A stretch of 64,000 nucleotides of DNA from Pedobacter cryoconitis. Its GTDB lineage: Bacteria; Bacteroidota; Bacteroidia; Sphingobacteriales; Sphingobacteriaceae. Position 1 is the first letter of the stretch; each line of letters opens with the position of its first letter. Shown here piece after piece: positions 1 to 64,000 of this stretch. The translations under genes were made by a program, and so were the position numbers. The notes under the pieces are model-generated. The model did no database searches and was not told the DNA's origin. It saw only the letters and a program-made list of their open reading frames with translations. The stretch spans positions 487,300-551,299 of the forward strand of contig NZ_JACHCE010000002.1 of the NCBI RefSeq assembly GCF_014200605.1. The letters are read 5' to 3'.

Positions 1-794
1 GTACTTTTACTTTGTATCGTGTAATAGATACCGTTTACACCTAATACGAGTTTCTTAGCGAGTGGCCAGAAATTGCGGACAATAACTTTGATCTGACTGC
101 CTGTAAAATCGTTCCCGCCAAAGATATTTGGGGCATACTGGTAAGACACCCTTCCAAAAAAGCCTTTGGTTGGATAGTTATTTGAATTTCTTGTGTCGTA
201 GGTTTGTGATACGCCCAGGAAAACCACTGAGCCCCCGTTCTGACCTAACACAGCAGGATCAGTATCATAAATCCCTCCCGGCACTTTATCTCTGAAATTA
301 TAGTTCTCATAGCCCAAGGATATGCCTGTATAGAAAAAGGGAAGAATGTTTTTTTCTACATCAAAGAATGCCCTGATCTGGCGTTGTACGAGCCTGTCTT
401 TATTGGCTTCCAGTGTTTGGTTACCTATGCCAAAAAAGTCAAATGGCATACTTCTGAAACGCAGCTCGCTGATCAGGTGAAAAGCATTATGCTTAGTCCA
501 TACATCGCCCTTAAGGCTGACATTATAAGTGCTTTTTGTAGAGAAAGAAAGTACGGTTGAAAAATTAGAACTACGGTTTAAGGTGTCTTTTTTGTCCAGA
601 TAAGTTGAATAAAGACCGCCGACACCAAACTCCAGACCTATCTCCTGTGAATATCTTAGCAGAGGAAGAGGCATAAAACTAGCTTTACGCGTAGTGTCTA
701 CATCTTCTGATAACATGCGTTTGATCAGTTTCATTTGTCCAAATCCATGAAGCGTTGAGAGCATTAGGGTGGTGCAAAGTAAAAATTTTCTCAT
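1..794 (-). CDS. Outer-membrane beta-barrel protein, BamA/TamA (surface antigen) family, partial
   Basis: The reading frame is open from an ATG at 794 down to the window edge without a stop, so about 264 residues of the N-terminal part are visible and the C-terminus is missing. It starts with a signal peptide (MRKFLLCTTLMLSTLHGFGQ) and then shows alternating polar/aromatic strands such as PLLRYSQEIGLEFGVGG and the segment TYDTRNSNNYPTKGFFGRVS, the usual pattern of a C-terminal Omp85 barrel (D-x-R-x-N-x-x-x-P-x-x-G). There is no room for POTRA repeats, so it resembles the short Bacteroidota surface-antigen proteins rather than BamA itself. Substrate unknown. The barrel call is good; the exact family is inferred. 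Confidence 0.7.
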   Translation of the reverse strand, partial: MRKFLLCTTLMLSTLHGFGQMKLIKRMLSEDVDTTRKASFMPLPLLRYSQEIGLEFGVGGLYSTYLDKKDTLNRSSNFSTVLSFSTKSTYNVSLKGDVWTKHNAFHLISELRFRSMPFDFFGIGNQTLEANKDRLVQRQIRAFFDVEKNILPFFYTGISLGYENYNFRDKVPGGIYDTDPAVLGQNGGSVVFLGVSQTYDTRNSNNYPTKGFFGRVSYQYAPNIFGGNDFTGSQIKVIVRNFWPLAKKLVLGVNGIYYTIQSKS

Positions 795-883
795 TAGAGG
801 GTGCTGCGCGTAGTTATAACAGGTAAAATAAAGGCGCTAAAGTAAGCAAATTATGAGTGAGTTTTACAGTGCTTTATTTATAG

Positions 884-1222
884 CTATTGGTTTGTCCCCG
901 GCTCTGTTCCCATCAGGGTATAAACCTCTTTCATAAATACAGCTTCATTTAACATGGAGCGAAAAGCGTCCAGCTCGTCATGTGTAAAAGCAAAGCTGAT
1001 ATCTTCGTTGGGTGTGCGTAATAATATTCTCTCCTTTTTGTCTGGAAAAGGAAGGCTTGTTTCTGCAAATGAAAAGTTTTCAATGATGTCTTTGAAATTC
1101 AGAAAGTCGTGGTGTGTGAAATTTAACAGGAGATTGTTATGCCATATATAAAATACATCGCAGCATGGGCAATGAGAAATTGCAGTGTCTTTTCCTGAAC
1201 TTAAAACTATTGTTTTGCACAT
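884..1222 (-). CDS. Small Cys/His-containing cytoplasmic protein, DUF6686-like
   Basis: 112 residues with no signal peptide or membrane segment. The N-terminal third has a tight cluster His17-Cys18-Pro-Cys20-Cys21 followed by His28, which could bind a metal or heme; the rest is acidic and aromatic with a predicted helical end. It resembles a small Bacteroidota family of unknown function (DUF6686, recalled from memory and not checked). It lies downstream of the heme-uptake operon in the same direction but is separated from it by a hairpin at 1329-1364, so it may have its own promoter. The ATG at 1222 is the only good start. Function unknown. Confidence 0.6.
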   Translation of the reverse strand: MCKTIVLSSGKDTAISHCPCCDVFYIWHNNLLLNFTHHDFLNFKDIIENFSFAETSLPFPDKKERILLRTPNEDISFAFTHDELDAFRSMLNEAVFMKEVYTLMGTEPGTNQ

Positions 1223-1328
1223 AATATTGCATTTTTGAGTTTAACCATTAAGCGTAAAATGAAAGCGTCTTCTGGAATAATTCAAACATAGCATATTATT
1301 TATAATAATTCTAAATAAAAGCTAAATA

Positions 1329-1364
1329 ACCTGAATCACCGGCTTTAGCTATAGTGATTCAGGT
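1329..1364 (-). terminator. Hairpin terminator of the leftward heme-uptake operon
   Basis: An 11-bp perfect inverted repeat (1329-1339 with 1354-1364, arm ACCTGAATCAC) lies 28 bp past the stop of the last lipoprotein gene. On the minus strand it is followed by an A/T-rich but not strictly T-rich stretch, so it is a plausible but not ideal intrinsic terminator. Confidence 0.55.
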
Positions 1365-1391
1365 AGAGAGGTTATGTATGGAGACGTTAAT

Positions 1392-2354
1392 TTATTTAAT
1401 GATCAGCCTGGTGTAAAGTGTATTTGTTTTGGCAGGATGATACATATCTGCGGTATAAGCGTAATTGAGAATGCTATATGTTCCTGCTGATATATTGTCC
1501 GGAATTCTGATTGTTACTGCCTGATCTGTTTTGGACTGAATAATCAGATTTTGTGGAGTTGACGTCAGGCTCGCGGATGCACTTACGGTAGAAAGTGTAC
1601 CAATATTAATTCCTGACAGCGTAAATGTATCACCGGCTTTAAATGTTTTGGTATAAAGCAGGTCTGCTTCGGGGATCAGAGGTAAAACTTCTCCCATCAG
1701 ACAGCGCCCTGAATAGATAGTGCGGGAACCGGAGACAATCTTTATTTTAAAGTAAGTTCCTTTTTTTAGTTTCCCGGAAAGAACTTCTGAGATAATACGT
1801 GTTTTGGCAATTGCTGTGATGACCATTGGGATTTCACTACCGCCTTCTAAATCAAGATAAACTTTGGTAGCCAGGCTGTCGGTTAGAAAATAATCGCCCT
1901 GAATATCAAGTTCTGTATCCGGATAAAAGACTCTTACTCCATTGTTATCATGTGAATAAAACGGAGAAAATCCAGAAATATATGGAATAGGCTGGTTGAT
2001 CACTGGTTTAAGGGTATAAACTGTTTGTGAACCGTCCTGAGCGGTAACTGTATATTTAGTTGTTTCTTTAAAAGCGACCTTTTTACCTGATGCAGGAGAG
2101 ATACTGGCCCGCTCTGCAACGGTAATCTGTGGGGTAATACTATCCGGAACCTGAGTGAAAGGTGGCCAGTAAACGGTGATGTCCTTTGCAGTGATTGCAC
2201 CTTTTAAGGTTTCTCCATCATTTCCTTTCAGGCTAAAGCTAACCAGGTTACTGTAAGAATAATCAGTATATTGTTTTTTACAACTGGTGAAAAGAACGAT
2301 AACTGATAAAATCAGTAAACCGGAAAATATTTTAATAGTGGATTGTAATTTCAT
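1392..2354 (-). CDS. Lipoprotein with Ig-like/DUF5018-type repeats
   Basis: 320 residues. The N-terminus is a lipoprotein signal ending LFTSCKKQ, giving an acylated Cys at about residue 25 and likely outer-membrane or surface anchoring. Residues about 35-120 hold a domain with ITVYWPPF, P-x-I-T-V and YTVTAQDGSQTVYTLK, the pattern of DUF5018-like domains of Bacteroidota lipoproteins; the rest looks like IPT/TIG-type beta sandwiches. It is a paralogue of the lipoprotein at 3270-4223, with the same order of motifs. It is the last gene of the leftward heme-uptake run, after a HmuY-like gene, so I infer a role as an accessory surface protein. No enzymatic motif is visible. Confidence 0.7.
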   Translation of the reverse strand: MKLQSTIKIFSGLLILSVIVLFTSCKKQYTDYSYSNLVSFSLKGNDGETLKGAITAKDITVYWPPFTQVPDSITPQITVAERASISPASGKKVAFKETTKYTVTAQDGSQTVYTLKPVINQPIPYISGFSPFYSHDNNGVRVFYPDTELDIQGDYFLTDSLATKVYLDLEGGSEIPMVITAIAKTRIISEVLSGKLKKGTYFKIKIVSGSRTIYSGRCLMGEVLPLIPEADLLYTKTFKAGDTFTLSGINIGTLSTVSASASLTSTPQNLIIQSKTDQAVTIRIPDNISAGTYSILNYAYTADMYHPAKTNTLYTRLIIK

Positions 2355-2531
2355 TTTTTGGTTGGGTTTGCAAATTTATTTACTTTCGCAAATTATATTA
2401 ATAATCATCCGGGTTAATTGCTTCGTCTAAAGGGTAATTAAGCTTGTGTTTTAGAAGGGAGCTGTAATTTTCGAGAAGAGCAGCTCCTTTTTAATTTCCT
2501 TTAATTCTCAGCAAATCTGGCAGGCACCCTG

Positions 2532-3170
2532 CTAAACTAATTTTTTGTAGTTAAATGAGATCTGACCGAAGTAGTTACCTGCTGTCGCTGGATCAGCTGA
2601 ATAACCTACAGTAATGATTTGTAAAACATATAATTCTGTAGCTGCTGCTACCGAAGTACCTTTATATAACACGACATAACGATCTGCTACCGGACCTGAA
2701 AGATGTGTAGTTACATTGTAAGCATACCATCCTGGTGCTGATGTATTTGAACCTAAAGTAGTAGCTGGTTTTACATTTAATGTAGTAAATGCAGATTGAG
2801 CTATTGCAGCTAAACTAGTTGATGGTACGTCTGCATAAGCTAATTTATAAGCTCCACCTGTATTTGCATTGATATTACCGTCAAAAGATCCATTGAATGA
2901 AGCCTGGTAAGCAGATGCAGCTGTAGTTGTTGTATTATTGGCAAGATCAAAATAAACAGTTCCCCAGTTACCTGCTGAACCTCCCGGAGAAGATAGTGGA
3001 GTTGTAAATGCGCCTGTTACTACCGAATTGGCAGGGATTGCGTTTACTGCGTTATTAGTATTGTTTTTTAAAGATGTATTTGAAGTTTCGTTGTTGTCTT
3101 TTTTACAAGATGTAGCTAATACAGCTAACAGAGCGAACATTCCGGTTATTTTTAGAAAATTTGTTTTCAT
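2532..3170 (-). CDS. HmuY-like heme-binding lipoprotein (third paralogue)
   Basis: 212 residues. Lipoprotein signal with lipobox LATSCKK (Cys at about 22), then a low-complexity Asn/Thr/Ser-rich linker (about 25-50) that would hold the domain away from the membrane. The remainder keeps the HmuY pattern: VYFDLANN near 73, GWYAYNVTTH near 145 and RYVVLYKGTS followed by ELYVLQIITVGY. HmuY proteins take heme from host or environmental haemoproteins and pass it to a TonB receptor. This copy is shorter and more Ser/Thr/Ala-rich than the two upstream paralogues, so it has diverged and heme binding is not certain. It is separated from the upstream lipoprotein gene by 99 bp, so an extra promoter is possible. 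Confidence 0.75.
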   Translation of the reverse strand: MKTNFLKITGMFALLAVLATSCKKDNNETSNTSLKNNTNNAVNAIPANSVVTGAFTTPLSSPGGSAGNWGTVYFDLANNTTTTAASAYQASFNGSFDGNINANTGGAYKLAYADVPSTSLAAIAQSAFTTLNVKPATTLGSNTSAPGWYAYNVTTHLSGPVADRYVVLYKGTSVAAATELYVLQIITVGYSADPATAGNYFGQISFNYKKLV

Positions 3171-3269
3171 GTTTTTAGATTTTTAAGAGAATTTAATTTT
3201 TAATTAGGTATTGTTTATTTGCGTGGGACAGTTGCCAGCCCGGATGATTAATGTCTTTATTTTGATAGG

Positions 3270-4223
3270 TTACTTAGTAGGGTTAATTGTCAGTGGCATG
3301 GATTGTTTGAAATCATTGAAACCTGTAAATCTGGCGGTGAAAGCCACTGTACCATAATTACCTGTTGCCAGTGTTTCGGGTACTTTGATTACAGCTTCGG
3401 TACGTGAATAGGAGACAATAGGGAACTCTACCTCTTGCCCTTTAATATTTACACTGAAAGAAGTGAAATTGACGAATACTGAATTTCCGGCTTTAATCGT
3501 AAAGGTATCTCCTTGTTTGAATGTGCCTGCAGTGATTACGACGATATAGGGTTGAAGATATTTCAGCCTAACCGGATATTTTGATTGTGTTGAAATGCCT
3601 GATTTCTTTACTTTAATATAGTAAAGTCCCGTGTCTATAGCTGGTGGAATAATCAGTCCGGATAAGCTGTAGATATCCTCTATTGGATTGATGCTGAAAT
3701 CAGAGCCTTTATCCATGTCAGTTTCCTTACTGGTGGTTTTACTGATCAGCGATACTTTAAGTTTATTCGGATCGGTGGTATAGAAATTCCCTATGATACT
3801 CATGCTTGTATTCAGGCCGTATTGAGCAGTTTGGGTTGCTGTAGAGCTTTCTTGTAAGACCAAAGGGTTAACCTGCTGTATTTTAATAACCAGTTTATAG
3901 GTCGTGCTGGTTTTATCTGCTCCGGTTACTGTATAGGTGGTTTTATCACTTAATACATCTACAGGCTCTACGGTTTCTTTTAAGGTAGCACCATCTGCTA
4001 ACTTAACTTTTGGATCTATCGCATTCAGCTCATAATAAAATGGGATATAAACTGTAATGGTATGATCTGTTTCATCAATAACACCTGCAATATTTCCGTC
4101 CGAAACGGGTACATTATATTCCAGTATTTTACTATTGGAAAGGGCAGGTGGGGCTATAGTTTTTTTACAGGCTGCAAAACCGGTAAGTGACAGCAATAAA
4201 TAGAGAATCGGGATACGTTTCAT
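3270..4223 (-). CDS. Lipoprotein with Ig-like/DUF5018-type repeats (paralogue)
   Basis: 317 residues with a lipoprotein signal ending GFAACKKT (Cys19). Residues about 30-115 contain ITVYIPFYYELNAIDPKV and TTYTVTGADKTSTTYKLVI, the same DUF5018-like motif order as the protein at 1392-2354; the rest is beta-rich with IPT/TIG-like character (TFTIKAGNSVFVN). The gene starts 14 bp after the stop of the HmuY gene at 4238-4981, which puts it firmly in the same operon. I infer a surface-exposed accessory to heme capture; no binding residues can be named. Confidence 0.7.
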   Translation of the reverse strand: MKRIPILYLLLSLTGFAACKKTIAPPALSNSKILEYNVPVSDGNIAGVIDETDHTITVYIPFYYELNAIDPKVKLADGATLKETVEPVDVLSDKTTYTVTGADKTSTTYKLVIKIQQVNPLVLQESSTATQTAQYGLNTSMSIIGNFYTTDPNKLKVSLISKTTSKETDMDKGSDFSINPIEDIYSLSGLIIPPAIDTGLYYIKVKKSGISTQSKYPVRLKYLQPYIVVITAGTFKQGDTFTIKAGNSVFVNFTSFSVNIKGQEVEFPIVSYSRTEAVIKVPETLATGNYGTVAFTARFTGFNDFKQSMPLTINPTK

Positions 4224-4237
4224 TATAAAATATGAGC

Positions 4238-4981
4238 TTATTTAATTTCAAATTTTGTACTTCCTTTAGGTACCAGGACATATTCAAATGTGAAGAACAT
4301 GTGTGGTGTGCTTCTTAACCATTTATCGGCTGTAAAAGCATCTTTATAACAAGAGATCATTTTGATCTTTGCATAGTTTCCATTTCCTGTGCGTACAATG
4401 ACGGTCCTTTTCTCTGGTAACGCATAGGCTACGTGTTGTTTTTCATAACTGCCATCACCTCTTCTTGTTCCGGCAAAATCATATTGATACCAGCCCATGC
4501 CTTCTCCGAAATCACCTGAGTCATCAGTGCCGATTAAGCTTTTTCCTGTTCTGAACTGCGCATCAGCCGGTACTTCTGTCACCTGATCAAATGGCTTGTC
4601 CAGGATAAGGATGCCACCTGATCCTGCACCACCGTTACCGTAGTTATTGGCATCTTTTCCATTGTTTCCGCTCATAAAGCTGTTATATAATCCGCTGAAA
4701 GCGATATCCCAGCGGGTAGTTTGAGCAAGATTGGCAGCTGTTACCTGTTTATTTTCCAAACTAAAATATAGCGTAGGTTGTGGTGCAGTAGGATTTGCAT
4801 CATCTGTGGGCGCGGCAAAATTTTCTACACGTTGTAATTTGTAAAAGGGAACTGAGCCGGCTACCGGTGGGTCAACTGGTTTACCTGGTTCAGGGTCATT
4901 GTTTTTAGAGCAGGAGGTTAAAAACAGGAATAATAAGGGTAATATATAGAGGGGCTTAAATGGCTTTAGGAAAGTTCTCAT
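4238..4981 (-). CDS. hmuY: HmuY family heme-binding lipoprotein
   Basis: 247 residues. Signal with lipobox FLTSCSKN (Cys at about 24) followed by a Pro-rich linker. The HmuY fold is recognised from LYFSLENKQV, TTRWDIAFSGLYNSFMSGNNG, GWYQYDFAG, then RTVIVRTGNGNYAKIKMISCYKD and FFTFEYVLVPKGSTKFE at the C-terminus. In Porphyromonas HmuY the heme is held between two histidines; here the equivalent residues are not obvious by eye, although other Bacteroidota homologues use Met. The gene lies 11 bp downstream of a second hmuY and ends 14 bp before a lipoprotein gene. Role: capture heme at the cell surface for the TonB receptor encoded upstream. Confidence 0.85.
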   Translation of the reverse strand: MRTFLKPFKPLYILPLLFLFLTSCSKNNDPEPGKPVDPPVAGSVPFYKLQRVENFAAPTDDANPTAPQPTLYFSLENKQVTAANLAQTTRWDIAFSGLYNSFMSGNNGKDANNYGNGGAGSGGILILDKPFDQVTEVPADAQFRTGKSLIGTDDSGDFGEGMGWYQYDFAGTRRGDGSYEKQHVAYALPEKRTVIVRTGNGNYAKIKMISCYKDAFTADKWLRSTPHMFFTFEYVLVPKGSTKFEIK

Positions 4982-4992
4982 ATTCTTTTGGT

Positions 4993-5643
4993 CTAGTCTT
5001 TAGTGGATAGGTTTCTGCTGCCGTCTTGTTGTACGAAATAGCGGAAGGTAAAGTAGGGTGCAGGCCAGTTCAGATCGCTCACTGTAGCTGGTGCACCTTT
5101 ATACATACTGATGAGTTGTAATTTGGCATATTTTCCATCCGCGGTTCGTAAAATATAGGTTCTGTTTTTGACCGGAACAGCGATGTGGGTTTTAAGTTCA
5201 TAGAAATACCAGCCATTGCCTGCTCCTGAATCCCATCCTGCAGAATTAATTGCATTGTTGGTGAATTCTGTGTCAGAAGGAGCTTCTTTAATTTGATCAT
5301 AGGCCTGATTAACGACAAACATTGCGCCTTTTGCTGCTGTACCTGGATTATTTACAGGGCTGTTTGGTGATATATAAGAATTATATTCTTTAGTAAAGGA
5401 TATGTCCCAATCAGTACCTGATTTCTTGCTGACATCTATTTTTGCACCGGTTTTAAAGCTGAAATAGAAGGGCGCAAATTCTTTTCCGCTGCCTACTGTA
5501 TTGCCTACATCGCCCGGCAGGTCATTAATTACTGTGCTTTTGCCATCCTCCAGCTGTGGTTTAATTTCGTCTTTAGTACAGGCTGTGAATAAGACCAGCA
5601 TTGCAGGTAAGAACAAGGTTTGTTTAAGTAGTTTTATATTCAT
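4993..5643 (-). CDS. hmuY: HmuY family heme-binding lipoprotein
   Basis: 216 residues with lipobox LFTACTKD (Cys at about 22). HmuY features: FYFSFKTGAKIDVSKKSGTD, WDISFTKEYNSYIS, NGWYFYELKTHIAVPVKNRT, then TYILRTADGKYAKLQLISMYKG and PYFTFRYFVQQDGSR. It is the first gene after the TonB receptor (11-bp gap) and shares its motif order with the gene at 4238-4981, so the two are tandem paralogues. The classic hmuR-hmuY pair is therefore present, with receptor first rather than HmuY first. Expected location is the outer leaflet of the outer membrane. Confidence 0.85.
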   Translation of the reverse strand: MNIKLLKQTLFLPAMLVLFTACTKDEIKPQLEDGKSTVINDLPGDVGNTVGSGKEFAPFYFSFKTGAKIDVSKKSGTDWDISFTKEYNSYISPNSPVNNPGTAAKGAMFVVNQAYDQIKEAPSDTEFTNNAINSAGWDSGAGNGWYFYELKTHIAVPVKNRTYILRTADGKYAKLQLISMYKGAPATVSDLNWPAPYFTFRYFVQQDGSRNLSTKD

Positions 5644-5654
5644 CTTGTGATTTT

Positions 5655-8030
5655 TTAGAGTTGATCTTTAAAGAATTTCCAGGTAATACCGCCTACGATT
5701 GTTCTTCCCTGCTGTGCAGGCATTAACTGATCCCGGTAATTGAGTAAGTTGTCGGCAGTAAGCTGAAGGGATAAATGTTTGCGGTAAAATGTTTTTTGAA
5801 CGGATGCATTGAAAAGGAAGAAGCTGCGGACAAAAGTGTCATAATTGTCTATGAAATTGTTGGCGCGGTTGGCTTCCATAAAGCCGTATTTGCTGCGGTA
5901 GTTTACTCTGAAGGAACCTGTAAGGCCTGATTTTTCATGTTCATAAGTAAATTTGATATTAGCCATATGACGGGAGCGGTTGGCCATCCCGAAGTAATCG
6001 GCTCTGGTGGATCTTCGCATTTCGTTTTTGTCGGTATCATAGACCTGGCCGTAAAGTCCCTGACCTGTTTTGATAGAGTCTATTACACCGCGGTCTATCG
6101 CATAAAGCAGCTGATAACCGGCATTGATATTTAATGAACGTGTCGCAGCCCAGTTTAAGCTGATTTCTGTACCAGTTAGATAGGCTCTGGCGATATTGAC
6201 ATAAGAAAATATCTGCTGACCACTTGTTTTTGTAGCCACTTGTTCTGAATTGATGAAGTTCTTAATATCATTATAGAATACATTTACATCTAGTTTGACT
6301 GATTTAATAGCTGTAAATGTAAATCCTGTACTATAAGATACAGAGCGTTCTGGTTTTAACTGACCTACACGACTGGCAATTGGCCAGATACTACTGATCT
6401 GTCCTGCGTCTTTAAGGACTTGTATCTCTCTAGAAAATTCTTCAGCACCTAATACGGTATAGCCTGTTTGAAGATTGGTGAAGACCAGGTATAGCTGCTG
6501 GAAATTCGGTGTCTTGAATCCTGTTCCAATAGCTGCTTTAAAGGTTAAATCTTTGATTGGAGTATAACGGAAACCAATACTTGGATTGATCTTGCTGCCA
6601 TATTTATTATGATAGTCGTAACGGGCACCACCGGTAATACCAATTTTATCACTTGTTTTCCAGTCTGCCTGCCAATAAGCAAAATAATTGCTCATGTCTT
6701 TTGATCCCCTGTAAGAAACATCGTTTAAATGTTCATAAGCTCCGCCGATACCGCCTGTCAGATTTAAGGTTTTTGTTAATTCGTGCGTAGCCTGTACTTC
6801 TGCTCTGTGGAGATATTGTGTAAATCTGTTTCCTGGGATAAGAGCGCCGCTGTTAAGATCTGTAATATCCTGTTCGGTCTGATAACGGGTAAGGTAATAT
6901 TGTGTTTTTAACCTTAATCCATTTCTGAAGTTATTATTTAAGGATAGCGATCCGTTCAGATCACGTTCATCCATTACATCTGTACTTGGCCTTACTCCAT
7001 AATTCAGCTCATTTACAGAGTGACGTGTGGTATAACGGCCATTGAAATTCAGTGTGGAAATTTCATTCAGCATATATCTGCCTCTGCCCTGCAACGAATA
7101 GCTGTCAAATGGTGGGGCAGTTTTACCTTCTTTTAAATAAGGATTGGCATTGAAACCATCGGTGCGGTAATAGTTGGCAGAAATATACGCTGATCCTTTT
7201 TTACCAGCAAAAGGAGTTTCGCCTTCAAGAGTTGCATCAACGAGATTATAACTTCCATAACGTAAGGCCGCAAGTCCTTGTGGCTGGGTGATATTTTTAC
7301 GTGTAACAATGTTCACGACCCCTGCCAATGCTTCGCTACCATATAAACAGGATGATGCACCTTTAATGATCTCTATCTTTTCAATGTTGGATACGGTAAT
7401 TCTGGAAAGGTCAAAATTTCCTGAATTACGTCCTACCATAGGCTGCCCATCAATCATAATCATGGTATAACCGCTGTCAAAACCCTGCATTTGTAAACCA
7501 ACGGCTCTGTTTCCTGAGCCAATATCACTAACAATGGCCAGTCCGGTTTGTTCTTTTAATACTTCATCCAGTCTGCGGCTACCCATTTGTTCAATAGTTT
7601 TACGGGTGATGACTGTACTGGGCATAATGGAATGTACCATGTCTATCAGGTTGTCTGGATTATGATGTCCGGTGCTTATATTTACCTGATCTAATCCGTT
7701 CTCTGCGGTTTGCAGTTTGATATGAAGAGGTTTAGTATGGCCGGGGGCGATGTCCGTTTCTGCCGTATATGGGCTGAACCCTACTGCGGTTATTTTAATT
7801 GTATAGGTTCCTGTATAAAGACGGGTAAGTTCAAACCCTCCGTTTTTGTCACTTATTGCAACTCTGTGATCTGGTTCAAGCAGGACTGAAGCACCAGATA
7901 ATGCATTATTCTTTTCATCTGTTACACGTCCTTTCAGTATGCCTTTTGTCTGGGCTTTTACTGTAATTGTGAACAGAGTTAGTAATAGCATCATGCTGTA
8001 TATTTTTAGTGTTCCAGTCTTGTAGTACAT
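5655..8030 (-). CDS. TonB-dependent heme/hemoprotein receptor with N-terminal carboxypeptidase-like domain
   Basis: 791 residues. Signal peptide 1-26, then a CarboxypepD_reg-like domain (about 28-110: GILKGRVTDEKNNALSGASV), a plug domain (about 125-235: RRLDEVLKEQTGLAI, then MIDGQPMVGR and IEIIKGASSCLYGSEALAGVVNI) and a beta barrel to the C-terminus with the end pattern AGITWKF-like VGGITWKFFKDQL. The barrel has PNFQQLYLVFTN near 500, the place of the FRAP/heme region of HmuR-type receptors. Context with three HmuY-type genes and a divergent HmuTUV set supports heme as substrate. It is transcribed leftward from the 322-bp divergent region holding AraC-type operator repeats, about 65 bp from its ATG. 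Confidence 0.9.
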   Translation of the reverse strand: MYYKTGTLKIYSMMLLLTLFTITVKAQTKGILKGRVTDEKNNALSGASVLLEPDHRVAISDKNGGFELTRLYTGTYTIKITAVGFSPYTAETDIAPGHTKPLHIKLQTAENGLDQVNISTGHHNPDNLIDMVHSIMPSTVITRKTIEQMGSRRLDEVLKEQTGLAIVSDIGSGNRAVGLQMQGFDSGYTMIMIDGQPMVGRNSGNFDLSRITVSNIEKIEIIKGASSCLYGSEALAGVVNIVTRKNITQPQGLAALRYGSYNLVDATLEGETPFAGKKGSAYISANYYRTDGFNANPYLKEGKTAPPFDSYSLQGRGRYMLNEISTLNFNGRYTTRHSVNELNYGVRPSTDVMDERDLNGSLSLNNNFRNGLRLKTQYYLTRYQTEQDITDLNSGALIPGNRFTQYLHRAEVQATHELTKTLNLTGGIGGAYEHLNDVSYRGSKDMSNYFAYWQADWKTSDKIGITGGARYDYHNKYGSKINPSIGFRYTPIKDLTFKAAIGTGFKTPNFQQLYLVFTNLQTGYTVLGAEEFSREIQVLKDAGQISSIWPIASRVGQLKPERSVSYSTGFTFTAIKSVKLDVNVFYNDIKNFINSEQVATKTSGQQIFSYVNIARAYLTGTEISLNWAATRSLNINAGYQLLYAIDRGVIDSIKTGQGLYGQVYDTDKNEMRRSTRADYFGMANRSRHMANIKFTYEHEKSGLTGSFRVNYRSKYGFMEANRANNFIDNYDTFVRSFFLFNASVQKTFYRKHLSLQLTADNLLNYRDQLMPAQQGRTIVGGITWKFFKDQL

Positions 8031-8094
8031 TGTTATTTTTAATCGATCTAAATAAGATGATGAAGCAAAACTGGCTAATTAATTTCATATATGA

Positions 8095-8154
8095 TTTGTT
8101 CAATGCGTATTAAGATTTATTCAAAACGTATTATCTTTTGTTCTATCCGTATTA
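8095..8154 (+). repeat. Three 18-bp direct repeats with 21-bp period, putative AraC-family operator
   Basis: Copies at 8095-8112, 8116-8133 and 8137-8154 fit TTTRTTCWANNCGTATTA; 14 of 18 positions are identical in all three, and the start-to-start distance is exactly 21 bp both times, i.e. two turns of DNA. Such direct repeats on one helix face are typical binding sites of AraC-type activators. The regulator encoded at 12101-13078 is the obvious candidate, but that link is inferred. Confidence 0.75.
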
Positions 8155-8269
8155 TTATTTTCTTTAATTGATCTTTTTTGCATCTGATTTTATACTGATA
8201 GTTTCATTAAACAGGTAATAAACAACATGTTTTTAATTTTAATATTATTTCAGATGGGTTTCCAGGTCA

Positions 8270-8287
8270 GAATACGGATAGAATAAA
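8270..8287 (-). repeat. Inverted copy of the operator motif upstream of hmuT
   Basis: Read on the minus strand this is TTTATTCTATCCGTATTC, matching the consensus of the three direct repeats at 17 of 18 positions and sharing 13 consecutive bases with the third copy. It lies 65 bp before the hmuT ATG, mirroring the distance of the first direct repeat from the receptor ATG. Confidence 0.7.
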
Positions 8288-8352
8288 TGGAAATGAACAA
8301 CTTGTATTTAGATTGATTAAACACGTTGTTTGTATAAAGATTTTAAAATAAA

Positions 8353-9189
8353 ATGAAGAAATTAAGCTGTTTGCTTTTAATGATTACCTGGTATTTGGGG
8401 TCATATGCTGCTGTTCCAAAGCGGATTATAACTTTGAGTGCTGCTTTGTCAGAGACTACTGATGCTCTGGGCCTTGGAAAAAATATTGTTGCTGTAGATG
8501 TGACTACTACTTATCCTGTCTTTCTAACTAAGTTACCGAAAGTGAGTAATAACAGATCTGTTTCTGCTGAGGCATTGATTGCTTTTGCCCCGGATCTTGT
8601 ACTTGCACCTGAAGGCAGTGTGTCAAAAGAGATTCAATATCAGTTGAAATCGGCGGGCATACGTTTCGTAAGTATCAAACAGGAATATTCTGTGAACGGT
8701 GCCTTAAAATTTATCCGGCAGGTGGCTGAGGCTTTACAGTTGGCACCTAAAGGGGAATTGCTTGCTCGGCAAACAGAACTGAAAATTAAACAGGCATTAG
8801 CCGGTATAAAATCAGGCAGTAAACCTGCGAAAGTCCTTTTTATTTATGCCAGAGGTACCGGGGTAATGATGGTGGCAGGGAAGAAATCAAGTCTGGATGC
8901 AGTGATTAGTCTGTCCGGAGGTAAAAATGCAATTAATGAGTTTGAGGATTTTAAACCTTATACCACAGAAGCACTGGTAAAAGCTAATCCGGATGTCATC
9001 CTGATGTTCGATTTTGGATTAACCAGTCTTGGCGGTGTAAATGGGATTTTAAAAATGCCGGGTGTAGCACAAACTTCGGCTGGCAAGAATAAAAGGATTG
9101 TACAAATGGATCCGGCATTGTTAACAAATTTTAGTGTTCGCCTGGATCAGGCTATAACGGCATTGAATGGTAAGCTGATGGAGTTATAG
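8353..9189 (+). CDS. hmuT: Heme ABC transporter substrate-binding protein
   Basis: 278 residues. Signal peptide about 1-19 (ends GSYAA), then a class III periplasmic binding protein: RIITLSAALSETTDALGLG at the N-terminus, FAPDLVLAPEG near 78-88, and a C-terminal lobe with ALVKANPDVILMFDFGL and DPALLTNFSVRLDQAI. This is the pattern of HmuT/HemT, which accepts heme after outer-membrane passage and hands it to the HmuU permease. First gene of hmuT-hmuU-hmuVS with a 7-bp gap to hmuU. No lipobox is visible, so it is likely free in the periplasm. Expression is probably controlled by the divergent operator region. Confidence 0.88.
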   Translation: MKKLSCLLLMITWYLGSYAAVPKRIITLSAALSETTDALGLGKNIVAVDVTTTYPVFLTKLPKVSNNRSVSAEALIAFAPDLVLAPEGSVSKEIQYQLKSAGIRFVSIKQEYSVNGALKFIRQVAEALQLAPKGELLARQTELKIKQALAGIKSGSKPAKVLFIYARGTGVMMVAGKKSSLDAVISLSGGKNAINEFEDFKPYTTEALVKANPDVILMFDFGLTSLGGVNGILKMPGVAQTSAGKNKRIVQMDPALLTNFSVRLDQAITALNGKLMEL

Positions 9190-9196
9190 ATTTGTT

Positions 9197-10237
9197 ATGA
9201 AACCTATTTTTGTTTATTGTTTACTAATTGCGGCTTTAATGGCCTCTTTATCTTTTTCTCTGGGATTGGGTGCAATGGATATTCCTGTTAAAGATGTCCT
9301 CCTGATTTTATTCCATAAGACAGGGCTTTTTAAGCACCATATGGTTCCTGAGCAATATGAAACTGTGATCCGGATTGTACGTTTACCAAGGGTCCTTCTG
9401 GGCGTACTGGTTGGTGCCGGTCTTGGGATATCGGGTGCCGCTGTTCAGGGAATTTTCAGAAACCCGCTTGCTGAACCTGGTTTGATTGGTATTTCGGCCG
9501 GGGCATCATTGATTGCTGTAGCCATTATTGCATTGGAAATAGGGGTGCTTTCAGGATTGGGTAATTTATTGGGTTACTATTTACTGGCATTTGGTGCTTT
9601 TGCTGGCGCTGGTATAGCGGCCATGCTGGTATACCAGATTTCACGTACCGATGGCAGGCCAAATGTGGCAACCATGTTACTGGCCGGCATTGCAATTAAT
9701 GCACTTGCTGGTGCCTTAACAGGGCTAATTACTTATCTGGCTAATGAACAGCAATTGCGTAATATCACTTTCTGGATGCTGGGCAGTCTGGCTGGTGCTA
9801 CCTGGGAAACTGTTTTAGCTTTATTACCTTTTATTGTAATCCCGGTCGTACTGCTGCCTTTTATGGGCAAAGCTTTGAATGCATTTGCTCTGGGTGAGGC
9901 ACAGGCCGATCATCTGGGCCTGAAAGTTAACCTGGTTAAACGCCGGGTGGTTATCCTGGCAACAATGGCTGTTGGTGCTGCGGTAGCGGTGTCGGGGGTG
10001 ATTGGTTTTGTAGGGCTTTTAGTGCCGCATACGATCCGTTTATTTATAGGTGTTGATAATAAATATGTATTACCTGCATCAGCTTTGCTGGGGGCGCTGA
10101 TTCTGACCCTGGCAGATATGATTGCAAGAACTGTGGTTTCGCCGGTAGAACTACCAATCGGGGTGATCACTGCACTTTTAGGGACACCGCTGTTCCTTTA
10201 TATTTTAATTAAAGACAAAAAGAAATTGCTTCAATAA
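9197..10237 (+). CDS. hmuU: Heme ABC transporter permease, FecCD family
   Basis: 346 residues, almost entirely hydrophobic, with about nine to ten membrane helices. FecCD/BtuC features: RIVRLPRVLLGVLVGAGLG, then GAAVQGIFRNPLAEPGLIG (the conserved RNPLAxPxxIG box) near 80-100, FWMLGSLAGATW near 190 and SGVIGFVGLLVPH near 265, followed by HTIRLFIGVDNK. As a homodimer it would form the inner-membrane channel for heme with the ATPase encoded 9 bp downstream. Length is normal for the family. Confidence 0.9.
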   Translation: MKPIFVYCLLIAALMASLSFSLGLGAMDIPVKDVLLILFHKTGLFKHHMVPEQYETVIRIVRLPRVLLGVLVGAGLGISGAAVQGIFRNPLAEPGLIGISAGASLIAVAIIALEIGVLSGLGNLLGYYLLAFGAFAGAGIAAMLVYQISRTDGRPNVATMLLAGIAINALAGALTGLITYLANEQQLRNITFWMLGSLAGATWETVLALLPFIVIPVVLLPFMGKALNAFALGEAQADHLGLKVNLVKRRVVILATMAVGAAVAVSGVIGFVGLLVPHTIRLFIGVDNKYVLPASALLGALILTLADMIARTVVSPVELPIGVITALLGTPLFLYILIKDKKKLLQ

Positions 10238-10246
10238 TATCTGCCA

Positions 10247-12091
10247 ATGCTAACCGTAGAAAATATAACGTACGAAATCAATAACAGAACACTGATCAGG
10301 AATCTTTCTTTTAGCATGTGCTGTGGAGAAGTGGTCGCTATTCTGGGGGCTAATGGTGCTGGAAAATCTACTCTTCTGAAAATGCTGAGCGGGGAGAAGA
10401 AAAATGCAGAAGGAAATATTTTACTGAATGGTAAAGCAATTCATAGTTATGCTTCTGCTGATCTGGCTAAAAAGAGAGCAGTGCTGAGTCAGCATAATGT
10501 AGTGAATGTAGATTTTCTGGTCAGGGATATTGTCATGATGGGCAGATATCCGCATTATAAGAATAACCCTGGTAAAAATGACAGGAATGTAGTGCGGCAG
10601 ACAATGGATGTTTGCGGGGTGAGTGAACTCGAAGAGCGCTCTATCCTGACTTTATCGGGTGGTGAACAGCAGCGTGTTCAACTGGCAAGGGTACTGGCGC
10701 AAATATGGGATTGCCCGGGCGCATTGCTGTTAATGGATGAGCCTGTTTCGGGTATGGATCTGCAATATCAGCAGCAGACGCTGGCTATCGTGACCGCATT
10801 GGCGAGAAAAAACTTTATGGTGATTACTGTCTTGCATGATATTAATCTCGCTGCACAATATGCGGACAGAATATTAATGTTGAAAAATGGGCGCAAGTGG
10901 AATGATGGCAGTCCTGCTGAAGTACTGAATACACGTAATGTTTATAATATATTTTCAATTGAAGCGGAAGTGAGTATTAACCGCCAGAGTTTAAAACCTT
11001 TTGTGCTTCCTAAGGAGGTACTGATAGATTCAAATAAATTTCATTCTAATTCATATCATATGAGTACTGATAACCTGAAAAATTTAAAAGAGACATACTT
11101 GTCTTATAAAAATGCTAATCCTGGAAAAAGAATCCGTGATATAGCTGCTGCACTCAACGTAAGTGAAGCGGAACTGCTGATGACTGGTTTGGATGAAACT
11201 GTTACCCGTTTAAGCCATGATTTCGAATCTGTTTTAAAAGCGGTGCCAACATTAGGCCATGTCATGGCCTTAACCCGTAACGAATATTGTGTACATGAGC
11301 GTAAAGGCGCCTATGAGAAGATTTCTTTTACTCCTCATGCTGGTTTGGTATTAGGGGACGATATCGATCTGCGTTTATTTTTAAGCGGCTGGAAATATGG
11401 TTTTGCCGTGGTAGAAGAAAAAACAACAAGTCTGCAGTTTTTTGACGGCCTGGGTGTGGCTGTTCATAAAATTTATCTGACTGAAAAGAGTAATAAGGAC
11501 GCTTTTAAAGCTTTGGTTGATAATTTTACAGCCCACGATCAGCAGGCAGCAGTGCTGAGTAAAGATCAGCAGAGAAGACCTGCTGCAGGCAAACCTGATA
11601 GTGAGGTTGACCTGACTGGTTTTCAGGAAGGCTGGAATAATATGCAGGATACACATGAGTTCTTTATGCTGATGCGGAAGTTTGGGGTAAGCAGGATTCA
11701 GGCAATGCACCTTGCGCCAGAGGGAAGAACAAAGGAAATTGCCCTGGATACTTTTAAAGGATTGATTACTGAATGTGCAGAACGGCAGGTTCCGGTAATG
11801 GTATTTACTGGTAACCCTGGTTGTATACAGATCCATTCAGGACTGGTAACTAACCTGATGGAAAGAGGGGAGTGGTTTAATGTCCTTGATCCTGAATTTA
11901 ATCTTCATTTAAGGTTAGATGGAATTTCGAGTATATGGCAGGTGGTTAAGCCTTCTGCTGACGGGGATATTAATTCGCTGGAAGTTTACGATAAGGATGG
12001 AGAGATGATTGTTCAGTTTTTTGGTAAACGTAAACCTGGAATTCCTGAACTGGAAGAGTGGCGTGAGATTTTAAAACTGGAATTAGCATAG
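10247..12091 (+). CDS. hmuV: Fused heme ABC-transporter ATPase and heme-degrading/chaperone protein (HmuV-HmuS)
   Basis: 614 residues in one uninterrupted frame. Residues 1 to about 250 are an ABC ATPase: Walker A GANGAGKST 34-42, signature LSGGE 136-140, Walker B LLMDEP 161-166, switch His197. After a linker (about 251-271) residues 272-614 form a complete HemS/HmuS/ChuS protein: 343 residues, starting with MSTDN, with the two-repeat architecture and DTHEFF, whose His470 is residue 199 of this part, close to the heme-ligand His196 of Yersinia HemS. HmuV uses ATP to pull heme through HmuU; HmuS receives and may cleave it. The usual layout is two separate genes of about 260 and 345 residues. 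A second start at the in-frame ATG 11060 is possible; an AAGGAGG lies in the linker. Confidence 0.85.
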   Translation: MLTVENITYEINNRTLIRNLSFSMCCGEVVAILGANGAGKSTLLKMLSGEKKNAEGNILLNGKAIHSYASADLAKKRAVLSQHNVVNVDFLVRDIVMMGRYPHYKNNPGKNDRNVVRQTMDVCGVSELEERSILTLSGGEQQRVQLARVLAQIWDCPGALLLMDEPVSGMDLQYQQQTLAIVTALARKNFMVITVLHDINLAAQYADRILMLKNGRKWNDGSPAEVLNTRNVYNIFSIEAEVSINRQSLKPFVLPKEVLIDSNKFHSNSYHMSTDNLKNLKETYLSYKNANPGKRIRDIAAALNVSEAELLMTGLDETVTRLSHDFESVLKAVPTLGHVMALTRNEYCVHERKGAYEKISFTPHAGLVLGDDIDLRLFLSGWKYGFAVVEEKTTSLQFFDGLGVAVHKIYLTEKSNKDAFKALVDNFTAHDQQAAVLSKDQQRRPAAGKPDSEVDLTGFQEGWNNMQDTHEFFMLMRKFGVSRIQAMHLAPEGRTKEIALDTFKGLITECAERQVPVMVFTGNPGCIQIHSGLVTNLMERGEWFNVLDPEFNLHLRLDGISSIWQVVKPSADGDINSLEVYDKDGEMIVQFFGKRKPGIPELEEWREILKLELA

Positions 12092-12107
12092 TGTTAAACA
12101 CTATGCT
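12085..12107. terminator. Hairpin overlapping the stop codons of two convergent genes
   Basis: A perfect 10-bp stem (12085-12094 with 12098-12107, arm AGCATAGTGT) with a 3-nt loop. It contains the stop codon of hmuVS (12089-12091) and that of the AraC-type gene (12101-12103, minus strand). There is no T-tract on either side, so whether it ends transcription is uncertain. Confidence 0.45.
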
Positions 12108-13078
12108 CTGACTCCGCTAGGCAGAATGCCAAAATACTTTTTAAATGCTTTACTGAAATTAGCCTGGTGTTTGAAACCGGTAAGACCTGAGACCTCATAT
12201 ACGCTCATTTCTTCTTCCAGTAGTAAACGCCTGGCTTTTTCCATACGCAGCCTTGTAATATAATCGTACATAGTTACCCCGTAGTACTCTTTAAAACCTG
12301 TACGCAGCTTAAATTCATTCAGCAGGATTTCTTTGGCCAGTTCCTTATGTGTGGGAGGACTTACAAAACGCTCATTTAATATATTACGTGCCTGTTCCAG
12401 CCGGTCAAAATCTCCGGTTTTAAAAAGATCCTGTTTTACTGTTCCGTTATCATTTCTCAGCTGTTCGAGCTGGTACATTAATAATTCCAGTATTTTGGAC
12501 TCTGTATGCAGTCTTTTTAATTCGCCGGACTGACGGCAATCCCGTATTTCATTGATAACCCTTCTCATCTCGGGCGTGACTGCCATATCCTCATTGGAAA
12601 AAGAAGTAAATTGTCCTTTTTCTATATCTCTTACAAAACGTTCATGCAGGATGGAATGACGGTCGATCAGCGAGAAATAATAATCTTTCGAAAGCACAAT
12701 CATAAAATAGGTATACTCTACTTTGGCAATTAATTCATGGTTTGCCTGGGTTGAAGGAATATAACGGATATTATGCCGGCTGTTGCCATGTGACGCTGTC
12801 GATATCTTTTTGCCGGATGCATTCTTATAAAAGATGAACTGGCTGGTAATTGTTTCTCCGTTAATATCTGTATGTATGTTGGTAGGCCCATCAAATAGCA
12901 TGGTTGAGTGCATGAGGAACATGCCTCCGGTAGTGAGCTGGTAATTGACCATCTGTACCGGTGAGCGCTGTATCATCACCTGTTTTTCTGCAAGTATATT
13001 ATTAGGAGAGTAAATGTCGGGCACGTCTTCGACGAATAACCATTCGTCGAGATCGGAAATTTTTGCTTTTACAATCAT
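12101..13078 (-). CDS. AraC/PchR-like transcriptional regulator, probable regulator of heme uptake
   Basis: 325 residues. The N-terminal part (about 1-215) is a sensing domain without recognisable family motifs; residues about 225-325 hold two helix-turn-helix units: THKELAKEILLNEFKLRTGFKEYYG and then MSVYEVSGLTGFKHQANFSKAFKKYFG. The L-N-E-F-K-L-R-x-G-F-K-E form of the first recognition helix is typical of PchR-type activators of siderophore and heme uptake. It is convergent to hmuTUVS, its stop codon nine bases beyond that of hmuVS. Its own promoter fits TTTA-N22-TATATTTG. I infer that it binds the phased repeats at 8095-8154 and 8270-8287, with iron, siderophore or heme as effector. Confidence 0.82.
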   Translation of the reverse strand: MIVKAKISDLDEWLFVEDVPDIYSPNNILAEKQVMIQRSPVQMVNYQLTTGGMFLMHSTMLFDGPTNIHTDINGETITSQFIFYKNASGKKISTASHGNSRHNIRYIPSTQANHELIAKVEYTYFMIVLSKDYYFSLIDRHSILHERFVRDIEKGQFTSFSNEDMAVTPEMRRVINEIRDCRQSGELKRLHTESKILELLMYQLEQLRNDNGTVKQDLFKTGDFDRLEQARNILNERFVSPPTHKELAKEILLNEFKLRTGFKEYYGVTMYDYITRLRMEKARRLLLEEEMSVYEVSGLTGFKHQANFSKAFKKYFGILPSGVRA

Positions 13079-13092
13079 CTAATTTATTTTCC

Positions 13093-13126
13093 CAAATATA
13101 CTTGTTTTATTTATAAGGATTCTAAA
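13093..13126 (-). promoter_or_regulatory. Promoter of the AraC-type regulator gene
   Basis: On the minus strand TATATTTG (13100 to 13093) matches the Bacteroidota -7 element TANNTTTG, with TTTA (13126-13123) 22 bp upstream as a near match to the -33 TTTG. The ATG at 13078 is 15 bp beyond. Confidence 0.5.
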
Positions 13127-13191
13127 TAAAAGAGCTTATTCATTAATACTGATGGTTCATTAACCGGGACTCGTTTTTAATAATATTTACT

Positions 13192-13199
13192 TATTTTTG
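13192..13199 (+). promoter_or_regulatory. -7 promoter element of the deoxyhypusine-synthase-like gene
   Basis: TATTTTTG matches TANNTTTG and lies 37 bp before the ATG at 13236. It overlaps the longer open frame that begins at 13197, which argues for the downstream start. No clear -33 TTTG is visible. Confidence 0.45.
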
Positions 13200-13235
13200 C
13201 GGCGGTTTATACAAAACAGAATAATTTTAATTAAA

Positions 13236-14216
13236 ATGAGCGTAACAAGAGGACCAATATCAAAATTCATGGAAGGGCATTACCTCCATTTCAATGCAGC
13301 AGCTATGATGGATGCAGCTAAAGGCTATGAAACGCATTTAGATGAAGGCGGTAAAATGATGATTACCCTTGCTGGAGCAATGAGTACTGCTGAACTGGGA
13401 ATTTCATTAGCAGAGATGATCCGTCAGGACAAAGTTTCTATAATTTCATGTACAGGTGCGAATCTGGAAGAAGATATTATGAACCTTGTTGCCCATTCAC
13501 ATTATAAACGTGTACCTAACTACCGTGATTTAAGTCCTCAGGACGAATGGGATTTATTAGAAAACCATTATAACCGTGTAACTGATACTTGTATCCCTGA
13601 AGAAGAGGCTTTCAGACGTTTACAAAAACACATTCACGAAATCTGGTCAAATGCTGAGAAAGCAGGAGAGCGTTATTTCCCACATGAGTATATGTATAAA
13701 ATGTTGCTGAGCGGTGTGCTTGAGCAATATTATGAAATCGATCCTAAAAATTCATGGATGCTTGCAGCTGCGGAAAAAAATCTGCCGATTGTAGTTCCGG
13801 GATGGGAAGATTCAACCATGGGAAATATCTTCGCTTCTTATGTGATGAAAAGCGAATTGCAGGCTTCTACTATGAAAAGTGGAATTGAATATATGGGTTA
13901 CCTTGCTGACTGGTATATTAAAAACAGCGCAGGAAAAGGAATTGGATTCTTCCAGATTGGTGGTGGTATCGCAGGAGATTTCCCTATCTGTGTAGTACCT
14001 ATGTTATATCAGGATATGGAAATGGAGAACATTCCTTTCTGGAGTTACTTCTGCCAGATCTCTGATTCAACAACTTCTTATGGATCGTATTCTGGTGCTG
14101 TTCCTAATGAAAAGATCACCTGGGGCAAGCTGGACATCAATACCCCTAAGTTTATCGTAGAGTCTGATGCAACTATCGTGGCTCCATTGATTTTCGCATG
14201 GATATTAAAAATGTAA
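13236..14216 (+). CDS. Deoxyhypusine synthase family protein
   Basis: 326 residues from the ATG at 13236 (the frame could start at 13197, but that would run into the promoter). Family motifs: MITLAGAMSTAELG near 46-60, IISCTGANLEEDIMN near 75-90, GWEDSTMGN near 190, FFQIGGGIAGDFPI near 235, and WGKLDINTPKFIVESDATIVAPL at the C-terminus. The Lys in WGK (Lys298) matches the lysine of deoxyhypusine synthase that carries the aminobutyl intermediate, and the NAD-binding segments are kept. Bacteria lack eIF5A, so the substrate is probably a polyamine, as in homospermidine-type enzymes, or unknown. Monocistronic between a promoter and tandem hairpins. Confidence 0.85.
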   Translation: MSVTRGPISKFMEGHYLHFNAAAMMDAAKGYETHLDEGGKMMITLAGAMSTAELGISLAEMIRQDKVSIISCTGANLEEDIMNLVAHSHYKRVPNYRDLSPQDEWDLLENHYNRVTDTCIPEEEAFRRLQKHIHEIWSNAEKAGERYFPHEYMYKMLLSGVLEQYYEIDPKNSWMLAAAEKNLPIVVPGWEDSTMGNIFASYVMKSELQASTMKSGIEYMGYLADWYIKNSAGKGIGFFQIGGGIAGDFPICVVPMLYQDMEMENIPFWSYFCQISDSTTSYGSYSGAVPNEKITWGKLDINTPKFIVESDATIVAPLIFAWILKM

Positions 14217-14220
14217 ATTA

Positions 14221-14246
14221 AAAATCCAAATCCTTATCTGGATTTT
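14221..14246 (+). terminator. Intrinsic terminator of the deoxyhypusine-synthase-like gene
   Basis: AAAATCCA (14221-14228) pairs with TGGATTTT (14239-14246), followed by more T. Short, A/T-rich stem; it precedes a second, stronger hairpin. Confidence 0.45.
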
Positions 14247-14255
14247 TGTCGTATA

Positions 14256-14289
14256 GAAAATCAGCAAATCTAAAAATTTGCTGATTTTC
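14256..14289. terminator. Strong hairpin terminator upstream of the act operon
   Basis: A perfect 14-bp stem (14256-14269 with 14276-14289, arm GAAAATCAGCAAAT) with a 6-nt loop. It would insulate the act operon from the upstream gene. The T-run after it is short. Confidence 0.6.
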
Positions 14290-14352
14290 TTCGTTTAAAG
14301 CCATAAAAAGGAAAAGTTTAGAATGATTATAAATTGTATTTACTGTCATTTC

Positions 14353-14386
14353 TTTGTCATTGGTAACTTAATAAATTTTACTTTTG
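14353..14386 (+). promoter_or_regulatory. Promoter of the act-cox respiratory operon
   Basis: TTTG (14353-14356), a 22-bp spacer and TACTTTTG (14379-14386) fit the Bacteroidota promoter TTTG-N(19-22)-TANNTTTG. The predicted leader to the ATG at 14468 is about 75 nt. Confidence 0.6.
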
Positions 14387-14467
14387 TGGACGTTTTGGTG
14401 AAGAACAAGAGTTTAAACATCAATACGTTCATTACAGTTTTTTAAAATAAAGCATAAAATACTCATT

Positions 14468-15763
14468 ATGAGGAATATCTCATTGATCATTAGAAGAGTT
14501 TGGAAGTCGGCATTTATGTTTACGGCTCTATCTGTTTTAATCGTTTCTGGTACGCAAGCACAAGACGCAGTAGAAGGTAGAAAAATCTTCAAGGAAAAAT
14601 GTACTTCATGTCATGCATTAGACCGCGATTTGATCGGCCCGGCATTACAAACGATTGTACCTACAAAGAGCGAAGCGTTTTTGTTGAAATGGATAAACAA
14701 TGCTCCGGCATTTATCGCGTCGGGAGACAAAGAGGCTGTTGAGGCTTCGAAGTTCAATCCGAATGCTGATATGACAGCATTTCCTTCATTAACGCCTGAG
14801 CAGATTAAAAGTATCCTTGCTTATGTAAAAGTAGGTGAGCCTAAAAAAGTTGAAGCTGCTGGTGCTGCTACTGGTTCTGATGAAGTTTCAAACTTCTCAA
14901 TCGTAGGGGTAATTGCAGTAATCCTGATCTCTATCATTGTATTAGTGATTCTGGCCAGAGCAATTAAAATGCTTGAGCGTCTGATCCTGAAAAAACAAGG
15001 TGTAGAAATCGAAGAAGACGAAGAGAAAACTTCAATGCTTGCTGGCATTGGTCAGTTATTCAAAAACAAGAAATTTGTTTTCTTTGTTATCCTGTGCTTA
15101 GTGATAAGCTTAGGTTCATTTGGATGGATGGGCATGTGGAACACTGGTGTTTCTACGGGGTACCAGCCAACTCAGCCAATTAAGTTCTCTCACGAGTTAC
15201 ACGCTGGTGTAAACCAGATTGACTGTCAGTACTGTCATGCAGGCGCATTTGAATCTAAAAATGCGACTATCCCTTCGCTTAATGTTTGTATGAACTGTCA
15301 CAAGCAGGTTCAGGCAAGAGACAGCCATGATGGAAACATTTCTCCTGAGATTCAGAAAATCTACAATGCATTAGGTTATGATGCAGATAAAATGACTTAT
15401 GACAAGTCTAAAGAAAAACCAATTGAGTGGGTACGTGTTCACAACCTTCCTGATTTCGCTTACTTCAATCACTCACAACACGTTGTTGTAGCTGAAGAAG
15501 CTATCCGTAAAGAAAAAGGGTTGAAACCAAACGAACCTGTTTGTTTTGCTTGTCACGGACCAGTTAATACAATGGAAGAGATCTACCAATATTCTCCTCT
15601 AACCATGAAATGGTGTATCAACTGTCATAAAGACACCAAGTTAGAGGTTAAAGACAACGCATTCTACACCAAAATTATTGAGGCTCATGAGAAAATCAAA
15701 AAAGGTGAGAAAATTACGCCTGCAGCGTTAGGTGGAATTGAGTGTGGTAAATGTCACTATTAA
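14468..15763 (+). CDS. actA: Alternative complex III subunit ActA, multiheme cytochrome c with extra N-terminal monoheme domain
   Basis: 431 residues. A signal peptide (about 1-31) leads into a monoheme cytochrome c domain with CTSCH at 45-49 and a downstream Met (DMTAFPSL) as likely sixth ligand. A membrane helix (about 142-165), a charged loop and a second helix (about 203-222) follow. Then comes the pentaheme region: CQYCH 253-257, CMNCH 274-278, CFACH 359-363, CINCH 383-387 and CGKCH 426-430. That makes six CxxCH sites in all, against five in the basic ActA domain. ActA takes electrons from the ActB iron-sulfur chain and passes them to the periplasmic side. First gene of actABCDEF, with a good promoter at 14353-14386. 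Confidence 0.92.
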   Translation: MRNISLIIRRVWKSAFMFTALSVLIVSGTQAQDAVEGRKIFKEKCTSCHALDRDLIGPALQTIVPTKSEAFLLKWINNAPAFIASGDKEAVEASKFNPNADMTAFPSLTPEQIKSILAYVKVGEPKKVEAAGAATGSDEVSNFSIVGVIAVILISIIVLVILARAIKMLERLILKKQGVEIEEDEEKTSMLAGIGQLFKNKKFVFFVILCLVISLGSFGWMGMWNTGVSTGYQPTQPIKFSHELHAGVNQIDCQYCHAGAFESKNATIPSLNVCMNCHKQVQARDSHDGNISPEIQKIYNALGYDADKMTYDKSKEKPIEWVRVHNLPDFAYFNHSQHVVVAEEAIRKEKGLKPNEPVCFACHGPVNTMEEIYQYSPLTMKWCINCHKDTKLEVKDNAFYTKIIEAHEKIKKGEKITPAALGGIECGKCHY

Positions 15764-15809
15764 TAGAGTTTAGTAAAAAGAACGTTCGATAAACAGTAAT
15801 ATAGCTTAA

Positions 15810-18800
15810 ATGGAAAGCAATAAAAAATACTGGAAAGGCTTAGAGGAATTTAACAAGACCTCCGATTTTGTTGAAAACAACAAAAACGAATTTGCGGAGC
15901 CGCTTCCAATAGAAGATGTTTTAAATGAAGCAGGATTAAGTACAGTAACTCCTCGCCGTGACTTTTTAAAAGCCTTAGGCTTTGGTCTTGGTGCGGTAAC
16001 ACTTGCCGCTTGTCAGCCTGCTCCGATTCACAAATCAATACCTTACCTGATTAAACCTGAAGAAGTAATCCCGGGTATCCCGAATTACTATGTATCAAGT
16101 TATAATGGTCAAAGCATCCTGGTGAAAACCAGAGAAGGCAGACCGATCAAGATTGAACCAAATCCTAATGCAGGTGAGTTCAATTGCGGTACTGATGCTC
16201 AGGCTCAGGCTTCTGTATTAGATTTGTACGATGTTTCGAAACTTAAAGCGCCTGTATTAAAGAATGATGAGACTACCTGGGCGAAGGTTGATGCATTTGT
16301 AGCTGCAGAGCTGGCAAAAGCAAAAGCTTCGGGCAAGAAGATCCGCATTGTTTCTTCTTCAGTGTACAGTCCTTCTACTAAAGCAGTGGTTGCAGACTTT
16401 ATAGCTGCTTATCCTGCAACAAAACATGTACAGTACGATGCAGTATCTTATACTGGTATCATCAAAGCAAATGAAAATAGCTTTGGTAAAGCTGTAATTC
16501 CTAAGTATAACTTCGACAAAGCTGACTTAATCGTAAGTTTTGCAGCTGATTTCTTAGGAACATGGATTAGCGGAGAAGAATTCACTTCTCAGTATGTGGC
16601 TAACAGAAACCACAAATCATTAGCAAAAGGTAAAATGTCACGTCACTTCCAGTTCGAAGCCGGAATGAGTCTGACAGGTACTAATGCTGATACACGTATC
16701 CCGGTAAAATTATCAGAGCAGGGTCCTGCACTGATTACCTTATATAATGCAATCACTGGTGGCAATTTAGCTGGTGGTTCTTTACCTAAGAACGGTACTG
16801 CTGAAAAAGCACTTAAACTGGTTGCTAAAGAATTAGTTCAGCAAAAAGGAAAAGCTTTAGTAGTATGTGGTTCTAACGATGTTTCTACTCAGATCCTTGT
16901 TAATGCGATCAACTCTGCTATTGGCAGTTATGGTACGACTATCGATTTAGATAATCCAAACAAACGTTATTCAGGTAACGATGCTGAATTTGCAGAATTC
17001 TTAAATGAGATGAACAGAGGCGAAGTTGCTGCTGTATTCTTCCTGGATAACAATCCTGCTTATGATGTGGTTAATGTGAAGTCATTCACTGATGGATTAA
17101 GTAAAGTTCCATTGAAAGTTTCTTTCTCAGACCGTAAGGATGAGACATCTGCTTTATGTGATGTAATTGCAACTAATCAGAATTACTTAGAAGCATGGGG
17201 TGATGCAAATAGCTACGAAGGATATTATTCTATCGTTCAGCCAACAATCAACCCTGTATTCAATTCACGTCAGGCCGAAGAAAGTTTACTGATCTGGTCT
17301 AACGCACCTGTTAAAGAATACTACCAGTATGTACGTAACAACTGGGAGAAAAATATACTTCCTGGTTTAGGTAAAAAATGGGATGATGTATTAGAAACCG
17401 GGGTATTTGCTTCGGCGCCTAAAACAGCAGGATCTTACAGCTTCAATCTTTCATTAGCCGCTGTTGCTCCATCAGTAGTGAAAAGCAGTGCTGCTTTAGC
17501 TAAAGATATCGAGCTTCAGGTTTATGAAAGTGTAGCGATGCGCGATGGTAAACATGCAAATAACGCATTTTTACAGGAATTGCCTGATCCGGTTTCAAAA
17601 GTAACCTGGGATAACTATATTGCTCTTGCGCCTAAATTCGCTGAGTCATTAGGAATTAAAGAATTTGATGTTGTTGACGTAAAAGGAAGCAACGGATATA
17701 CAATCACTTTACCAGTTCTGGTTCAGCCAGGACAAGCACAAGGTACTGCTTCTATAGCTTTAGGTTATGGACGTACTAAAGTTGGTAAGGCTGGTGATAA
17801 TGTAGGTAAAAATGCATATCCATTTGTAACTTTCAGCAATGGAACGTTACAGTATGCAAATACTGTAACTATTACTAAAACGGGTGCAACCAATGAGCTT
17901 GCACAAACACAGACTCACCACTCTTTCGAAGGAAGAAACATTATTCGCGAAGCAACTTTCAAAGAATATGTGAAAAACCCTTCTGCAGGTACTGGTAAGC
18001 ATGACAGCGAACATAAAACTTACGATTTATGGGATAAATATGAGAAACCAGGAAATAACTGGGTTATGGCAATCGATCTGAATGCTTGTACTGGTTGTGG
18101 TTCTTGTATTGTTGCCTGTAACGTAGAAAATAATATCCCTGTAGTTGGCCGTGATGAGGTTCGCAGACGCAGAGAGATGCACTGGATCCGTATTGACCGT
18201 TACTATAGCTTTGAAGAAGGCGATAAGAGCGTGTCTGAGGAGAAAGAGATTGCACATATGGAAAACCTTGACCGTGTATCAGTTGTACACCAGCCAATGT
18301 TATGTCAGCACTGTGATCACGCTCCTTGTGAAACTGTTTGTCCTGTACTGGCAACGACTCACTCTTCGGATGGTCTGAACCATATGGCTTATAACCGTTG
18401 CGTAGGTACTCGTTACTGCGCAAATAACTGCCCGTACAAAGTTCGTCGTTTCAACTGGTTTAACTACTGGAATGATTCACGTTTCGATAACTACCTGAAC
18501 AATGAATTTACTCAGCTGGTTCTTAACCCTGATGTAACTACACGTTCAAGAGGTGTTATGGAGAAATGCTCAATGTGTATCCAACGTATCCAGGCTGGTA
18601 AATTGTCAGCTAAGATTGCTAAACGTCCATTGAAAGACGGAGATATTAAAATGGCATGTCAGGAAGCTTGTTCAGCCAATGCAATTATATTTGGTGATGG
18701 CAACGATCCGGAATCGGAAGTATCGAAAGCATTACGTAGTGAGCGTATTTACTATGTATTGGAAGAAATCAATACACAACCGGGAGTAGGTTACATGACA

Positions 18801-18842
18801 AAAATTAGAAACACAGATTCATTACCAACAGTACAAGCGTAA
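15810..18842 (+). CDS. actB: Alternative complex III subunit ActB, molybdopterin-oxidoreductase-like plus iron-sulfur domain
   Basis: 1010 residues. A Tat-type signal is seen near residues 49-68 (RRDFLKALGFGLGAVTLAAC) preceded by the usual 48-residue ACIII extension; the Cys could also be acylated. The middle (about 75-690) is a molybdopterin-oxidoreductase-like fold (B1); no cofactor motif stands out, as in known ACIII. The C-terminal part (B2) has ferredoxin-like cysteine sets: CTGCGSC at 760-766, CQHCDHAPCETVCP from 832, RCVGTRYCANNCP and KCSMC with a distant ACQEAC, enough for three [4Fe-4S] and one [3Fe-4S] cluster. It connects quinol oxidation in ActC to ActA hemes. Confidence 0.93.
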   Translation: MESNKKYWKGLEEFNKTSDFVENNKNEFAEPLPIEDVLNEAGLSTVTPRRDFLKALGFGLGAVTLAACQPAPIHKSIPYLIKPEEVIPGIPNYYVSSYNGQSILVKTREGRPIKIEPNPNAGEFNCGTDAQAQASVLDLYDVSKLKAPVLKNDETTWAKVDAFVAAELAKAKASGKKIRIVSSSVYSPSTKAVVADFIAAYPATKHVQYDAVSYTGIIKANENSFGKAVIPKYNFDKADLIVSFAADFLGTWISGEEFTSQYVANRNHKSLAKGKMSRHFQFEAGMSLTGTNADTRIPVKLSEQGPALITLYNAITGGNLAGGSLPKNGTAEKALKLVAKELVQQKGKALVVCGSNDVSTQILVNAINSAIGSYGTTIDLDNPNKRYSGNDAEFAEFLNEMNRGEVAAVFFLDNNPAYDVVNVKSFTDGLSKVPLKVSFSDRKDETSALCDVIATNQNYLEAWGDANSYEGYYSIVQPTINPVFNSRQAEESLLIWSNAPVKEYYQYVRNNWEKNILPGLGKKWDDVLETGVFASAPKTAGSYSFNLSLAAVAPSVVKSSAALAKDIELQVYESVAMRDGKHANNAFLQELPDPVSKVTWDNYIALAPKFAESLGIKEFDVVDVKGSNGYTITLPVLVQPGQAQGTASIALGYGRTKVGKAGDNVGKNAYPFVTFSNGTLQYANTVTITKTGATNELAQTQTHHSFEGRNIIREATFKEYVKNPSAGTGKHDSEHKTYDLWDKYEKPGNNWVMAIDLNACTGCGSCIVACNVENNIPVVGRDEVRRRREMHWIRIDRYYSFEEGDKSVSEEKEIAHMENLDRVSVVHQPMLCQHCDHAPCETVCPVLATTHSSDGLNHMAYNRCVGTRYCANNCPYKVRRFNWFNYWNDSRFDNYLNNEFTQLVLNPDVTTRSRGVMEKCSMCIQRIQAGKLSAKIAKRPLKDGDIKMACQEACSANAIIFGDGNDPESEVSKALRSERIYYVLEEINTQPGVGYMTKIRNTDSLPTVQA

Positions 18843-18865
18843 GCTGATATTAAAGAAAACACATT

Positions 18866-20338
18866 ATGTCAGGACATAACGAATCAATATTAAGAGAACC
18901 ACTAATCACCGGCAATGATATCACGTATGCAAAAATTACGGATGATATCTTAATGCCAGTTGAGAATAAGCCCAACAGGGCCTGGTGGATAGGTTTTATA
19001 GTTTCCCTTATGGGAGCGACCTTATGGTTAGTTGCAGTAAGTTATACTTTCTGGAACGGTATCGGATCATGGGGTCTGAACAAAACTGTAGGATGGGCAT
19101 GGGATATCACCGGTTTCGTATGGTGGGTAGGTATTGGTCACGCAGGAACACTGATTTCGGCAGTATTATTACTCTTCCGTCAAAACTGGCGTAACTCGAT
19201 CAACAGGTCGGCAGAGGCGATGACGATTTTCGCCGTTATCTGTGCCGCAACGTATGTTGTATCCCACATGGGAAGACCATGGTTAGCTTACTGGGTATTA
19301 CCTTTACCGAATCAGTTCGGTTCATTATGGGTAAACTTTAACTCACCACTGGTTTGGGATATGTTTGCAATCTCTACTTACTTCTCTGTATCCTTATTAT
19401 TCTGGTACACAGGTTTATTACCAGATATTGCTACTATCCGTGACCGTGCGACTGGTTTACGCCGCAGAATTTATTCTATCTTCTCTTTCGGATGGAATGG
19501 TAACGTTAAAACATGGCAGCGTTTCGAGACTGTGTCTCTGATCCTTGCCGGTATCTCTACACCACTGGTACTTTCAGTACACACGATTGTATCTATGGAC
19601 TTTGCAACCTCGGTTATTCCGGGATGGCACACTACAATCTTCCCTCCATACTTTGTGGCTGGTGCGATCTTCTCTGGTTTCGCCATGGTATTAACCTTAT
19701 TACTGGTTGCCCGTAAAGTATTGGGTCTTGAGAACTACATCACTATGTTCCACATTGAATCGATGAACAAGATCATCATTCTTACCGGATCTATCGTAGG
19801 TGTGGCTTACATCACTGAGTTTTTTATTGCCTGGTATTCAGGTTCAGAATATGAAGCATATGCATTCATCAACCGTTCAACTGGTCCATACTGGTGGGCA
19901 TACTGGATGATGATGACTTGTAACGTAATTTCTCCGCAGTTACTGTGGTTCAAGAAAATCCGTTTGAGCATACCTGCAACATGGATCTTATCTATCGTGG
20001 TAAACATCGGTATGTGGTTTGAGCGTTTCGTAATTATTGTAACCTCATTACACCGTGATTACCTTCCATCAAGTTGGGCCATGTTCTATCCAACATGGGT
20101 AGATGTGAGTGTCTTTGTAGGTTCAATCGGGGTATTCTTTACTTTATTCCTGTTGTTCTTAAGGGTTCTTCCTTCAATTGCAATTGCAGAGGTGAAACTA
20201 TTACTTAAAACATCAAGTGAGCAAGCTAAACTTGCACAGATTAAAGAAGGTCATTTGGACAAAACTCACGTGAAAGAATACGTTGAGTCTTTAGAGAAAT
20301 TTGATAGTGTTAAACAAGAAGAATACGCAAAAATATAA
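18866..20338 (+). CDS. actC: Alternative complex III subunit ActC, NrfD-like quinol-oxidising membrane protein
   Basis: 490 residues with about ten membrane helices, of the NrfD/PsrC family. Recognisable segments: PNRAWWIGFIVSLMGA, FVWWVGIGHAGTLISAVLLLF near 85-105, AATYVVSHMGRPWLAYWVLPLPN near 127-149, and SVHTIVSMDFATSVIPGWHTT near 240-262. It would bind menaquinol close to the periplasmic side and donate electrons to ActB. It is 23 bp downstream of actB and its stop is followed after 2 bp by actD, showing tight cotranscription. Confidence 0.93.
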   Translation: MSGHNESILREPLITGNDITYAKITDDILMPVENKPNRAWWIGFIVSLMGATLWLVAVSYTFWNGIGSWGLNKTVGWAWDITGFVWWVGIGHAGTLISAVLLLFRQNWRNSINRSAEAMTIFAVICAATYVVSHMGRPWLAYWVLPLPNQFGSLWVNFNSPLVWDMFAISTYFSVSLLFWYTGLLPDIATIRDRATGLRRRIYSIFSFGWNGNVKTWQRFETVSLILAGISTPLVLSVHTIVSMDFATSVIPGWHTTIFPPYFVAGAIFSGFAMVLTLLLVARKVLGLENYITMFHIESMNKIIILTGSIVGVAYITEFFIAWYSGSEYEAYAFINRSTGPYWWAYWMMMTCNVISPQLLWFKKIRLSIPATWILSIVVNIGMWFERFVIIVTSLHRDYLPSSWAMFYPTWVDVSVFVGSIGVFFTLFLLFLRVLPSIAIAEVKLLLKTSSEQAKLAQIKEGHLDKTHVKEYVESLEKFDSVKQEEYAKI

Positions 20339-20340
20339 CA

Positions 20341-20877
20341 ATGAGTAATATCAAATATATTTTAGGCAGTTTTGGCGATCCTGACGAGATGATGCATGGC
20401 ATTGAAAAGTTACAGGAGAACAACATTAAGATCCATGATGTTTATACGCCTATGCCTATCCACGGCATCGAAGCCAAATTAGGAGTTAAAAGATCAAGAT
20501 TGGATATCCTTGCATTTTTCTGCGGGATAACCGGAACAGTATCAGCATTTGCACTGATCTATCTTACCTCGGTAGTAGACTGGAGACATAATATTGGTGG
20601 TAAACCAGCATTCGCATTACCGGATTTTATTCCGATTATGTTTGAGGTAACTATTTTATTCTGTGCATTTGGATTAGTAGGATCTTATTATGCATCTACT
20701 CACCTTTTCCCAGGAAGAGCGCCAAGAGTAATGGACTTAAGAGCCACAGATGATAGATTTATTATAGCTGTTGATGCTCAGGAAAACGGAGATCACAGTA
20801 AAATTGACGGATTATTAAAAGAAGCTGGTGCTATAGAAGTTAAGCACAATGAAAGGAAGTATATTAGCTATGAATAA
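20341..20877 (+). CDS. actD: Alternative complex III subunit ActD (DUF3341)
   Basis: 178 residues with two membrane helices (about 55-78 and 98-120) flanked by cytoplasmic parts. The start IKYILGSFGDPDEMMHGIEKL and DVYTPMPIHGIEAKLGVKRSRL match DUF3341/ActD, and the late segment RFIIAVDAQENGDHSKIDGLLKEAGAIEV is a ferredoxin-like fold. It is a structural subunit of ACIII without cofactors. It overlaps the start of actE by 8 bp, which suggests translational coupling. Confidence 0.9.
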   Translation: MSNIKYILGSFGDPDEMMHGIEKLQENNIKIHDVYTPMPIHGIEAKLGVKRSRLDILAFFCGITGTVSAFALIYLTSVVDWRHNIGGKPAFALPDFIPIMFEVTILFCAFGLVGSYYASTHLFPGRAPRVMDLRATDDRFIIAVDAQENGDHSKIDGLLKEAGAIEVKHNERKYISYE

Positions 20878-21457
20878 GAATAAAATAGTTGCAGCCTCAT
20901 TTGTTGTTCTTGCCCTCGCTGTTACAACACTTTCGTCTTGCAGGAATAAGAATAATCCAGGTTTGGAATATGCTAGAAATATGTATGATCATATTGCTTA
21001 CGATCCTGATCAGCCGAACAAGAATTTTGCAAACGGACAAACTGCACAAACACCTCCTGCTAACACAAGTCCTGTAGGATTTGTAAAGTATGAGTATGCA
21101 AATACTAAAGAAGGTTATGAAGCCGCAGGTTTAAATCTGCACAATCCTTTAGCTAAGACACCACAGAATTTATTGTCAGGTAAACACTACTTTACTGTAT
21201 TCTGCGGACCTTGTCACGGTGAAAAGGGAGATGGTAAAGGACACCTGGTTCAAATTGAGAAATTTACAGGCGTACCAGCTTATCATGGTGATGCAGCGTC
21301 ATCACGTGGTGGCTTGATGAAAGATTTATCAGAAGGTAAAATCTATCACACTATCATGTACGGATTAAATAACATGGGATCACATGCTTCTCAGCTTACT
21401 CCAGATCAAAGATGGAAAGTAGTGATGTATGTTCAACAATTACAAAAAATACAATAG
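20870..21457 (+). CDS. actE: Alternative complex III subunit ActE, monoheme cytochrome c lipoprotein
   Basis: 195 residues from the ATG at 20870 (ATGAATAAG), which overlaps the end of actD; the open frame extends to 20849 but the extra MKGSILA would spoil the signal. Lipobox TLSSC with Cys24; one heme c site CGPCH at 112-116; a distal Met in the segment TIMYGLNNMGSHASQLTP is the likely axial ligand. In ACIII the ActE heme is a probable exit point for electrons to the oxidase. Length and position in the operon are standard. Confidence 0.92.
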   Translation: MNKNKIVAASFVVLALAVTTLSSCRNKNNPGLEYARNMYDHIAYDPDQPNKNFANGQTAQTPPANTSPVGFVKYEYANTKEGYEAAGLNLHNPLAKTPQNLLSGKHYFTVFCGPCHGEKGDGKGHLVQIEKFTGVPAYHGDAASSRGGLMKDLSEGKIYHTIMYGLNNMGSHASQLTPDQRWKVVMYVQQLQKIQ

Positions 21458-21471
21458 AAAAGCAGATATAA

Positions 21472-22686
21472 ATGGGAACTCACAATTATAATTTCAATGA
21501 GCAGTTTGAGTTTACAGGAAAGGCTAAAAACTTAAGCATTGCAGCGATCCTAATCGGTATCGGTAGTATAGCTTACGGTTTTTCTGATCATGGACTCCAT
21601 GAGCGGACTTTTGCCAACCTGTTACTTATGGCCTATTACTTCGCCTGTGTATGTATGTCAGGTGCATTCTTTTTAGCTGTTCAGTTTGTAGCGCAGGCAG
21701 GATGGTCTGCATCAATCTTACGTGTACCTCAGGCTATGGCAAAAACATTGCCTATCGCAGTAGTGATCCTGATCGTCGTTATCAGTCTTGGACTATACAC
21801 ACATAATCTTTATCACCACTGGAACGCACCGGGTCTAACTGATCCGTCTTCAGGTAACTATGATAAATTAATCGACGGAAAGTCTGCTTTCTTAAATGTA
21901 CCTTTCTTTTTAGGACGTCAGGTAGTATTTTTAAGTATCTATTCTTTCTTCGCTATATTACTGTCTAAATTATCAACTAACGAAGATTTAGAGGGAGGGT
22001 TAAACTCATACACTAAAAGTTTTAAATACTCTTGTATATTTTTAGTTATCTACGGTTTCACTACACCAATCTTTGCATTTGATACAGTAATGTCATTAGA
22101 GGCACACTGGTTCTCTACGATGTTTGGATGGTATAACTTCGCAGCAATGTGGGTGAGCAGTTTGGCTACTATAGCTGTAATTATCATTCTGTTAAGAAAA
22201 GCAGGTTATATGCAGTGGGTTAACAATAGCCACCTTCATAACTTAGGTCAGTTTATCTTCGGATTCTCAATTTTCTGGACTTATGTATGGTTTGCTCAAT
22301 TTATGTTGATCTATTATGCAAACATGCCGGAAGAAACTGTGTATTTTTACAAACGATTTGAGTTTTACAAGTTCTGGTTCTTTTTGAATTTAGTAATGAA
22401 TTTCCTTGCCCCGGTTCTGTTATTAATGGATCGTGATAATAAAAGACAAGAAAATATCATGCTTGGTGTTTGTATCATAGTATTGTGCGGTCACTGGGTA
22501 GATTATTACCAGATGATTATGCCGGGTACTGTAGAATCACATAATGGTTTTGGTATTATTGAAATAGGAACAGCTATTGGTTTTGTAGGCTTGTTTACCT
22601 TTACAGTATTATCTGCATTAAGTAAGAAACCTTTAATTGCAAAGAATCACCCTTTCCTTCAGGAGAGTCTGAATCACCATTTGTAA
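21472..22686 (+). CDS. actF: Alternative complex III subunit ActF, NrfD-like membrane protein
   Basis: 404 residues with about ten membrane helices, a shorter paralogue of ActC. Motifs include NLYHHWNAPGLTDPSSGNYDKL, IYGFTTPIFAFDTVMSLEAHWFSTMFGWYNFA near 190-225 and RQENIMLGVCIIVLCGHWVDYYQMIMPG near 325-355. In F. johnsoniae-type ACIII it packs beside ActC and may contain a proton path. It begins 14 bp after actE and is followed by the oxidase genes, consistent with an ACIII-oxidase supercomplex. Confidence 0.92.
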   Translation: MGTHNYNFNEQFEFTGKAKNLSIAAILIGIGSIAYGFSDHGLHERTFANLLLMAYYFACVCMSGAFFLAVQFVAQAGWSASILRVPQAMAKTLPIAVVILIVVISLGLYTHNLYHHWNAPGLTDPSSGNYDKLIDGKSAFLNVPFFLGRQVVFLSIYSFFAILLSKLSTNEDLEGGLNSYTKSFKYSCIFLVIYGFTTPIFAFDTVMSLEAHWFSTMFGWYNFAAMWVSSLATIAVIIILLRKAGYMQWVNNSHLHNLGQFIFGFSIFWTYVWFAQFMLIYYANMPEETVYFYKRFEFYKFWFFLNLVMNFLAPVLLLMDRDNKRQENIMLGVCIIVLCGHWVDYYQMIMPGTVESHNGFGIIEIGTAIGFVGLFTFTVLSALSKKPLIAKNHPFLQESLNHHL

Positions 22687-22747
22687 GCCGGGTTAGAGTT
22701 ATATACATTAATTTATAGTAGAAGTACATCGTACTACTTTTAAGAAA

Positions 22748-24013
22748 ATGAGTTTAAGAAAATTTATAAGCAATAAGACAATAGCGGCCCTGGCAGTAAT
22801 TCTTACTGTGTTTGCAAATACGAGCGCATTTGCACAAGAAGCTGCCGCCGGTGCTGCCGCTACGGCTGCGAAAAAACCTATTGATATGTTCCCGATCTAT
22901 AAGACGGCAGCATTCTATACCCTGTTATTTTTACTGCTTTGCTTATTTATAGCAATAGTTGGTAAAGCAATGCGTGTATATGAATTAACGCGTGAAGCTC
23001 AGGATAAACCTGCAGGAATTAACTGGAATACTGTAAATGGTGTTCTGTTTGTGATTTTCTTAATCGTCGGATTGTACGGTGTTTATTTTGAATATACAGT
23101 TCACGGAAAGATGATTCTTCCGGATGCTGCTTCAGAGCACGGTGCGAAGATTGATCAGATGTTTAACATCACGTTAATCCTGACAACCATCGTATTTATC
23201 GGAACACACCTTGTATTATTCCTGTTCTCTTATTTCTACAAGAATACTGGTAAAAGAAAAGCATATTACTACCCGCATAATAATGCATTAGAGCGTATCT
23301 GGACAATTGTTCCGGCATTAGTGCTTACTGTATTGGTATTAATGGGATTCCTTACCTGGAGATCTATCTTCTATAAAATTGAAGATCCTAATAACAAACC
23401 ATTGAACATTGAGATCACTTCTCAGCAGTTTGCATGGACAATCCGTTATCCTGGAGCTGATAAAATTGTAGGAAAGAAAAACTATAAATTGATTACCGGA
23501 ACGAACAGTTTAGGTATGGACTTTAATGATAAAGACAATCTTGATGATCAGATGGCAGAGGAAATGGTTATTCCTGTCAACAAACCAGTAAGATTGATTC
23601 TGACCAGTAAAGACGTACTTCACAGTTTTTATATGCCGCATTTCAGGATTCAGTTAAACACTGTTCCGGGTATGACTTCTTATTTCGAATTCACACCAAC
23701 AATTACTACTGCTGATATGCAGACTAAAGTAAATGATCCAGCATTTAAATTCTTGTTTTATTGCTCGAAAATCTGTGGATCTGGTCACTATAACATGCAA
23801 AAGGTTGTTAGAGTTGTTTCTCAGGCTGAGTATGATGCCTGGATAGTTAAACAACCTAAGTTTATCAATAACGATTTGAGAAAGCAATTTAACTTGCCAA
23901 TCGTACCAGAACCAGCAGCTGCACCAGCGGCGGCGGCTCCAGCTGATAGTACAGCTAAAGCTGCGACAAGTGCTCCTGCTGTAGCAATGAATAAACCGGC
24001 TTTAAAAAAATAA
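22748..24013 (+). CDS. ctaC: Cytochrome c oxidase subunit II
   Basis: 421 residues. Signal-like start (1-30, ending SAFAQE), then four hydrophobic segments (about 50-72, 95-115, 138-164, 184-205) instead of the usual two. The cupredoxin domain (about 217-370) has the CuA ligands His292 (LHSFYMPHFR), Cys339 and Cys343 (CSKIC), His347 and Met350. The residue between the cysteines that is usually Glu is Lys341; in known structures it ligates through its backbone, so CuA should still form. An Ala/Pro-rich tail (about 385-421) has no heme site, so this is not a caa3-type subunit II. Confidence 0.93.
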   Translation: MSLRKFISNKTIAALAVILTVFANTSAFAQEAAAGAAATAAKKPIDMFPIYKTAAFYTLLFLLLCLFIAIVGKAMRVYELTREAQDKPAGINWNTVNGVLFVIFLIVGLYGVYFEYTVHGKMILPDAASEHGAKIDQMFNITLILTTIVFIGTHLVLFLFSYFYKNTGKRKAYYYPHNNALERIWTIVPALVLTVLVLMGFLTWRSIFYKIEDPNNKPLNIEITSQQFAWTIRYPGADKIVGKKNYKLITGTNSLGMDFNDKDNLDDQMAEEMVIPVNKPVRLILTSKDVLHSFYMPHFRIQLNTVPGMTSYFEFTPTITTADMQTKVNDPAFKFLFYCSKICGSGHYNMQKVVRVVSQAEYDAWIVKQPKFINNDLRKQFNLPIVPEPAAAPAAAAPADSTAKAATSAPAVAMNKPALKK

Positions 24014-24033
24014 TTATACTGGAATAGCGCATT

Positions 24034-25926
24034 ATGTCAACTATAACATTACACGATACACATAACAACGATCACCATGACGGTCACGATCATGGGCATC
24101 ACGAACAATCTTTCATAAGCAAATACATTTTTAGCCAGGATCACAAGATGATCGCTAAACAGTTTTTAATAACTGGTATTGTTATGGCTGTTATTGCAAT
24201 GGGATTGTCTATCTTATTTCGTCTGCAATTAGCATGGCCTGATAAAAGTTTCCCTATTCTTGAAACATTTTTAGGAAGATGGGCAGAAGGAGGAAGGATC
24301 AAACCTGATTTTTACCTTGCTCTGGTAACTATACACGGTACCATCATGGTATTCTTTGTACTGACCGCAGGATTGAGCGGTACGTTTAGTAATTTACTGA
24401 TTCCTCTTCAGCTCGGTGTACGGGATATGGCATCGCCATTTATGAACATGCTTTCATACTGGTTATTCTTTATCGCCTGCGTTGTGATGATGAGCTCATT
24501 CTTTATTGAAACAGGACCTGCAAGTGCCGGATGGACAGTTTACCCTCCATTATCTGCTATCCCGAAAGCTATCTCAGGATCAGGTTTAGGTATGACATTA
24601 TGGTTAATCAGTATGGTTCTTTTTGTAGCTTCTCAGTTAATGGGTGGTATCAACTATGTAAGTACTGTATTAAACATGCGTACTAAAGGTATGGACCTTT
24701 GGAAAATGCCATTAACTATCTGGGCTTTCTTATTGACAGCTATTTTAGGTATCTTATCATTCCCTGTTTTAGTAGCGGGTGTTGTGTTATTGATTTTTGA
24801 CCGTAGTTTCGGTACAAGTTTCTATTTATCAGATATCGTTATGGGTACTCAGGTATTACCTAATGAAGGTGGTTCTCCAATCTTATGGCAGCATTTATTC
24901 TGGTTCCTTGGTCACCCTGAGGTATATATTGTAATTATGCCGGCTTTAGGTATCTCTTCAGAGGTTATCTCGGTAAATTCAAGAAAACCAATCTTTGGTT
25001 ACCATGCAATGGTTTACTCATTAATCGGTATTACTATCCTTTCCTTCATCGTATGGGGTCACCATATGTTTGTAACGGGGATGAATCCATTACTGGGTGG
25101 TGTGTTTATGATCACGACGCTGATTATCGCTGTTCCTTCAGCAGTAAAAACTTTCAACTATTTAGCTACATTATGGCGCGGTAATATCAGGTTCACACCT
25201 GCAATGTTATGTGCGATTGGTATGGTTTCATTCTTTATTTCAGGTGGTTTAACTGGTATCTTCTTAGGTAATGCCTCTTTAGATATTAACCTTCATGATA
25301 CTTACTTTGTAGTTGCCCACTTCCACTTAGTAATGGGATCTGCTGCAATCTTTGGTATGCTTGCTGGTGTTTACCACTGGTATCCAAAAATGTTCGGAAG
25401 AATGTTAAACGAGAAATTAGGTTACCTTCACTTCTGGGTTACATTTATCTGTGCTTACTTAGTATTCTTCCCATTACACTTCTTAGGTTTAGATGGTGTA
25501 CCACGTCGTTACTATGCATTCACTGAATTTGAATTCATGCAGAAATGGGTTACTGTAAATATCTTTGTAACATGGGCTGCTATCGTTGCAGCTTTAGCTC
25601 AGGTGGCATTCCTGTTCAACTTCTTCTACTCAATTTTCAAAGGTAAAAAAGCAACACAGAACCCTTGGGAGTCTAACACCTTAGAATGGACTACGCCTGT
25701 TGAGCATATCCATGGTAACTGGCCAGGAGAAATCCCTACAGTATACCGTTGGCCATATGATTACAGTAAGCCAGGTGCTGAACATGATTTCATCCCTCAA
25801 ACCGTTCCTTATTCTCAAACCATGAGCTCTAACATGCCACATGACTTTGAAGGAAACGCTGAATCTGAGCGCATCCAGAAAGAGTGGGAAGAAAAACAAG
25901 CAAAAGAAAAAGCAATACTGGATTAA
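24034..25926 (+). CDS. ctaD: Cytochrome c oxidase subunit I
   Basis: 630 residues, about 12-14 membrane helices, heme-copper oxidase family A. Visible ligands: low-spin heme His101 (HGTIMVF), CuB His294 of the GHPEVY box with the cross-linked Tyr298 and proton-channel Glu296, His343/His344 (WGHHMF), and His429/His431 (VAHFH) for the two hemes. A His/Asp-rich N-terminus (residues 7-23: eight His) is unusual and could bind metal. It reduces O2 to water at the heme a3-CuB centre while pumping protons. It directly follows subunit II and ends before a terminator. Confidence 0.96.
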   Translation: MSTITLHDTHNNDHHDGHDHGHHEQSFISKYIFSQDHKMIAKQFLITGIVMAVIAMGLSILFRLQLAWPDKSFPILETFLGRWAEGGRIKPDFYLALVTIHGTIMVFFVLTAGLSGTFSNLLIPLQLGVRDMASPFMNMLSYWLFFIACVVMMSSFFIETGPASAGWTVYPPLSAIPKAISGSGLGMTLWLISMVLFVASQLMGGINYVSTVLNMRTKGMDLWKMPLTIWAFLLTAILGILSFPVLVAGVVLLIFDRSFGTSFYLSDIVMGTQVLPNEGGSPILWQHLFWFLGHPEVYIVIMPALGISSEVISVNSRKPIFGYHAMVYSLIGITILSFIVWGHHMFVTGMNPLLGGVFMITTLIIAVPSAVKTFNYLATLWRGNIRFTPAMLCAIGMVSFFISGGLTGIFLGNASLDINLHDTYFVVAHFHLVMGSAAIFGMLAGVYHWYPKMFGRMLNEKLGYLHFWVTFICAYLVFFPLHFLGLDGVPRRYYAFTEFEFMQKWVTVNIFVTWAAIVAALAQVAFLFNFFYSIFKGKKATQNPWESNTLEWTTPVEHIHGNWPGEIPTVYRWPYDYSKPGAEHDFIPQTVPYSQTMSSNMPHDFEGNAESERIQKEWEEKQAKEKAILD

Positions 25927-25950
25927 TCTCCTTTATTAAAATTATACAAT

Positions 25951-25999
25951 GAGGTTATCTGCTTGAGTATCTACTTAGAACGATAACCTCATTTTTTTT
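25951..25999 (+). terminator. Intrinsic terminator after the act-ctaCD operon
   Basis: GAGGTTATC (25951-25959) pairs with GATAACCTC (25982-25990) and is followed by a run of eight T. The loop is long (22 nt) but the T-tract is good. It would separate the structural oxidase operon from the heme-synthase operon. Confidence 0.65.
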
Positions 26000-26011
26000 A
26001 AAAGCAAACCA

Positions 26012-27070
26012 ATGGTTCCTAAATCTGAAACGAGATTTATCCGGTTAAACCTGATTACCTTAATAGTGACGTTAGTACTCATCTTAGCAGGTGCAGTAGT
26101 ACGCAGTACAGGTTCAGGTATGGGTTGTCCGGACTGGCCAAAATGTTTTGACCAATATGTTCCGCCAACATCAGTAGATCAGTTACCGAAAGATTATAAA
26201 GAGAAATACGTAGCAGGCAGGGTTAAGAAGAATGAGCGTTTTGCGCTTATGCTTGATAAAATGGGAAAAAAGGATGTTGCTGATAGCATTCGTCACGATA
26301 TGAGCATAACTGTCCCCGAAGAATTCAATGCGGCTAAAACCTGGACTGAATATATTAACCGGCTTACCGGAGCTGTTACCGGATTTTTACTAATAGCAGT
26401 AACCGTTCTTTCATTTACGTACAAAGGCAAGGCTAAAAGGGTTATAGTATTAAGTATACTAAATCTGTTTATGGTAGTTTTTCAGGCATGGCTGGGCTCA
26501 ATAGTAGTTTCAACTAATTTACTGGCCTGGGTCGTTACTGTTCACATGCTGCTTGCACTGGTCATGCTGGCGATACTGGTTTATACTTATTACTATGCAC
26601 AGACTCTGTATAAAGAGCCAACGGTAGTTATTTCTAAAGTATTCTGGTTAAAGCTGCTGATTCTTGTCTCTCTTTTGTTAAGCGTACTGCAGATCGTTCT
26701 GGGAACAGAAGTAAGGGAAGCAATTGATGAGATTTCAAAAAACCTGTTATATCAGGAAAGAAATACATGGGTCGGGAAAATAGGGGATATATTCTCTTAT
26801 CACCGCGATCTGGCGATTTTTGTAGTTGTACTGAACGTATTTATTTATCAGTTTGTAATGAACAAATTTGGTGGTAAAGCAACAGAGCTGAAGTTAGGAA
26901 ATTCAATTGTACTTGTCCTGATGGTACAGATTGCAAGTGGATTATTATTATCTAATTTAGCATTGCCGCCAGCAGCTCAGGTTATACATTTAGTATTCTC
27001 AACAGTTCTGTTTACACTCCAGTTTTATCTTTATCTGCTGGTATACAGAACAAGTACTTATAATCAATAA
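26012..27070 (+). CDS. ctaA: Heme A synthase (COX15/CtaA family)
   Basis: 352 residues, eight membrane helices. Start region LNLITLIVTLVLILAGAVVRSTGSGMGCPDWPKCFDQYVPP carries the conserved Cys pair of CxDWPxC. Conserved histidines appear in AWVVTVHMLLALVML, the SYHRDLAIF segment and QVIHLVFSTVLF, the heme-binding positions of the family; YINRLTGAVTGFL is the usual helix II start. The loop 45-100 is longer than in Bacillus CtaA. It oxidises the methyl group of heme O to the formyl group of heme A for subunit I. It starts 13 bp after the terminator T-tract, so its promoter lies close to or within the terminator. Confidence 0.92.
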   Translation: MVPKSETRFIRLNLITLIVTLVLILAGAVVRSTGSGMGCPDWPKCFDQYVPPTSVDQLPKDYKEKYVAGRVKKNERFALMLDKMGKKDVADSIRHDMSITVPEEFNAAKTWTEYINRLTGAVTGFLLIAVTVLSFTYKGKAKRVIVLSILNLFMVVFQAWLGSIVVSTNLLAWVVTVHMLLALVMLAILVYTYYYAQTLYKEPTVVISKVFWLKLLILVSLLLSVLQIVLGTEVREAIDEISKNLLYQERNTWVGKIGDIFSYHRDLAIFVVVLNVFIYQFVMNKFGGKATELKLGNSIVLVLMVQIASGLLLSNLALPPAAQVIHLVFSTVLFTLQFYLYLLVYRTSTYNQ

Positions 27071-27087
27071 TATTAAAACACATAGAA

Positions 27088-27990
27088 TTGAAATTATTTT
27101 TCTCAGATTTATCTAAACTCATCAAATTCAGACTTACTTTTCTGGTTGTGTTTTCTGCGTCAGTTACTTTTCTAATTGGCTCAAGAATGCAGGTTGCCAG
27201 GGGTGAGGTTCCGTCTATTGACTGGGGAAACTGGCTGATCTTAGTGGCCGGTGGATTTTTAGTTACTGCAGCAGCTAACTGCTTTAATGAGATTATAGAA
27301 AAAGATTTGGACAAACTGATGACCCGTACAATGGACCGTCCAATGCCAGCAGGAAGAATGACAACAGGACAAGGCCTTGTCCTTGGTTTGATCATGGGAA
27401 TGCTTGGAACCTGGTTATTAGGAAAATTAAATCTTGAAACGGGGCTTTTATCTGTATTTTCTATCTTATTATATGCTTTTGTTTATACGCCTTTAAAACG
27501 TAAATCTCCAATTGCAGTATTTGTAGGTGCAATACCAGGTGCTTTACCACCACTAATTGGTTATCTGGCAGCATTAGGTCACACTACAAATTTTACACAT
27601 GTAGATTATGAAGTAGCCGGAATCCTTTTTCTTGTTCAGTTCGTTTGGCAGTTTCCACATTTCTGGGCAATTGCATGGGTTCTGGATGATGATTATAAAA
27701 AAGCGGGTTTCAGGTTGTTACCAACCAAAAAAAGGGATAAAACAAGTGCATTTCTTGTTTTCCTGAGTACGTTAATATTAATACCTGTGAGTTTACTGCC
27801 TACCTTTTTCGGTTTTGGTGGTTATTATATCGCAGGAGTTTCCATCATAGCCGGAGTGATCTTTTCATTGCTGGCATTTAAACTACTGGTAAAACTGGAT
27901 ATAGACAGTGCACGTAAAGTTATGTTCTGTTCTTTCTTTTACATACCACTGGTTCAACTGGTTTTATTGTTTGATTTTATAGGTAAATAG
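27088..27990 (+). CDS. ctaB: Heme O synthase (protoheme IX farnesyltransferase)
   Basis: 300 residues, UbiA-type prenyltransferase with nine membrane helices. The prenyl-diphosphate site is NCFNEIIEKDLDKLMTRTMDRP near 71-92 (N-x-x-x-D-x-x-x-D), and the second motif QFPHFWAIAWVLDDDYKKAGF near 190-210. It farnesylates heme B to heme O, the substrate of CtaA encoded just upstream. The start codon is TTG at 27088: there is no ATG before the first helix, and the next Met (34) would cut it. Gap to ctaA is 17 bp. Confidence 0.93.
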   Translation: MKLFFSDLSKLIKFRLTFLVVFSASVTFLIGSRMQVARGEVPSIDWGNWLILVAGGFLVTAAANCFNEIIEKDLDKLMTRTMDRPMPAGRMTTGQGLVLGLIMGMLGTWLLGKLNLETGLLSVFSILLYAFVYTPLKRKSPIAVFVGAIPGALPPLIGYLAALGHTTNFTHVDYEVAGILFLVQFVWQFPHFWAIAWVLDDDYKKAGFRLLPTKKRDKTSAFLVFLSTLILIPVSLLPTFFGFGGYYIAGVSIIAGVIFSLLAFKLLVKLDIDSARKVMFCSFFYIPLVQLVLLFDFIGK

Positions 27991-28000
27991 TTTTTTTTAT

Positions 28001-28594
28001 ATGGTACATACATTAAAACAGGAAGACGTAGCGCAGGATAGATTAGCTACCTCTTTTAAAGCTAAGAAATTTGTTCTCTGGCTTTTTGTAGTGTCTTCAA
28101 CGATTATGTTTGGAGGTTTTACAAGTTATTATATCGTTTTTGCGGCATCTAAAGGAAAAGGACATGGTTTAGTTCTTCCGGATGTCTTCATGTACAGCAC
28201 AGCTGTGCTTGTACTGAGCAGTATCTGTTTATTTTTTGCGGCCAGAGCCGTGCGTCAGCAGAATATACAGACACAGAAAATATTTCTATGGTCAACTATG
28301 GTATTGGGGATTGCTTTTGGTTATCTTCAAGTCGATGCCTGGTCGGCATTATACCAAAGTGGTGCAACGCTGGTAAATAATAACGCAGCAATTTCAACAA
28401 TTTACATTGTTTCAGGCATGCACTTACTACACATTTTTGCAGGTCTTTGTTTCATCCTGAACAGTCTTTGGGGTGCATATAGCAAAGTTCCTAAAGAAAA
28501 TGCGGTATATCGCATAGAAATAGCCTCTATATTTTGGCATTTTATAGATATATTATGGATATATCTCTATGTTTTTTTACTTTTGAACAGTTAG
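28001..28594 (+). CDS. Cytochrome c oxidase subunit III-like protein (first of two)
   Basis: 197 residues with five membrane helices, the core of heme-copper oxidase subunit III: KFVLWLFVVSSTIMFGGFTSYYIV at the start, IYIVSGMHLLHIFAGLC near 130-147 and IEIASIFWHFIDILWIYLYVFLLL at the end (FWHFIDxxW is the family signature). It lacks the two N-terminal helices of seven-helix subunit III. It is followed after 30 bp by a second subunit III gene, an arrangement common in Bacteroidota. Whether the two proteins sit in the same complex cannot be said from sequence. Confidence 0.88.
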   Translation: MVHTLKQEDVAQDRLATSFKAKKFVLWLFVVSSTIMFGGFTSYYIVFAASKGKGHGLVLPDVFMYSTAVLVLSSICLFFAARAVRQQNIQTQKIFLWSTMVLGIAFGYLQVDAWSALYQSGATLVNNNAAISTIYIVSGMHLLHIFAGLCFILNSLWGAYSKVPKENAVYRIEIASIFWHFIDILWIYLYVFLLLNS

Positions 28595-28624
28595 ACTTTT
28601 TAACAAACTATTACAATTTTTAAA

Positions 28625-29332
28625 ATGAATTCATTATCACAATTAGATCAGGTAAAAACTACTCCATGGAGTGGCGGCCGTTCACCGTGGTCGGTAGAAT
28701 ACGGAAAAATAATGATGTGGTTTTTCTTGCTATCAGATGCATTTACATTCTCTTCATTATTGGTATACTACGGAGCGCAACGTTTCACAAAGTTTACATG
28801 GCCTGATCCGGATTTGGTATTCCAGTCTATTCCAGGTGTTATGGATTCTGGAGCACCATTAGTGTTCGTAGGTATCATGACTTTTATTCTGATCATGAGT
28901 TCAGTAACAATGGTATTAGCTGTTGAAGCTGGTCACAGACGTTCTAAGAATGAAGTTGTTGGATGGATGATTGCTACTATTATTGGTGGTTTCATGTTCC
29001 TTGGATGTCAGGCTTTAGAGTGGACTCACCTTCACCATGAAGGTTTCTGGTGGGGAACTATTCCTAAAGCAGAAGAATTACAGCATTTCTTTGTTGGTCC
29101 TGTGTCTAACGTTGCAGCACAACAGTTTGCTAACTTATTCTTTACGATCACAGGATTTCACGGATTCCACGTATTTACAGGTGTTCTATTAAATATTATC
29201 ATCTTAATTATGACTATCAACGGAACTTTCGAGAAACGTGGTCATTACCTGATGATTGAAAAAGTAGGTTTATACTGGCACTTTGTTGATTTAGTTTGGG
29301 TATTCGTATTTACCTTCTTCTATTTAGTTTAA
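28625..29332 (+). CDS. ctaE: Cytochrome c oxidase subunit III (second copy)
   Basis: 235 residues with about six to seven helices. Family motifs: GKIMMWFFLLSDAFTFSSLLVYYGA, FTITGFHGFHVFTGVLLN near 175-192 and IEKVGLYWHFVDLVWVFVFTFFYLV at the C-terminus. An N-terminal Gly/Pro segment (TTPWSGGRSPW) precedes helix 1. This copy is closer to a canonical subunit III than the 197-residue neighbour. It stabilises subunit I and guards proton uptake. Confidence 0.9.
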   Translation: MNSLSQLDQVKTTPWSGGRSPWSVEYGKIMMWFFLLSDAFTFSSLLVYYGAQRFTKFTWPDPDLVFQSIPGVMDSGAPLVFVGIMTFILIMSSVTMVLAVEAGHRRSKNEVVGWMIATIIGGFMFLGCQALEWTHLHHEGFWWGTIPKAEELQHFFVGPVSNVAAQQFANLFFTITGFHGFHVFTGVLLNIIILIMTINGTFEKRGHYLMIEKVGLYWHFVDLVWVFVFTFFYLV

Positions 29333-29353
29333 TTTCCTTTAATAAAAAATATT

Positions 29354-29713
29354 ATGTCTGAACATAACTTACAAAATACAGAAGAGCATGCACATGATGA
29401 GCATGCTGGCCTAAGCAAATCTAAAATCTGGCAGGTATTCTTTATCTTATTAGGGATTACTGTTGTAGAATTTATCATTGCATTAGTGATTTTACCAAAA
29501 AATCTGATTCCTCATACTGCTGGTAATATTGCTTATATCTTATTAACTCTTTTAAAAGCATATTATATTGTGGCCTACTTTATGCACCTTAAGTTTGAAA
29601 AAACAGGGTTGCAACTATCATTGGGGCTTGCATTTATATTTATTGCATACTTTATAACCCTGATGCTTATTGAAGGTGGTTATTTGCACATACACATGTC
29701 TTTTAACCCATGA
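29354..29713 (+). CDS. Cytochrome c oxidase subunit IV-like membrane protein
   Basis: 119 residues: a His/Glu/Asp-rich N-terminus (about 1-22), then three membrane helices (about 27-47, 56-78, 85-108). The KIWQVFFILLGITVVEFIIALVILP start and AYYIVAYFMHLKFEKTGLQ are typical of the prokaryotic COX4-like family. Small accessory subunit of the oxidase. Its stop overlaps the next ATG (ATGA), so the two genes are translationally coupled. Confidence 0.85.
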   Translation: MSEHNLQNTEEHAHDEHAGLSKSKIWQVFFILLGITVVEFIIALVILPKNLIPHTAGNIAYILLTLLKAYYIVAYFMHLKFEKTGLQLSLGLAFIFIAYFITLMLIEGGYLHIHMSFNP

Positions 29714-30417
29714 AGTTTACCTCAATAAAAAAAATAATAATCCTGGTATCGATTTTAGCGGTACCGGGATTTTTATATTATGAACTGGTTGAACAAGGTA
29801 AAAACAGGTATAAACCCTTACCTTTTTTCGGCCCTAAGAAAGTAGCCGCTACTTTCCATTCTAAAAGAGGAAAACAGATACCTGATACTATTTATCATCA
29901 GTTACCTGATTTTAAATTTATCAATCAGCAGACAGATACAGTAAGCTGGAAGAACTATGAAGGAAAGATAATTGTCCTGAATTTATTCTATACCTCCGGA
30001 AATAACTATGCAGTAGAATTTGCTAATAAAGCAATGAACGTGTATGTAAATACCTATGCCAAGAATCCTTTAATTCACTTTATAGGTCTCAGTATAGATC
30101 CGGTAACAGATGCTCCGGCCAAACTTCTACCTTACGCTGATAAATTAAAAGCTAAGGCAGGTAAATGGGATTTACTAACCGGTGATAGTACGCAAGTTTA
30201 TAACTGGATTAATAAAGGGCTTTATGTAGATGCCCAGCAGCATTTTGAAAAAGGTGAACGTAAATTCATCTACAGTAATTTATTTGTTCTGCTTGATCCG
30301 CAACACCGCATCAGAGGTTATTATGATGCCACTAATCAGGAAGCGCTCTCCAAGCTGAATGATGAAATAAAAGTTCTCGTAGCCGAAGAACTTAGAAATG
30401 TAAGAGACGGTAGGTAA
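29710..30417 (+). CDS. SCO-like thioredoxin-fold protein lacking the copper-binding cysteines
   Basis: 235 residues with one N-terminal membrane anchor (about 8-25) and a periplasmic thioredoxin fold: LPDFKFINQQTDTVSWKNYEGKIIVLNLFYTS, HFIGLSIDPVTDAPAKL and NLFVLLDPQHRIRGYYD match SCO1/SenC in order and spacing. The family CxxxC is replaced: the positions fall at Gly97 and Ala101 of FYTSGNNYAVEF, and the protein has no cysteine at all. The metal-ligand His that usually precedes the final strand appears to be Tyr. It therefore cannot bind copper in the known way. Location in the oxidase operon still suggests an assembly role. Confidence 0.8.
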   Translation: MKFTSIKKIIILVSILAVPGFLYYELVEQGKNRYKPLPFFGPKKVAATFHSKRGKQIPDTIYHQLPDFKFINQQTDTVSWKNYEGKIIVLNLFYTSGNNYAVEFANKAMNVYVNTYAKNPLIHFIGLSIDPVTDAPAKLLPYADKLKAKAGKWDLLTGDSTQVYNWINKGLYVDAQQHFEKGERKFIYSNLFVLLDPQHRIRGYYDATNQEALSKLNDEIKVLVAEELRNVRDGR

Positions 30418-30459
30418 CCTGTAAAACTGGTTGCCCGAAGCTTTAAATAGATACACACC

Positions 30460-31032
30460 ATGAACATTAATGACAAATTCTTTTTACGTCTGATCTGGAT
30501 TGTTTCTGCAGTAGTACTTGCTGTAGTCATTGCCCTGAAGATTGTACCCCCACCAACAGTAAAGCCATCATTTATCTATTTATTACCGCATTTGATCGGT
30601 GGTATTAATGCGACTTGTGCAGTATTGCTGATCCTTTCTCTGATCTTCATCAGGAAAAAAAATATACAGGCCCATAAAGTCACTAACGTGATTACTTTTA
30701 TCCTTTCCGCTATCTTTCTTATTTTTTACATCCTGTTCCATCTTTATGAAAAAGATACTAAATACGGAGATATAGATCATAATGGAATACTTTCTGCCGC
30801 TGAGCTTGCTGCTGTAAGCGGTACCAGAATGATTTATTTCTTTATTCTGATTACCCACATCATGCTGGCTGTAATTGTGCTGCCGTTGATCCTGATTAGT
30901 TTCTTAAGAGGATTCAGTATGCAGATCGAGAGACATCGCAGGATTGTGAGATGGGCTTATCCGGTATGGCTATATGTTGCAGTAACCGGAGTCATTGTCT
31001 ACCTGATGATTTCACCTTATTATAATTTTTAA
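30460..31032 (+). CDS. DUF420 membrane protein with an EF-hand-like loop
   Basis: 190 residues, five membrane helices (about 8-27, 40-63, 75-94, 125-149, 166-183). The pattern FLRLIWIVSAVVLAVV, LPHLIGGINATCAVLLIL, ILFHL and YFFILITHIMLAVIVLPLI with the conserved histidines is DUF420, a family linked to cytochrome oxidase biogenesis (CtaM-like). The loop between helices 3 and 4 contains residues 104-115 DIDHNGILSAAE, an exact D-x-D-x-N-G-x-L-x-x-x-E EF-hand loop, at 30769-30804. Last gene of the oxidase operon before a hairpin. Calcium binding is inference. Confidence 0.85.
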   Translation: MNINDKFFLRLIWIVSAVVLAVVIALKIVPPPTVKPSFIYLLPHLIGGINATCAVLLILSLIFIRKKNIQAHKVTNVITFILSAIFLIFYILFHLYEKDTKYGDIDHNGILSAAELAAVSGTRMIYFFILITHIMLAVIVLPLILISFLRGFSMQIERHRRIVRWAYPVWLYVAVTGVIVYLMISPYYNF

Positions 31033-31036
31033 AAGG

Positions 31037-31076
31037 AACCCTGCATTTTTACATTAGACTTATGTAATGCAGGGTT
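31037..31076 (+). terminator. Terminator after the ctaA-to-DUF420 operon
   Basis: AACCCTGCAT (31037-31046) pairs with ATGCAGGGTT (31067-31076), with an inner TTACAT/ATGTAA pairing that shortens the loop. Followed by TTAATTG, a modest T-tract. Confidence 0.6.
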
Positions 31077-31094
31077 TAATTGTTCGTTATATCT

Positions 31095-31102
31095 TATATT
31101 TG
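31095..31102 (+). promoter_or_regulatory. -7 promoter element for the CxxC-DUF983-DUF2461-OmpA gene set
   Basis: TATATTTG matches TANNTTTG; a loose TTTA lies 16 bp upstream (31075-31078). The predicted leader to the ATG at 31165 is about 58 nt. Confidence 0.4.
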
Positions 31103-31164
31103 TCAGTATAGTAATTAACCCCATGAAACTTGCGCTTTGTAAGCTTCATAAACGATAGAATCCA

Positions 31165-31416
31165 ATGAAAAGAGCTATTATATTCTTTATTCTTTTGGTT
31201 GCTGTAACAGCAGGAGCTGGTCTGCAGAAAGCTGCTGCACAATGTGCTATGTGTACAATCAGTGCAGAGCAGGGAACTCAAAACGGGAATACACAGGCTG
31301 TAGGCTTGAATACAGGTGTTTTATACCTTATGGCGATTCCTTACCTGATGATTGCAGCTATTGGCTTCTTGTGGTATAAAAGATACCGTCGTTCACAAGC
31401 TTCCCTGCGTTCCTGA
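31165..31416 (+). CDS. Small secreted/membrane CxxC protein of unknown function
   Basis: 83 residues: a signal peptide or first helix (about 1-25, ending KAAAQ), directly followed by CAMCTISAEQG, then a linker and a C-terminal membrane helix (about 50-71) with a basic end KRYRRSQ. The CxxC would sit in the periplasm beside the membrane. The position between oxidase genes and DUF983 suggests a part in copper or disulfide handling for oxidase assembly, but that is inference. Own promoter candidate at 31095-31102; 15 bp to the next gene. Confidence 0.7.
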   Translation: MKRAIIFFILLVAVTAGAGLQKAAAQCAMCTISAEQGTQNGNTQAVGLNTGVLYLMAIPYLMIAAIGFLWYKRYRRSQASLRS

Positions 31417-31431
31417 TCTCCTTCATTCTAA

Positions 31432-31830
31432 ATGGAGAAAACAACAAAACTATATGCGCTTGTCAATGGTAAATGCCCGCATTGCCGCAGAGGGGATATC
31501 TTCACGGGTACTTTGTATGGATTCAATTTACAGCGTACAAATGATATCTGCAGTCATTGCGGACAACGTTACGAAATAGAACCAGGATACTTTTATGCTT
31601 CGATGTATGTTAGTTATGCCATGAACGTAGCGGAGATGATTGCCATAGGGATTGCCACTTATGTTTTTTCGGGAGGTAATCTTGAATTTGATTCTTTATG
31701 GCTTTACGTGGGGGTGATCTTTAGCGGATGCTTTTTACTTGCGCCATTCAACTATCGTTATTCACGGGTGATTTTATTACATTGGCTCTCCCCTAAAATT
31801 AGTTATAACGCCTATTACGATCAACCATGA
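31432..31830 (+). CDS. DUF983 family membrane protein with two CxxC motifs
   Basis: 132 residues. An N-terminal zinc-ribbon-like part has CPHCRRGDIF (about 15-24) and CSHCGQRYEIEPGYFYASMYVSYAMN (about 40-65), then two membrane helices (about 62-82 and 92-112). This is the DUF983 pattern, often found near cytochrome oxidase genes. The four cysteines likely bind one zinc. The stop codon overlaps the start of the next gene (ATGA). Function unknown. Confidence 0.85.
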   Translation: MEKTTKLYALVNGKCPHCRRGDIFTGTLYGFNLQRTNDICSHCGQRYEIEPGYFYASMYVSYAMNVAEMIAIGIATYVFSGGNLEFDSLWLYVGVIFSGCFLLAPFNYRYSRVILLHWLSPKISYNAYYDQP

Positions 31831-32489
31831 TTAAGCCAGAAACACTAGCTTTTTTAAGCGCAGTAGCAGCAAATAATAACAGGGAATGGTTTGCCCTGAA
31901 CAAGGAATTCTATGAAACAGCAAAGGCTGATGTCATTCGTCTGGTTGATGAACTTATTCCTGTTCTGGCAGTCGTGGACCCCCGGTTTCCATTAGAAACA
32001 CAAGCTAAGAAATGCGTAATGCGCATCTACAGAGATGTGCGTTTCAGTAAAAATAAAGACCCTTATAAAAACAACTTTGGAATTTCTTTTTCTGTAAAAA
32101 ATGCAGAAGGAAAAGGACCGGAGTTTTACTTGCATCTCCAGCCTGGGAATTCTTTCCTGGCAGGTGGGTATTGGATGCCTGAGGCACCGCTGCTCAAGAA
32201 GATCAGAGAAGAAATAGACTACAATACCTCCGAATTTCTGGAGATCATTGAAGCTAAAAGTTTTACAGAACTGTTCAGTCTGAGTACACAGGATACTTTA
32301 AAAAAGGCACCTAAAGGATATGACCCTGAGCATCCGCAAATTGATTTGCTGAAACTAAAAAGCTATATCGCTGTCCTTCCGCTTACAGATGCTGAGTTAT
32401 TAAAACCAACATTAGTTAACCATTTAAAAAAGGCTTTTACGGTTATTTACCCATTTGTCCGCTTTTTGCGGGGAGCCATAGCACCATAA
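31827..32489 (+). CDS. DUF2461 (TIGR02453) family protein
   Basis: 220 residues, soluble. Typical features: TLAFLSAVAANNNREWFALNKEFYETAKADV at the start, MRIYRDVRFSKNKDPYKNNFGISF near 70-95, and YLHLQPGNSFLAGGYWMPEAPLLKKIREEI near 105-135. The family is widespread and of unknown function. It overlaps DUF983 by 4 bp and is followed after 2 bp by the OmpA lipoprotein gene, so the three are one operon. Confidence 0.88.
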   Translation: MIKPETLAFLSAVAANNNREWFALNKEFYETAKADVIRLVDELIPVLAVVDPRFPLETQAKKCVMRIYRDVRFSKNKDPYKNNFGISFSVKNAEGKGPEFYLHLQPGNSFLAGGYWMPEAPLLKKIREEIDYNTSEFLEIIEAKSFTELFSLSTQDTLKKAPKGYDPEHPQIDLLKLKSYIAVLPLTDAELLKPTLVNHLKKAFTVIYPFVRFLRGAIAP

Positions 32490-32491
32490 TT

Positions 32492-33334
32492 ATGAAAAGA
32501 GTCATTTTGTTTTTAAGCATAGGCTTACTGGCCAGTGCATTTAGTTCATGTGTAGTTCTGTCGCCTAAAAAGTATAAAGCTTTACTGGCCAGGCAGGATT
32601 CTTTAAGCAATGGCTGGACCGGCGCACAGGGGTCTATTGACAATTTGCAGAGTGCCATCTCGAAATTACAGCGGGATACAGCAAATCTGAATGGACAGAT
32701 CAATGAACTTCAGGGTAAATATAAAGCGATAAACGGCAGTTATGCGAAATTGAAGGATAATAGCTCTTCGGCAATCAGTAAGCTCTCAGAAGATCTTAAA
32801 AAGCGTGAACAGCGTCTTAAAGAAGTGGAAGAGGTTTTAAGAAAGCGTGATGAAGCATCTAATCAGTTAAAAGAGAAATTACAGCAGGCATTGCTGGGAT
32901 TCTCTAAAAACGGATTAACTGTAGAGATGAAAAATGGAAAGGTTTATGTCTCTCTTACAGATAAGCTATTATTCCCTTCTGGAAGTATTGTGATTGATGA
33001 GAAAGGTAAACAGGCATTAACTCAGCTGGCTAAAGTATTAAAAGAACAGCCTGAGATTATTATTGCAGTAGAAGGGCATACAGATTCACAGAAAATCACT
33101 AACCTGGGCCAGATCAAAGATAACTGGGATTTAAGTGTATTGCGTTCTACTTCTGTAGTTCGTTACCTTACAGAAACTGAAAAAGTTGCAGGAGTAAGAC
33201 TGACTGCTACAGGAAAAGGAGAGTTTCAGCCATTGGAGTTAAACACGACTCCGGAAGGCCGCAGTAAAAATCGTAGAATTGAGATTGTATTGTCGCCTAA
33301 ACTGGATGAACTATACGATCTTATCAAGAAATAA
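32492..33334 (+). CDS. OmpA-family peptidoglycan-associated lipoprotein with coiled coil
   Basis: 280 residues. Lipobox AFSSCVVL (Cys20), a long coiled coil (about 35-135, with regular Leu/Ala heptads and basic/acidic pairs), then an OmpA C-terminal domain (about 150-275): KLLFPSGSIVIDEKGKQAL, VEGHTDSQKITN near 193-204, and TTPEGRSKNRRIEIVLSP near 252-268. GHTD and NRRIEI carry the Asp and Arg that bind diaminopimelate in peptidoglycan. It would tether outer membrane to cell wall across the periplasm. Ends 6 bp before a strong bidirectional terminator. Confidence 0.9.
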   Translation: MKRVILFLSIGLLASAFSSCVVLSPKKYKALLARQDSLSNGWTGAQGSIDNLQSAISKLQRDTANLNGQINELQGKYKAINGSYAKLKDNSSSAISKLSEDLKKREQRLKEVEEVLRKRDEASNQLKEKLQQALLGFSKNGLTVEMKNGKVYVSLTDKLLFPSGSIVIDEKGKQALTQLAKVLKEQPEIIIAVEGHTDSQKITNLGQIKDNWDLSVLRSTSVVRYLTETEKVAGVRLTATGKGEFQPLELNTTPEGRSKNRRIEIVLSPKLDELYDLIKK

Positions 33335-33340
33335 GAATAA

Positions 33341-33395
33341 ACAGTAAAAAAAAATGGTCTTCCGGATTAACAGGAAGACCATTTTTTTTTACTGT
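33341..33395. terminator. Bidirectional terminator, 23-bp perfect inverted repeat
   Basis: Arms 33341-33363 and 33373-33395 are fully complementary: ACAGT, nine A, TGGTCTTCC. The loop is 9 nt. The nine A/T pairs give a T-tract on both strands, so it should end transcription of the OmpA gene and of the convergent rmlC operon alike. Confidence 0.88.
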
Positions 33396-33419
33396 TTTAG
33401 AAAAGACGTTTGATCCCAA

Positions 33420-33974
33420 TTAAAAAGGGCTTACAAAATCTTTAAATGAAGCTAGTACAAGATCTTTATCAGAAAGCAGAAGCTCTTCTTTAGTCAGCTC
33501 TTCACTCCAGTTGATATTCAGATCCGGATCATTCCAGATTACACCGCATTCAGAATCTTTATCATAATAGCTGGTCACTTTATAAGTGAAAATAGTATCA
33601 TTTTCAAGCGTTAAAAAACCGTGAAGAAACCCTGGTGGAACCCATAATTGTTTGTGATTTTCACCACTAAGTACAATACTGAAATGCTGACCGTAGGTAG
33701 CAGAGTCTTTTCTAACATCTACTGCTACATCAAGTACTTTCCCTTGTATTACTCTAACTAGTTTACCTTGTGCAAAAGGTGCTTTCTGTGCATGTAAACC
33801 ACGCAGCGTTCCTTTTTGCGAAAAGGATTGGTTGTCTTGTATAAAATCGGCATGAATGCCAGCTCCGGCAAATGCACGGGCACTAAAACTTTCGTAAAAA
33901 TAACCGCGGTTATCCTTCCATATTTTAGGCTCAATGACAAAAAGGTCAGCTATTGGTGTTTGTACTATGTTCAT
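33420..33974 (-). CDS. rmlC: dTDP-4-dehydrorhamnose 3,5-epimerase
   Basis: 184 residues, the normal family length, cupin fold. Motifs: IWKDNRGYFYESFSARAF, FIQDNQSFSQKGTLRGLHAQ (the conserved RGLHxQ with the catalytic His), GKVLDVAVDVRKDSATYG and LWVPPGFLHGFLTLEN. It epimerises C3 and C5 of dTDP-4-keto-6-deoxyglucose in dTDP-L-rhamnose synthesis. The other rml genes are not in the window. It is 2 bp downstream of a DUF4286 gene and ends at the bidirectional terminator. Confidence 0.95.
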   Translation of the reverse strand: MNIVQTPIADLFVIEPKIWKDNRGYFYESFSARAFAGAGIHADFIQDNQSFSQKGTLRGLHAQKAPFAQGKLVRVIQGKVLDVAVDVRKDSATYGQHFSIVLSGENHKQLWVPPGFLHGFLTLENDTIFTYKVTSYYDKDSECGVIWNDPDLNINWSEELTKEELLLSDKDLVLASFKDFVSPF

Positions 33975-33976
33975 AA

Positions 33977-34279
33977 TTAGGCTATATATTCCATTACGGT
34001 AGTGAAAGAAACAAATTTATCCTTAAAACGTGTATTTAATTCTGCAGCAAATTCATTAGCGTGCTTTAGCTGATAAGCCTCATAATCTTCGATTGACTCC
34101 ACAACATATTGAGCGCAATAGGTTACCCCCTCATTTGGTGAATCGACCACTTTTAATAATCTGCTGGAAACGAATAATCCAGTCGCCATCACTTCAGGAA
34201 CATGCTCTTCTTGCATCCATTTCAGCCATGCCGCAGCAGAAGCTTCTTCAATAATCAGGGTTACATTGTATAATAACAT
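33977..34279 (-). CDS. DUF4286 family protein
   Basis: 100 residues from the ATG at 34279; the open frame goes to 34315 but that would overlap the upstream gene and add a hydrophobic tail not seen in the family. MLLYNVTLIIEEASAAAWLKWMQEEHVPEVMATG and YCAQYVVESIEDYEAYQ are typical of DUF4286, a small ferredoxin-like-fold family (dimeric alpha/beta barrel-like) of Bacteroidota with unknown function. Cotranscribed with the TPR gene upstream (16-bp gap) and rmlC downstream (2-bp gap). Confidence 0.85.
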   Translation of the reverse strand: MLLYNVTLIIEEASAAAWLKWMQEEHVPEVMATGLFVSSRLLKVVDSPNEGVTYCAQYVVESIEDYEAYQLKHANEFAAELNTRFKDKFVSFTTVMEYIA

Positions 34280-34295
34280 GGGGCAAATATATAAA

Positions 34296-36107
34296 CTAAG
34301 ATTCAATATTATCACCTCTGATTCTCCTGAAATGTTTACGTGCTTCGGTCACAAACATGCTTCCCGGAAAATCAGTAATCAATTGCTGATAAAGTGTTTT
34401 TGCCTGTTCAGGATCATTGAGCTGATCTTCATATAATCCGGCAAGGATAAAAAGTGCTTCATCTGCCCAATTGCCTTTTTGCTGGTGGTTAATCAACTCT
34501 TTAAGTAAAGGAACTGCCAGCATAAAATCTTTGTTTTTGATATGAATGTCTGACTTAAACATCAGGATGTCGTCTGTAAGGCTGTTTTTTGGATATAAGA
34601 ACGGGATGCTATCTACTTTGGCAATCGCTGCCGCAGAGAGATTACGGAATTGCAGTGCTTCGGCAGCTGCATACATTTTAAGTGCCAGTGTATCGGTAGC
34701 AGTCTCCAGGTGATCGGAGATCAGCAGGCTGAGATTAAGGGCGTCATTAGCGATTAACTGCTCTGTAGAGGCTTTTAATATGTCTGCCTGAGATTTGGCA
34801 TAGCTAAAATTTCCCTGCTCAAATGATAACCTGGCCGATCTGTATTTGGCTTCCGTTCCTATATTTTGATTTTCAAACTCTTTAGCAACCTGTCCATACA
34901 TCAGAATTGCCTCCCAGGGCTGCTGTGTAAGTCTGTAAATATCTCCCAGCTCTAATTTCATCTCGCCCATTTCAATACTGGAAATACCAGGTATCTTTAG
35001 TGCAGCTTCCAGCGCTGTCTCTGCTTTTTTGGGGTCCTGCAGATAATAAGTTTGCAGATTGGCCCATTTTCTCAATGCAAAAAGTGTTCTCGTATTGCTG
35101 CCATATTCGTCCAGAATCTCCTGATACTGGTCCGCAAGCAAGATAACATCCTTCTTATCACTCTTTCCTGAGCGAAGCAATTGGTATCTGGCATCAATCA
35201 GTGCTAATTTTGAAGGAAGATAAAACTCATTTTCCTTGCCTTTTAGTAGTAAATAACTATAAGCTTTGATCGCCATCTCATAAGCCTTATTGGATGTAAA
35301 CAATTGAGCATGTTCAAATAAAATAGTCCCATTATCTTTAATTCTTTTATCCTGGGCTATTAATTGACGTAATGCCATTTCATAATCCTTCTGCTGTAGA
35401 TATTGCCAGATCAGCAATCTGGAATAAGATTCGTTTTGCGGGTCCTTCTGCAGTCTTTTAAGTAAAGCCGTCTGGAGCATCAGATAATCTGCATTATTCT
35501 CAAATACGGAAGGGATTACCGTTTCGGCTTGTTGAAGCATTTGCGGCATAGTGGATAATGCATTCAAATACTCTTCACTTAGTTTGTTCTTATCTTTCTT
35601 AAAACGGTACAAACTCAATAATTCAAAAGTAAAGGCCTGATCATTTTTTAGATTTTTCCTGCCCTGTAAAAATACGGAGATAGCCAGATCATATTCTCCA
35701 AGCTGATAGATATCATTAGCGAGAGATCTGATTTTAGCTTCATCGTCGGGCAGGGTATGCAGCAGGTGATCAAAAGTTTTGGCAGAATTTTCAGGATCAC
35801 CTTTTTCTTTATAAATCCGGCCCTGTATAAGTTCATATTTTAGTGTTCCTGGATTTTGTCTGATTAATTTTTTAATAGCCTTATCTGCGCTCTCATATTG
35901 CTTTGATTTCAGCAGGGCATTGAAATAGAGATCCAGATAGGCTTCGCTTTTTGTTTTAAACAAGAGTTTTTCCAGCAGAACAGCAGACTTCTGATATTCT
36001 CCATTTTGATAATATTGCATTGCCATTTCATTATCATTACTATCCTGAGCAAATAATGGAACTGAGCAGACCAGAAAGAAGATGATTGCAAATACTCTTT
36101 TTATCAT
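34296..36107 (-). CDS. Periplasmic TPR-repeat protein
   Basis: 603 residues from the ATG at 36107, chosen because it gives a clean signal peptide (MIKRVFAIIFFLVCSVPLFAQ) and because a TATTTTTG promoter element lies at 36136-36129, downstream of the longer open-frame start at 36173. The rest is a continuous array of TPR-like helix pairs, e.g. MAMQYYQNGEYQKSAVLLEKLL, YESADKAIKKLIRQNPGTLKYELIQGRIYKEKGD, and ADEALFILAGLYEDQLNDPEQAKTLYQQLI at the end. It is probably a scaffold for an envelope complex. No specific function can be assigned. Confidence 0.82.
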   Translation of the reverse strand: MIKRVFAIIFFLVCSVPLFAQDSNDNEMAMQYYQNGEYQKSAVLLEKLLFKTKSEAYLDLYFNALLKSKQYESADKAIKKLIRQNPGTLKYELIQGRIYKEKGDPENSAKTFDHLLHTLPDDEAKIRSLANDIYQLGEYDLAISVFLQGRKNLKNDQAFTFELLSLYRFKKDKNKLSEEYLNALSTMPQMLQQAETVIPSVFENNADYLMLQTALLKRLQKDPQNESYSRLLIWQYLQQKDYEMALRQLIAQDKRIKDNGTILFEHAQLFTSNKAYEMAIKAYSYLLLKGKENEFYLPSKLALIDARYQLLRSGKSDKKDVILLADQYQEILDEYGSNTRTLFALRKWANLQTYYLQDPKKAETALEAALKIPGISSIEMGEMKLELGDIYRLTQQPWEAILMYGQVAKEFENQNIGTEAKYRSARLSFEQGNFSYAKSQADILKASTEQLIANDALNLSLLISDHLETATDTLALKMYAAAEALQFRNLSAAAIAKVDSIPFLYPKNSLTDDILMFKSDIHIKNKDFMLAVPLLKELINHQQKGNWADEALFILAGLYEDQLNDPEQAKTLYQQLITDFPGSMFVTEARKHFRRIRGDNIES

Positions 36108-36128
36108 ATTGTGGATCATTCTGTATAT

Positions 36129-36136
36129 CAAAAATA
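36129..36136 (-). promoter_or_regulatory. -7 promoter element of the TPR-DUF4286-rmlC operon
   Basis: On the minus strand TATTTTTG matches TANNTTTG, 21 bp before the ATG at 36107. It supports that start over the one at 36173. Confidence 0.45.
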
Positions 36137-36280
36137 AAGATAATAAATTCTGTAAGCCTGACTTCAATAGCAATCCGGTATTTTAAATGTTACCTGTGGT
36201 TTCTTTAACAGCGATAAAATATTGCTATTTTGAGTCGCTCTCCATTTGCGGTTAAGGTAACAATATTAGTGTATTGCCCG

Positions 36281-36308
36281 TTTAGACAAATGGCGTTGCG
36301 TATTTTTG
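36281..36308 (+). promoter_or_regulatory. Promoter of the S9-like gene
   Basis: TTTA (36281-36284) and TATTTTTG (36301-36308) resemble the Bacteroidota promoter with a short 16-bp spacer. The ATG at 36326 lies 17 bp beyond, whereas the longer frame start at 36230 lies upstream of it. Confidence 0.45.
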
Positions 36309-36325
36309 CAGACTACCAGAATGCT

Positions 36326-38218
36326 ATGACCGTAAAGAAAAGATATTTATTCCTTGTTTTTCTTGCCCTTTTTAGTGCTTGCCGGCAAAACAGGCAGGTT
36401 AGGGTTATCCCTGTGGCAGACTTCTTTAAGTCACAGGATAAAGGAGCTTATGCAATTTCTCTGGATGGTAAAACGATGTCTTATCTAAAATTGCAGGGTA
36501 AAAAGCAAAACCTTTTTGTTGAAGACCTGTCCACAGGAAAATCGGCTCAGATTACACGTTTAAATGAAAAAAATATCAATTATTACTTTTGGGTAAGTAA
36601 TGATGAAATAGTCTATTACAAAGAGAAAGCAGGGGCAGAGCGTTTATCAGATATTTTTATTATCAATAAAAATGGAGAAAACGAGCGTCAGCTAAATGAT
36701 AATAGCAAAAGTCGTATGCACGTGCTTAAAGACCAGCTGATTGATGGTAAATTTTTGCTTGTATCATCTAATAAAAGAGATTCAACTGTATTTGATGTCT
36801 ACCGGTTAAATGTAAGAAATGGTCATATGGATATGGCGGCTAAAAATCCAGGGAATATTACGAACTGGGTTACAGATTCCAAAGGTCAGATTCGTTTAGC
36901 AACTACCAGTGATGGTGTAAATCAGACCCTGCTTTACAGAGAAAATGAAAATCAGGCTTTCAGATCTATAGTAACCAATAATTTCAAGACCACATTTACG
37001 CCGATCGCTATCTCAGATAACAGGCCAAATATTCTTTATGCAATTTCTAATGTAAACAGGGATAAGAATGCGCTCATAGAATTGAACTGTATCAATGGAA
37101 AGGAAAGCAAAGTACTTTTTAGCAATGATACGCTGAATGTAGTAGATGCCCAGTATTCTGAATCTAAAAAAACAATGGCCTTTGTGATTTGTGAAACCTG
37201 GAAGAAAGAAAAGCATTATCTGGACTCCTCTGCCAGGAGGTTATATGCAAAACTGGATAAGCTGTTGCCGGGTACTGAATCAAAAATCATTGACAGGGAT
37301 AAGGCGGAGAATACTTTTATTGTAAGAACTTTTACAGATAGAAACCCCGGATCTTATTACTTGTATATAGCAGATAAAGGAACCATCAGGAAACTCAGTG
37401 ATTTTAATCCTTACGTTAAAGAAGCTGAAATGTGTGAAATGAAGCCAGTTTCCTATAAAGCCCGTGACGGACTGAAAATTCAGGGATATCTTACCTTGCC
37501 TATTAATAAATTACCGGAGAACCTGCCTGTTGTCGTGCTGCCGCATGATGGTCCGGGACGTAGAAATTCATGGGGCTATAATGCCGAAGTGCAGTTTCTG
37601 GCCAACAGGGGATATGCAGTTTTTCAGGTTAATTATCGTGGGTCATCAGGTTACGGAAAATCTTTCGCTGCTGCAGGATCAGGTCAATGGGGGGAGAAAA
37701 TCAAGGATGATATTAATGATGGTGTAAGGTGGCTTATTGAGAATAAGATTGCAAACCCAAGAAAAATAGCTATTTATGGTACGGGGTTTGGGGGGTATAT
37801 CGCGTTAAACAGTTTGTATTCAAGTCCGGGAATGTATGTTTGTGGCGGGTCTAACTCAGGAATAATTAACTTATTCAGCTATTTGAAAGCTATTCCCCCA
37901 TTCTGGAAAACCAATTTGCAGATGTACTATGAAATACTGGGTAATCCGCTGACAGAAGGTGACCGGATGCGTCAGATTTCCCCTGTCTTTCATGCTGATA
38001 AGTTCAGGGTACCAGTATTTATAGCACAGAGCCCTAAAGATCCCAGAAGTAATTCGGGAGAAGCTATTCAGTTTGTAAAAGAACTTAAGAAACGGAACGT
38101 AAATGTAACTTACCTGGAGAAAGAATATAGTGAGTTCTCCCCGCAGGGTGAAGATGTTCGTCAGGCATTATATGCTTCATTAGAACAATTTTTATCTGCT
38201 AATTTGTCTAAGAAATAA
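36326..38218 (+). CDS. S9-family (prolyl oligopeptidase-like) lipoprotein, catalytically degenerate
   Basis: 630 residues from the ATG at 36326. Lipobox ALFSACRQ gives a lipidated Cys near residue 19. Residues about 40-360 form a beta-propeller (repeats such as KTMSYLKLQGKKQNLFVEDL); residues about 380-630 an alpha/beta hydrolase with GLKIQGYLTLP, PVVVLPHDGPG, YAVFQVNYRGSSGYGKSF and WGEKIKDDINDGVRWL. The nucleophile elbow reads YGTGFGGY where active enzymes have GxSxGG: the Ser position is Gly487 (codon GGG). Asp572 is kept (SPKDPRSN), but the His box (EGHGF) reads YSEFSP. The protein is likely a non-hydrolytic binder. Followed after 5 bp by a histidine kinase gene. Confidence 0.85.
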   Translation: MTVKKRYLFLVFLALFSACRQNRQVRVIPVADFFKSQDKGAYAISLDGKTMSYLKLQGKKQNLFVEDLSTGKSAQITRLNEKNINYYFWVSNDEIVYYKEKAGAERLSDIFIINKNGENERQLNDNSKSRMHVLKDQLIDGKFLLVSSNKRDSTVFDVYRLNVRNGHMDMAAKNPGNITNWVTDSKGQIRLATTSDGVNQTLLYRENENQAFRSIVTNNFKTTFTPIAISDNRPNILYAISNVNRDKNALIELNCINGKESKVLFSNDTLNVVDAQYSESKKTMAFVICETWKKEKHYLDSSARRLYAKLDKLLPGTESKIIDRDKAENTFIVRTFTDRNPGSYYLYIADKGTIRKLSDFNPYVKEAEMCEMKPVSYKARDGLKIQGYLTLPINKLPENLPVVVLPHDGPGRRNSWGYNAEVQFLANRGYAVFQVNYRGSSGYGKSFAAAGSGQWGEKIKDDINDGVRWLIENKIANPRKIAIYGTGFGGYIALNSLYSSPGMYVCGGSNSGIINLFSYLKAIPPFWKTNLQMYYEILGNPLTEGDRMRQISPVFHADKFRVPVFIAQSPKDPRSNSGEAIQFVKELKKRNVNVTYLEKEYSEFSPQGEDVRQALYASLEQFLSANLSKK

Positions 38219-38223
38219 GTTAT

Positions 38224-39891
38224 ATGAGTTCAGAAAAACAAAGCGGTTACCGTAAAAACTTTTCATTGATCGTGACCTTTATTCTGTTGATCTCTGTCTT
38301 GTTTATCCTGTCTCTATTCCTGGCTTATAACTTCAGTAAAAAATTTATAGAGAATGAATTTGTATCAGAAAAGGTAAAAGTATTAGAAGAAACGATCAAA
38401 CCATACAATGAGTTCTTTCAGAATAAGGTCCCCGAAATTTCTTACTATAATGGATATCTTGATTCGGCCAGTGCATCAAAGTTTGTAGATACAGTAATCA
38501 ATACTTATCCATTTGTTTCCAAAGTGGTTTTCTATGATTCCGAGATTGGGAATACCCAGGTTGGAGACGGTTTGAATACTGGTCATTTCGCTTTTGGTCC
38601 AAAATCTATTTATCAGTTCGGCGACCTGGTCCCTTTAGATTCCGTCAAACTGTTTTCGAGGGATGATACGAAAAAATTTAGCAGGGGTGATGATTTTAAT
38701 GCTTTGGGTATAAAGCTGATCTCTTATATTGAAAGCCTGGATACGACAAAAGTGCCTAGCCAGGAAGAACTTTTTACCAATTTCAGCATTATCCGTTCTA
38801 ATAAAATCACCTATTTAAATATTCCCAGACTGGAAGATCTGAAAGTGTATAAGCAAATGCTCAGACAAAAACTGAGTCCGTCGCCAGTTTATCAGCAGGA
38901 TATGTTATCTTTTCATCTGGACCCCTATAAGCTCAGGATTATCAATACGCGTCCTTTATTATATCAAAATATAAGAATAGAGCCGCTCACTTACGATCCT
39001 TTAAATACTTCTACAGAATATGTAGCCACAGAGATTACTTTGCCAGGGCCGTTTTCAGATTATAAGCTTTATTTTATTTCTGCAAAATCATTTGTCGCTC
39101 AGGAGATCCTGAGTTATTTTATGCCTATTGCAATGGTCATGTTATTGTTCTATGGTATTTTAGTGCTTGTTACAGTCTTGATTTATAGAAATCTGAATAT
39201 CAATCATAAGATGTTTAAGCTACAGTACGATTTTATGAATAATCTGACTCACGAGTTTAAAACTCCTGTGAGTGTCATTAAAATAGCGGGAAATAATATT
39301 AAAAGTGCAAGTTCGTTAACTGAACGTGAGCTTAAATTATATGGGAAAATTCTTGATGAAGAAGCCGATAAATTAAATGGGCTGATGAACAAACTCCTGG
39401 CTTTTACACAAATTGAAAACGGGGCCATACAGCTTAACCACGATACAATAAATATTGTGGATTTTATTGAAAGTACGATTGAATCGCATACGCTGAAACA
39501 TCCTGATTTTGCCGTAACCTATGAAGTTACCGGGTTTTCAGCATTTGTTACTGATCCGGTATTACTGGGCAGCCTTTTTGATAATCTGGCAGAGAATGCC
39601 TATAAATATTCTCCGCCAGAACGGAAACGTTTACATATTGTAGCAAGAATGATCAAAGGAAAAGTGGTATTCAGATTTATAGATCAGGGAATTGGTATTC
39701 CTACACCGGAAATTAATAATATCTTTAAGAAGTTTTACCGCATACAGAACCAGTATAATCAAAATGGAAGTGTAGGCCTGGGCTTAGCCTTCTGTAAAGA
39801 GCTGGTGAATTTTATGAAAGGTGAGATTACAGTAAAAAGTAAAGTAAATAAAGGGACAGAGTTTAAAATAGTGTTGCCTTATAATAATTAA
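38224..39891 (+). CDS. Membrane sensor histidine kinase
   Basis: 555 residues. Two membrane helices (about 14-36 and 300-322) enclose a periplasmic sensor domain of about 265 residues without recognisable family. No HAMP domain is evident. The dimerisation/phosphoacceptor domain has NNLTHEFKTPVSVI with His343; ATPase boxes are LFDNLAENAYKYSPP (N), FIDQGIGIP (G1) and GSVGLGLAFCKELV (G2). It is 4 bp upstream of the response regulator and 5 bp downstream of the S9-like lipoprotein, which could be part of the sensing unit (inference). Confidence 0.92.
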   Translation: MSSEKQSGYRKNFSLIVTFILLISVLFILSLFLAYNFSKKFIENEFVSEKVKVLEETIKPYNEFFQNKVPEISYYNGYLDSASASKFVDTVINTYPFVSKVVFYDSEIGNTQVGDGLNTGHFAFGPKSIYQFGDLVPLDSVKLFSRDDTKKFSRGDDFNALGIKLISYIESLDTTKVPSQEELFTNFSIIRSNKITYLNIPRLEDLKVYKQMLRQKLSPSPVYQQDMLSFHLDPYKLRIINTRPLLYQNIRIEPLTYDPLNTSTEYVATEITLPGPFSDYKLYFISAKSFVAQEILSYFMPIAMVMLLFYGILVLVTVLIYRNLNINHKMFKLQYDFMNNLTHEFKTPVSVIKIAGNNIKSASSLTERELKLYGKILDEEADKLNGLMNKLLAFTQIENGAIQLNHDTINIVDFIESTIESHTLKHPDFAVTYEVTGFSAFVTDPVLLGSLFDNLAENAYKYSPPERKRLHIVARMIKGKVVFRFIDQGIGIPTPEINNIFKKFYRIQNQYNQNGSVGLGLAFCKELVNFMKGEITVKSKVNKGTEFKIVLPYNN

Positions 39892-39895
39892 TGAT

Positions 39896-40585
39896 ATGTC
39901 TAAAGGAATTAAAATACTGATCGTTGAGGATGATGAAAATTTAAGGTTTTTAGTAGTACACAGGCTGAAATCAGAAGGCTATGATGTCATGGAAACTGGT
40001 GATGGAGAGCTGGCGGTGAAAGCTATCATGGAAGAAAAACCTGATATTGTCTTATTAGACTGGATGCTGCCAGGTAAGCAGGGATCAGAGGTTTGTCAGG
40101 AGGTCCGTCAGCAGGGATTTGAAAACCTGGTTATTATGATGACAGCCAAAGCTCAGGATGTAGATAAGATCGATGCTTATACTTTTGGTGTCTCTGACTA
40201 TGTAACCAAGCCTTTTAATATGGATGTACTGGTTGCTATGCTGGAAAGTAAGGTGAAGTTTCTGCTAAACAATGATAAATCAGAAATTCACCGTTTTGGC
40301 GATATGGAACATCATCCAAATATCCATACGCTTTACAGAAGCGGGAGGAAAATTGAGCTGACTATATTAGAGAATAGGATTTTACTGTATTTCCTTAGAA
40401 ACCCGAATAAAGTGATTAACCGTGATGAGCTGATGCTGGTTGTCTGGGGATATAATTCTGATGTAAATACCCGTACACTTGATATGCATATTGTACGTTT
40501 GAGAAAGAAAATTGAATTGAACCCTGATAATCCGCAGTTACTGCAAACAGTAAGGGGAGTAGGTTATCGTTTTAATGCCGGATAA
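39896..40585 (+). CDS. OmpR-family response regulator
   Basis: 229 residues. Receiver domain 6-118 with acidic pocket Glu11/Asp12/Asp13, phosphoacceptor Asp55 (LLDWMLPG), Thr83 and Lys105 (VTKPF). The C-terminal winged helix (about 130-228) ends LDMHIVRLRKKIE and TVRGVGYRF, the OmpR/PhoB pattern. It forms a two-component system with the kinase 4 bp upstream, similar in arrangement to RprXY of Bacteroides. Target genes unknown. Confidence 0.93.
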   Translation: MSKGIKILIVEDDENLRFLVVHRLKSEGYDVMETGDGELAVKAIMEEKPDIVLLDWMLPGKQGSEVCQEVRQQGFENLVIMMTAKAQDVDKIDAYTFGVSDYVTKPFNMDVLVAMLESKVKFLLNNDKSEIHRFGDMEHHPNIHTLYRSGRKIELTILENRILLYFLRNPNKVINRDELMLVVWGYNSDVNTRTLDMHIVRLRKKIELNPDNPQLLQTVRGVGYRFNAG

Positions 40586-40613
40586 TTAAACCGGTATTTA
40601 GATACCCTTAAAG

Positions 40614-40656
40614 ATTACATGACAAACTTCCATATTAAGGCAGCTTGTCATGTAAT
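40614..40656. terminator. Bidirectional hairpin between response regulator and phosphoesterase genes
   Basis: ATTACATGACAA (40614-40625) pairs perfectly with TTGTCATGTAAT (40645-40656); TCTTTT follows on the plus strand. It lies between two convergent genes. Confidence 0.6.
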
Positions 40657-40673
40657 ATCTTTTAATAATCAGC

Positions 40674-41963
40674 CTAAGCTCTTTTAAGCGTGAAAATTGT
40701 AATCTCTGGTAAGATTCCTACTCTTCCGGGATAACCCAGGAAACCGTAGCCTACGTTCACATATAGCTGTTGTTTTTGCTCCTGATATAATCCTGCCCAT
40801 TCTTTATAGATATATTCTATAGGACTCCATTGATAGTTTTCAGTACGTACACCAAATTGCATACCATGTGTATGACCGCTAAACATAGCATCTATCTGAG
40901 GGTACTTTGGCAGAACCTCTGCACGCCAGTGTGAAGGATCATGGGATAGTAAAAGCTTGACAGGAAGGTCATCCGTGTCTTTTGTGGCCAGATCCATGCG
41001 TCCATATTTAGGAAAGCGTCCCATGCCCCAGTTCTCAATACCAAGGATACCTATTTCTTCACCGTCTACCTTAAGTCTGCGGTGCTCATTCATGAGCAGG
41101 TCCCAGCCCATTAATTCGTGGGTTTTAATCACGTCTTTTAAGTTTTTGACTTTGGCAGGGGAAGATTCTTTTCCGAAGTGATAGTCACCGTAATCGTGAT
41201 TCCCAAGAGATGAATAAACACCAAGAGGTGCTTTTACCTTGTCGAAAATATTCTGGTAGTCTCTCATCTCAGTAGCCATATCATTGACAATATCACCAGT
41301 AAAAAAGATGAAATCAGGCTTTTCTCCAAGCAGCATTTCAACACCGCCTTTTACAGCAGTTTTATTATAGAAACTTCCGGAATGGATATCTGAGATCTGT
41401 CCCATTGTAATACCGTCAAAAGCAGCAGGTAAATTTGGGAGTATCAGTGTTTTTCTTCTTATCTGGTAGTCATAGGCACCGGTAGCAATTCCCCAGGTCA
41501 ATGAAGTCAGGGGAATTGCAGCTGCCACCAAACCCGCTTTAACGATAAATGCTGATCGGCTGATCGGTTCAGCAGCAGGAAAAATAGCTGTATCAGCAGC
41601 AGATACATTGGCATTGCTGTTACTTTCTGGATCAGCTGCAGGTTTTTTCAAACGCTTGTAAAGAGATATGCTTAGCCTGCGCAGGTCATCAATCACAAGA
41701 AAGGGCAGCATCACAATTTTGCAGGCTGTAGTCAGAAAGAAAGTCACCAGTATGATAGCACGGAGCGAAAGAAATAGATTCGAAAATATGCCCGCAAAGA
41801 CACCAATCACCAATACAATCGTAACCCCCCAGTAAATACGGGTAAATCTTGTCTTGGCTTTTTCACTCCAGTTTTTGAAGACAGACAAAATTGCCTTGAC
41901 AAAATAGAAATCGAATGCTATGATTAAAAGGCATCCTGCAATAAGAAAGGGTAATCTTCCCAT
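40674..41963 (-). CDS. Membrane-anchored metallophosphoesterase
   Basis: 429 residues. Three to four membrane helices in the first 85 residues, a hydrophilic loop (about 95-130), another helix (about 140-160) and then a calcineurin-like phosphoesterase domain: GQISDIHSG, FFTGDIVND, SLGNHDYGD, LLLSHDPSHW and FSGHTHGMQFG supply the full set of dimetal ligands. It resembles YaeI/YkuE-type enzymes that act on lipid-linked substrates at the periplasmic face. Substrate not determinable. Monocistronic, convergent to the two-component system. Confidence 0.88.
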   Translation of the reverse strand: MGRLPFLIAGCLLIIAFDFYFVKAILSVFKNWSEKAKTRFTRIYWGVTIVLVIGVFAGIFSNLFLSLRAIILVTFFLTTACKIVMLPFLVIDDLRRLSISLYKRLKKPAADPESNSNANVSAADTAIFPAAEPISRSAFIVKAGLVAAAIPLTSLTWGIATGAYDYQIRRKTLILPNLPAAFDGITMGQISDIHSGSFYNKTAVKGGVEMLLGEKPDFIFFTGDIVNDMATEMRDYQNIFDKVKAPLGVYSSLGNHDYGDYHFGKESSPAKVKNLKDVIKTHELMGWDLLMNEHRRLKVDGEEIGILGIENWGMGRFPKYGRMDLATKDTDDLPVKLLLSHDPSHWRAEVLPKYPQIDAMFSGHTHGMQFGVRTENYQWSPIEYIYKEWAGLYQEQKQQLYVNVGYGFLGYPGRVGILPEITIFTLKRA

Positions 41964-42011
41964 TATTTAGATTAAGGTAAAAAAATATTTAAAGCGCTTT
42001 TTTATACAGAA

Positions 42012-43514
42012 CTATGAATTGAAGTCAATATCATCATCGTCATCATCTTCAAGTTCAGTATTAAATAAGCTGTCAAACATATCAGAGAAACCAAAGCCAC
42101 CACTCAGGTATTTTTTATTTAACTGTGAATATTCTGCTAAGCCATGTAATGCAAATTCCATTAATAACAAGGTCTGATTCGCGCTCAGCTTAGGATGAAA
42201 CTTTTTAACTAAAGCGTTCAGCCCTTCAACCTGCATCAGTTCTTTTTTATATTGTGCTGCTGTCAGGTTATCAGCAATGTCAAGTGTATGTCCGTCCGTG
42301 AACCAGTCTGTAATCAATTGATAAGGATTTGCTGTTTTGCTTTTCTTTGCTTTCTCAGGGTCAGGGAAATAACGGTTGAAAAGACTTTTGATAGCTTTAC
42401 CAATCAATGTGTTCGCCACTTTAGCAGGTCCTTCCAGTTCGCCTTCGTAAACTAACTCTATTTTTCCGGTCACTGCAGGGATAATACCAATCAGATCAGC
42501 TAACCTGACAAAAGTGTTTTCTTCCCCGTTAATCAGCATTCTTCTCTCAGCAGTGCTGATCAGATTTTCATAAGCTGAAATCGTTAAGCGTGCAGATACA
42601 CCAGACTTCTGATCTATAAACTCACTTTTACGGGCCTCAAAAGCAACCTGTTCAATCAGATCTTTCACTAAACCATCAGCTTCAATTTTTAATTTCTGGG
42701 CTTCTGTAATTTTAGCTTCCTGGAAAGTAATCTTTCTGGAAATCGCAATCGTTTTTGGATAATGCGTAAGGATCTGACTTTCAATCCTGTCTTTTAAAGG
42801 AGTCACAATAGAGCCCCTGTTGGTATAATCTTCAGGATTGGCTGTAAAAACGAATTGTACATCCAGCGGAAGACGAAGTTTAAACCCTCTGATCTGAATA
42901 TCCTTTTCCTGAAGCATATTGAATAAAGCCACCTGTATCCTTGCCTGTAAATCAGGAAGCTCGTTAATAACGAAAATACTCCGGTGTGCCCTCGGGATTA
43001 ATCCAAAGTGGATCACACGCTCATCATTATAAGTTAATTTCAATGTGGCGGCTTTAATCGGGTCCATATCACCAATTAAATCTGCTACAGTCACATCTGG
43101 TGTAGCCAGTTTCTCTGTATAACGGTCCGAACGGTGCTGCCAGCTGATAGGTGTAGCATCACCATGCGCAGCAACTTCCTGTTTCCCATACCAGGAAATA
43201 GGGTTCAGCGGATCATCAAAGATTTCACTTCCTGTAATGTAAGGGATGTATTCATCAAGCAAGTTGACCATTAAACGGGCAATACGTGTCTTAGCCTGTC
43301 CCCTTAAGCCTAATAGCAGGATATTATGTCTGGATAAGATTGCAGTTTGCAATTCTGGAATAACAGTTTCGTCATAACCCAGGATACCTTCAAAACCAGC
43401 ATCTTTATTCTGAAGCTGCTGAATGAGATTCTTACGTAATTCGTCTTTAACTGTTAATGAAGTATAATTTGAGGCTTTTAATTCGCCAAGAGTTTTAATT
43501 GAGGTCTGCTCCAT
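42012..43514 (-). CDS. MoxR/magnesium-chelatase-like AAA+ ATPase
   Basis: 500 residues. Walker A GLRGQAKTR near 89-97; the Walker B region reads FVINELPDLQARIQVALF, with Asn-Glu instead of Asp-Glu; sensor 1 FVFTANPEDYTNRGSIV; then PLKDRIESQILTHYP. The INELPDL form is, as I recall, characteristic of a subgroup also found in actinobacteria. The C-terminus is acidic (a run of six Asp in LEDDDDDDIDF). It starts 15 bp after the stop of a VWA-domain gene; such AAA/VWA pairs act as chaperones for metal insertion or complex assembly. Substrate unknown. Confidence 0.87.
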   Translation of the reverse strand: MEQTSIKTLGELKASNYTSLTVKDELRKNLIQQLQNKDAGFEGILGYDETVIPELQTAILSRHNILLLGLRGQAKTRIARLMVNLLDEYIPYITGSEIFDDPLNPISWYGKQEVAAHGDATPISWQHRSDRYTEKLATPDVTVADLIGDMDPIKAATLKLTYNDERVIHFGLIPRAHRSIFVINELPDLQARIQVALFNMLQEKDIQIRGFKLRLPLDVQFVFTANPEDYTNRGSIVTPLKDRIESQILTHYPKTIAISRKITFQEAKITEAQKLKIEADGLVKDLIEQVAFEARKSEFIDQKSGVSARLTISAYENLISTAERRMLINGEENTFVRLADLIGIIPAVTGKIELVYEGELEGPAKVANTLIGKAIKSLFNRYFPDPEKAKKSKTANPYQLITDWFTDGHTLDIADNLTAAQYKKELMQVEGLNALVKKFHPKLSANQTLLLMEFALHGLAEYSQLNKKYLSGGFGFSDMFDSLFNTELEDDDDDDIDFNS

Positions 43515-43529
43515 ATGTTTTCTTTCCGT

Positions 43530-44627
43530 TTAACGGACTGTTTTTCTTCTGTTTTTAATATAATCTTCAAAAATATATTCACCTAAACCAGTCAGGGAGC
43601 TGTAAAATGCCCTTCCGCCGTTTATTTCAGTAAATTCCCTTACAAATTGTTGCAGATAGGGGTCCTGAGCGATCATAAATGTAGTAATAGGAATATTCAG
43701 ACGTTTACACTGAGCGGCCATGTTCAGGGTCTTGTTAATCACCTTTCTGTCCAGCCCCATACTGTTCTTGTAATAACGGCCATTCTCTTTCAGACAGGTC
43801 GGCTTACCATCAGTAATCATAAAAATCTGTTTATTATGGGTTTTTCGGCGGCGCAGCAGATCGGCTGCGAGCTCAAGACCAGCCAGTGTATTGGTGTGAT
43901 AGGGGCCAACCTGCAGATAAGGTAAATCTTTAACTGTAATTGGCCAGGCATCGTTACCAAATACAACGATGTCTAAAGTATCCTTGGGGTAACGGGTATG
44001 GATCAGTTCAGCAAGGGCCATGGCTACCTTTTTTGCAGGAGTAATCCGGTCCTCGCCATATAAAATCATAGAATGTGAAATATCGATCATCAGCACCGTT
44101 GAAGTCAGTGTCTTATAATCTTTTTCCTCTACTTCAAGATCATTCTCAGTTAACGTGAAATTGCCGATACCGTGATTGATCTGTGCATTTTGTATAGATG
44201 CAGTCATATCAATCTGGTCAAGGCTGTCGCCAAAGGTATATTCACGGCGATCGGCGTTTTTCTCCTCTCCGATACCAGAAATATTACTGTTGTGATTGCC
44301 TTTACCTGCCTTTTTCAGTTTTCCGAAGATCTCTTCCAAAGCAGATTTACGAATAACCTGCTCAGTTTTGGAAGTGATGTCCATATTTCCATCTTTTGAG
44401 TTCTCCCTGATATAGCCCTTATCTTTCAGCTCATCAATGAAATCACCCATACCGTAATCACCTGTGGTAAACTTATATTGTTTATCAAGCTCGTTCATCC
44501 ATGCCAGTGTTTCACCTGCATCACCCGCAGTATAATTCAATAGCTGGGTAAATAACTTCAGCATTTCATCAAACCCGCCCTTAGGCTTGTCATCTGCTTG
44601 AAAATTAGAAAAATGGAAACCTTTCAT
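43530..44627 (-). CDS. VWA-domain protein, partner of the AAA+ ATPase
   Basis: 365 residues from the ATG at 44627 (MKGFHFSNFQ); the open frame goes to 44738 but the added part contains no family sequence and crosses a promoter-like TACCTTCG at 44657-44650. The N-terminal half is helical; residues about 165-350 form a von Willebrand factor A domain with metal-ion site DISHS (TVLMIDISHSMILYG), a conserved Thr in HTNTLAGLELAADLL and ITDGKPT. Soluble, no signal peptide. Works with the downstream ATPase, as in MoxR/ChlD-type pairs. Confidence 0.87.
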   Translation of the reverse strand: MKGFHFSNFQADDKPKGGFDEMLKLFTQLLNYTAGDAGETLAWMNELDKQYKFTTGDYGMGDFIDELKDKGYIRENSKDGNMDITSKTEQVIRKSALEEIFGKLKKAGKGNHNSNISGIGEEKNADRREYTFGDSLDQIDMTASIQNAQINHGIGNFTLTENDLEVEEKDYKTLTSTVLMIDISHSMILYGEDRITPAKKVAMALAELIHTRYPKDTLDIVVFGNDAWPITVKDLPYLQVGPYHTNTLAGLELAADLLRRRKTHNKQIFMITDGKPTCLKENGRYYKNSMGLDRKVINKTLNMAAQCKRLNIPITTFMIAQDPYLQQFVREFTEINGGRAFYSSLTGLGEYIFEDYIKNRRKTVR

Positions 44628-44723
44628 ATTGTTATATATAACGGAATATCGAAGGTAAAAGTTTGCAGGATGATTAATGTTACCCGCTTGTAAAAATACC
44701 CTGCAGGATATTTTAAAAAAAAT

Positions 44724-44752
44724 AAAGGTGTCCAGCATTGCTGGACACCTTT
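44724..44752. terminator. Bidirectional terminator
   Basis: AAAGGTGTCCAGC (44724-44736) pairs with GCTGGACACCTTT (44740-44752) around a 3-nt loop, followed by TT on the plus strand and A-rich sequence on the other side (T-rich on minus). It lies downstream of the cupin gene (ends 44817) and upstream of the VWA gene, both on the minus strand, so it mainly ends the cupin transcript. Confidence 0.75.
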
Positions 44753-44816
44753 TTATGGGTTAAAGACTATCAATAAGCCGTAATTTGAAAGAGAATCAGG
44801 ACACAAAAATGTGTGC

Positions 44817-45701
44817 TTATTTTTTCGGATAACCTTTGGCCAATGCTTTTTCGGCTCTTTTAACTGCTAATTTCTCTCTGAACTCAGCATAAGGAGCTTT
44901 CAGTGCCATTTTTAAAAGACTGTCCAGGCCACCTTTAATCGCCAGGTTAAATAAACTCTGTGCTTTTCTGATCGGAGAAGCATCCCATGCCCTTAAACTC
45001 AAAGAGAAAGAGCCATCCAGATATTTCATCCAGTGCCACATACCTGTAGGCATGAACAGCGTATCACCATGCTCCAGAAAAACTTCATATCCTTCTACAC
45101 CTCTTAAAGCAGGGAACTTATCAAAATCAGGATTAGCTACATCATAGTCTTCCAAAGCATAGGTTGCATTAGGAATACAATAAAGACGCTCTTTCCACTT
45201 GTTATCAAATAATATGATATGTTTTCTGCCACCAAAATGAGTATGGAAAAGGTGTGGAAGGTCTATGTCATAATGCAGAAATGTTACTGAATTTGAACCG
45301 CCAAAAAACATGGCAGGCATACTTTCTATAAAACCACCCATTAAATCTTTAGGCAGGACGATGTCTTTGATCAGACTTGGTACATGCTTAAACAGGTTAA
45401 AGAAAAATATACGCAGTTCCGTAGGCTCAGATTTAATCAAATCAAGATAGTCACCGAAACGCATATGCGCTGCCGCTGAATTGATTGGTTTAGACGGGTC
45501 TACTTTTGCATTATCATATAAAGGGACTTCCAGGTTACCGGCAATTTCCTTCAGGTATTCAGTTGTCCACTTTTCTCTTGCAGGCCAGTCTTTTGTCAAG
45601 CCTTTAATGATCAGGGGTCTTCTAGGGTCTAAATAGTTTTTTTTAAAGTCTGCTGGACTGATATTCTCAACGGTATCTACCGGCTTTAATATAAAGCTCA
45701 T
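44817..45701 (-). CDS. JmjC-like cupin (cupin_8) protein, copy 2
   Basis: 294 residues from the ATG at 45701 (the frame could start at a TTG two codons earlier). DPRRPLIIKGLTKDWPAREKW is the usual start of cupin_8 proteins; the metal site is HYD (His143, Asp145) plus His223 in TGMWHWMKYLDG, the 2-His-1-carboxylate pattern of Fe(II)/2-oxoglutarate hydroxylases such as FIH. DYDVANPDFDKFPALRGV and LEHGDTLFMP are conserved with its neighbour at 45818-46699, from which it clearly arose by tandem duplication. Substrate unknown; protein or tRNA hydroxylation is the family precedent. Confidence 0.85.
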   Translation of the reverse strand: MSFILKPVDTVENISPADFKKNYLDPRRPLIIKGLTKDWPAREKWTTEYLKEIAGNLEVPLYDNAKVDPSKPINSAAAHMRFGDYLDLIKSEPTELRIFFFNLFKHVPSLIKDIVLPKDLMGGFIESMPAMFFGGSNSVTFLHYDIDLPHLFHTHFGGRKHIILFDNKWKERLYCIPNATYALEDYDVANPDFDKFPALRGVEGYEVFLEHGDTLFMPTGMWHWMKYLDGSFSLSLRAWDASPIRKAQSLFNLAIKGGLDSLLKMALKAPYAEFREKLAVKRAEKALAKGYPKK

Positions 45702-45817
45702 AATCAAAAAAGATCTTGTTTGAGAACAAAAGTGTAAATTAAATTCTATTTATTTATATAAAAAGGCAAGGTATGACTCAGAAAAAATTTACTATCTAAG
45801 ATTAAACTGATTCTTAA

Positions 45818-46699
45818 TTAGGAAGGAACCTGTTCTGCAAGTGCTTTATTTGCCCTTTTAACAGCCAGGCGTTCTTTCCATGCCATGTATTTCTCTTTGA
45901 AATTAGCTTTCATAAAATCATCGAATTTACGCTGGATAGTCAGGTTATAAAGACTCCTTGCTTTTACTGCCCATGACTTATCCCAGGCACGCAGGCTGAT
46001 AGAAAAAGATCCGTCCAGATATTTCATCCAATGCCAGTAACCCGTAGGCATAAATAGGGTGTCACCATGTTCCAGAAAGGCTTCTACACCCTTTACGCCT
46101 TTGAGCGCAGGGAACTTATCAAAATCGGGATTCTCGATATCATAATCTTCCAGTGCATAAGTAGCATAAGGAATCTGATAAAGACGTTCCTTCCATTTGT
46201 TTTCAAATAAGATGACATGTTTGCGGCCATTAAAGTGAGTATGGAAGATATGGGCCATGTCTATATCGTAATGCAGAAAAGTAACAGAGCCCTTTCCACC
46301 AAAGAACATATTTGGATAACTATCCAGAAAACCGCCCATCAAATCTTTTGGGGCGATATAATCTTTTAATAATTTGGGTGCTTGCTTAATCGGGTCAAAC
46401 AGAAAGATACGGAGGTCTGTCGGTGTAGTTTTAATCAGGTCAATATAATCTGAAAATTTCATCTCTGCAGCTGCAGCGTTAATTGGCTTTGCAGGATCAG
46501 CTTTTGAGCTATCATATAGCGGGACTGTTTTGTCCCCAACCACAGTTTTCATGTAATCCATAGACCATTTCTGATACGCTGGCCAGTTCTTAGCCATGTT
46601 TTTGATTATCAATGGTCTGCGGGCATTGAGATAATTTTTTTCAAAATCCTCTTTGGAAATATCATCAACGCAATCAATCTGAGTTAAATCAAACTTCAT
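45818..46699 (-). CDS. JmjC-like cupin (cupin_8) protein, copy 1
   Basis: 293 residues. Same architecture as the downstream copy: NARRPLIIKNMAKNWPAYQKW, metal ligands His143 and Asp145 in FLHYDIDMAH, and a distal His in TGYWHWMKYLDG. The motif blocks MGGFLDSYPNMFFGG and RKHVILFENKWKERLYQIP line up nearly gap-free with the paralogue. The 116-bp gap to the second copy could hold a promoter. Likely cytoplasmic, with no signal peptide. The copies retain all metal ligands, so both may be active. Confidence 0.85.
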   Translation of the reverse strand: MKFDLTQIDCVDDISKEDFEKNYLNARRPLIIKNMAKNWPAYQKWSMDYMKTVVGDKTVPLYDSSKADPAKPINAAAAEMKFSDYIDLIKTTPTDLRIFLFDPIKQAPKLLKDYIAPKDLMGGFLDSYPNMFFGGKGSVTFLHYDIDMAHIFHTHFNGRKHVILFENKWKERLYQIPYATYALEDYDIENPDFDKFPALKGVKGVEAFLEHGDTLFMPTGYWHWMKYLDGSFSISLRAWDKSWAVKARSLYNLTIQRKFDDFMKANFKEKYMAWKERLAVKRANKALAEQVPS

Positions 46700-46786
46700 G
46701 TTAAAATAATGTTAATTCATGTAAAATTATAGATTTTTCAAATTATGAACCAAAGAGTTTATAAAAAATAGAAAAATTCTGACAAT

Positions 46787-46820
46787 AAAAAAACACAGCA
46801 AACGTTGCTGTGTTTTTTTT
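46787..46820. terminator. Bidirectional terminator after the fasciclin gene
   Basis: AAAAAAACACAGCAA (46787-46802 region) pairs with TTGCTGTGTTTTTTT around CG, with A and T runs on the two flanks giving a T-tract in either direction. It ends the leftward hemW-SDR-fasciclin transcript. Confidence 0.8.
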
Positions 46821-46843
46821 ATTATTAGAAATGTTTTCTAAAA

Positions 46844-47395
46844 TTAATTAGGCATCAAAACGCTGTCTATAACATGAATAACGCCATTTTTCTGCATTAC
46901 GTTTGCGATAGTTACCGTAGCTGTTCCACCTTTTTCATCCGTCAGGATCAGTTTATCTCCGTCCATAGAAGCCCAGAGTTTTCCACCAGATACTGTAGTT
47001 AATTCAGCTTTTCCATTGCCTGCTTTAATTGCTTTAGCAATTGCTTTTGAATCCATTTTTCCAGCAACAACGTGGTAAGTAAGGATTTTAGTTAACATAG
47101 CTTTGTTCTCTGGTTTTAAAACTGTTTCTACAGTTCCTGCAGGCAATTTATCAAAGGCTTCGTTTGTTGGTGCAAAAACTGTGAAAGGGCCAGCACTTTT
47201 TAAAGTTTCTACAAGACCTGCAGCTTTAACAGCAGCAACCAATGTAGTGTGATCTTTTGAGTTTACTGCATTATCAACAATATCTTTATTGGCATACATT
47301 GCTGCACCACCAACCATTGGATTTTTTTGAGCGTAAACTGAAGTTGAAAATGCCATAGCTGCTATGACAAGTACAGGTAAGATGAATCTTTTCAT
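46844..47395 (-). CDS. Secreted fasciclin-domain protein
   Basis: 183 residues: signal peptide 1-22 (ending SVYAQ) and one fasciclin (FAS1) domain: DIVDNAVNSKDHTTLVAAVKAAGLVETL, GPFTVFAPTNEAFDKLP (H1 motif), LTYHVVAGK (YH motif) and NGVIHVIDSVLMP (H2 motif). Such single-domain proteins are secreted adhesion or matrix proteins. It is 33 bp downstream of an SDR gene on the same strand and just upstream of a terminator. Confidence 0.93.
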   Translation of the reverse strand: MKRFILPVLVIAAMAFSTSVYAQKNPMVGGAAMYANKDIVDNAVNSKDHTTLVAAVKAAGLVETLKSAGPFTVFAPTNEAFDKLPAGTVETVLKPENKAMLTKILTYHVVAGKMDSKAIAKAIKAGNGKAELTTVSGGKLWASMDGDKLILTDEKGGTATVTIANVMQKNGVIHVIDSVLMPN

Positions 47396-47428
47396 GATTT
47401 TGTTTTATAGCAGGAGATACGGGGAATT

Positions 47429-48232
47429 TTAGCGCTTGGTTTTCTGATCAGTGATATTTATTCTTCTCATGTACCTGGAGAACCTCAGCGGAAAGAAACG
47501 TTTAAATAAAATACCCTTCACTTCTTTACCGCCCATATAAACTTCTTCTTTGTTTTGCTGAACAGCTTTAACGATTTCTTTAGCACAGTCGGCAGGTGAA
47601 AGACCATTTGCCTGATTTTCGTCCATTTTGCTATGTAAAGAGCCATTTGCAGTTAAGGCATTCAGAGAAATATTTGTTTTAATATAACCCGGGCATACCA
47701 TTGTAATCTGGATATTTTTATCAAATACTTCTAAACGCAGCGAATCAAAGTAACCATGCAATGCATGTTTTGATGCGGCGTAAGCGGAGCGTAAAGGCGT
47801 ACCAAATTTGCCCATCAAACTGCTGATACAAACGATTTTTCCACCGCCTTTAGCAATCATTCCAGGTAATACGGCCTTACTTAAAGTGACTGTTCCCCAA
47901 AAATTAACAGCCATAATTTTTTGTTCAACAGCCAGTTCTGTTTCCAGGGATAAGGAACGCTGGCTTAAGCCGCCACTGTTAATCAACAGGTCTATCTGTC
48001 CAAATATTTTCTGTGCATCCCTGGCTTTATCATTCAATGAGGCTGTATTTTCCAGATCCAGGGAAAGGACATGTACATTAATCTGATTTTTACAATTTCC
48101 CTTTACCCGGAATAGTTCATCCCTGTTACGGGACGAAATAATCAGTTTTGCACCAGCATTGTTATAAGCATATACAAGAGCTTCTCCAATACCAGAAGAG
48201 GCTCCTGTGATCCAGACTATTTTATCTTTCAT
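47429..48232 (-). CDS. Short-chain dehydrogenase/reductase, SDR family
   Basis: 267 residues. NAD(P)-binding motif TGASSGIGEAL near 9-19, NSGG at about 86-89 in place of the common NNAG, catalytic Ser in CISSLMGKFG and YAASKHAL with the catalytic Tyr-x-x-x-Lys. A C-terminal basic extension (RYMRRINI) follows the fold, as in the DHRS7-like subgroup. Substrate cannot be inferred. Between hemW (41-bp gap) and the fasciclin gene, probably cotranscribed. Confidence 0.9.
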   Translation of the reverse strand: MKDKIVWITGASSGIGEALVYAYNNAGAKLIISSRNRDELFRVKGNCKNQINVHVLSLDLENTASLNDKARDAQKIFGQIDLLINSGGLSQRSLSLETELAVEQKIMAVNFWGTVTLSKAVLPGMIAKGGGKIVCISSLMGKFGTPLRSAYAASKHALHGYFDSLRLEVFDKNIQITMVCPGYIKTNISLNALTANGSLHSKMDENQANGLSPADCAKEIVKAVQQNKEEVYMGGKEVKGILFKRFFPLRFSRYMRRINITDQKTKR

Positions 48233-48273
48233 TGAATGAATTGTAATTGTTCTTTAATGGTGATGAAGCTATC

Positions 48274-49419
48274 TTAATATTCCGGATGTTCATCTAAAAG
48301 AAACAGTTCCGAAGCGATATAATCCGCAAATAACTTACCATCGGGTGTAAGTATCAATTTATTGTTTTCATTTTTTAGCCAGTCCCTTTGTATAAAAGGA
48401 ATTATGTTTTTTAGGGTATCCTCCAGAAATATCTTCCCGAATTCGTCACCTATTTTTTGTAAATCTGTGCCCCACATGGTACGCAGTGAAGTCATAATAT
48501 ACTCGTTAAAACGGTCGTAGATATCCAGGTCTTCTACAGTTTCTGCCAGTTTACCTAAGGCAAGCTGCTGCATATATTTAGCATTGTTCGCCACATTCAG
48601 GTACCTGATATTGCCATTGAAACCATGTGCCGAAGGACCAATGCCCAAATAAGGAATACCTCTCCAGTAATTGGTATTATGTACTGCATGGCGGCCGGGT
48701 AAACTATAGTTTGATATTTCGTAATGATCAAAACCAGCAATAGCCAGTTTCTCTGTCAGTGTGATAAACTGCGCAGCACTCTGTTCATCATTAACCGGTA
48801 TTTGTTTTCCTTTTTTTATTGCTGCGGCCAAAGCTGTTTTGGGCTCTACCGTTAAGGAATAGGCCGAAATATGCGGGGTTTGCAGACTGATCGCTTTGTT
48901 TATATTGCTCAGCCATTTTTCATCAGTCAGTAAAGGAAAGCCATAAATCAGGTCAATATTCAGGTTTTCAAAACCAGCATCCTGACTGCGTTTAATACAG
49001 GTTTCAGCTTCTGTAGAATTATGTGCCCTGTTCATCCAGACCAGGTCATCATTGAAAAAAGATTGTACACCTATACTGAACCGGTTTACAGGAAGCTGAC
49101 GCAATTGTGCGATTTTCTTCGCATCTAAATCGTCAGGATTAGTTTCAATGGTGATTTCAGCATCGGCTGCTATAGAAAAGTTTGAGGTGAGCGTATCAAA
49201 GATTTTAGCGAGTGATTTCTCTGGTAAAAGAGAGGGGGTGCCACCGCCAAAATAGATGCTGCCGATCTGCTGATCCGAGATTCTGCTCTTTTTTAAGAGG
49301 ATCTCTTTGCAGATTGCATCTGTCATTTCATCCACATACTGTAGAGAAGTACTAAAGTGAAAGTCGCAATAATTACAAGCTTGTTTGCAAAAAGGGATAT
49401 GGATATAAATTCCTGCCAT
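48274..49419 (-). CDS. hemW: Radical SAM heme chaperone HemW
   Basis: 381 residues. IYIHIPFCKQACNYCDFHFS carries the radical-SAM CxxxCxxC cluster with the extra Phe-His of HemW; IGSIYFGGGTPSLL, TIETNPDDLD, NRFSIGVQSF and the HNTNYWRGIPYLGIGPSAHGF motif are all present. The NYW motif near 245 separates HemW from the true coproporphyrinogen dehydrogenase HemN. It is thought to insert heme into respiratory enzymes, which suits the cytochrome genes in this window. A TACCTTTG promoter element ends only 5 bp before the ATG, so the mRNA may be nearly leaderless. Confidence 0.93.
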   Translation of the reverse strand: MAGIYIHIPFCKQACNYCDFHFSTSLQYVDEMTDAICKEILLKKSRISDQQIGSIYFGGGTPSLLPEKSLAKIFDTLTSNFSIAADAEITIETNPDDLDAKKIAQLRQLPVNRFSIGVQSFFNDDLVWMNRAHNSTEAETCIKRSQDAGFENLNIDLIYGFPLLTDEKWLSNINKAISLQTPHISAYSLTVEPKTALAAAIKKGKQIPVNDEQSAAQFITLTEKLAIAGFDHYEISNYSLPGRHAVHNTNYWRGIPYLGIGPSAHGFNGNIRYLNVANNAKYMQQLALGKLAETVEDLDIYDRFNEYIMTSLRTMWGTDLQKIGDEFGKIFLEDTLKNIIPFIQRDWLKNENNKLILTPDGKLFADYIASELFLLDEHPEY

Positions 49420-49423
49420 TATG

Positions 49424-49431
49424 CAAAGGTA
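49424..49431 (-). promoter_or_regulatory. -7 promoter element of hemW
   Basis: On the minus strand TACCTTTG matches TANNTTTG exactly. It ends 5 bp before the ATG at 49419, so transcription would start at or very near the start codon. Confidence 0.45.
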
Positions 49432-49611
49432 AGTGCAATTATATGTTTTTAGCTATTTTCTTTGCTGTGTAAATTGAATGTAAAGCAACCCCGATAAAAC
49501 CATATTCAGTATTAATTAAATATCAATATTTGATTAATCTTTTCCTATTGGCAAATACACCACAGAGAAATAACTTCTTTTGCTTCCAGAAAGAAAATCA
49601 ACCCTAAAACG

Positions 49612-50787
49612 ATGAAAAATAATCAGATCCCAGTTTTTATACTGGCTGCATTGCTTCTTTTTGCAGGATGCAAAAAGAAAAATAATGAAGTTAATGAAGA
49701 GCCGGATATGTCTCCGGTACAATTTATTTTTACCTCCGATGCGCATTATGGTCTGAACAGGGCTACCTTCAGAGGAGGAGCTAAGGTCGATGCACATGTA
49801 GTGAATGCTGCTATGATAGAAAAAATGAACAGTCTGTCAGCGCTGACTTTACCAGATGATGGCGGGGTGAACGGTGGGAAAAAAATAGGCGCAGTAGATT
49901 TTCTTCTGGAAGCTGGCGATATCGCTAACCGGATGGAAACCAGTGCCAGTGTTCAAACGGCTGCACAATCCTGGGAGCAGTTCAGAATCGATTATCTGCA
50001 AAACCTGACCTTAAAGAATAAAAAAAATGAGAAGACCGAAATATTCATAGTTCCGGGAAATCATGATGTTTCTAATTCCATTGGATTTTATGGTGCAATG
50101 TCTCCGTTAACTGATGCCAGTTCAATGGCTAATATCTATAATCTGATGTTAAAAACTCCGTCACCTAAAACTGCTGAAACGTTTAACTACAATACAGATC
50201 GTATTAATTATTCAAAGGAAATAGCTGGTGTTCATTTCTGTTTTATTCAAATGTGGCCAGATTCTGCAGTCAGAATCTGGTTAACTAAAGATTTACAGAA
50301 CGTAGCTAACAGTACACCTGTAATTATTGTTGCGCATGACCAGCCTGGTGTTGTTTCCAATCACTTTACAAATCCTAACGGTACATTTTCTATTAATGCG
50401 ACCGATAAATTTGATAATGTACTGGATGAACATTTTAAAGATGGAAAGGTAACTACAGTGACCGCTACTATTGAACAAAAGGCTTTTGCAGCGTTTTTAA
50501 AACAGCACTCCAATATTAAAGCTTATTTGCATGGTCATGTGCATGAAAGTAAATTCTATGTCTGGAACGGTCCTGATAATGATGTCGCATTGAACGCGGT
50601 GAGTGCCGACTCTCCAATGAAAGGTCTGGTTTCTGCAATTGATGAGACCAAATTATCCTTCCAATTTGGTGTTATTGATCCTAAAACAATGCTGATGACG
50701 ATCAGGGAATGTTTCTGGAACAGTAACCCTTCTACTCCTGCAGAATCAGTTAAATGGGGTAATTCTGTAACGATAAAACTTAGATAA
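49612..50787 (+). CDS. Metallophosphoesterase lipoprotein
   Basis: 391 residues. Lipobox LFAGCKKK (Cys20). Calcineurin-like phosphoesterase motifs are complete: FTSDAHYG, EAGDIAN, VPGNHDVS, IIVAHDQPG and YLHGHVHES. A C-terminal beta extension follows (VNALSADSP-like VALNAVSADSP, then FQFGVIDPKTMLM). Its closest relatives are probably periplasmic or surface phosphodiesterases or nucleotidases. It is monocistronic, with a terminator 9 bp after its stop. Confidence 0.87.
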   Translation: MKNNQIPVFILAALLLFAGCKKKNNEVNEEPDMSPVQFIFTSDAHYGLNRATFRGGAKVDAHVVNAAMIEKMNSLSALTLPDDGGVNGGKKIGAVDFLLEAGDIANRMETSASVQTAAQSWEQFRIDYLQNLTLKNKKNEKTEIFIVPGNHDVSNSIGFYGAMSPLTDASSMANIYNLMLKTPSPKTAETFNYNTDRINYSKEIAGVHFCFIQMWPDSAVRIWLTKDLQNVANSTPVIIVAHDQPGVVSNHFTNPNGTFSINATDKFDNVLDEHFKDGKVTTVTATIEQKAFAAFLKQHSNIKAYLHGHVHESKFYVWNGPDNDVALNAVSADSPMKGLVSAIDETKLSFQFGVIDPKTMLMTIRECFWNSNPSTPAESVKWGNSVTIKLR

Positions 50788-50795
50788 AATGTAAT

Positions 50796-50830
50796 AAAAC
50801 AGGATAGCGGATCTGCATCTATCCTGTTTT
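50796..50830 (+). terminator. Intrinsic terminator of the phosphoesterase gene
   Basis: AAAACAGGATA (50796-50806) pairs with TATCCTGTTTT (50820-50830), a perfect 11-bp stem with a 13-nt loop and T-rich sequence after it (ATTGTATTTTT). Confidence 0.8.
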
Positions 50831-50848
50831 ATTGTATTTTTAGACCAT

Positions 50849-51397
50849 ATGAAAAATACTTTTTTAGCAATTCTGTATGTATTGTGTGGCTTTGTTTTAC
50901 CCTTAACGGCAAAATCGCAAACCAAAATTGTAATTATCCGTCACGGTGAAAAACAAGATCAGAATGAAAATCTAAGCTGTAAAGGTCTTAACAGGTCTTT
51001 AAAGTTAACCAGTGTCCTGTATAAAAAAATCGGGGTGCCGGCTGCAATTTATGTACCTTCTATAGGCAATGGCAATAAAACAAGTCATTCGCGCATGTTT
51101 CAAACTATTACCCCCTTTGCAGTTCAATATAATATAAGCATTAACAGCAGTTTTGATGGTGCTGATTACGCAGCTATCGCCAAAGAACTCAAACATAAAA
51201 AAGGGACGGTATTATTAGTCTGGAATCATGGTAATATCCCTGCCCTGGCTAAAGCATTTGGTATAAAACATCAGAAATTAAACTGGAACCCGAACGACTT
51301 TGATTCTATCTGGATCATTACAGGTGACGGTAAAGACAAAGTGTTAAAGGCAGACAAAGAAGGAATCCTTCCAGGGGCTGCCTGTCCTGTTTTCTAA
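50849..51397 (+). CDS. Secreted histidine phosphatase family protein
   Basis: 182 residues: signal peptide 1-24 (ending TAKSQ) then a histidine-phosphatase fold with VIIRHGEKQDQNENLSCKGLNR, where RHGE provides the catalytic His, and a later VWNHGNIPALAKAFG with the second catalytic His. The family's Arg of the middle helix is probably in GNKTSHSRMFQT. It is shorter than phytases. Substrate unknown. Confidence 0.83.
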   Translation: MKNTFLAILYVLCGFVLPLTAKSQTKIVIIRHGEKQDQNENLSCKGLNRSLKLTSVLYKKIGVPAAIYVPSIGNGNKTSHSRMFQTITPFAVQYNISINSSFDGADYAAIAKELKHKKGTVLLVWNHGNIPALAKAFGIKHQKLNWNPNDFDSIWIITGDGKDKVLKADKEGILPGAACPVF

Positions 51398-51539
51398 ATC
51401 TCAGGTAGGGAAAGACATAGGGTTGACTCAACGTGGACCTGAACTGTAAGCGAAGTGGAGACATATACTTGTCATCCCCTGGGTTACTATATCCTGGCCG
51501 CTATTCTATCCTGATGCATGAATGTGAATAATAATATCT

Positions 51540-51547
51540 TAGATTTG
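51540..51547 (+). promoter_or_regulatory. -7 promoter element of DUF4271-hemD
   Basis: TAGATTTG matches TANNTTTG and lies 34 bp before the ATG at 51582. No good -33 TTTG is present. Confidence 0.4.
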
Positions 51548-51581
51548 CACAAAGAAATAATCCCGTTACTTTTATTGCCCG

Positions 51582-52568
51582 ATGTATAAATATTTTCTAG
51601 TAACTTTTTTTCTGCTGTATATCACTGGCTTTGGAAAGACGAATGCGCAGGATCAGCCAGTGGTCAGAGATTCTACTGTAAAACGCTGGGTTTATAAACC
51701 AAGGGTGATCAGGGACTCTGCTTTTTTGGCAAAGCAGAAGTTTGTTACTGATTCTATCATGACCCATACCTGGATCCTTCCGGATTCATTAATCAATAAA
51801 CATATCCTGATAGACAGTATTGTAAAAGCTAACGTTTTTGAGAAACTTGATCTTGATGCCTGGTTCAAAAAATATAGTAAACTTAAGAAAGTAAGTCGTT
51901 TTAGAACGGGCAACCCTTTGCTGAAAGGGCAGACCTGGGTACTCGGTTTTATCGTGCTTTTGCTGGTCATTTTTGCCATTCTCAGGATCTCTTTTGCGAA
52001 GCAATTACAGAGTATTATTCAATCTTTTTACAGCAATCGTGGATTAAATAACCTAAATAAAGAAGATAATGTGTTCAGTTCCTGGCCATTTTTGTTCTTA
52101 TTTATTCAATTTGGATTCACAATTGGAATGTTTTTTTACCTCGTTGCACAATATTATCAGCTCGCTTATGTACATCAGGGTTTCCGTTTTTTTGTGAGCG
52201 TTTCCATCCTGATTGTTGTGCTATATGCTACGAAAATTCTTTTATTGCGTGTACTCGGACATCTGTTTAACATCCAAAAAGCCGTCCACGAGTACGTTTC
52301 TATATTATATTTGAGTTATTTTAACATCTCTTTAATCTTTATTCCACTAGTTGTAGCTTTTGCCTTATCACCAATGAAATATGGTATATACTACATAGTT
52401 ATCTCTTTTATTTTGCTGGGGATAATCTTCACGTTTCAATTTATAAGAGCAGGAATAAATATTTTATCTCATTATCGGTTTTCTAAATTCTATTTATTTA
52501 TGTACTTTTGTGCCCTCGAAATATGTCCTATTTTGATATTAATCAAGGCAATAGGATTAGAGCTGTAA
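51582..52568 (+). CDS. DUF4271 membrane protein
   Basis: 328 residues. Signal peptide 1-22 (ending KTNAQ), a periplasmic or loop part (about 25-125) and then five to six membrane helices (about 128-146, 172-192, 205-225, 245-264, 270-292, 305-325). The pattern GNPLLKGQTWVLGFIVLLLVIFAILRISF matches DUF4271, a Bacteroidota family of unknown function that often lies beside hemD, as here (9-bp gap). A link to heme or tetrapyrrole is suggested only by this neighbourhood. Confidence 0.83.
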   Translation: MYKYFLVTFFLLYITGFGKTNAQDQPVVRDSTVKRWVYKPRVIRDSAFLAKQKFVTDSIMTHTWILPDSLINKHILIDSIVKANVFEKLDLDAWFKKYSKLKKVSRFRTGNPLLKGQTWVLGFIVLLLVIFAILRISFAKQLQSIIQSFYSNRGLNNLNKEDNVFSSWPFLFLFIQFGFTIGMFFYLVAQYYQLAYVHQGFRFFVSVSILIVVLYATKILLLRVLGHLFNIQKAVHEYVSILYLSYFNISLIFIPLVVAFALSPMKYGIYYIVISFILLGIIFTFQFIRAGINILSHYRFSKFYLFMYFCALEICPILILIKAIGLEL

Positions 52569-52577
52569 TTAGGTAAA

Positions 52578-53348
52578 ATGCAAGAAAAAACAGAAGATAG
52601 GTTGCGTAAAGTAAAAAGTATACTGATAACTTTGCCGAAGCCGGAAACAGAGAAGTCCCCATACTTTGATTTGGCTAAGAAATACAATTTAAAAATTGAT
52701 TTCAGATCCTTCATCCATGTGGAAGGTATTCCAGCAAGGGACTTTAGAAAAGACAAGATCACATTAGCTGATTTTACTGCTGTAGTATTTACAAGCAGGA
52801 ATGCGGTAGATCATTTTTTTAGAATTAGTGAGGAAATGCGGTACGAAGTACCTGCAGATTTGAAATACTTCTGTATTTCGGAATCAACCGCGCTATATCT
52901 TCAAAAATATATCCAGTACCGGAAACGCAAGATATTTTTCGGAAAGCAGACCGCTGCCGATTTATCTGAAGTATTGAAGAAACATGCGGGGGAGAAATTC
53001 CTTTATCCGTGTTCGGATGTAGCTACAGAAGATACGATGAATTTCCTGTTGAAAAATGGATATGACCTGACACCGGCGGTATTATTTAAGACAGTAGTAA
53101 GTGATCTTTCTGATCTTGCTGAAGTGACTTATGATATGATCGCTTTTTTCAGCCCTTCCAGCATTCAGTCGCTATATACGAATTTTCCTGATTTCCATCA
53201 GAACAATACACGTATTGCAGCATTTGGAGTGAATACGCACAAGGCGGTTAAGGACAATAACCTGATCGTTGACATTGCAGCCCCTTCACCAGAATCACCT
53301 TCTATGATTATGGCTATTGAAAATTACATTAAGAAGTCCAATAAATAA
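52578..53348 (+). CDS. hemD: Uroporphyrinogen-III synthase
   Basis: 256 residues. Two-lobed HemD fold: SILITLPKPETEKSPYFDLAKK at the start, IPARDFRKDKITLADFTAVVFTSRNAVDHFF near 50-82, FCISESTALYLQKY, and FLYPCSDVATEDTMNFLLKNGY, then DMIAFFSPSSIQSLYTNFPDF and RIAAFGVNTHKAVKD. It cyclises and inverts ring D of hydroxymethylbilane to uroporphyrinogen III in heme biosynthesis. Low sequence conservation is normal for HemD. Operon with DUF4271; terminator 65 bp after the stop. Confidence 0.88.
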   Translation: MQEKTEDRLRKVKSILITLPKPETEKSPYFDLAKKYNLKIDFRSFIHVEGIPARDFRKDKITLADFTAVVFTSRNAVDHFFRISEEMRYEVPADLKYFCISESTALYLQKYIQYRKRKIFFGKQTAADLSEVLKKHAGEKFLYPCSDVATEDTMNFLLKNGYDLTPAVLFKTVVSDLSDLAEVTYDMIAFFSPSSIQSLYTNFPDFHQNNTRIAAFGVNTHKAVKDNNLIVDIAAPSPESPSMIMAIENYIKKSNK

Positions 53349-53412
53349 GTACTGTTGATTTATTTTCCCAAATTGGGGAAAAGAGATCACGAGCCAATAA
53401 TTTTAAAATCTG

Positions 53413-53455
53413 AAAAGCAAGATGTTATTAAATCGTTAACATCTTGCTTTTTTTG
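53413..53455 (+). terminator. Intrinsic terminator of DUF4271-hemD
   Basis: AAAAGCAAGATGTTA (53413-53427) pairs with TAACATCTTGCTTTT (53437-53451), a perfect 15-bp stem with a 9-nt loop, followed by further T. A strong terminator. Confidence 0.85.
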
Positions 53456-53538
53456 CTTTTAAGACATATATTTATCTCATAATAATTGTTTATATCAATC
53501 ATATTTGATAAAATTGTTGTAAAATTGCTCTTGGGCTT

Positions 53539-54909
53539 ATGAGGAAAATTTACACACTGGGTTTTTTATTAATTACAGCATTGTTTTCTAGCTGCGGAAA
53601 AGGTGGGCAAGGAGAGCTGGTTGGTGTATACAATAAGAAGTTCAACAACAAAAAAATGCCAAGAGGTATGGTCTATATTCCTCAGGGCAAGACGCTGATC
53701 GGCATGTCTGACGAGGATATTAACAACTCACAGACTTCCCCAAGCAGGATGACCTCATTCAGTGCGTTTTATATGGACGAAACTGAGATCACGAATGCTA
53801 AATACAGACAATTTGTGAACTGGGTAAGAGATTCAGTAGCTTTGACAACGCTTGGCCCAAGTGGAGCTCCTGGTTATTTCATTACTCCCAAAACTCAGAC
53901 AGCAGGAGGAGCAAGCCTGACTTCGGGACAGAAAAATATTGACTGGAAAAAAGTTGGTAATGGTTCTGTGCTATGGAACGATAAAAAGGGTGGTTTAAGC
54001 GCTAAATTGAAGGATATGTATTATTCCGGAGATGATGCTTTACCAGGCCGTAATGATTTAGACATTAGAAAATTCAGATATTCTTATAGTTTCGTGAATC
54101 TTGATCTGGCAGAAGCCGGAAGAAAAGACCCGACTAAAAAACGTAAAGACTTTATTGAAAGTTATGTGGATTCACCAGATCCGAATAACCCTAACCAGTT
54201 TCCTTCGGTAAATGTTTACCCGGACACCATGGTTTGGAAAATAGATTATTCTTATTCTCAGAATGATCCGATGGTGAAATCTTATTTCAATCATCCTTCT
54301 TATGACAATTACCCTGTAGTTGGGGTAACCTGGGAACAGGCAAATGCATTTTGTGTATGGCGTACCCGCTTGTATGAGCCGGTTGCTGCTTCAAGAAAAA
54401 TCCCCTTAAGCTCACGTCCTGAATACCGATTACCAACAGAAGCTGAATTTGAATATGCAGCAAGAGGTGGTAATGTGAAAACAAAATATCCCTGGGGTGG
54501 CCCTTATGTAAGGAATACGAAAGGGTGTATGCAAGCTAACTTTAAAGTAGGCAGAGGAAATTATTCTGATGACGGTGGTTTATATACCGTTAACGTGAGG
54601 TCTTATTTCCCTAACGACTATGGTTTGTATAATATGGCCGGTAACGTTGCCGAATGGACTGTTACAGCTTATAACAATTCAGCAGCACCTTTATTGCTGG
54701 ATTTCAATCCGAACTTCACCTATGTAGCTAAAACTACAGACAGTAAATACCTGAAACGTAAAGTGGTAAGAGGCGGTTCGTGGAAAGACATAGGTTTCTT
54801 TTTACAGAATGCAGTAGGCACTTACGAATACCAGGACCAGGCAAGATCTTATATCGGATTCAGATGCGTATCTTCTTATGCAGGTACTGACATCCACTTC
54901 AAAAATTAA
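53539..54909 (+). CDS. gldK: Gliding motility/T9SS lipoprotein GldK
   Basis: 456 residues. Lipobox LFSSCGKG (Cys19) and a formylglycine-generating-enzyme-like (FGE-sulfatase) domain across most of the rest: MVYIPQGKTLIGMSDEDIN, FSAFYMDETEITNAKYRQFV near 75-95, YDNYPVVGVTWEQANAFCVWR, RLPTEAEFEYAARGG, YNMAGNVAEWT and VRGGSWKD. The fold is used structurally. In GldK/PorK the protein forms the periplasmic ring with GldN, attached to the outer membrane. First gene of gldKLMN. No clear promoter box was seen upstream. Confidence 0.93.
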   Translation: MRKIYTLGFLLITALFSSCGKGGQGELVGVYNKKFNNKKMPRGMVYIPQGKTLIGMSDEDINNSQTSPSRMTSFSAFYMDETEITNAKYRQFVNWVRDSVALTTLGPSGAPGYFITPKTQTAGGASLTSGQKNIDWKKVGNGSVLWNDKKGGLSAKLKDMYYSGDDALPGRNDLDIRKFRYSYSFVNLDLAEAGRKDPTKKRKDFIESYVDSPDPNNPNQFPSVNVYPDTMVWKIDYSYSQNDPMVKSYFNHPSYDNYPVVGVTWEQANAFCVWRTRLYEPVAASRKIPLSSRPEYRLPTEAEFEYAARGGNVKTKYPWGGPYVRNTKGCMQANFKVGRGNYSDDGGLYTVNVRSYFPNDYGLYNMAGNVAEWTVTAYNNSAAPLLLDFNPNFTYVAKTTDSKYLKRKVVRGGSWKDIGFFLQNAVGTYEYQDQARSYIGFRCVSSYAGTDIHFKN

Positions 54910-54933
54910 AAAACAACATCTATCTTTAGGAAT

Positions 54934-55740
54934 ATGGCAGCTAAAAAGAATTCTAACTGGTTACACTCAGCAATCTCATGGGGTGCGAGTATCGTAATTT
55001 TGGGGGCATTATGTAAAATCCTTCACATTGGAGGTATCTGGGGGAGTTATGCAATTGGTATAGGTTTAGGTGTTGAGGCAGCTTTATTCTTTATCACCGG
55101 ATTTTTTCCGCCAGAGCCAGAATTAGCATGGGAAAGAGTATATCCGGAATTAAGAGAAGATTTTAAAGGTGAACTACCTGTAGCTACCGCAAGACCGGTT
55201 GCTGCGGCAGGACCTTCTTCTACAGCAGCGCTGGATAAAATGCTGGGCGATGCTAAAATCGGCCCTGAATTAATTGAAAGCCTGGGTAACGGTTTGCGTA
55301 GTTTTGGGACTCAGGTGGCTAACCTGTCGACAGTTTCTGATGCAGCAGTTGCAACGAATGACTTTGCAGGAAAAGTAAAACAAGCTTCTGCAGGTTTTGA
55401 TCAGTTGAACGGTGCTTTCAGTAAAGCAACTTCACAATTGGTAGAACTGGGTGAGAGTGGTACGGCTTCTAAAGCTTACCATGAGCAGGTAAATAACCTG
55501 TCTAAAAATTTATCTGCATTAAATGCAGTTTATGAATTGGAATTACAGGATTCTACTTCACACCTTAAATCAATGAACAAATTCTATCAGAACCTTTCTG
55601 ATACAATGGGTAACTTCAATGAGTCAATCGATGATTCTAAACAATTTAAGGAAGAAGTTGGTAAACTGGCTAAAAACCTGTCTTCGCTGAATGCTATTTA
55701 TGGCAACATGCTGACAGCGATGAACCAGCCACGTCCATAA
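54934..55740 (+). CDS. gldL: Gliding motility/T9SS motor protein GldL
   Basis: 268 residues. Two membrane helices (about 10-30 and 35-57) with LHSAISWGASIVILGALCKIL, YAIGIGLGVEAALFF and FFPPEPELAWERVYPEL, then a long cytoplasmic helical part with regular Ser/Asn/Leu repeats (coiled-coil-like, about 90-268). GldL and GldM form the proton-driven rotary motor of T9SS and gliding; GldL has the conserved membrane Glu (VEAALFF). Gap 24 bp from gldK. Confidence 0.94.
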   Translation: MAAKKNSNWLHSAISWGASIVILGALCKILHIGGIWGSYAIGIGLGVEAALFFITGFFPPEPELAWERVYPELREDFKGELPVATARPVAAAGPSSTAALDKMLGDAKIGPELIESLGNGLRSFGTQVANLSTVSDAAVATNDFAGKVKQASAGFDQLNGAFSKATSQLVELGESGTASKAYHEQVNNLSKNLSALNAVYELELQDSTSHLKSMNKFYQNLSDTMGNFNESIDDSKQFKEEVGKLAKNLSSLNAIYGNMLTAMNQPRP

Positions 55741-55784
55741 ATCAGGTAATCAATTTATTTAATCACCACAGAGAACCATAACTA

Positions 55785-57323
55785 ATGGCCGGAGGAAAAG
55801 AAACAACGAGGCAGAAGATGATCAATATCATGTATTTGGTATTGTTAGCTATGCTTGCGTTAAACGTATCTGATACTATACTGAATGCCTTTAAGAATAT
55901 CAATGATAGTCTTGATTCGTCAAGGACGAATGTGAGCACGAGCATTGATCAGTTGTTCGCTTCATTTCAGAATACAAAACTTAAAGAAGAACCTGCAAGG
56001 GCACAGCCGATTTGGGAAAAAGCCAATCTGGCAAAAAAATATGCTGATGACCTGAATAGTTATATTCAGCAATTGAAACAGCAATTCAATACTGCAGGAG
56101 GGGGCATAGACCCTGAAACAGGTGATTTGAAAGAAAGAGGAAATCAGGATATCGCACAGGGCATTATGATTAATGCTAAAGAAGGCGAGAAGCTGAAAGC
56201 TAAAATCAATGATACCCGTGAAAAACTAATTTCATTATTAGAGAAAGATGACCGGGCACATGTTTCGTTTTCTTTGGATGCAAAAGATCCGGAGAAAAGT
56301 GTAGAGGGTAAAAAGAAATGGGAAGACATTAACTTTGGTGAGGGTACTCCTTTAACAGCTGCAAATACAGTATTGACTAAAATTCAGTCAGACACAAGAA
56401 ATGCTGAGGCTGAAGTTGTTAAGAAATTATTCGGGAACATGGATAAGGCAATGGTAAATCTTGACCATTTTGAAGCCGTAGTTGTTGCACCAACTTCTTA
56501 TGTTGTACAGGGGCAGCCTTATACTGCAGAGATATTTTTAACAGCTAGTGATACCAGGTCAAGTGCTGATATTTCTGTTGGCGGTAACAAATTACCAACT
56601 AAAAATGGTAAAGGAACATATACAGGTAGTACAGGTGCTGTGGGTGTGTTTAAATGGGCGGGGTCAATTCGTGTTAAACAAACAGACGGAACATTTAAGG
56701 AATATCCAACACCAACACAAACTTACCAGGTTGCAAAGCCATCGGCTACTGTCTCTCCTGATAAGATGAACGTAATCTATGCAGGAATTCCAAACCCGTT
56801 CTCTGTTTCGGCGGCTGGTTTCCCACTAGAAAGTGTAAAAGCAAGTATTTCGGGTGGCTCAATGAGCGGTTCAAATGGTAAATATAATGTCAGTGTTGGC
56901 GGCGATCAGATTGGTAAAGTGGTAAACATTACTGTTACAGCCAGCAACGCTGGTAAAACACTTAACCTGGGCTCGCAACAATTCAGGGTAAAGGCATTAC
57001 CTACGCCAAAGGCCTTTATTAAAGGTAAATCTGGTGGAAATGTGGAACTGGAATGGTTATCAAGAGCTAACGTGATCGAAACTGAGCTGGATGATTTCGT
57101 ATTTGATATTAAATATAAGGTCATCAGGTTTAACGCTACTTTTATTAATCCAAGATCGGATGCTGTGAACATTCCTAATAATGGTGGTTCTTTCAGCGGA
57201 CAGATTAAAGGAGCCTTGAATTCAATCAAGCCAGGTGCAACTGTTATCTTTAAGGATATTATTGCTGAAGGACCTGATGGCAGACAAAAGAATTTAGATG
57301 GTATTACATTTACAGCTAAATAG
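55785..57323 (+). CDS. gldM: Gliding motility/T9SS motor protein GldM
   Basis: 512 residues. A single N-terminal membrane helix (about 9-34, MINIMYLVLLAMLALNVSD) precedes a large periplasmic part with four domains: a helical region (about 35-220) and three beta-sandwich domains, with VVVAPTSYVVQGQPYTAEIFLTASDTR, SPDKMNVIYAGIPNPFSVSAAGFP and FKDIIAEGPDGRQKNLDGITF at the end. The GldM dimer transmits torque from the GldL motor to the GldKN ring. Normal length and order. Confidence 0.95.
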   Translation: MAGGKETTRQKMINIMYLVLLAMLALNVSDTILNAFKNINDSLDSSRTNVSTSIDQLFASFQNTKLKEEPARAQPIWEKANLAKKYADDLNSYIQQLKQQFNTAGGGIDPETGDLKERGNQDIAQGIMINAKEGEKLKAKINDTREKLISLLEKDDRAHVSFSLDAKDPEKSVEGKKKWEDINFGEGTPLTAANTVLTKIQSDTRNAEAEVVKKLFGNMDKAMVNLDHFEAVVVAPTSYVVQGQPYTAEIFLTASDTRSSADISVGGNKLPTKNGKGTYTGSTGAVGVFKWAGSIRVKQTDGTFKEYPTPTQTYQVAKPSATVSPDKMNVIYAGIPNPFSVSAAGFPLESVKASISGGSMSGSNGKYNVSVGGDQIGKVVNITVTASNAGKTLNLGSQQFRVKALPTPKAFIKGKSGGNVELEWLSRANVIETELDDFVFDIKYKVIRFNATFINPRSDAVNIPNNGGSFSGQIKGALNSIKPGATVIFKDIIAEGPDGRQKNLDGITFTAK

Positions 57324-57330
57324 AATCAAG

Positions 57331-58437
57331 ATGAAAAATTTTTTATACCTGATCATCCTGTTGTTTCTGGGAACCGCATCTTTCGCGCAGAACAAACCTG
57401 TAAAACCAATTGTAAGTCAGCGTCCAAAAGTTAAACCAGTTAAAACTGCTGATACGCCTCCACTAACACCAGTTGCAGATCAGCCTGTTACACCAGCTGT
57501 ACAGCAGGCCGTTAGTCCGGTGTCGGAAGCCGTTACGCCAGTGAATAACCCAAGGGCTACTAACCCTGTTGTCAATACTCCTGCTGTGAATTCAGTGGTG
57601 GCAAATTCACCTGTTGCAACATCAGCAGCTGCAGTTGCTGCTCCGCTGGTTAAAAAACCAAAAATTAAAACCCCGCCAAAAGATGGCTTTTTTGCCAGAA
57701 AAGACGTGGATAGCAGTGTAATGGTTCCTTATGCTGATGTAAGAGAAGAAGATGTATTTTATTCTAAGCGTATATGGAGAGAAATCGACTTGCGTGATAC
57801 GATTAATTCAGTTTTAAATACAGAAAACGCGAAACTGATCGAGATTTTACTGGAAGCGATAGGAAATGAAGAGCTAACGGCTTATTCACCTAAAGATACC
57901 ACTTCGGGGAAGCTGCTTGAGGATAATGACTCTTTCAAAATCGCTTTAACTTCGGCCGAGGCATTGAGAAATGCAAGAGGAACTTCTGAGGGGGAAGCTG
58001 ATGCGAAAGGTAAAATCGGCGAACCTGTTCTGAAACGTTTAAGGGCGGACGAGTTTTTGAAATACAGAATTAAAGAAGATTGGATACTTGATGTTAAAAG
58101 ATCTGTATTTGAACCCCGTATTGTTGGTTTAGCGCCATTAAAAATGGTTGAAGGGAATTGGCAGCCAGTATTCTGGATCTATTACGATGAGGCCAGAACT
58201 TTGCTAAGCAAAAAGAAATTGCAGGACCCGGCAAATGATGCTTCGGTATTAACCTTTGATGATTTCTTTGTCAGACGTTTGTTCTCCAGTAATATTGTGA
58301 AAGAAACTAACCCGGCAAATAAAACTATAGTGGAGATTCTGAATCAGACAGATCCTAAAGATCCAAGAAAATTATATGAATCTGAACGGATCAAAAAAGG
58401 TATGGCAGACTATGAACAGAGTTTGTGGGAATACTAA
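57331..58437 (+). CDS. gldN: Gliding motility/T9SS ring protein GldN
   Basis: 368 residues from the ATG at 57331, giving the signal peptide MKNFLYLIILLFLGTASFAQ. Residues about 21-105 are a Pro/Val/Thr/Ala-rich linker without structure (e.g. repeated TPV and NPV). The GldN domain follows: DGFFARKDVDSSVMVPYADVREEDVFYSKRIWREIDLRDTIN, IEILLEAIGNEELTAYSPKDTTSG, WILDVKRSVFEPRIVGLAPL and KETNPANKTIVEILNQTDPKDPRKLYE. It forms the periplasmic ring with GldK. The linker is longer than the core needs. Ends 21 bp before a strong terminator. Confidence 0.93.
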   Translation: MKNFLYLIILLFLGTASFAQNKPVKPIVSQRPKVKPVKTADTPPLTPVADQPVTPAVQQAVSPVSEAVTPVNNPRATNPVVNTPAVNSVVANSPVATSAAAVAAPLVKKPKIKTPPKDGFFARKDVDSSVMVPYADVREEDVFYSKRIWREIDLRDTINSVLNTENAKLIEILLEAIGNEELTAYSPKDTTSGKLLEDNDSFKIALTSAEALRNARGTSEGEADAKGKIGEPVLKRLRADEFLKYRIKEDWILDVKRSVFEPRIVGLAPLKMVEGNWQPVFWIYYDEARTLLSKKKLQDPANDASVLTFDDFFVRRLFSSNIVKETNPANKTIVEILNQTDPKDPRKLYESERIKKGMADYEQSLWEY

Positions 58438-58458
58438 ACCCTGATTTGTTACCATAAA

Positions 58459-58519
58459 GCATTAAAAAGAAAAAGCTGCTATCCTCCTGTGTGAGATAGC
58501 AGCTTTTTCTTTTTAATGC
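58459..58519. terminator. Bidirectional terminator, 25-bp perfect inverted repeat
   Basis: Arms 58459-58483 and 58495-58519 are fully complementary (GCATTAAAAAGAAAAAGCTG then CTATC) around an 11-nt loop. The internal A/T blocks give T-tracts on both strands. It lies between convergent gldN and uvrC. Confidence 0.88.
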
Positions 58520-58525
58520 CGTTTT

Positions 58526-60331
58526 TTAAATGTCTTTTGGACTAAAGTGGGTAAGCAGGGTTTTAACCTGAGACTTGTTCAATACCTTTTCCAGTTCAGC
58601 TTCGGTTGCTTCTCTGATCTTTTTAACCGATTTGAACTGACGTAAAAGTTTATCGGCAGTAGTTTTACCAATACCAGGAATATCTTCCAGTTCTGTTTTT
58701 AAAGTGCCCTGATCTCTTTTCTTTCTGTGGAAAGTAATCCCAAAACGGTGAGCCTCATCACGGAGCTGCTGAATAACCTTGAGTGTCTCTGATTTCTTAT
58801 CCAGGTGAAGCGGGTAGCTGTCACCAGGGTAATATAATTCTTCCAGTCTTTTGGCAATACCGATAACCGTGACTTTATGTTCTATCCCGAGTTTTTTTAA
58901 ACTGCTTACTGCAGACGATAGCTGGCCTTTACCGCCGTCAATGATGATTAGTTGAGGTAGTGACTCCTCTTCTTCTAACATGCGCTTATATCGCCTGTAA
59001 ACAGCTTCTTCCATCGTCGCAAAATCATTTGGGCCTTCCACAGTTTTTACGTTAAAGTGTCTGTAATCTTTTTTAGAGGGTTTAGCATCTTTAAAGACTA
59101 CAATTGCCGAAACAGGATATGCGCCCTGGAAGTTAGAGTTATCGAAACATTCAATATGGACAGGCATTTGAGTAAGCATCAGGTCTTTCTGCATTTGTGT
59201 TAAAATGCGTTCAGATCTTAAGTCAGGATTTAGTTTTTCGTACTGATTCAGCTTTTCACGTCTAAAGAACAATACATTTTTATGGGAAAGTTCCAGCAGG
59301 TTTTTCTTTTCACCAAGCTTGGGAACTGTAAATTTTAAATTTTCATCTTTCAGTCTGATATCAAAAGGAACGATGATTTCTTTGGACGTACTGCTGAATT
59401 TTGTCCTGAATTCTGTAATGGCCAGTGTGAGCAGTTCTTCATCAGATTCATCCAGTCGCTTTTTAATTTCTATCGTCTGGGTCTGAATGATACTGCCATT
59501 CATAATTTTAAGATAATTCACAAAAGCATAACGCTCATCAGATGCAATACTAACCACATCAACATTGGTAATCGAGCTATTGACTACTGTCGATTTACTC
59601 TGATATTTTTCTAAGACAAGCAATTTTTTCTGATACAGATGAGCATATTCAAAATTCAGTTCATCGACTGCTTTTTTGATAATCTGTTTCACATCTTTGA
59701 TTACATTGCCGATTTTACCATTCAGAATATCCTTGATCTCTTCTATATTATGCTCATAGTCGGTATCTGACTGATAAGCCTGGCAAGGGCCTTTGCAATT
59801 GCCGATCTGGTACTCCAGACAGACCTTAAATTTTCCGGCATTGATGTTTTCTTCGCTGAGTGGAAGATTACAGGTGCGCAGCGGATAAGTCTCTTTAATC
59901 AGGTCGAGGATGGTGTGCATCATTCCTACAGAGGCATAAGGCCCAAAATAAGTAGATCCGTCCTTAACCATTTTTCTGGTCCAGTACAAGCGCGGGAAAG
60001 GTTCTTTTTTGATAATAATCCATGGATAGGTCTTATCATCTTTCAGCATGATATTATACTTGGGCTGATGCTTTTTAATCAGGCTGTTTTCCAGGAGCCA
60101 GGCATCAATTTCCGTATCAACAATGGTAAAGGTAATCTTGCGGATTTTGGAAACCAATACCCTCGTTTTACCATTCATCTGATTATCATTATTGAAATAA
60201 GAACCGACCCGGTTTCTTAAATCTTTCGCCTTGCCGATATAAATAAGCGTATCCTCCTGATCCCAGTATTGATAAACACCGGGTTTATGAGGTATATCGG
60301 CCAATGCCTTTTTGTAATCAAAAATGCTCAT
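58526..60331 (-). CDS. uvrC: Excinuclease ABC subunit C
   Basis: 601 residues. GIY-YIG nuclease at the N-terminus (GVYQYWDQEDTLIYIGKAKDLRNRVGSYF, about 18-46), a Cys-rich segment (CKGPCQAY near 180), a UVR/UvrB-binding segment (about 205-240), an RNase H-like nuclease half (CFDNSNFQGAYPVSAIVVFKD, IIDGGKGQL, YPGDSYPLHLDKKSETL) and C-terminal helix-hairpin-helix (IPGIGKTTADKLLRQF). It makes both cuts in nucleotide-excision repair with UvrAB. The start abuts the stop of the upstream PBP gene, so translation is probably coupled. Confidence 0.96.
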   Translation of the reverse strand: MSIFDYKKALADIPHKPGVYQYWDQEDTLIYIGKAKDLRNRVGSYFNNDNQMNGKTRVLVSKIRKITFTIVDTEIDAWLLENSLIKKHQPKYNIMLKDDKTYPWIIIKKEPFPRLYWTRKMVKDGSTYFGPYASVGMMHTILDLIKETYPLRTCNLPLSEENINAGKFKVCLEYQIGNCKGPCQAYQSDTDYEHNIEEIKDILNGKIGNVIKDVKQIIKKAVDELNFEYAHLYQKKLLVLEKYQSKSTVVNSSITNVDVVSIASDERYAFVNYLKIMNGSIIQTQTIEIKKRLDESDEELLTLAITEFRTKFSSTSKEIIVPFDIRLKDENLKFTVPKLGEKKNLLELSHKNVLFFRREKLNQYEKLNPDLRSERILTQMQKDLMLTQMPVHIECFDNSNFQGAYPVSAIVVFKDAKPSKKDYRHFNVKTVEGPNDFATMEEAVYRRYKRMLEEEESLPQLIIIDGGKGQLSSAVSSLKKLGIEHKVTVIGIAKRLEELYYPGDSYPLHLDKKSETLKVIQQLRDEAHRFGITFHRKKRDQGTLKTELEDIPGIGKTTADKLLRQFKSVKKIREATEAELEKVLNKSQVKTLLTHFSPKDI

Positions 60332-62557
60332 TTAAAAACCCAGCTTCTTATCCAGTTCTGTTGTATCGGTTTGTTGCTGCTGATACTGGTTACAATCGTA
60401 AGTGATAGATACTCCGCTTTTTGGTACTTCGAAATCTCCTTTACCTACTTTTAATTTAGGATTAGCATATACTTTCTTCAAAAATCCACCAAAAATAGGC
60501 ATAGCTGTTTTAGAACCCTCACCTTCTCTGGTGCTGATAAAGTGAAATGCACGGTCTTCGCAACCTGTCCATACACCCGCAACAAGATCGGGGGTAATCC
60601 CTACAAACCAACCATCTGAGTTGTTCTGCGTTGTTCCGGTTTTACCGCCAATAGGGTTTTTAAGACCGTATTTGCTGATCAGTCCATAACCATAACCGGT
60701 TTTAACCACACCTTCGAGCATACGTGTCATCACATAAGCAACATCTTCGTTCATTGCAGGGTGTTTCTGTGGGGTTTGAGAGAATAGGACCACTCCGTTT
60801 TTATCTTCAATTCTTAAGATATAAGTAGGTTGTGTCCAGACCCCTTTATTGGCAAATACGCTGTATGCACCAACCATATCAAAAACCGAGGCATCAAAAG
60901 AGCCCAGTGCAATGGAAGGATAAGCTGGTACATTCGAAGTAATACCCATATTTTTTGCCAGTGTTGCCACGGCAGTTGGACCTACCTGTTTCATTAAATA
61001 GGCCGCAATATAATTCTGAGAAAAGGCCAGTGCTTTTTGTAAAGTAATATAACCTGGTAAAGTACCGCCCGATTTTGGTGTCCATGGTGCACTTCCCGGA
61101 ACTTCGATCGTAACTGGTTCGTTTAAGACCTGGTAACACGGAGAATAGCCATTTTCAATAGCTACAGAATAAGTGAAAGGCTTAGCTGTTGAACCCACCT
61201 GTCTTGTTCCCATTTTTACCTGGTCGTATTTAAAATGTTCGTAATTGATACCGCCAACCCATGCTTTAACATAGCCTGTTTTCGGGTCCATCGCCATCAT
61301 GGCATTTCTTAACAGCAATTTATAATACTTCACAGAGTCGATCGGTTTCATCAGGGTATCCAGATTTCCTTTCCAGGTGAAAATACTCATCTCGGCAGGG
61401 GTATTAAAATCCGTTTTGATTTCTGCTTCTGACTTCCCTTCCAGCTGCAGGGCCTTATAACGGTCAGATCTTTTAATTCCCTGCTCAATCTGCATCTCTT
61501 TATCCTTGAAAGGGTTTTTGCCTTTCCAGCCTTTAATAAACTGCGCCTGCAGAACTTTCATCGCCTCTTTCTGAGCTTCCTCAGCATAGACCTGCATATC
61601 GTAATTGATCGTCGTAATTACTTTTAAACCGTCTCTGTCCAGATCGTATGGTGTACCATCTGCTTTTAAAATAGAGCGTTCCTGGAAAATTTTCTTGATA
61701 TCACTTTTTAGTACGGCTCTGAAATAAGGGGCTATCCCGTCATTTACAGTTGCAGCACTGAATTTAAGAGCTAATGGTTTTGCTTTTTCTTCTTCGTATT
61801 GCTGTTGTGTCAAAAGATCTTCTTTCACCATATTTGACATCACCGTATTACGGCGGGCTAATGATCTTTCCGGGTTACGGGTAGGAGAGTAGCGGGTAAT
61901 ACCTTTTTGCAGTCCGACCAATGTTGCCGCCTGAGCTACAGTCAGCTGATCGGGAGTGGTATTGAAATAAACCCTTGCTGCAGATTTAATTCCATAAGCC
62001 TGGTTTCCAAAATCTACGGTGTTTAAATACATCGTGATGATTTCTTCTTTGGTAAAGTTACGTTCCAGTTTTACGGCAACAATCCATTCCTGGAATTTTT
62101 GCATCAGACGTTTAAAGAAATTACGCTGACGGCCTTCTTCAGAGAAAAGGTTCAGTGCTAATTGCTGTGTAATGGTACTGGCACCTTGTTTTTTACCAAC
62201 CAGGTTATAAAATATAATGGTAAATGTACGTTTGAAATCGATACCTGAATGCTCTTTAAACCTGGTGTCTTCTGTAGAGATCAGGGCATTGATTACATTC
62301 GGGGAAATCTCAGGATAGGTTACATTAGAGCGGTTTTGTACAAAATAAGTACCTAAAACCCTTTTGTCTTCTGTTAGGATTTCAGTAGCCTGATTGCTCT
62401 TCGGGTGCTCAATATCTCTGAAAGACGGTAATGTTCCAAATAGCCCGAAGCCGATTGCAACAATAAAGATTGCAAACAGGATCACAGCTCCTATCAATAA
62501 CTTCCAGAGCGTAATGTTATAACTTTTTATCTCTGCAGCCGAAATATTTTTGGTCAT
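60332..62557 (-). CDS. Class A penicillin-binding protein (PBP1a-type transglycosylase/transpeptidase)
   Basis: 741 residues. One N-terminal membrane helix (about 18-40), then the glycosyltransferase domain (about 75-240): catalytic Glu96 in STEDTRFKEHSGID, GASTITQQLALNLF, EEIITMYLNTVDFGNQAYGI. The transpeptidase domain (about 420-700) has Ser456-x-x-Lys459 (GSTAKPF), SQN (KALAFSQNYIAAY) and KTGTTQNNSDGWFVG. It polymerises and cross-links peptidoglycan. The C-terminus is Gln/Thr-rich (NQYQQQQTDTTE). Two bp downstream of the sprE-like gene and immediately before uvrC. Confidence 0.95.
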   Translation of the reverse strand: MTKNISAAEIKSYNITLWKLLIGAVILFAIFIVAIGFGLFGTLPSFRDIEHPKSNQATEILTEDKRVLGTYFVQNRSNVTYPEISPNVINALISTEDTRFKEHSGIDFKRTFTIIFYNLVGKKQGASTITQQLALNLFSEEGRQRNFFKRLMQKFQEWIVAVKLERNFTKEEIITMYLNTVDFGNQAYGIKSAARVYFNTTPDQLTVAQAATLVGLQKGITRYSPTRNPERSLARRNTVMSNMVKEDLLTQQQYEEEKAKPLALKFSAATVNDGIAPYFRAVLKSDIKKIFQERSILKADGTPYDLDRDGLKVITTINYDMQVYAEEAQKEAMKVLQAQFIKGWKGKNPFKDKEMQIEQGIKRSDRYKALQLEGKSEAEIKTDFNTPAEMSIFTWKGNLDTLMKPIDSVKYYKLLLRNAMMAMDPKTGYVKAWVGGINYEHFKYDQVKMGTRQVGSTAKPFTYSVAIENGYSPCYQVLNEPVTIEVPGSAPWTPKSGGTLPGYITLQKALAFSQNYIAAYLMKQVGPTAVATLAKNMGITSNVPAYPSIALGSFDASVFDMVGAYSVFANKGVWTQPTYILRIEDKNGVVLFSQTPQKHPAMNEDVAYVMTRMLEGVVKTGYGYGLISKYGLKNPIGGKTGTTQNNSDGWFVGITPDLVAGVWTGCEDRAFHFISTREGEGSKTAMPIFGGFLKKVYANPKLKVGKGDFEVPKSGVSITYDCNQYQQQQTDTTELDKKLGF

Positions 62558-62559
62558 TT

Positions 62560-64000
62560 TTAGTAATTGTTTTTGTAGAAATCTAAATACTTAGTTACCA
62601 ACTCCTTGTTCCGGAGCTTTTCGAAATTCTCCTTACTGATAATGAAGCTGCTGTAAATACCAGCAGGCACTTTCATAATCTGTTTTAATTGAGGAGTTAT
62701 TCCGTCAGCGTAACTTTTTGCTTCTGCAAAACTAAGAAAGTTCCCAACATATATCAGTTGGTCATTGTCAAATTCTGTTAATTGATGTTTCAAACCAGCT
62801 CCGGGGAAGTTTCCGCGGTTAAACTGCCCGATACCAAAACGTGAAGAGCTTAGGGTTAAGCTGGCATCTGCAACATCGACCACAAAATAATAGACTTTAG
62901 AAATATCTGTACTGAATATTTTGTCTTTGACCGGAGCCGGTACAGGTGACTCTGCTAATTTTACAGGAGCAGTTGGACTTGTGACAGGCATTGTAATGGC
63001 TGGAACTGGTGTTTCAATTACTGGTTTTGTTTCAGCAACGGCAGTAGTGACAACAGGGGTAACCGGATCAGTTACGGGTTTATTGACAGGGTTAACAGGT
63101 GTTTCTTTGACGATTGCTTCCTGGGTTATTGCTGGCTGCACTACTGGTTGAATAACCGGTTTGGTCACTGGCTGTTGAACAACAGCAACTGGTTTCTCTT
63201 TTGCCGGCTGTACAATCGGCTGAAGATCTGGCTGCGCAGCAACCGGAACAATTTTCTCTGCCACTGGTGCAGAAGTAAAGAAACGGGGCTCGGCCGGATC
63301 AAAATCTGGTAAGGCAACTCTTCTTTTACGGAATTCATCCTGGTGAGTGGCAATATAAGCCAGGTGATCTTTGACTAAGGGCACAATTAATTTATCATCC
63401 GGATAAGTGCTGGTGATCGATTTAAAAGCAGCAGTTAAACTATCAATAGACTGTGTTCTTCCTATAGCTATTGCGCGCAGATAACTGAGTTGCGGGTTAA
63501 TCAGGGCAGCAGGAGATTGGCGGATCGTTGAGTTAACTTCTGTAATTACCGACGGGAATGCTTTGCCTTCATAAAGCTCAAATACCTGGTTATATTTCTT
63601 AATACCTGCTGCTTCAAGATCTGATTGTTTCATAGAGTAATCAGGATCAAGAAGGGTTTTTGCATATATGCTTGCGGGAAACTTCTCCAATACCAGTGCT
63701 TTATATTTGGCTGCACTTGCAGGATCTGATTTTTTAGAGGCCAGGTATAAACTATAGTAAATAGAACCCAGGTGATTATTATCCGGGAACCGGCTTAGTA
63801 TTAATTGATAAATACGGATAGCCTCCGGCTGATCATCCAGTTCCTGCTGATAAAAGCTTGCAATTTCATAATAAGCATCAATGATTTTGCCATTTGAAGC
63901 AGCCACAGCATCCGGGGTTAGCGGGATAGCGGCCAAATAATGTTTTCCGGTAGTGTCTTTGTCAGCTATTAATTTTTCAGCTCCGATCTTATCCGTCGGA
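62560..64000 (-). CDS. sprE: Type IX secretion protein SprE/PorW-like TPR protein, 3' part
   Basis: The frame is open to the window edge; 480 residues are visible and the N-terminus lies beyond 64000. A TTG at 63936 could be read as a start, but codons upstream continue without a stop and fit the family, so this is a partial gene. The visible part begins with TPR-like helices (YYEIASFYQQELDDQPEAIRIYQLILSRFPDNNHLGSIYYSLYL), has a Pro/Val-rich linker of about 110 residues and ends with a SPOR-like domain (DNDQLIYVGNFLSFAEAKSYADGI). SprE/PorW is a periplasmic lipoprotein that links the T9SS translocon to the ring. Gap to the PBP gene is 2 bp. Confidence 0.82.
   Translation of the reverse strand, partial: PTDKIGAEKLIADKDTTGKHYLAAIPLTPDAVAASNGKIIDAYYEIASFYQQELDDQPEAIRIYQLILSRFPDNNHLGSIYYSLYLASKKSDPASAAKYKALVLEKFPASIYAKTLLDPDYSMKQSDLEAAGIKKYNQVFELYEGKAFPSVITEVNSTIRQSPAALINPQLSYLRAIAIGRTQSIDSLTAAFKSITSTYPDDKLIVPLVKDHLAYIATHQDEFRKRRVALPDFDPAEPRFFTSAPVAEKIVPVAAQPDLQPIVQPAKEKPVAVVQQPVTKPVIQPVVQPAITQEAIVKETPVNPVNKPVTDPVTPVVTTAVAETKPVIETPVPAITMPVTSPTAPVKLAESPVPAPVKDKIFSTDISKVYYFVVDVADASLTLSSSRFGIGQFNRGNFPGAGLKHQLTEFDNDQLIYVGNFLSFAEAKSYADGITPQLKQIMKVPAGIYSSFIISKENFEKLRNKELVTKYLDFYKNNY

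Follow-up and report, generated by a model that had tools for sequence, protein, structure and literature searches.

An S9 peptidase homologue without catalytic Ser and His as a candidate periplasmic subunit of a family-specific two-component system

Introduction

Envelope accessory proteins that act on a sensor kinase are exemplified by YycH and YycI, which act on WalK and whose fold is not known to be related to that of the S9 peptidases. An S9 fold in which the catalytic Ser has been replaced is found in the eukaryotic, DPP4-like proteins DPP6 and DPP10, presumably members of S9B, which are bound to Kv4 channels. DPP10, with Gly at the position of the catalytic Ser, regulates Kv4, and its fly orthologue is an ancillary subunit as well as a peptidase (PMC4873792). 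Among bacterial lipoproteins, LpqB is an accessory protein reported to modulate MtrB (PMC5487470), and mtrAB-lpqB, where the lipoprotein gene comes last, is sometimes termed a three-component system (PMC10714768).

The locus described here lies in a window (the whole stretch of DNA analysed) of 64,000 nucleotides from Pedobacter cryoconitis, family Sphingobacteriaceae. Its S9-like protein has, like DPP6 and DPP10, an S9 fold with the Ser replaced, by Gly as in DPP10; however, the DPP proteins are eukaryotic partners of a channel, while the partnership of the window protein with a kinase is suggested by gene linkage. Nor is its nearest affinity to the DPP4-type (S9B) enzymes, since the acylaminoacyl peptidase 5l8s leads both by sequence and in Foldseek. 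Like MtrAB-LpqB, the window module encodes a lipoprotein together with a kinase and an OmpR-type regulator, although the lipoprotein gene is here the first rather than the last. MtrA is the solved structure closest by sequence to the window regulator (161.7 bits), and the MtrA model NF040689 scores 200.4 bits on it, under the cut-off of 300. Pfam includes an LpqB model, and the LpqB domain is not among the 11 Pfam matches of the S9-like protein up to E 10, a list from which filters drop very weak matches. The likeness to WalK-YycH/YycI lies in the notion of an envelope accessory protein on a kinase, and the window kinase has a WalK-YycH model (9a5d) among its Foldseek matches. By analogy, the module may work like DPP10-Kv4 and MtrAB-LpqB, and it appears to be a member of neither.

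Gene organisation and predicted structures

The S9-like gene occupies 36326..38218 of the forward strand, on which its domains and the two module genes that follow it also lie, and encodes 630 amino acids in a frame from the ATG at 36326 to a stop codon ending at 38218. The interval 37470-38218 originally assigned to it thus covers the hydrolase domain only. The product begins with a lipoprotein signal peptide (36326..36382; lipobox FSAC, Cys19 codon at 36380-36382), bearing out its proposed nature as a lipoprotein. There follow a β-propeller part of approximately residues 25-370 (36398..37435), recognised from its strand pattern and near full-length structural matches and hence with approximate boundaries, and an α/β-hydrolase domain of approximately residues 371-630 (37436..38215), assigned from the predicted fold and a Peptidase_S9 match at residues 416-628 (Pfam PF00326; 115.2 bits against a cut-off of 22.6).

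The AlphaFold2 model of the protein, built from 68 aligned sequences, has pLDDT 91.7 and pTM 0.90, and Foldseek places 5l8s first (E 7.4e-39, TM 0.79). Structural comparison with VIA gave Z 34.7 and an rmsd of 3.5 over 580 aligned residues for 5l8s, tied with 7c72 at Z 35.0. 5l8s also heads a sequence search of solved structures (E 7.4e-33), the first DPP4-type chain there having E 5.7e-12; DPP4 chains start at rank 9 in Foldseek and at rank 29 in VIA. The model therefore predicts an acylaminoacyl-peptidase fold of the type of 5l8s and 1ve6, which we take to be S9C. Propeller and α/β-hydrolase domain over near full length, and the catalytic Asp, are common to these enzymes and the window protein; unlike them, the latter lacks the catalytic Ser and His, is lipid-anchored and is encoded with a kinase and a regulator.

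The lipobox pattern was matched in 143 of the 149 distinct linked copies (a pattern that stops at its first match and puts the Cys in the wrong place in at least L161), and inspection by eye shows an N-terminal Cys in the remaining six. In this phylum, signals for surface export include at least two acidic residues following the Cys (PMC5080379). The window protein has RQNRQ directly after Cys19, with no acidic residue, while two acidic residues at +2 to +6 were seen in 4 of the 143 copies, and more in none; in L007 and L228 two adjacent acidic residues follow the Cys. A periplasmic location is the simplest reading of these signals.

A gap of 5 bp, as originally noted, separates the stop codon from the ATG (38224) of a sensor histidine kinase of 555 amino acids (38224..39891; HisKA at residues 336-400, HATPase_c at 444-553), and a further 4 bp precede an OmpR-type response regulator of 229 amino acids (39896..40585), whose nearest relative by sequence among solved structures is the MtrA entry 2gwr. 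Kinase residues 45-290 (38356..39093, boundaries approximate) are taken as the putative periplasmic sensor domain; no Pfam match above cut-off was obtained for the sensor region. The AlphaFold2 model of the kinase (pLDDT 78.6, pTM 0.50) matched known structures mainly through the kinase core; we assign no fold to the sensor, and its absence from the lists is not evidence of a new fold. Upstream of the module lies a divergent TPR gene. Downstream and facing it is a metallophosphoesterase gene (40674-41963, reverse strand) whose product matches LpxG weakly, at 85 bits under a cut-off of 350; a metallophosphoesterase homologue is also found near the module in genera g2, g7, g12, g20, g22 and g25, genera being numbered here with g1 as that of the window genome.

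Catalytic site

The nucleophile elbow (37778..37795) reads G485-T-G487-F-G-G, Gly487 (codon GGG, 37784-37786) standing in place of the Ser. Phe604 (codon TTC, 38135-38137) occupies the column in which 39 of 41 unlinked homologues have the catalytic His, while alignment shows the catalytic Asp to be retained as Asp572 (38039..38041). The original prediction, which had the Ser and His lost and the Asp and hydrolase fold kept, is confirmed on each of these points, the fold through the Pfam match and the model. Within g1, of which 69 genomes have a linked S9-kinase pair, the Ser is missing from 68 linked copies and the remaining copy has Ser but no His. A sequencing error in a single genome does not explain the loss, since none of the 69, the window genome included, has an intact triad.

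A replacement Ser or His was sought in the hydrolase domain of 68 g1 rows, and none is invariant beyond residues conserved in unlinked relatives: each invariant Ser, Thr, Cys or His also predominates at its position in the intact linked or the unlinked relatives, and the invariant residues gained, among the residue types scanned, are Tyr437 and Glu598 only. As judged by conservation alone, no substitute nucleophile or base stands out. Position 486, Thr in the window protein, varies among copies (T/N/S/A/V), while His407 of the HxGP motif is retained, as is Asp572. Sequence match and propeller/hydrolase fold place the protein in the S9 family, and of the Ser-Asp-His triad it retains only the Asp; it is an S9 homologue and should not be filed as a peptidase.

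Distribution of the three-gene array

Of 301 genomes of the family, 291 contain an S9-like homologue at E 1e-30 and 296 contain the kinase at E 1e-60. A set of 121 genomes drawn from the order, which all belong to this family, has the kinase in 120. The exception is G067, a g21 genome of 2.3 Mb listed as 100% complete, which lacks the kinase at E 1e-40 and whose best S9 match is distant (26%); all 18 g21 genomes counted, in contrast, have the linked pair. In a class sample of 295 genomes the kinase was found in 10 (E 1e-60), all of them family members, and in none from outside the family, whereas S9-like homologues occur in 69, the family contributing 10 of these. One kinase homologue (G117:C6:149879-151519) contains one in-frame TAA.

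The three-gene array is seen in most sampled family genomes, among them Pedobacter, Mucilaginibacter, Sphingobacterium, Arcticibacter and relatives, with Pelobium also among the named loci. Two linked loci bear other titles, L267 (a Bacteroidetes MAG) and L285 (Flavobacteriaceae, 62% identical to the window protein). Linkage, defined as S9-like gene and kinase adjacent on one strand within one fetched locus, was found in 158 genomes. The regulator was seen in 140 of these loci, several of which end before it. Gene order is common to 21 genera and gaps are mostly short, the exception being L097 of g3 with about 190 bp. One scan for viral homologues found none, and no description of the operon was found in the titles and abstract openings of the literature searched, which lies mostly outside the subscription journals.

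Linked and unlinked homologues

Of the 158 linked copies, 126 lack the Ser, which is replaced by Gly in 121, Arg in four and Asn in one; 29 keep Ser, Asp and His, and three have Ser without His. Intact triads are found in g6, g8, g13, g15, g22-g25, 14 of 18 copies of g21, two of seven of g18 and the single g17 sequence. It had been suggested that orthologues beside the same two-component system be checked for a shared loss: the loss is indeed common but is not general, given the 29 copies with a full triad. Unlinked rows, in which some species are present twice, have Ser in 89 of 90 and His in 88 of 90. The 80 named loci repeat the pattern, with Ser missing from 17 of 18 linked copies and kept in 61 of 62 unlinked ones; the remaining unlinked copy (L339) has a sequence cut before the elbow. 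The S9 relatives L002-L004 of the window genome keep Ser and His (a fourth, L005, was left out of this scoring), and G004, G064 and G083 each have a dead linked copy together with an unlinked homologue bearing both residues. The unlinked L289 (Parachitinimonas) keeps the Ser and has EGLGF in the place expected for the His.

The 29 linked copies with a full triad indicate that the linkage of S9-like gene and kinase is probably older than the losses, which recurred. A comparison of 115 dead linked, 30 intact linked and 24 unlinked rows revealed residues common to linked copies but rare in unlinked ones, namely Phe488, Lys445, Gly451, Ala493, Tyr519 and others. Phe488 is found in 91% of dead linked, 97% of intact linked and 0% of unlinked rows. 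Since these residues are common to dead and intact linked copies, recruitment was probably accompanied or soon followed by a change in the site beside the nucleophile, before most of the Ser losses.

Repeated loss and selection

A 112-row tree requires a minimum of 16 Ser and 9 His changes. Parsimony on a 254-row FastTree likewise gave 16 Ser changes, all of them within the clade of linked copies (which includes L135), and no loss among the remaining homologues outside it, even though the two parts of the tree have nearly the same branch length (35.0 and 35.3, respectively). If loss is treated as irreversible, the count is 13 (12 losses among linked copies plus L135) when the three copies with Ser but no His are taken as dead, or 30, L135 included, when they are taken as live. 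These three may instead be back-changes of a single codon position. A single step separates Gly from the AGY codons that encode Ser in linked copies. The chance of all 13 losses falling in one given half, were they equally likely in both, is about 1 in 8,000, a rough figure because the data were already in view when the tree was divided.

L135 (G426:C156), from outside the family, is counted separately: it is unlinked to a window-type kinase and lies beside another, and its long branch makes its placement unsure. The protein is dead, with Phe for Ser and Arg for His, and at its locus (4057-5970 (-) and 6053-8326 (+)) the S9-like gene and another kinase-regulator pair point away from each other. 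When that kinase was compared by profile with the window kinase family, the kinase core aligned and the sensor did not. L135 is possibly a second, independent pairing of an S9-like protein with a kinase.

Dead copies are under strong purifying selection. Pairwise dN/dS in g1 has a median of 0.033 and a maximum of 0.068 (65 pairs), to be set beside 0.062 in g14 (six pairs) and 0.050 in the mostly intact g21 (nine pairs). Among the 40 most closely related g1 pairs, constraint on the hydrolase part (0.020) is at least as strong as on the propeller (0.029).

Possible function

In the reading that we favour, to which we give a probability of about 0.58, the S9-like lipoprotein is a non-catalytic periplasmic accessory subunit of the neighbouring kinase, recruited as a peptidase. 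An active S9C exopeptidase would have been placed ahead of the family-specific kinase-regulator pair in the family ancestor, as linkage and tree suggest; its useful role would then have turned to binding, so that catalysis became dispensable and was lost many times while selection kept fold and protein. The lipid anchor would lie on the periplasmic side, as the signal implies, and the cavity between propeller and hydrolase domain would hold a ligand, perhaps, as a guess, a peptide or acyl-peptide. By touching the kinase sensor domain, the protein would set autophosphorylation and regulator output, both contact and direction of control being putative. The original suggestion of a protein that binds peptides and reports to the kinase fits this mechanism and is plausible, and it is partly supported here. 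For the fuller proposal of a three-component family module, in which a kinase gained an S9 peptidase as its ligand-binding periplasmic subunit and proteolysis was then lost independently about a dozen times with binding retained, we would put the odds as even. If this is true, one gene context contains a natural gradation from active enzymes to dead ones, and bacteria have a counterpart of the DPP10-Kv4 pairing. Intact and dead forms of one gene, in one neighbourhood and across 21 sampled genera, make a rare natural experiment that allows a direct test of when a peptidase turns into a protein of signalling alone, and a two-component system near universal in the family would gain a likely input subunit.

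A rather less probable alternative is that the non-catalytic protein makes no contact with the kinase and has an envelope role of its own, as scaffold, chaperone or peptide binder, sharing the operon because it is itself regulated by the system. It draws on genus g11, in which five genomes keep kinase, regulator and divergent TPR gene; at E 1e-30 no S9-like homologue was found in them, nor do the loci L346-L350 contain any remnant of one. The kinase can therefore work without the S9-like protein, which also weighs against the reading that we favour. Were the two in contact, a released constraint on the g11 sensor might be visible. An initial comparison had 12 of 43 otherwise conserved sensor positions changed in g11 against 4 of 57 in the catalytic part. 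On repetition with six further divergent genera, more g14 and g16 genomes, a conservation threshold lowered from 0.90 to 0.85, a narrower kinase-core region and g11 excluded from the reference, the figures were 12 of 49 (0.24) for the g11 sensor and 11 of 121 for the kinase core (p 0.012, uncorrected for multiple tests). Values close to that of g11 were returned by g8 (0.20), g17 and g24 (0.19) and g15 (0.18), and g3, g15, g19 and g24 also gave p < 0.05, uncorrected. Of the g11 changes, six lie close together at kinase residues 65-81 (p 0.016, the interval being picked post hoc), and g3 behaves likewise (p 0.014). The signal of released constraint is thus weak and suggestive only; moreover, sensor/core conservation in g11 is no lower than in some genera that have the S9-like gene (ratio 0.60 in g11, g16 and g24, and 0.58 in g5). 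Against a protein with no kinase contact stand the gene order maintained in 21 genera with, L097 apart, mostly short gaps, and the confinement of Ser losses to the kinase-linked clade except in L135, which itself adjoins another kinase.

Equally tentative is the idea that the ancestral protein exerted proteolytic control over a signal peptide of the system, which intact lineages still cleave and dead ones bind or sequester. Gene order and linkage are indeed common to intact and dead copies, and catalysis may still matter in some lineages, given the 29 intact triads; fly DPP10 sets a precedent as both ancillary subunit and peptidase, the mammalian protein being inactive (PMC4873792). However, the substrate would be hypothetical, and intact linked copies mostly have Phe488 where unlinked ones have Tyr, so that their activity is uncertain.

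That the protein is still a hydrolase, with another residue replacing Ser or His or with a non-peptide substrate, is improbable: Asp572, His407 and the fold persist, but g1 has gained no invariant Ser or His other than those conserved in unlinked relatives and position 486 is variable. Decay of the gene to a remnant is less credible still, the one frame shift, in genome G284, being outweighed by the low dN/dS of the dead genus g1 and by the lack of an internal stop in any S9-like match among the family-genome matches listed, and the selection data rule out a pseudogene origin. In that genome the frame of L222 shifts after residue 551 and the remainder lies in another frame, a change that is either real or a sequencing error.

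For an accessory subunit of the kinase, as we prefer, a possible contact site is the part of the sensor at kinase residues 62-82 (38407-38469), where conservation is strong and AlphaFold2 confidence drops to about 55 over residues 71-80.
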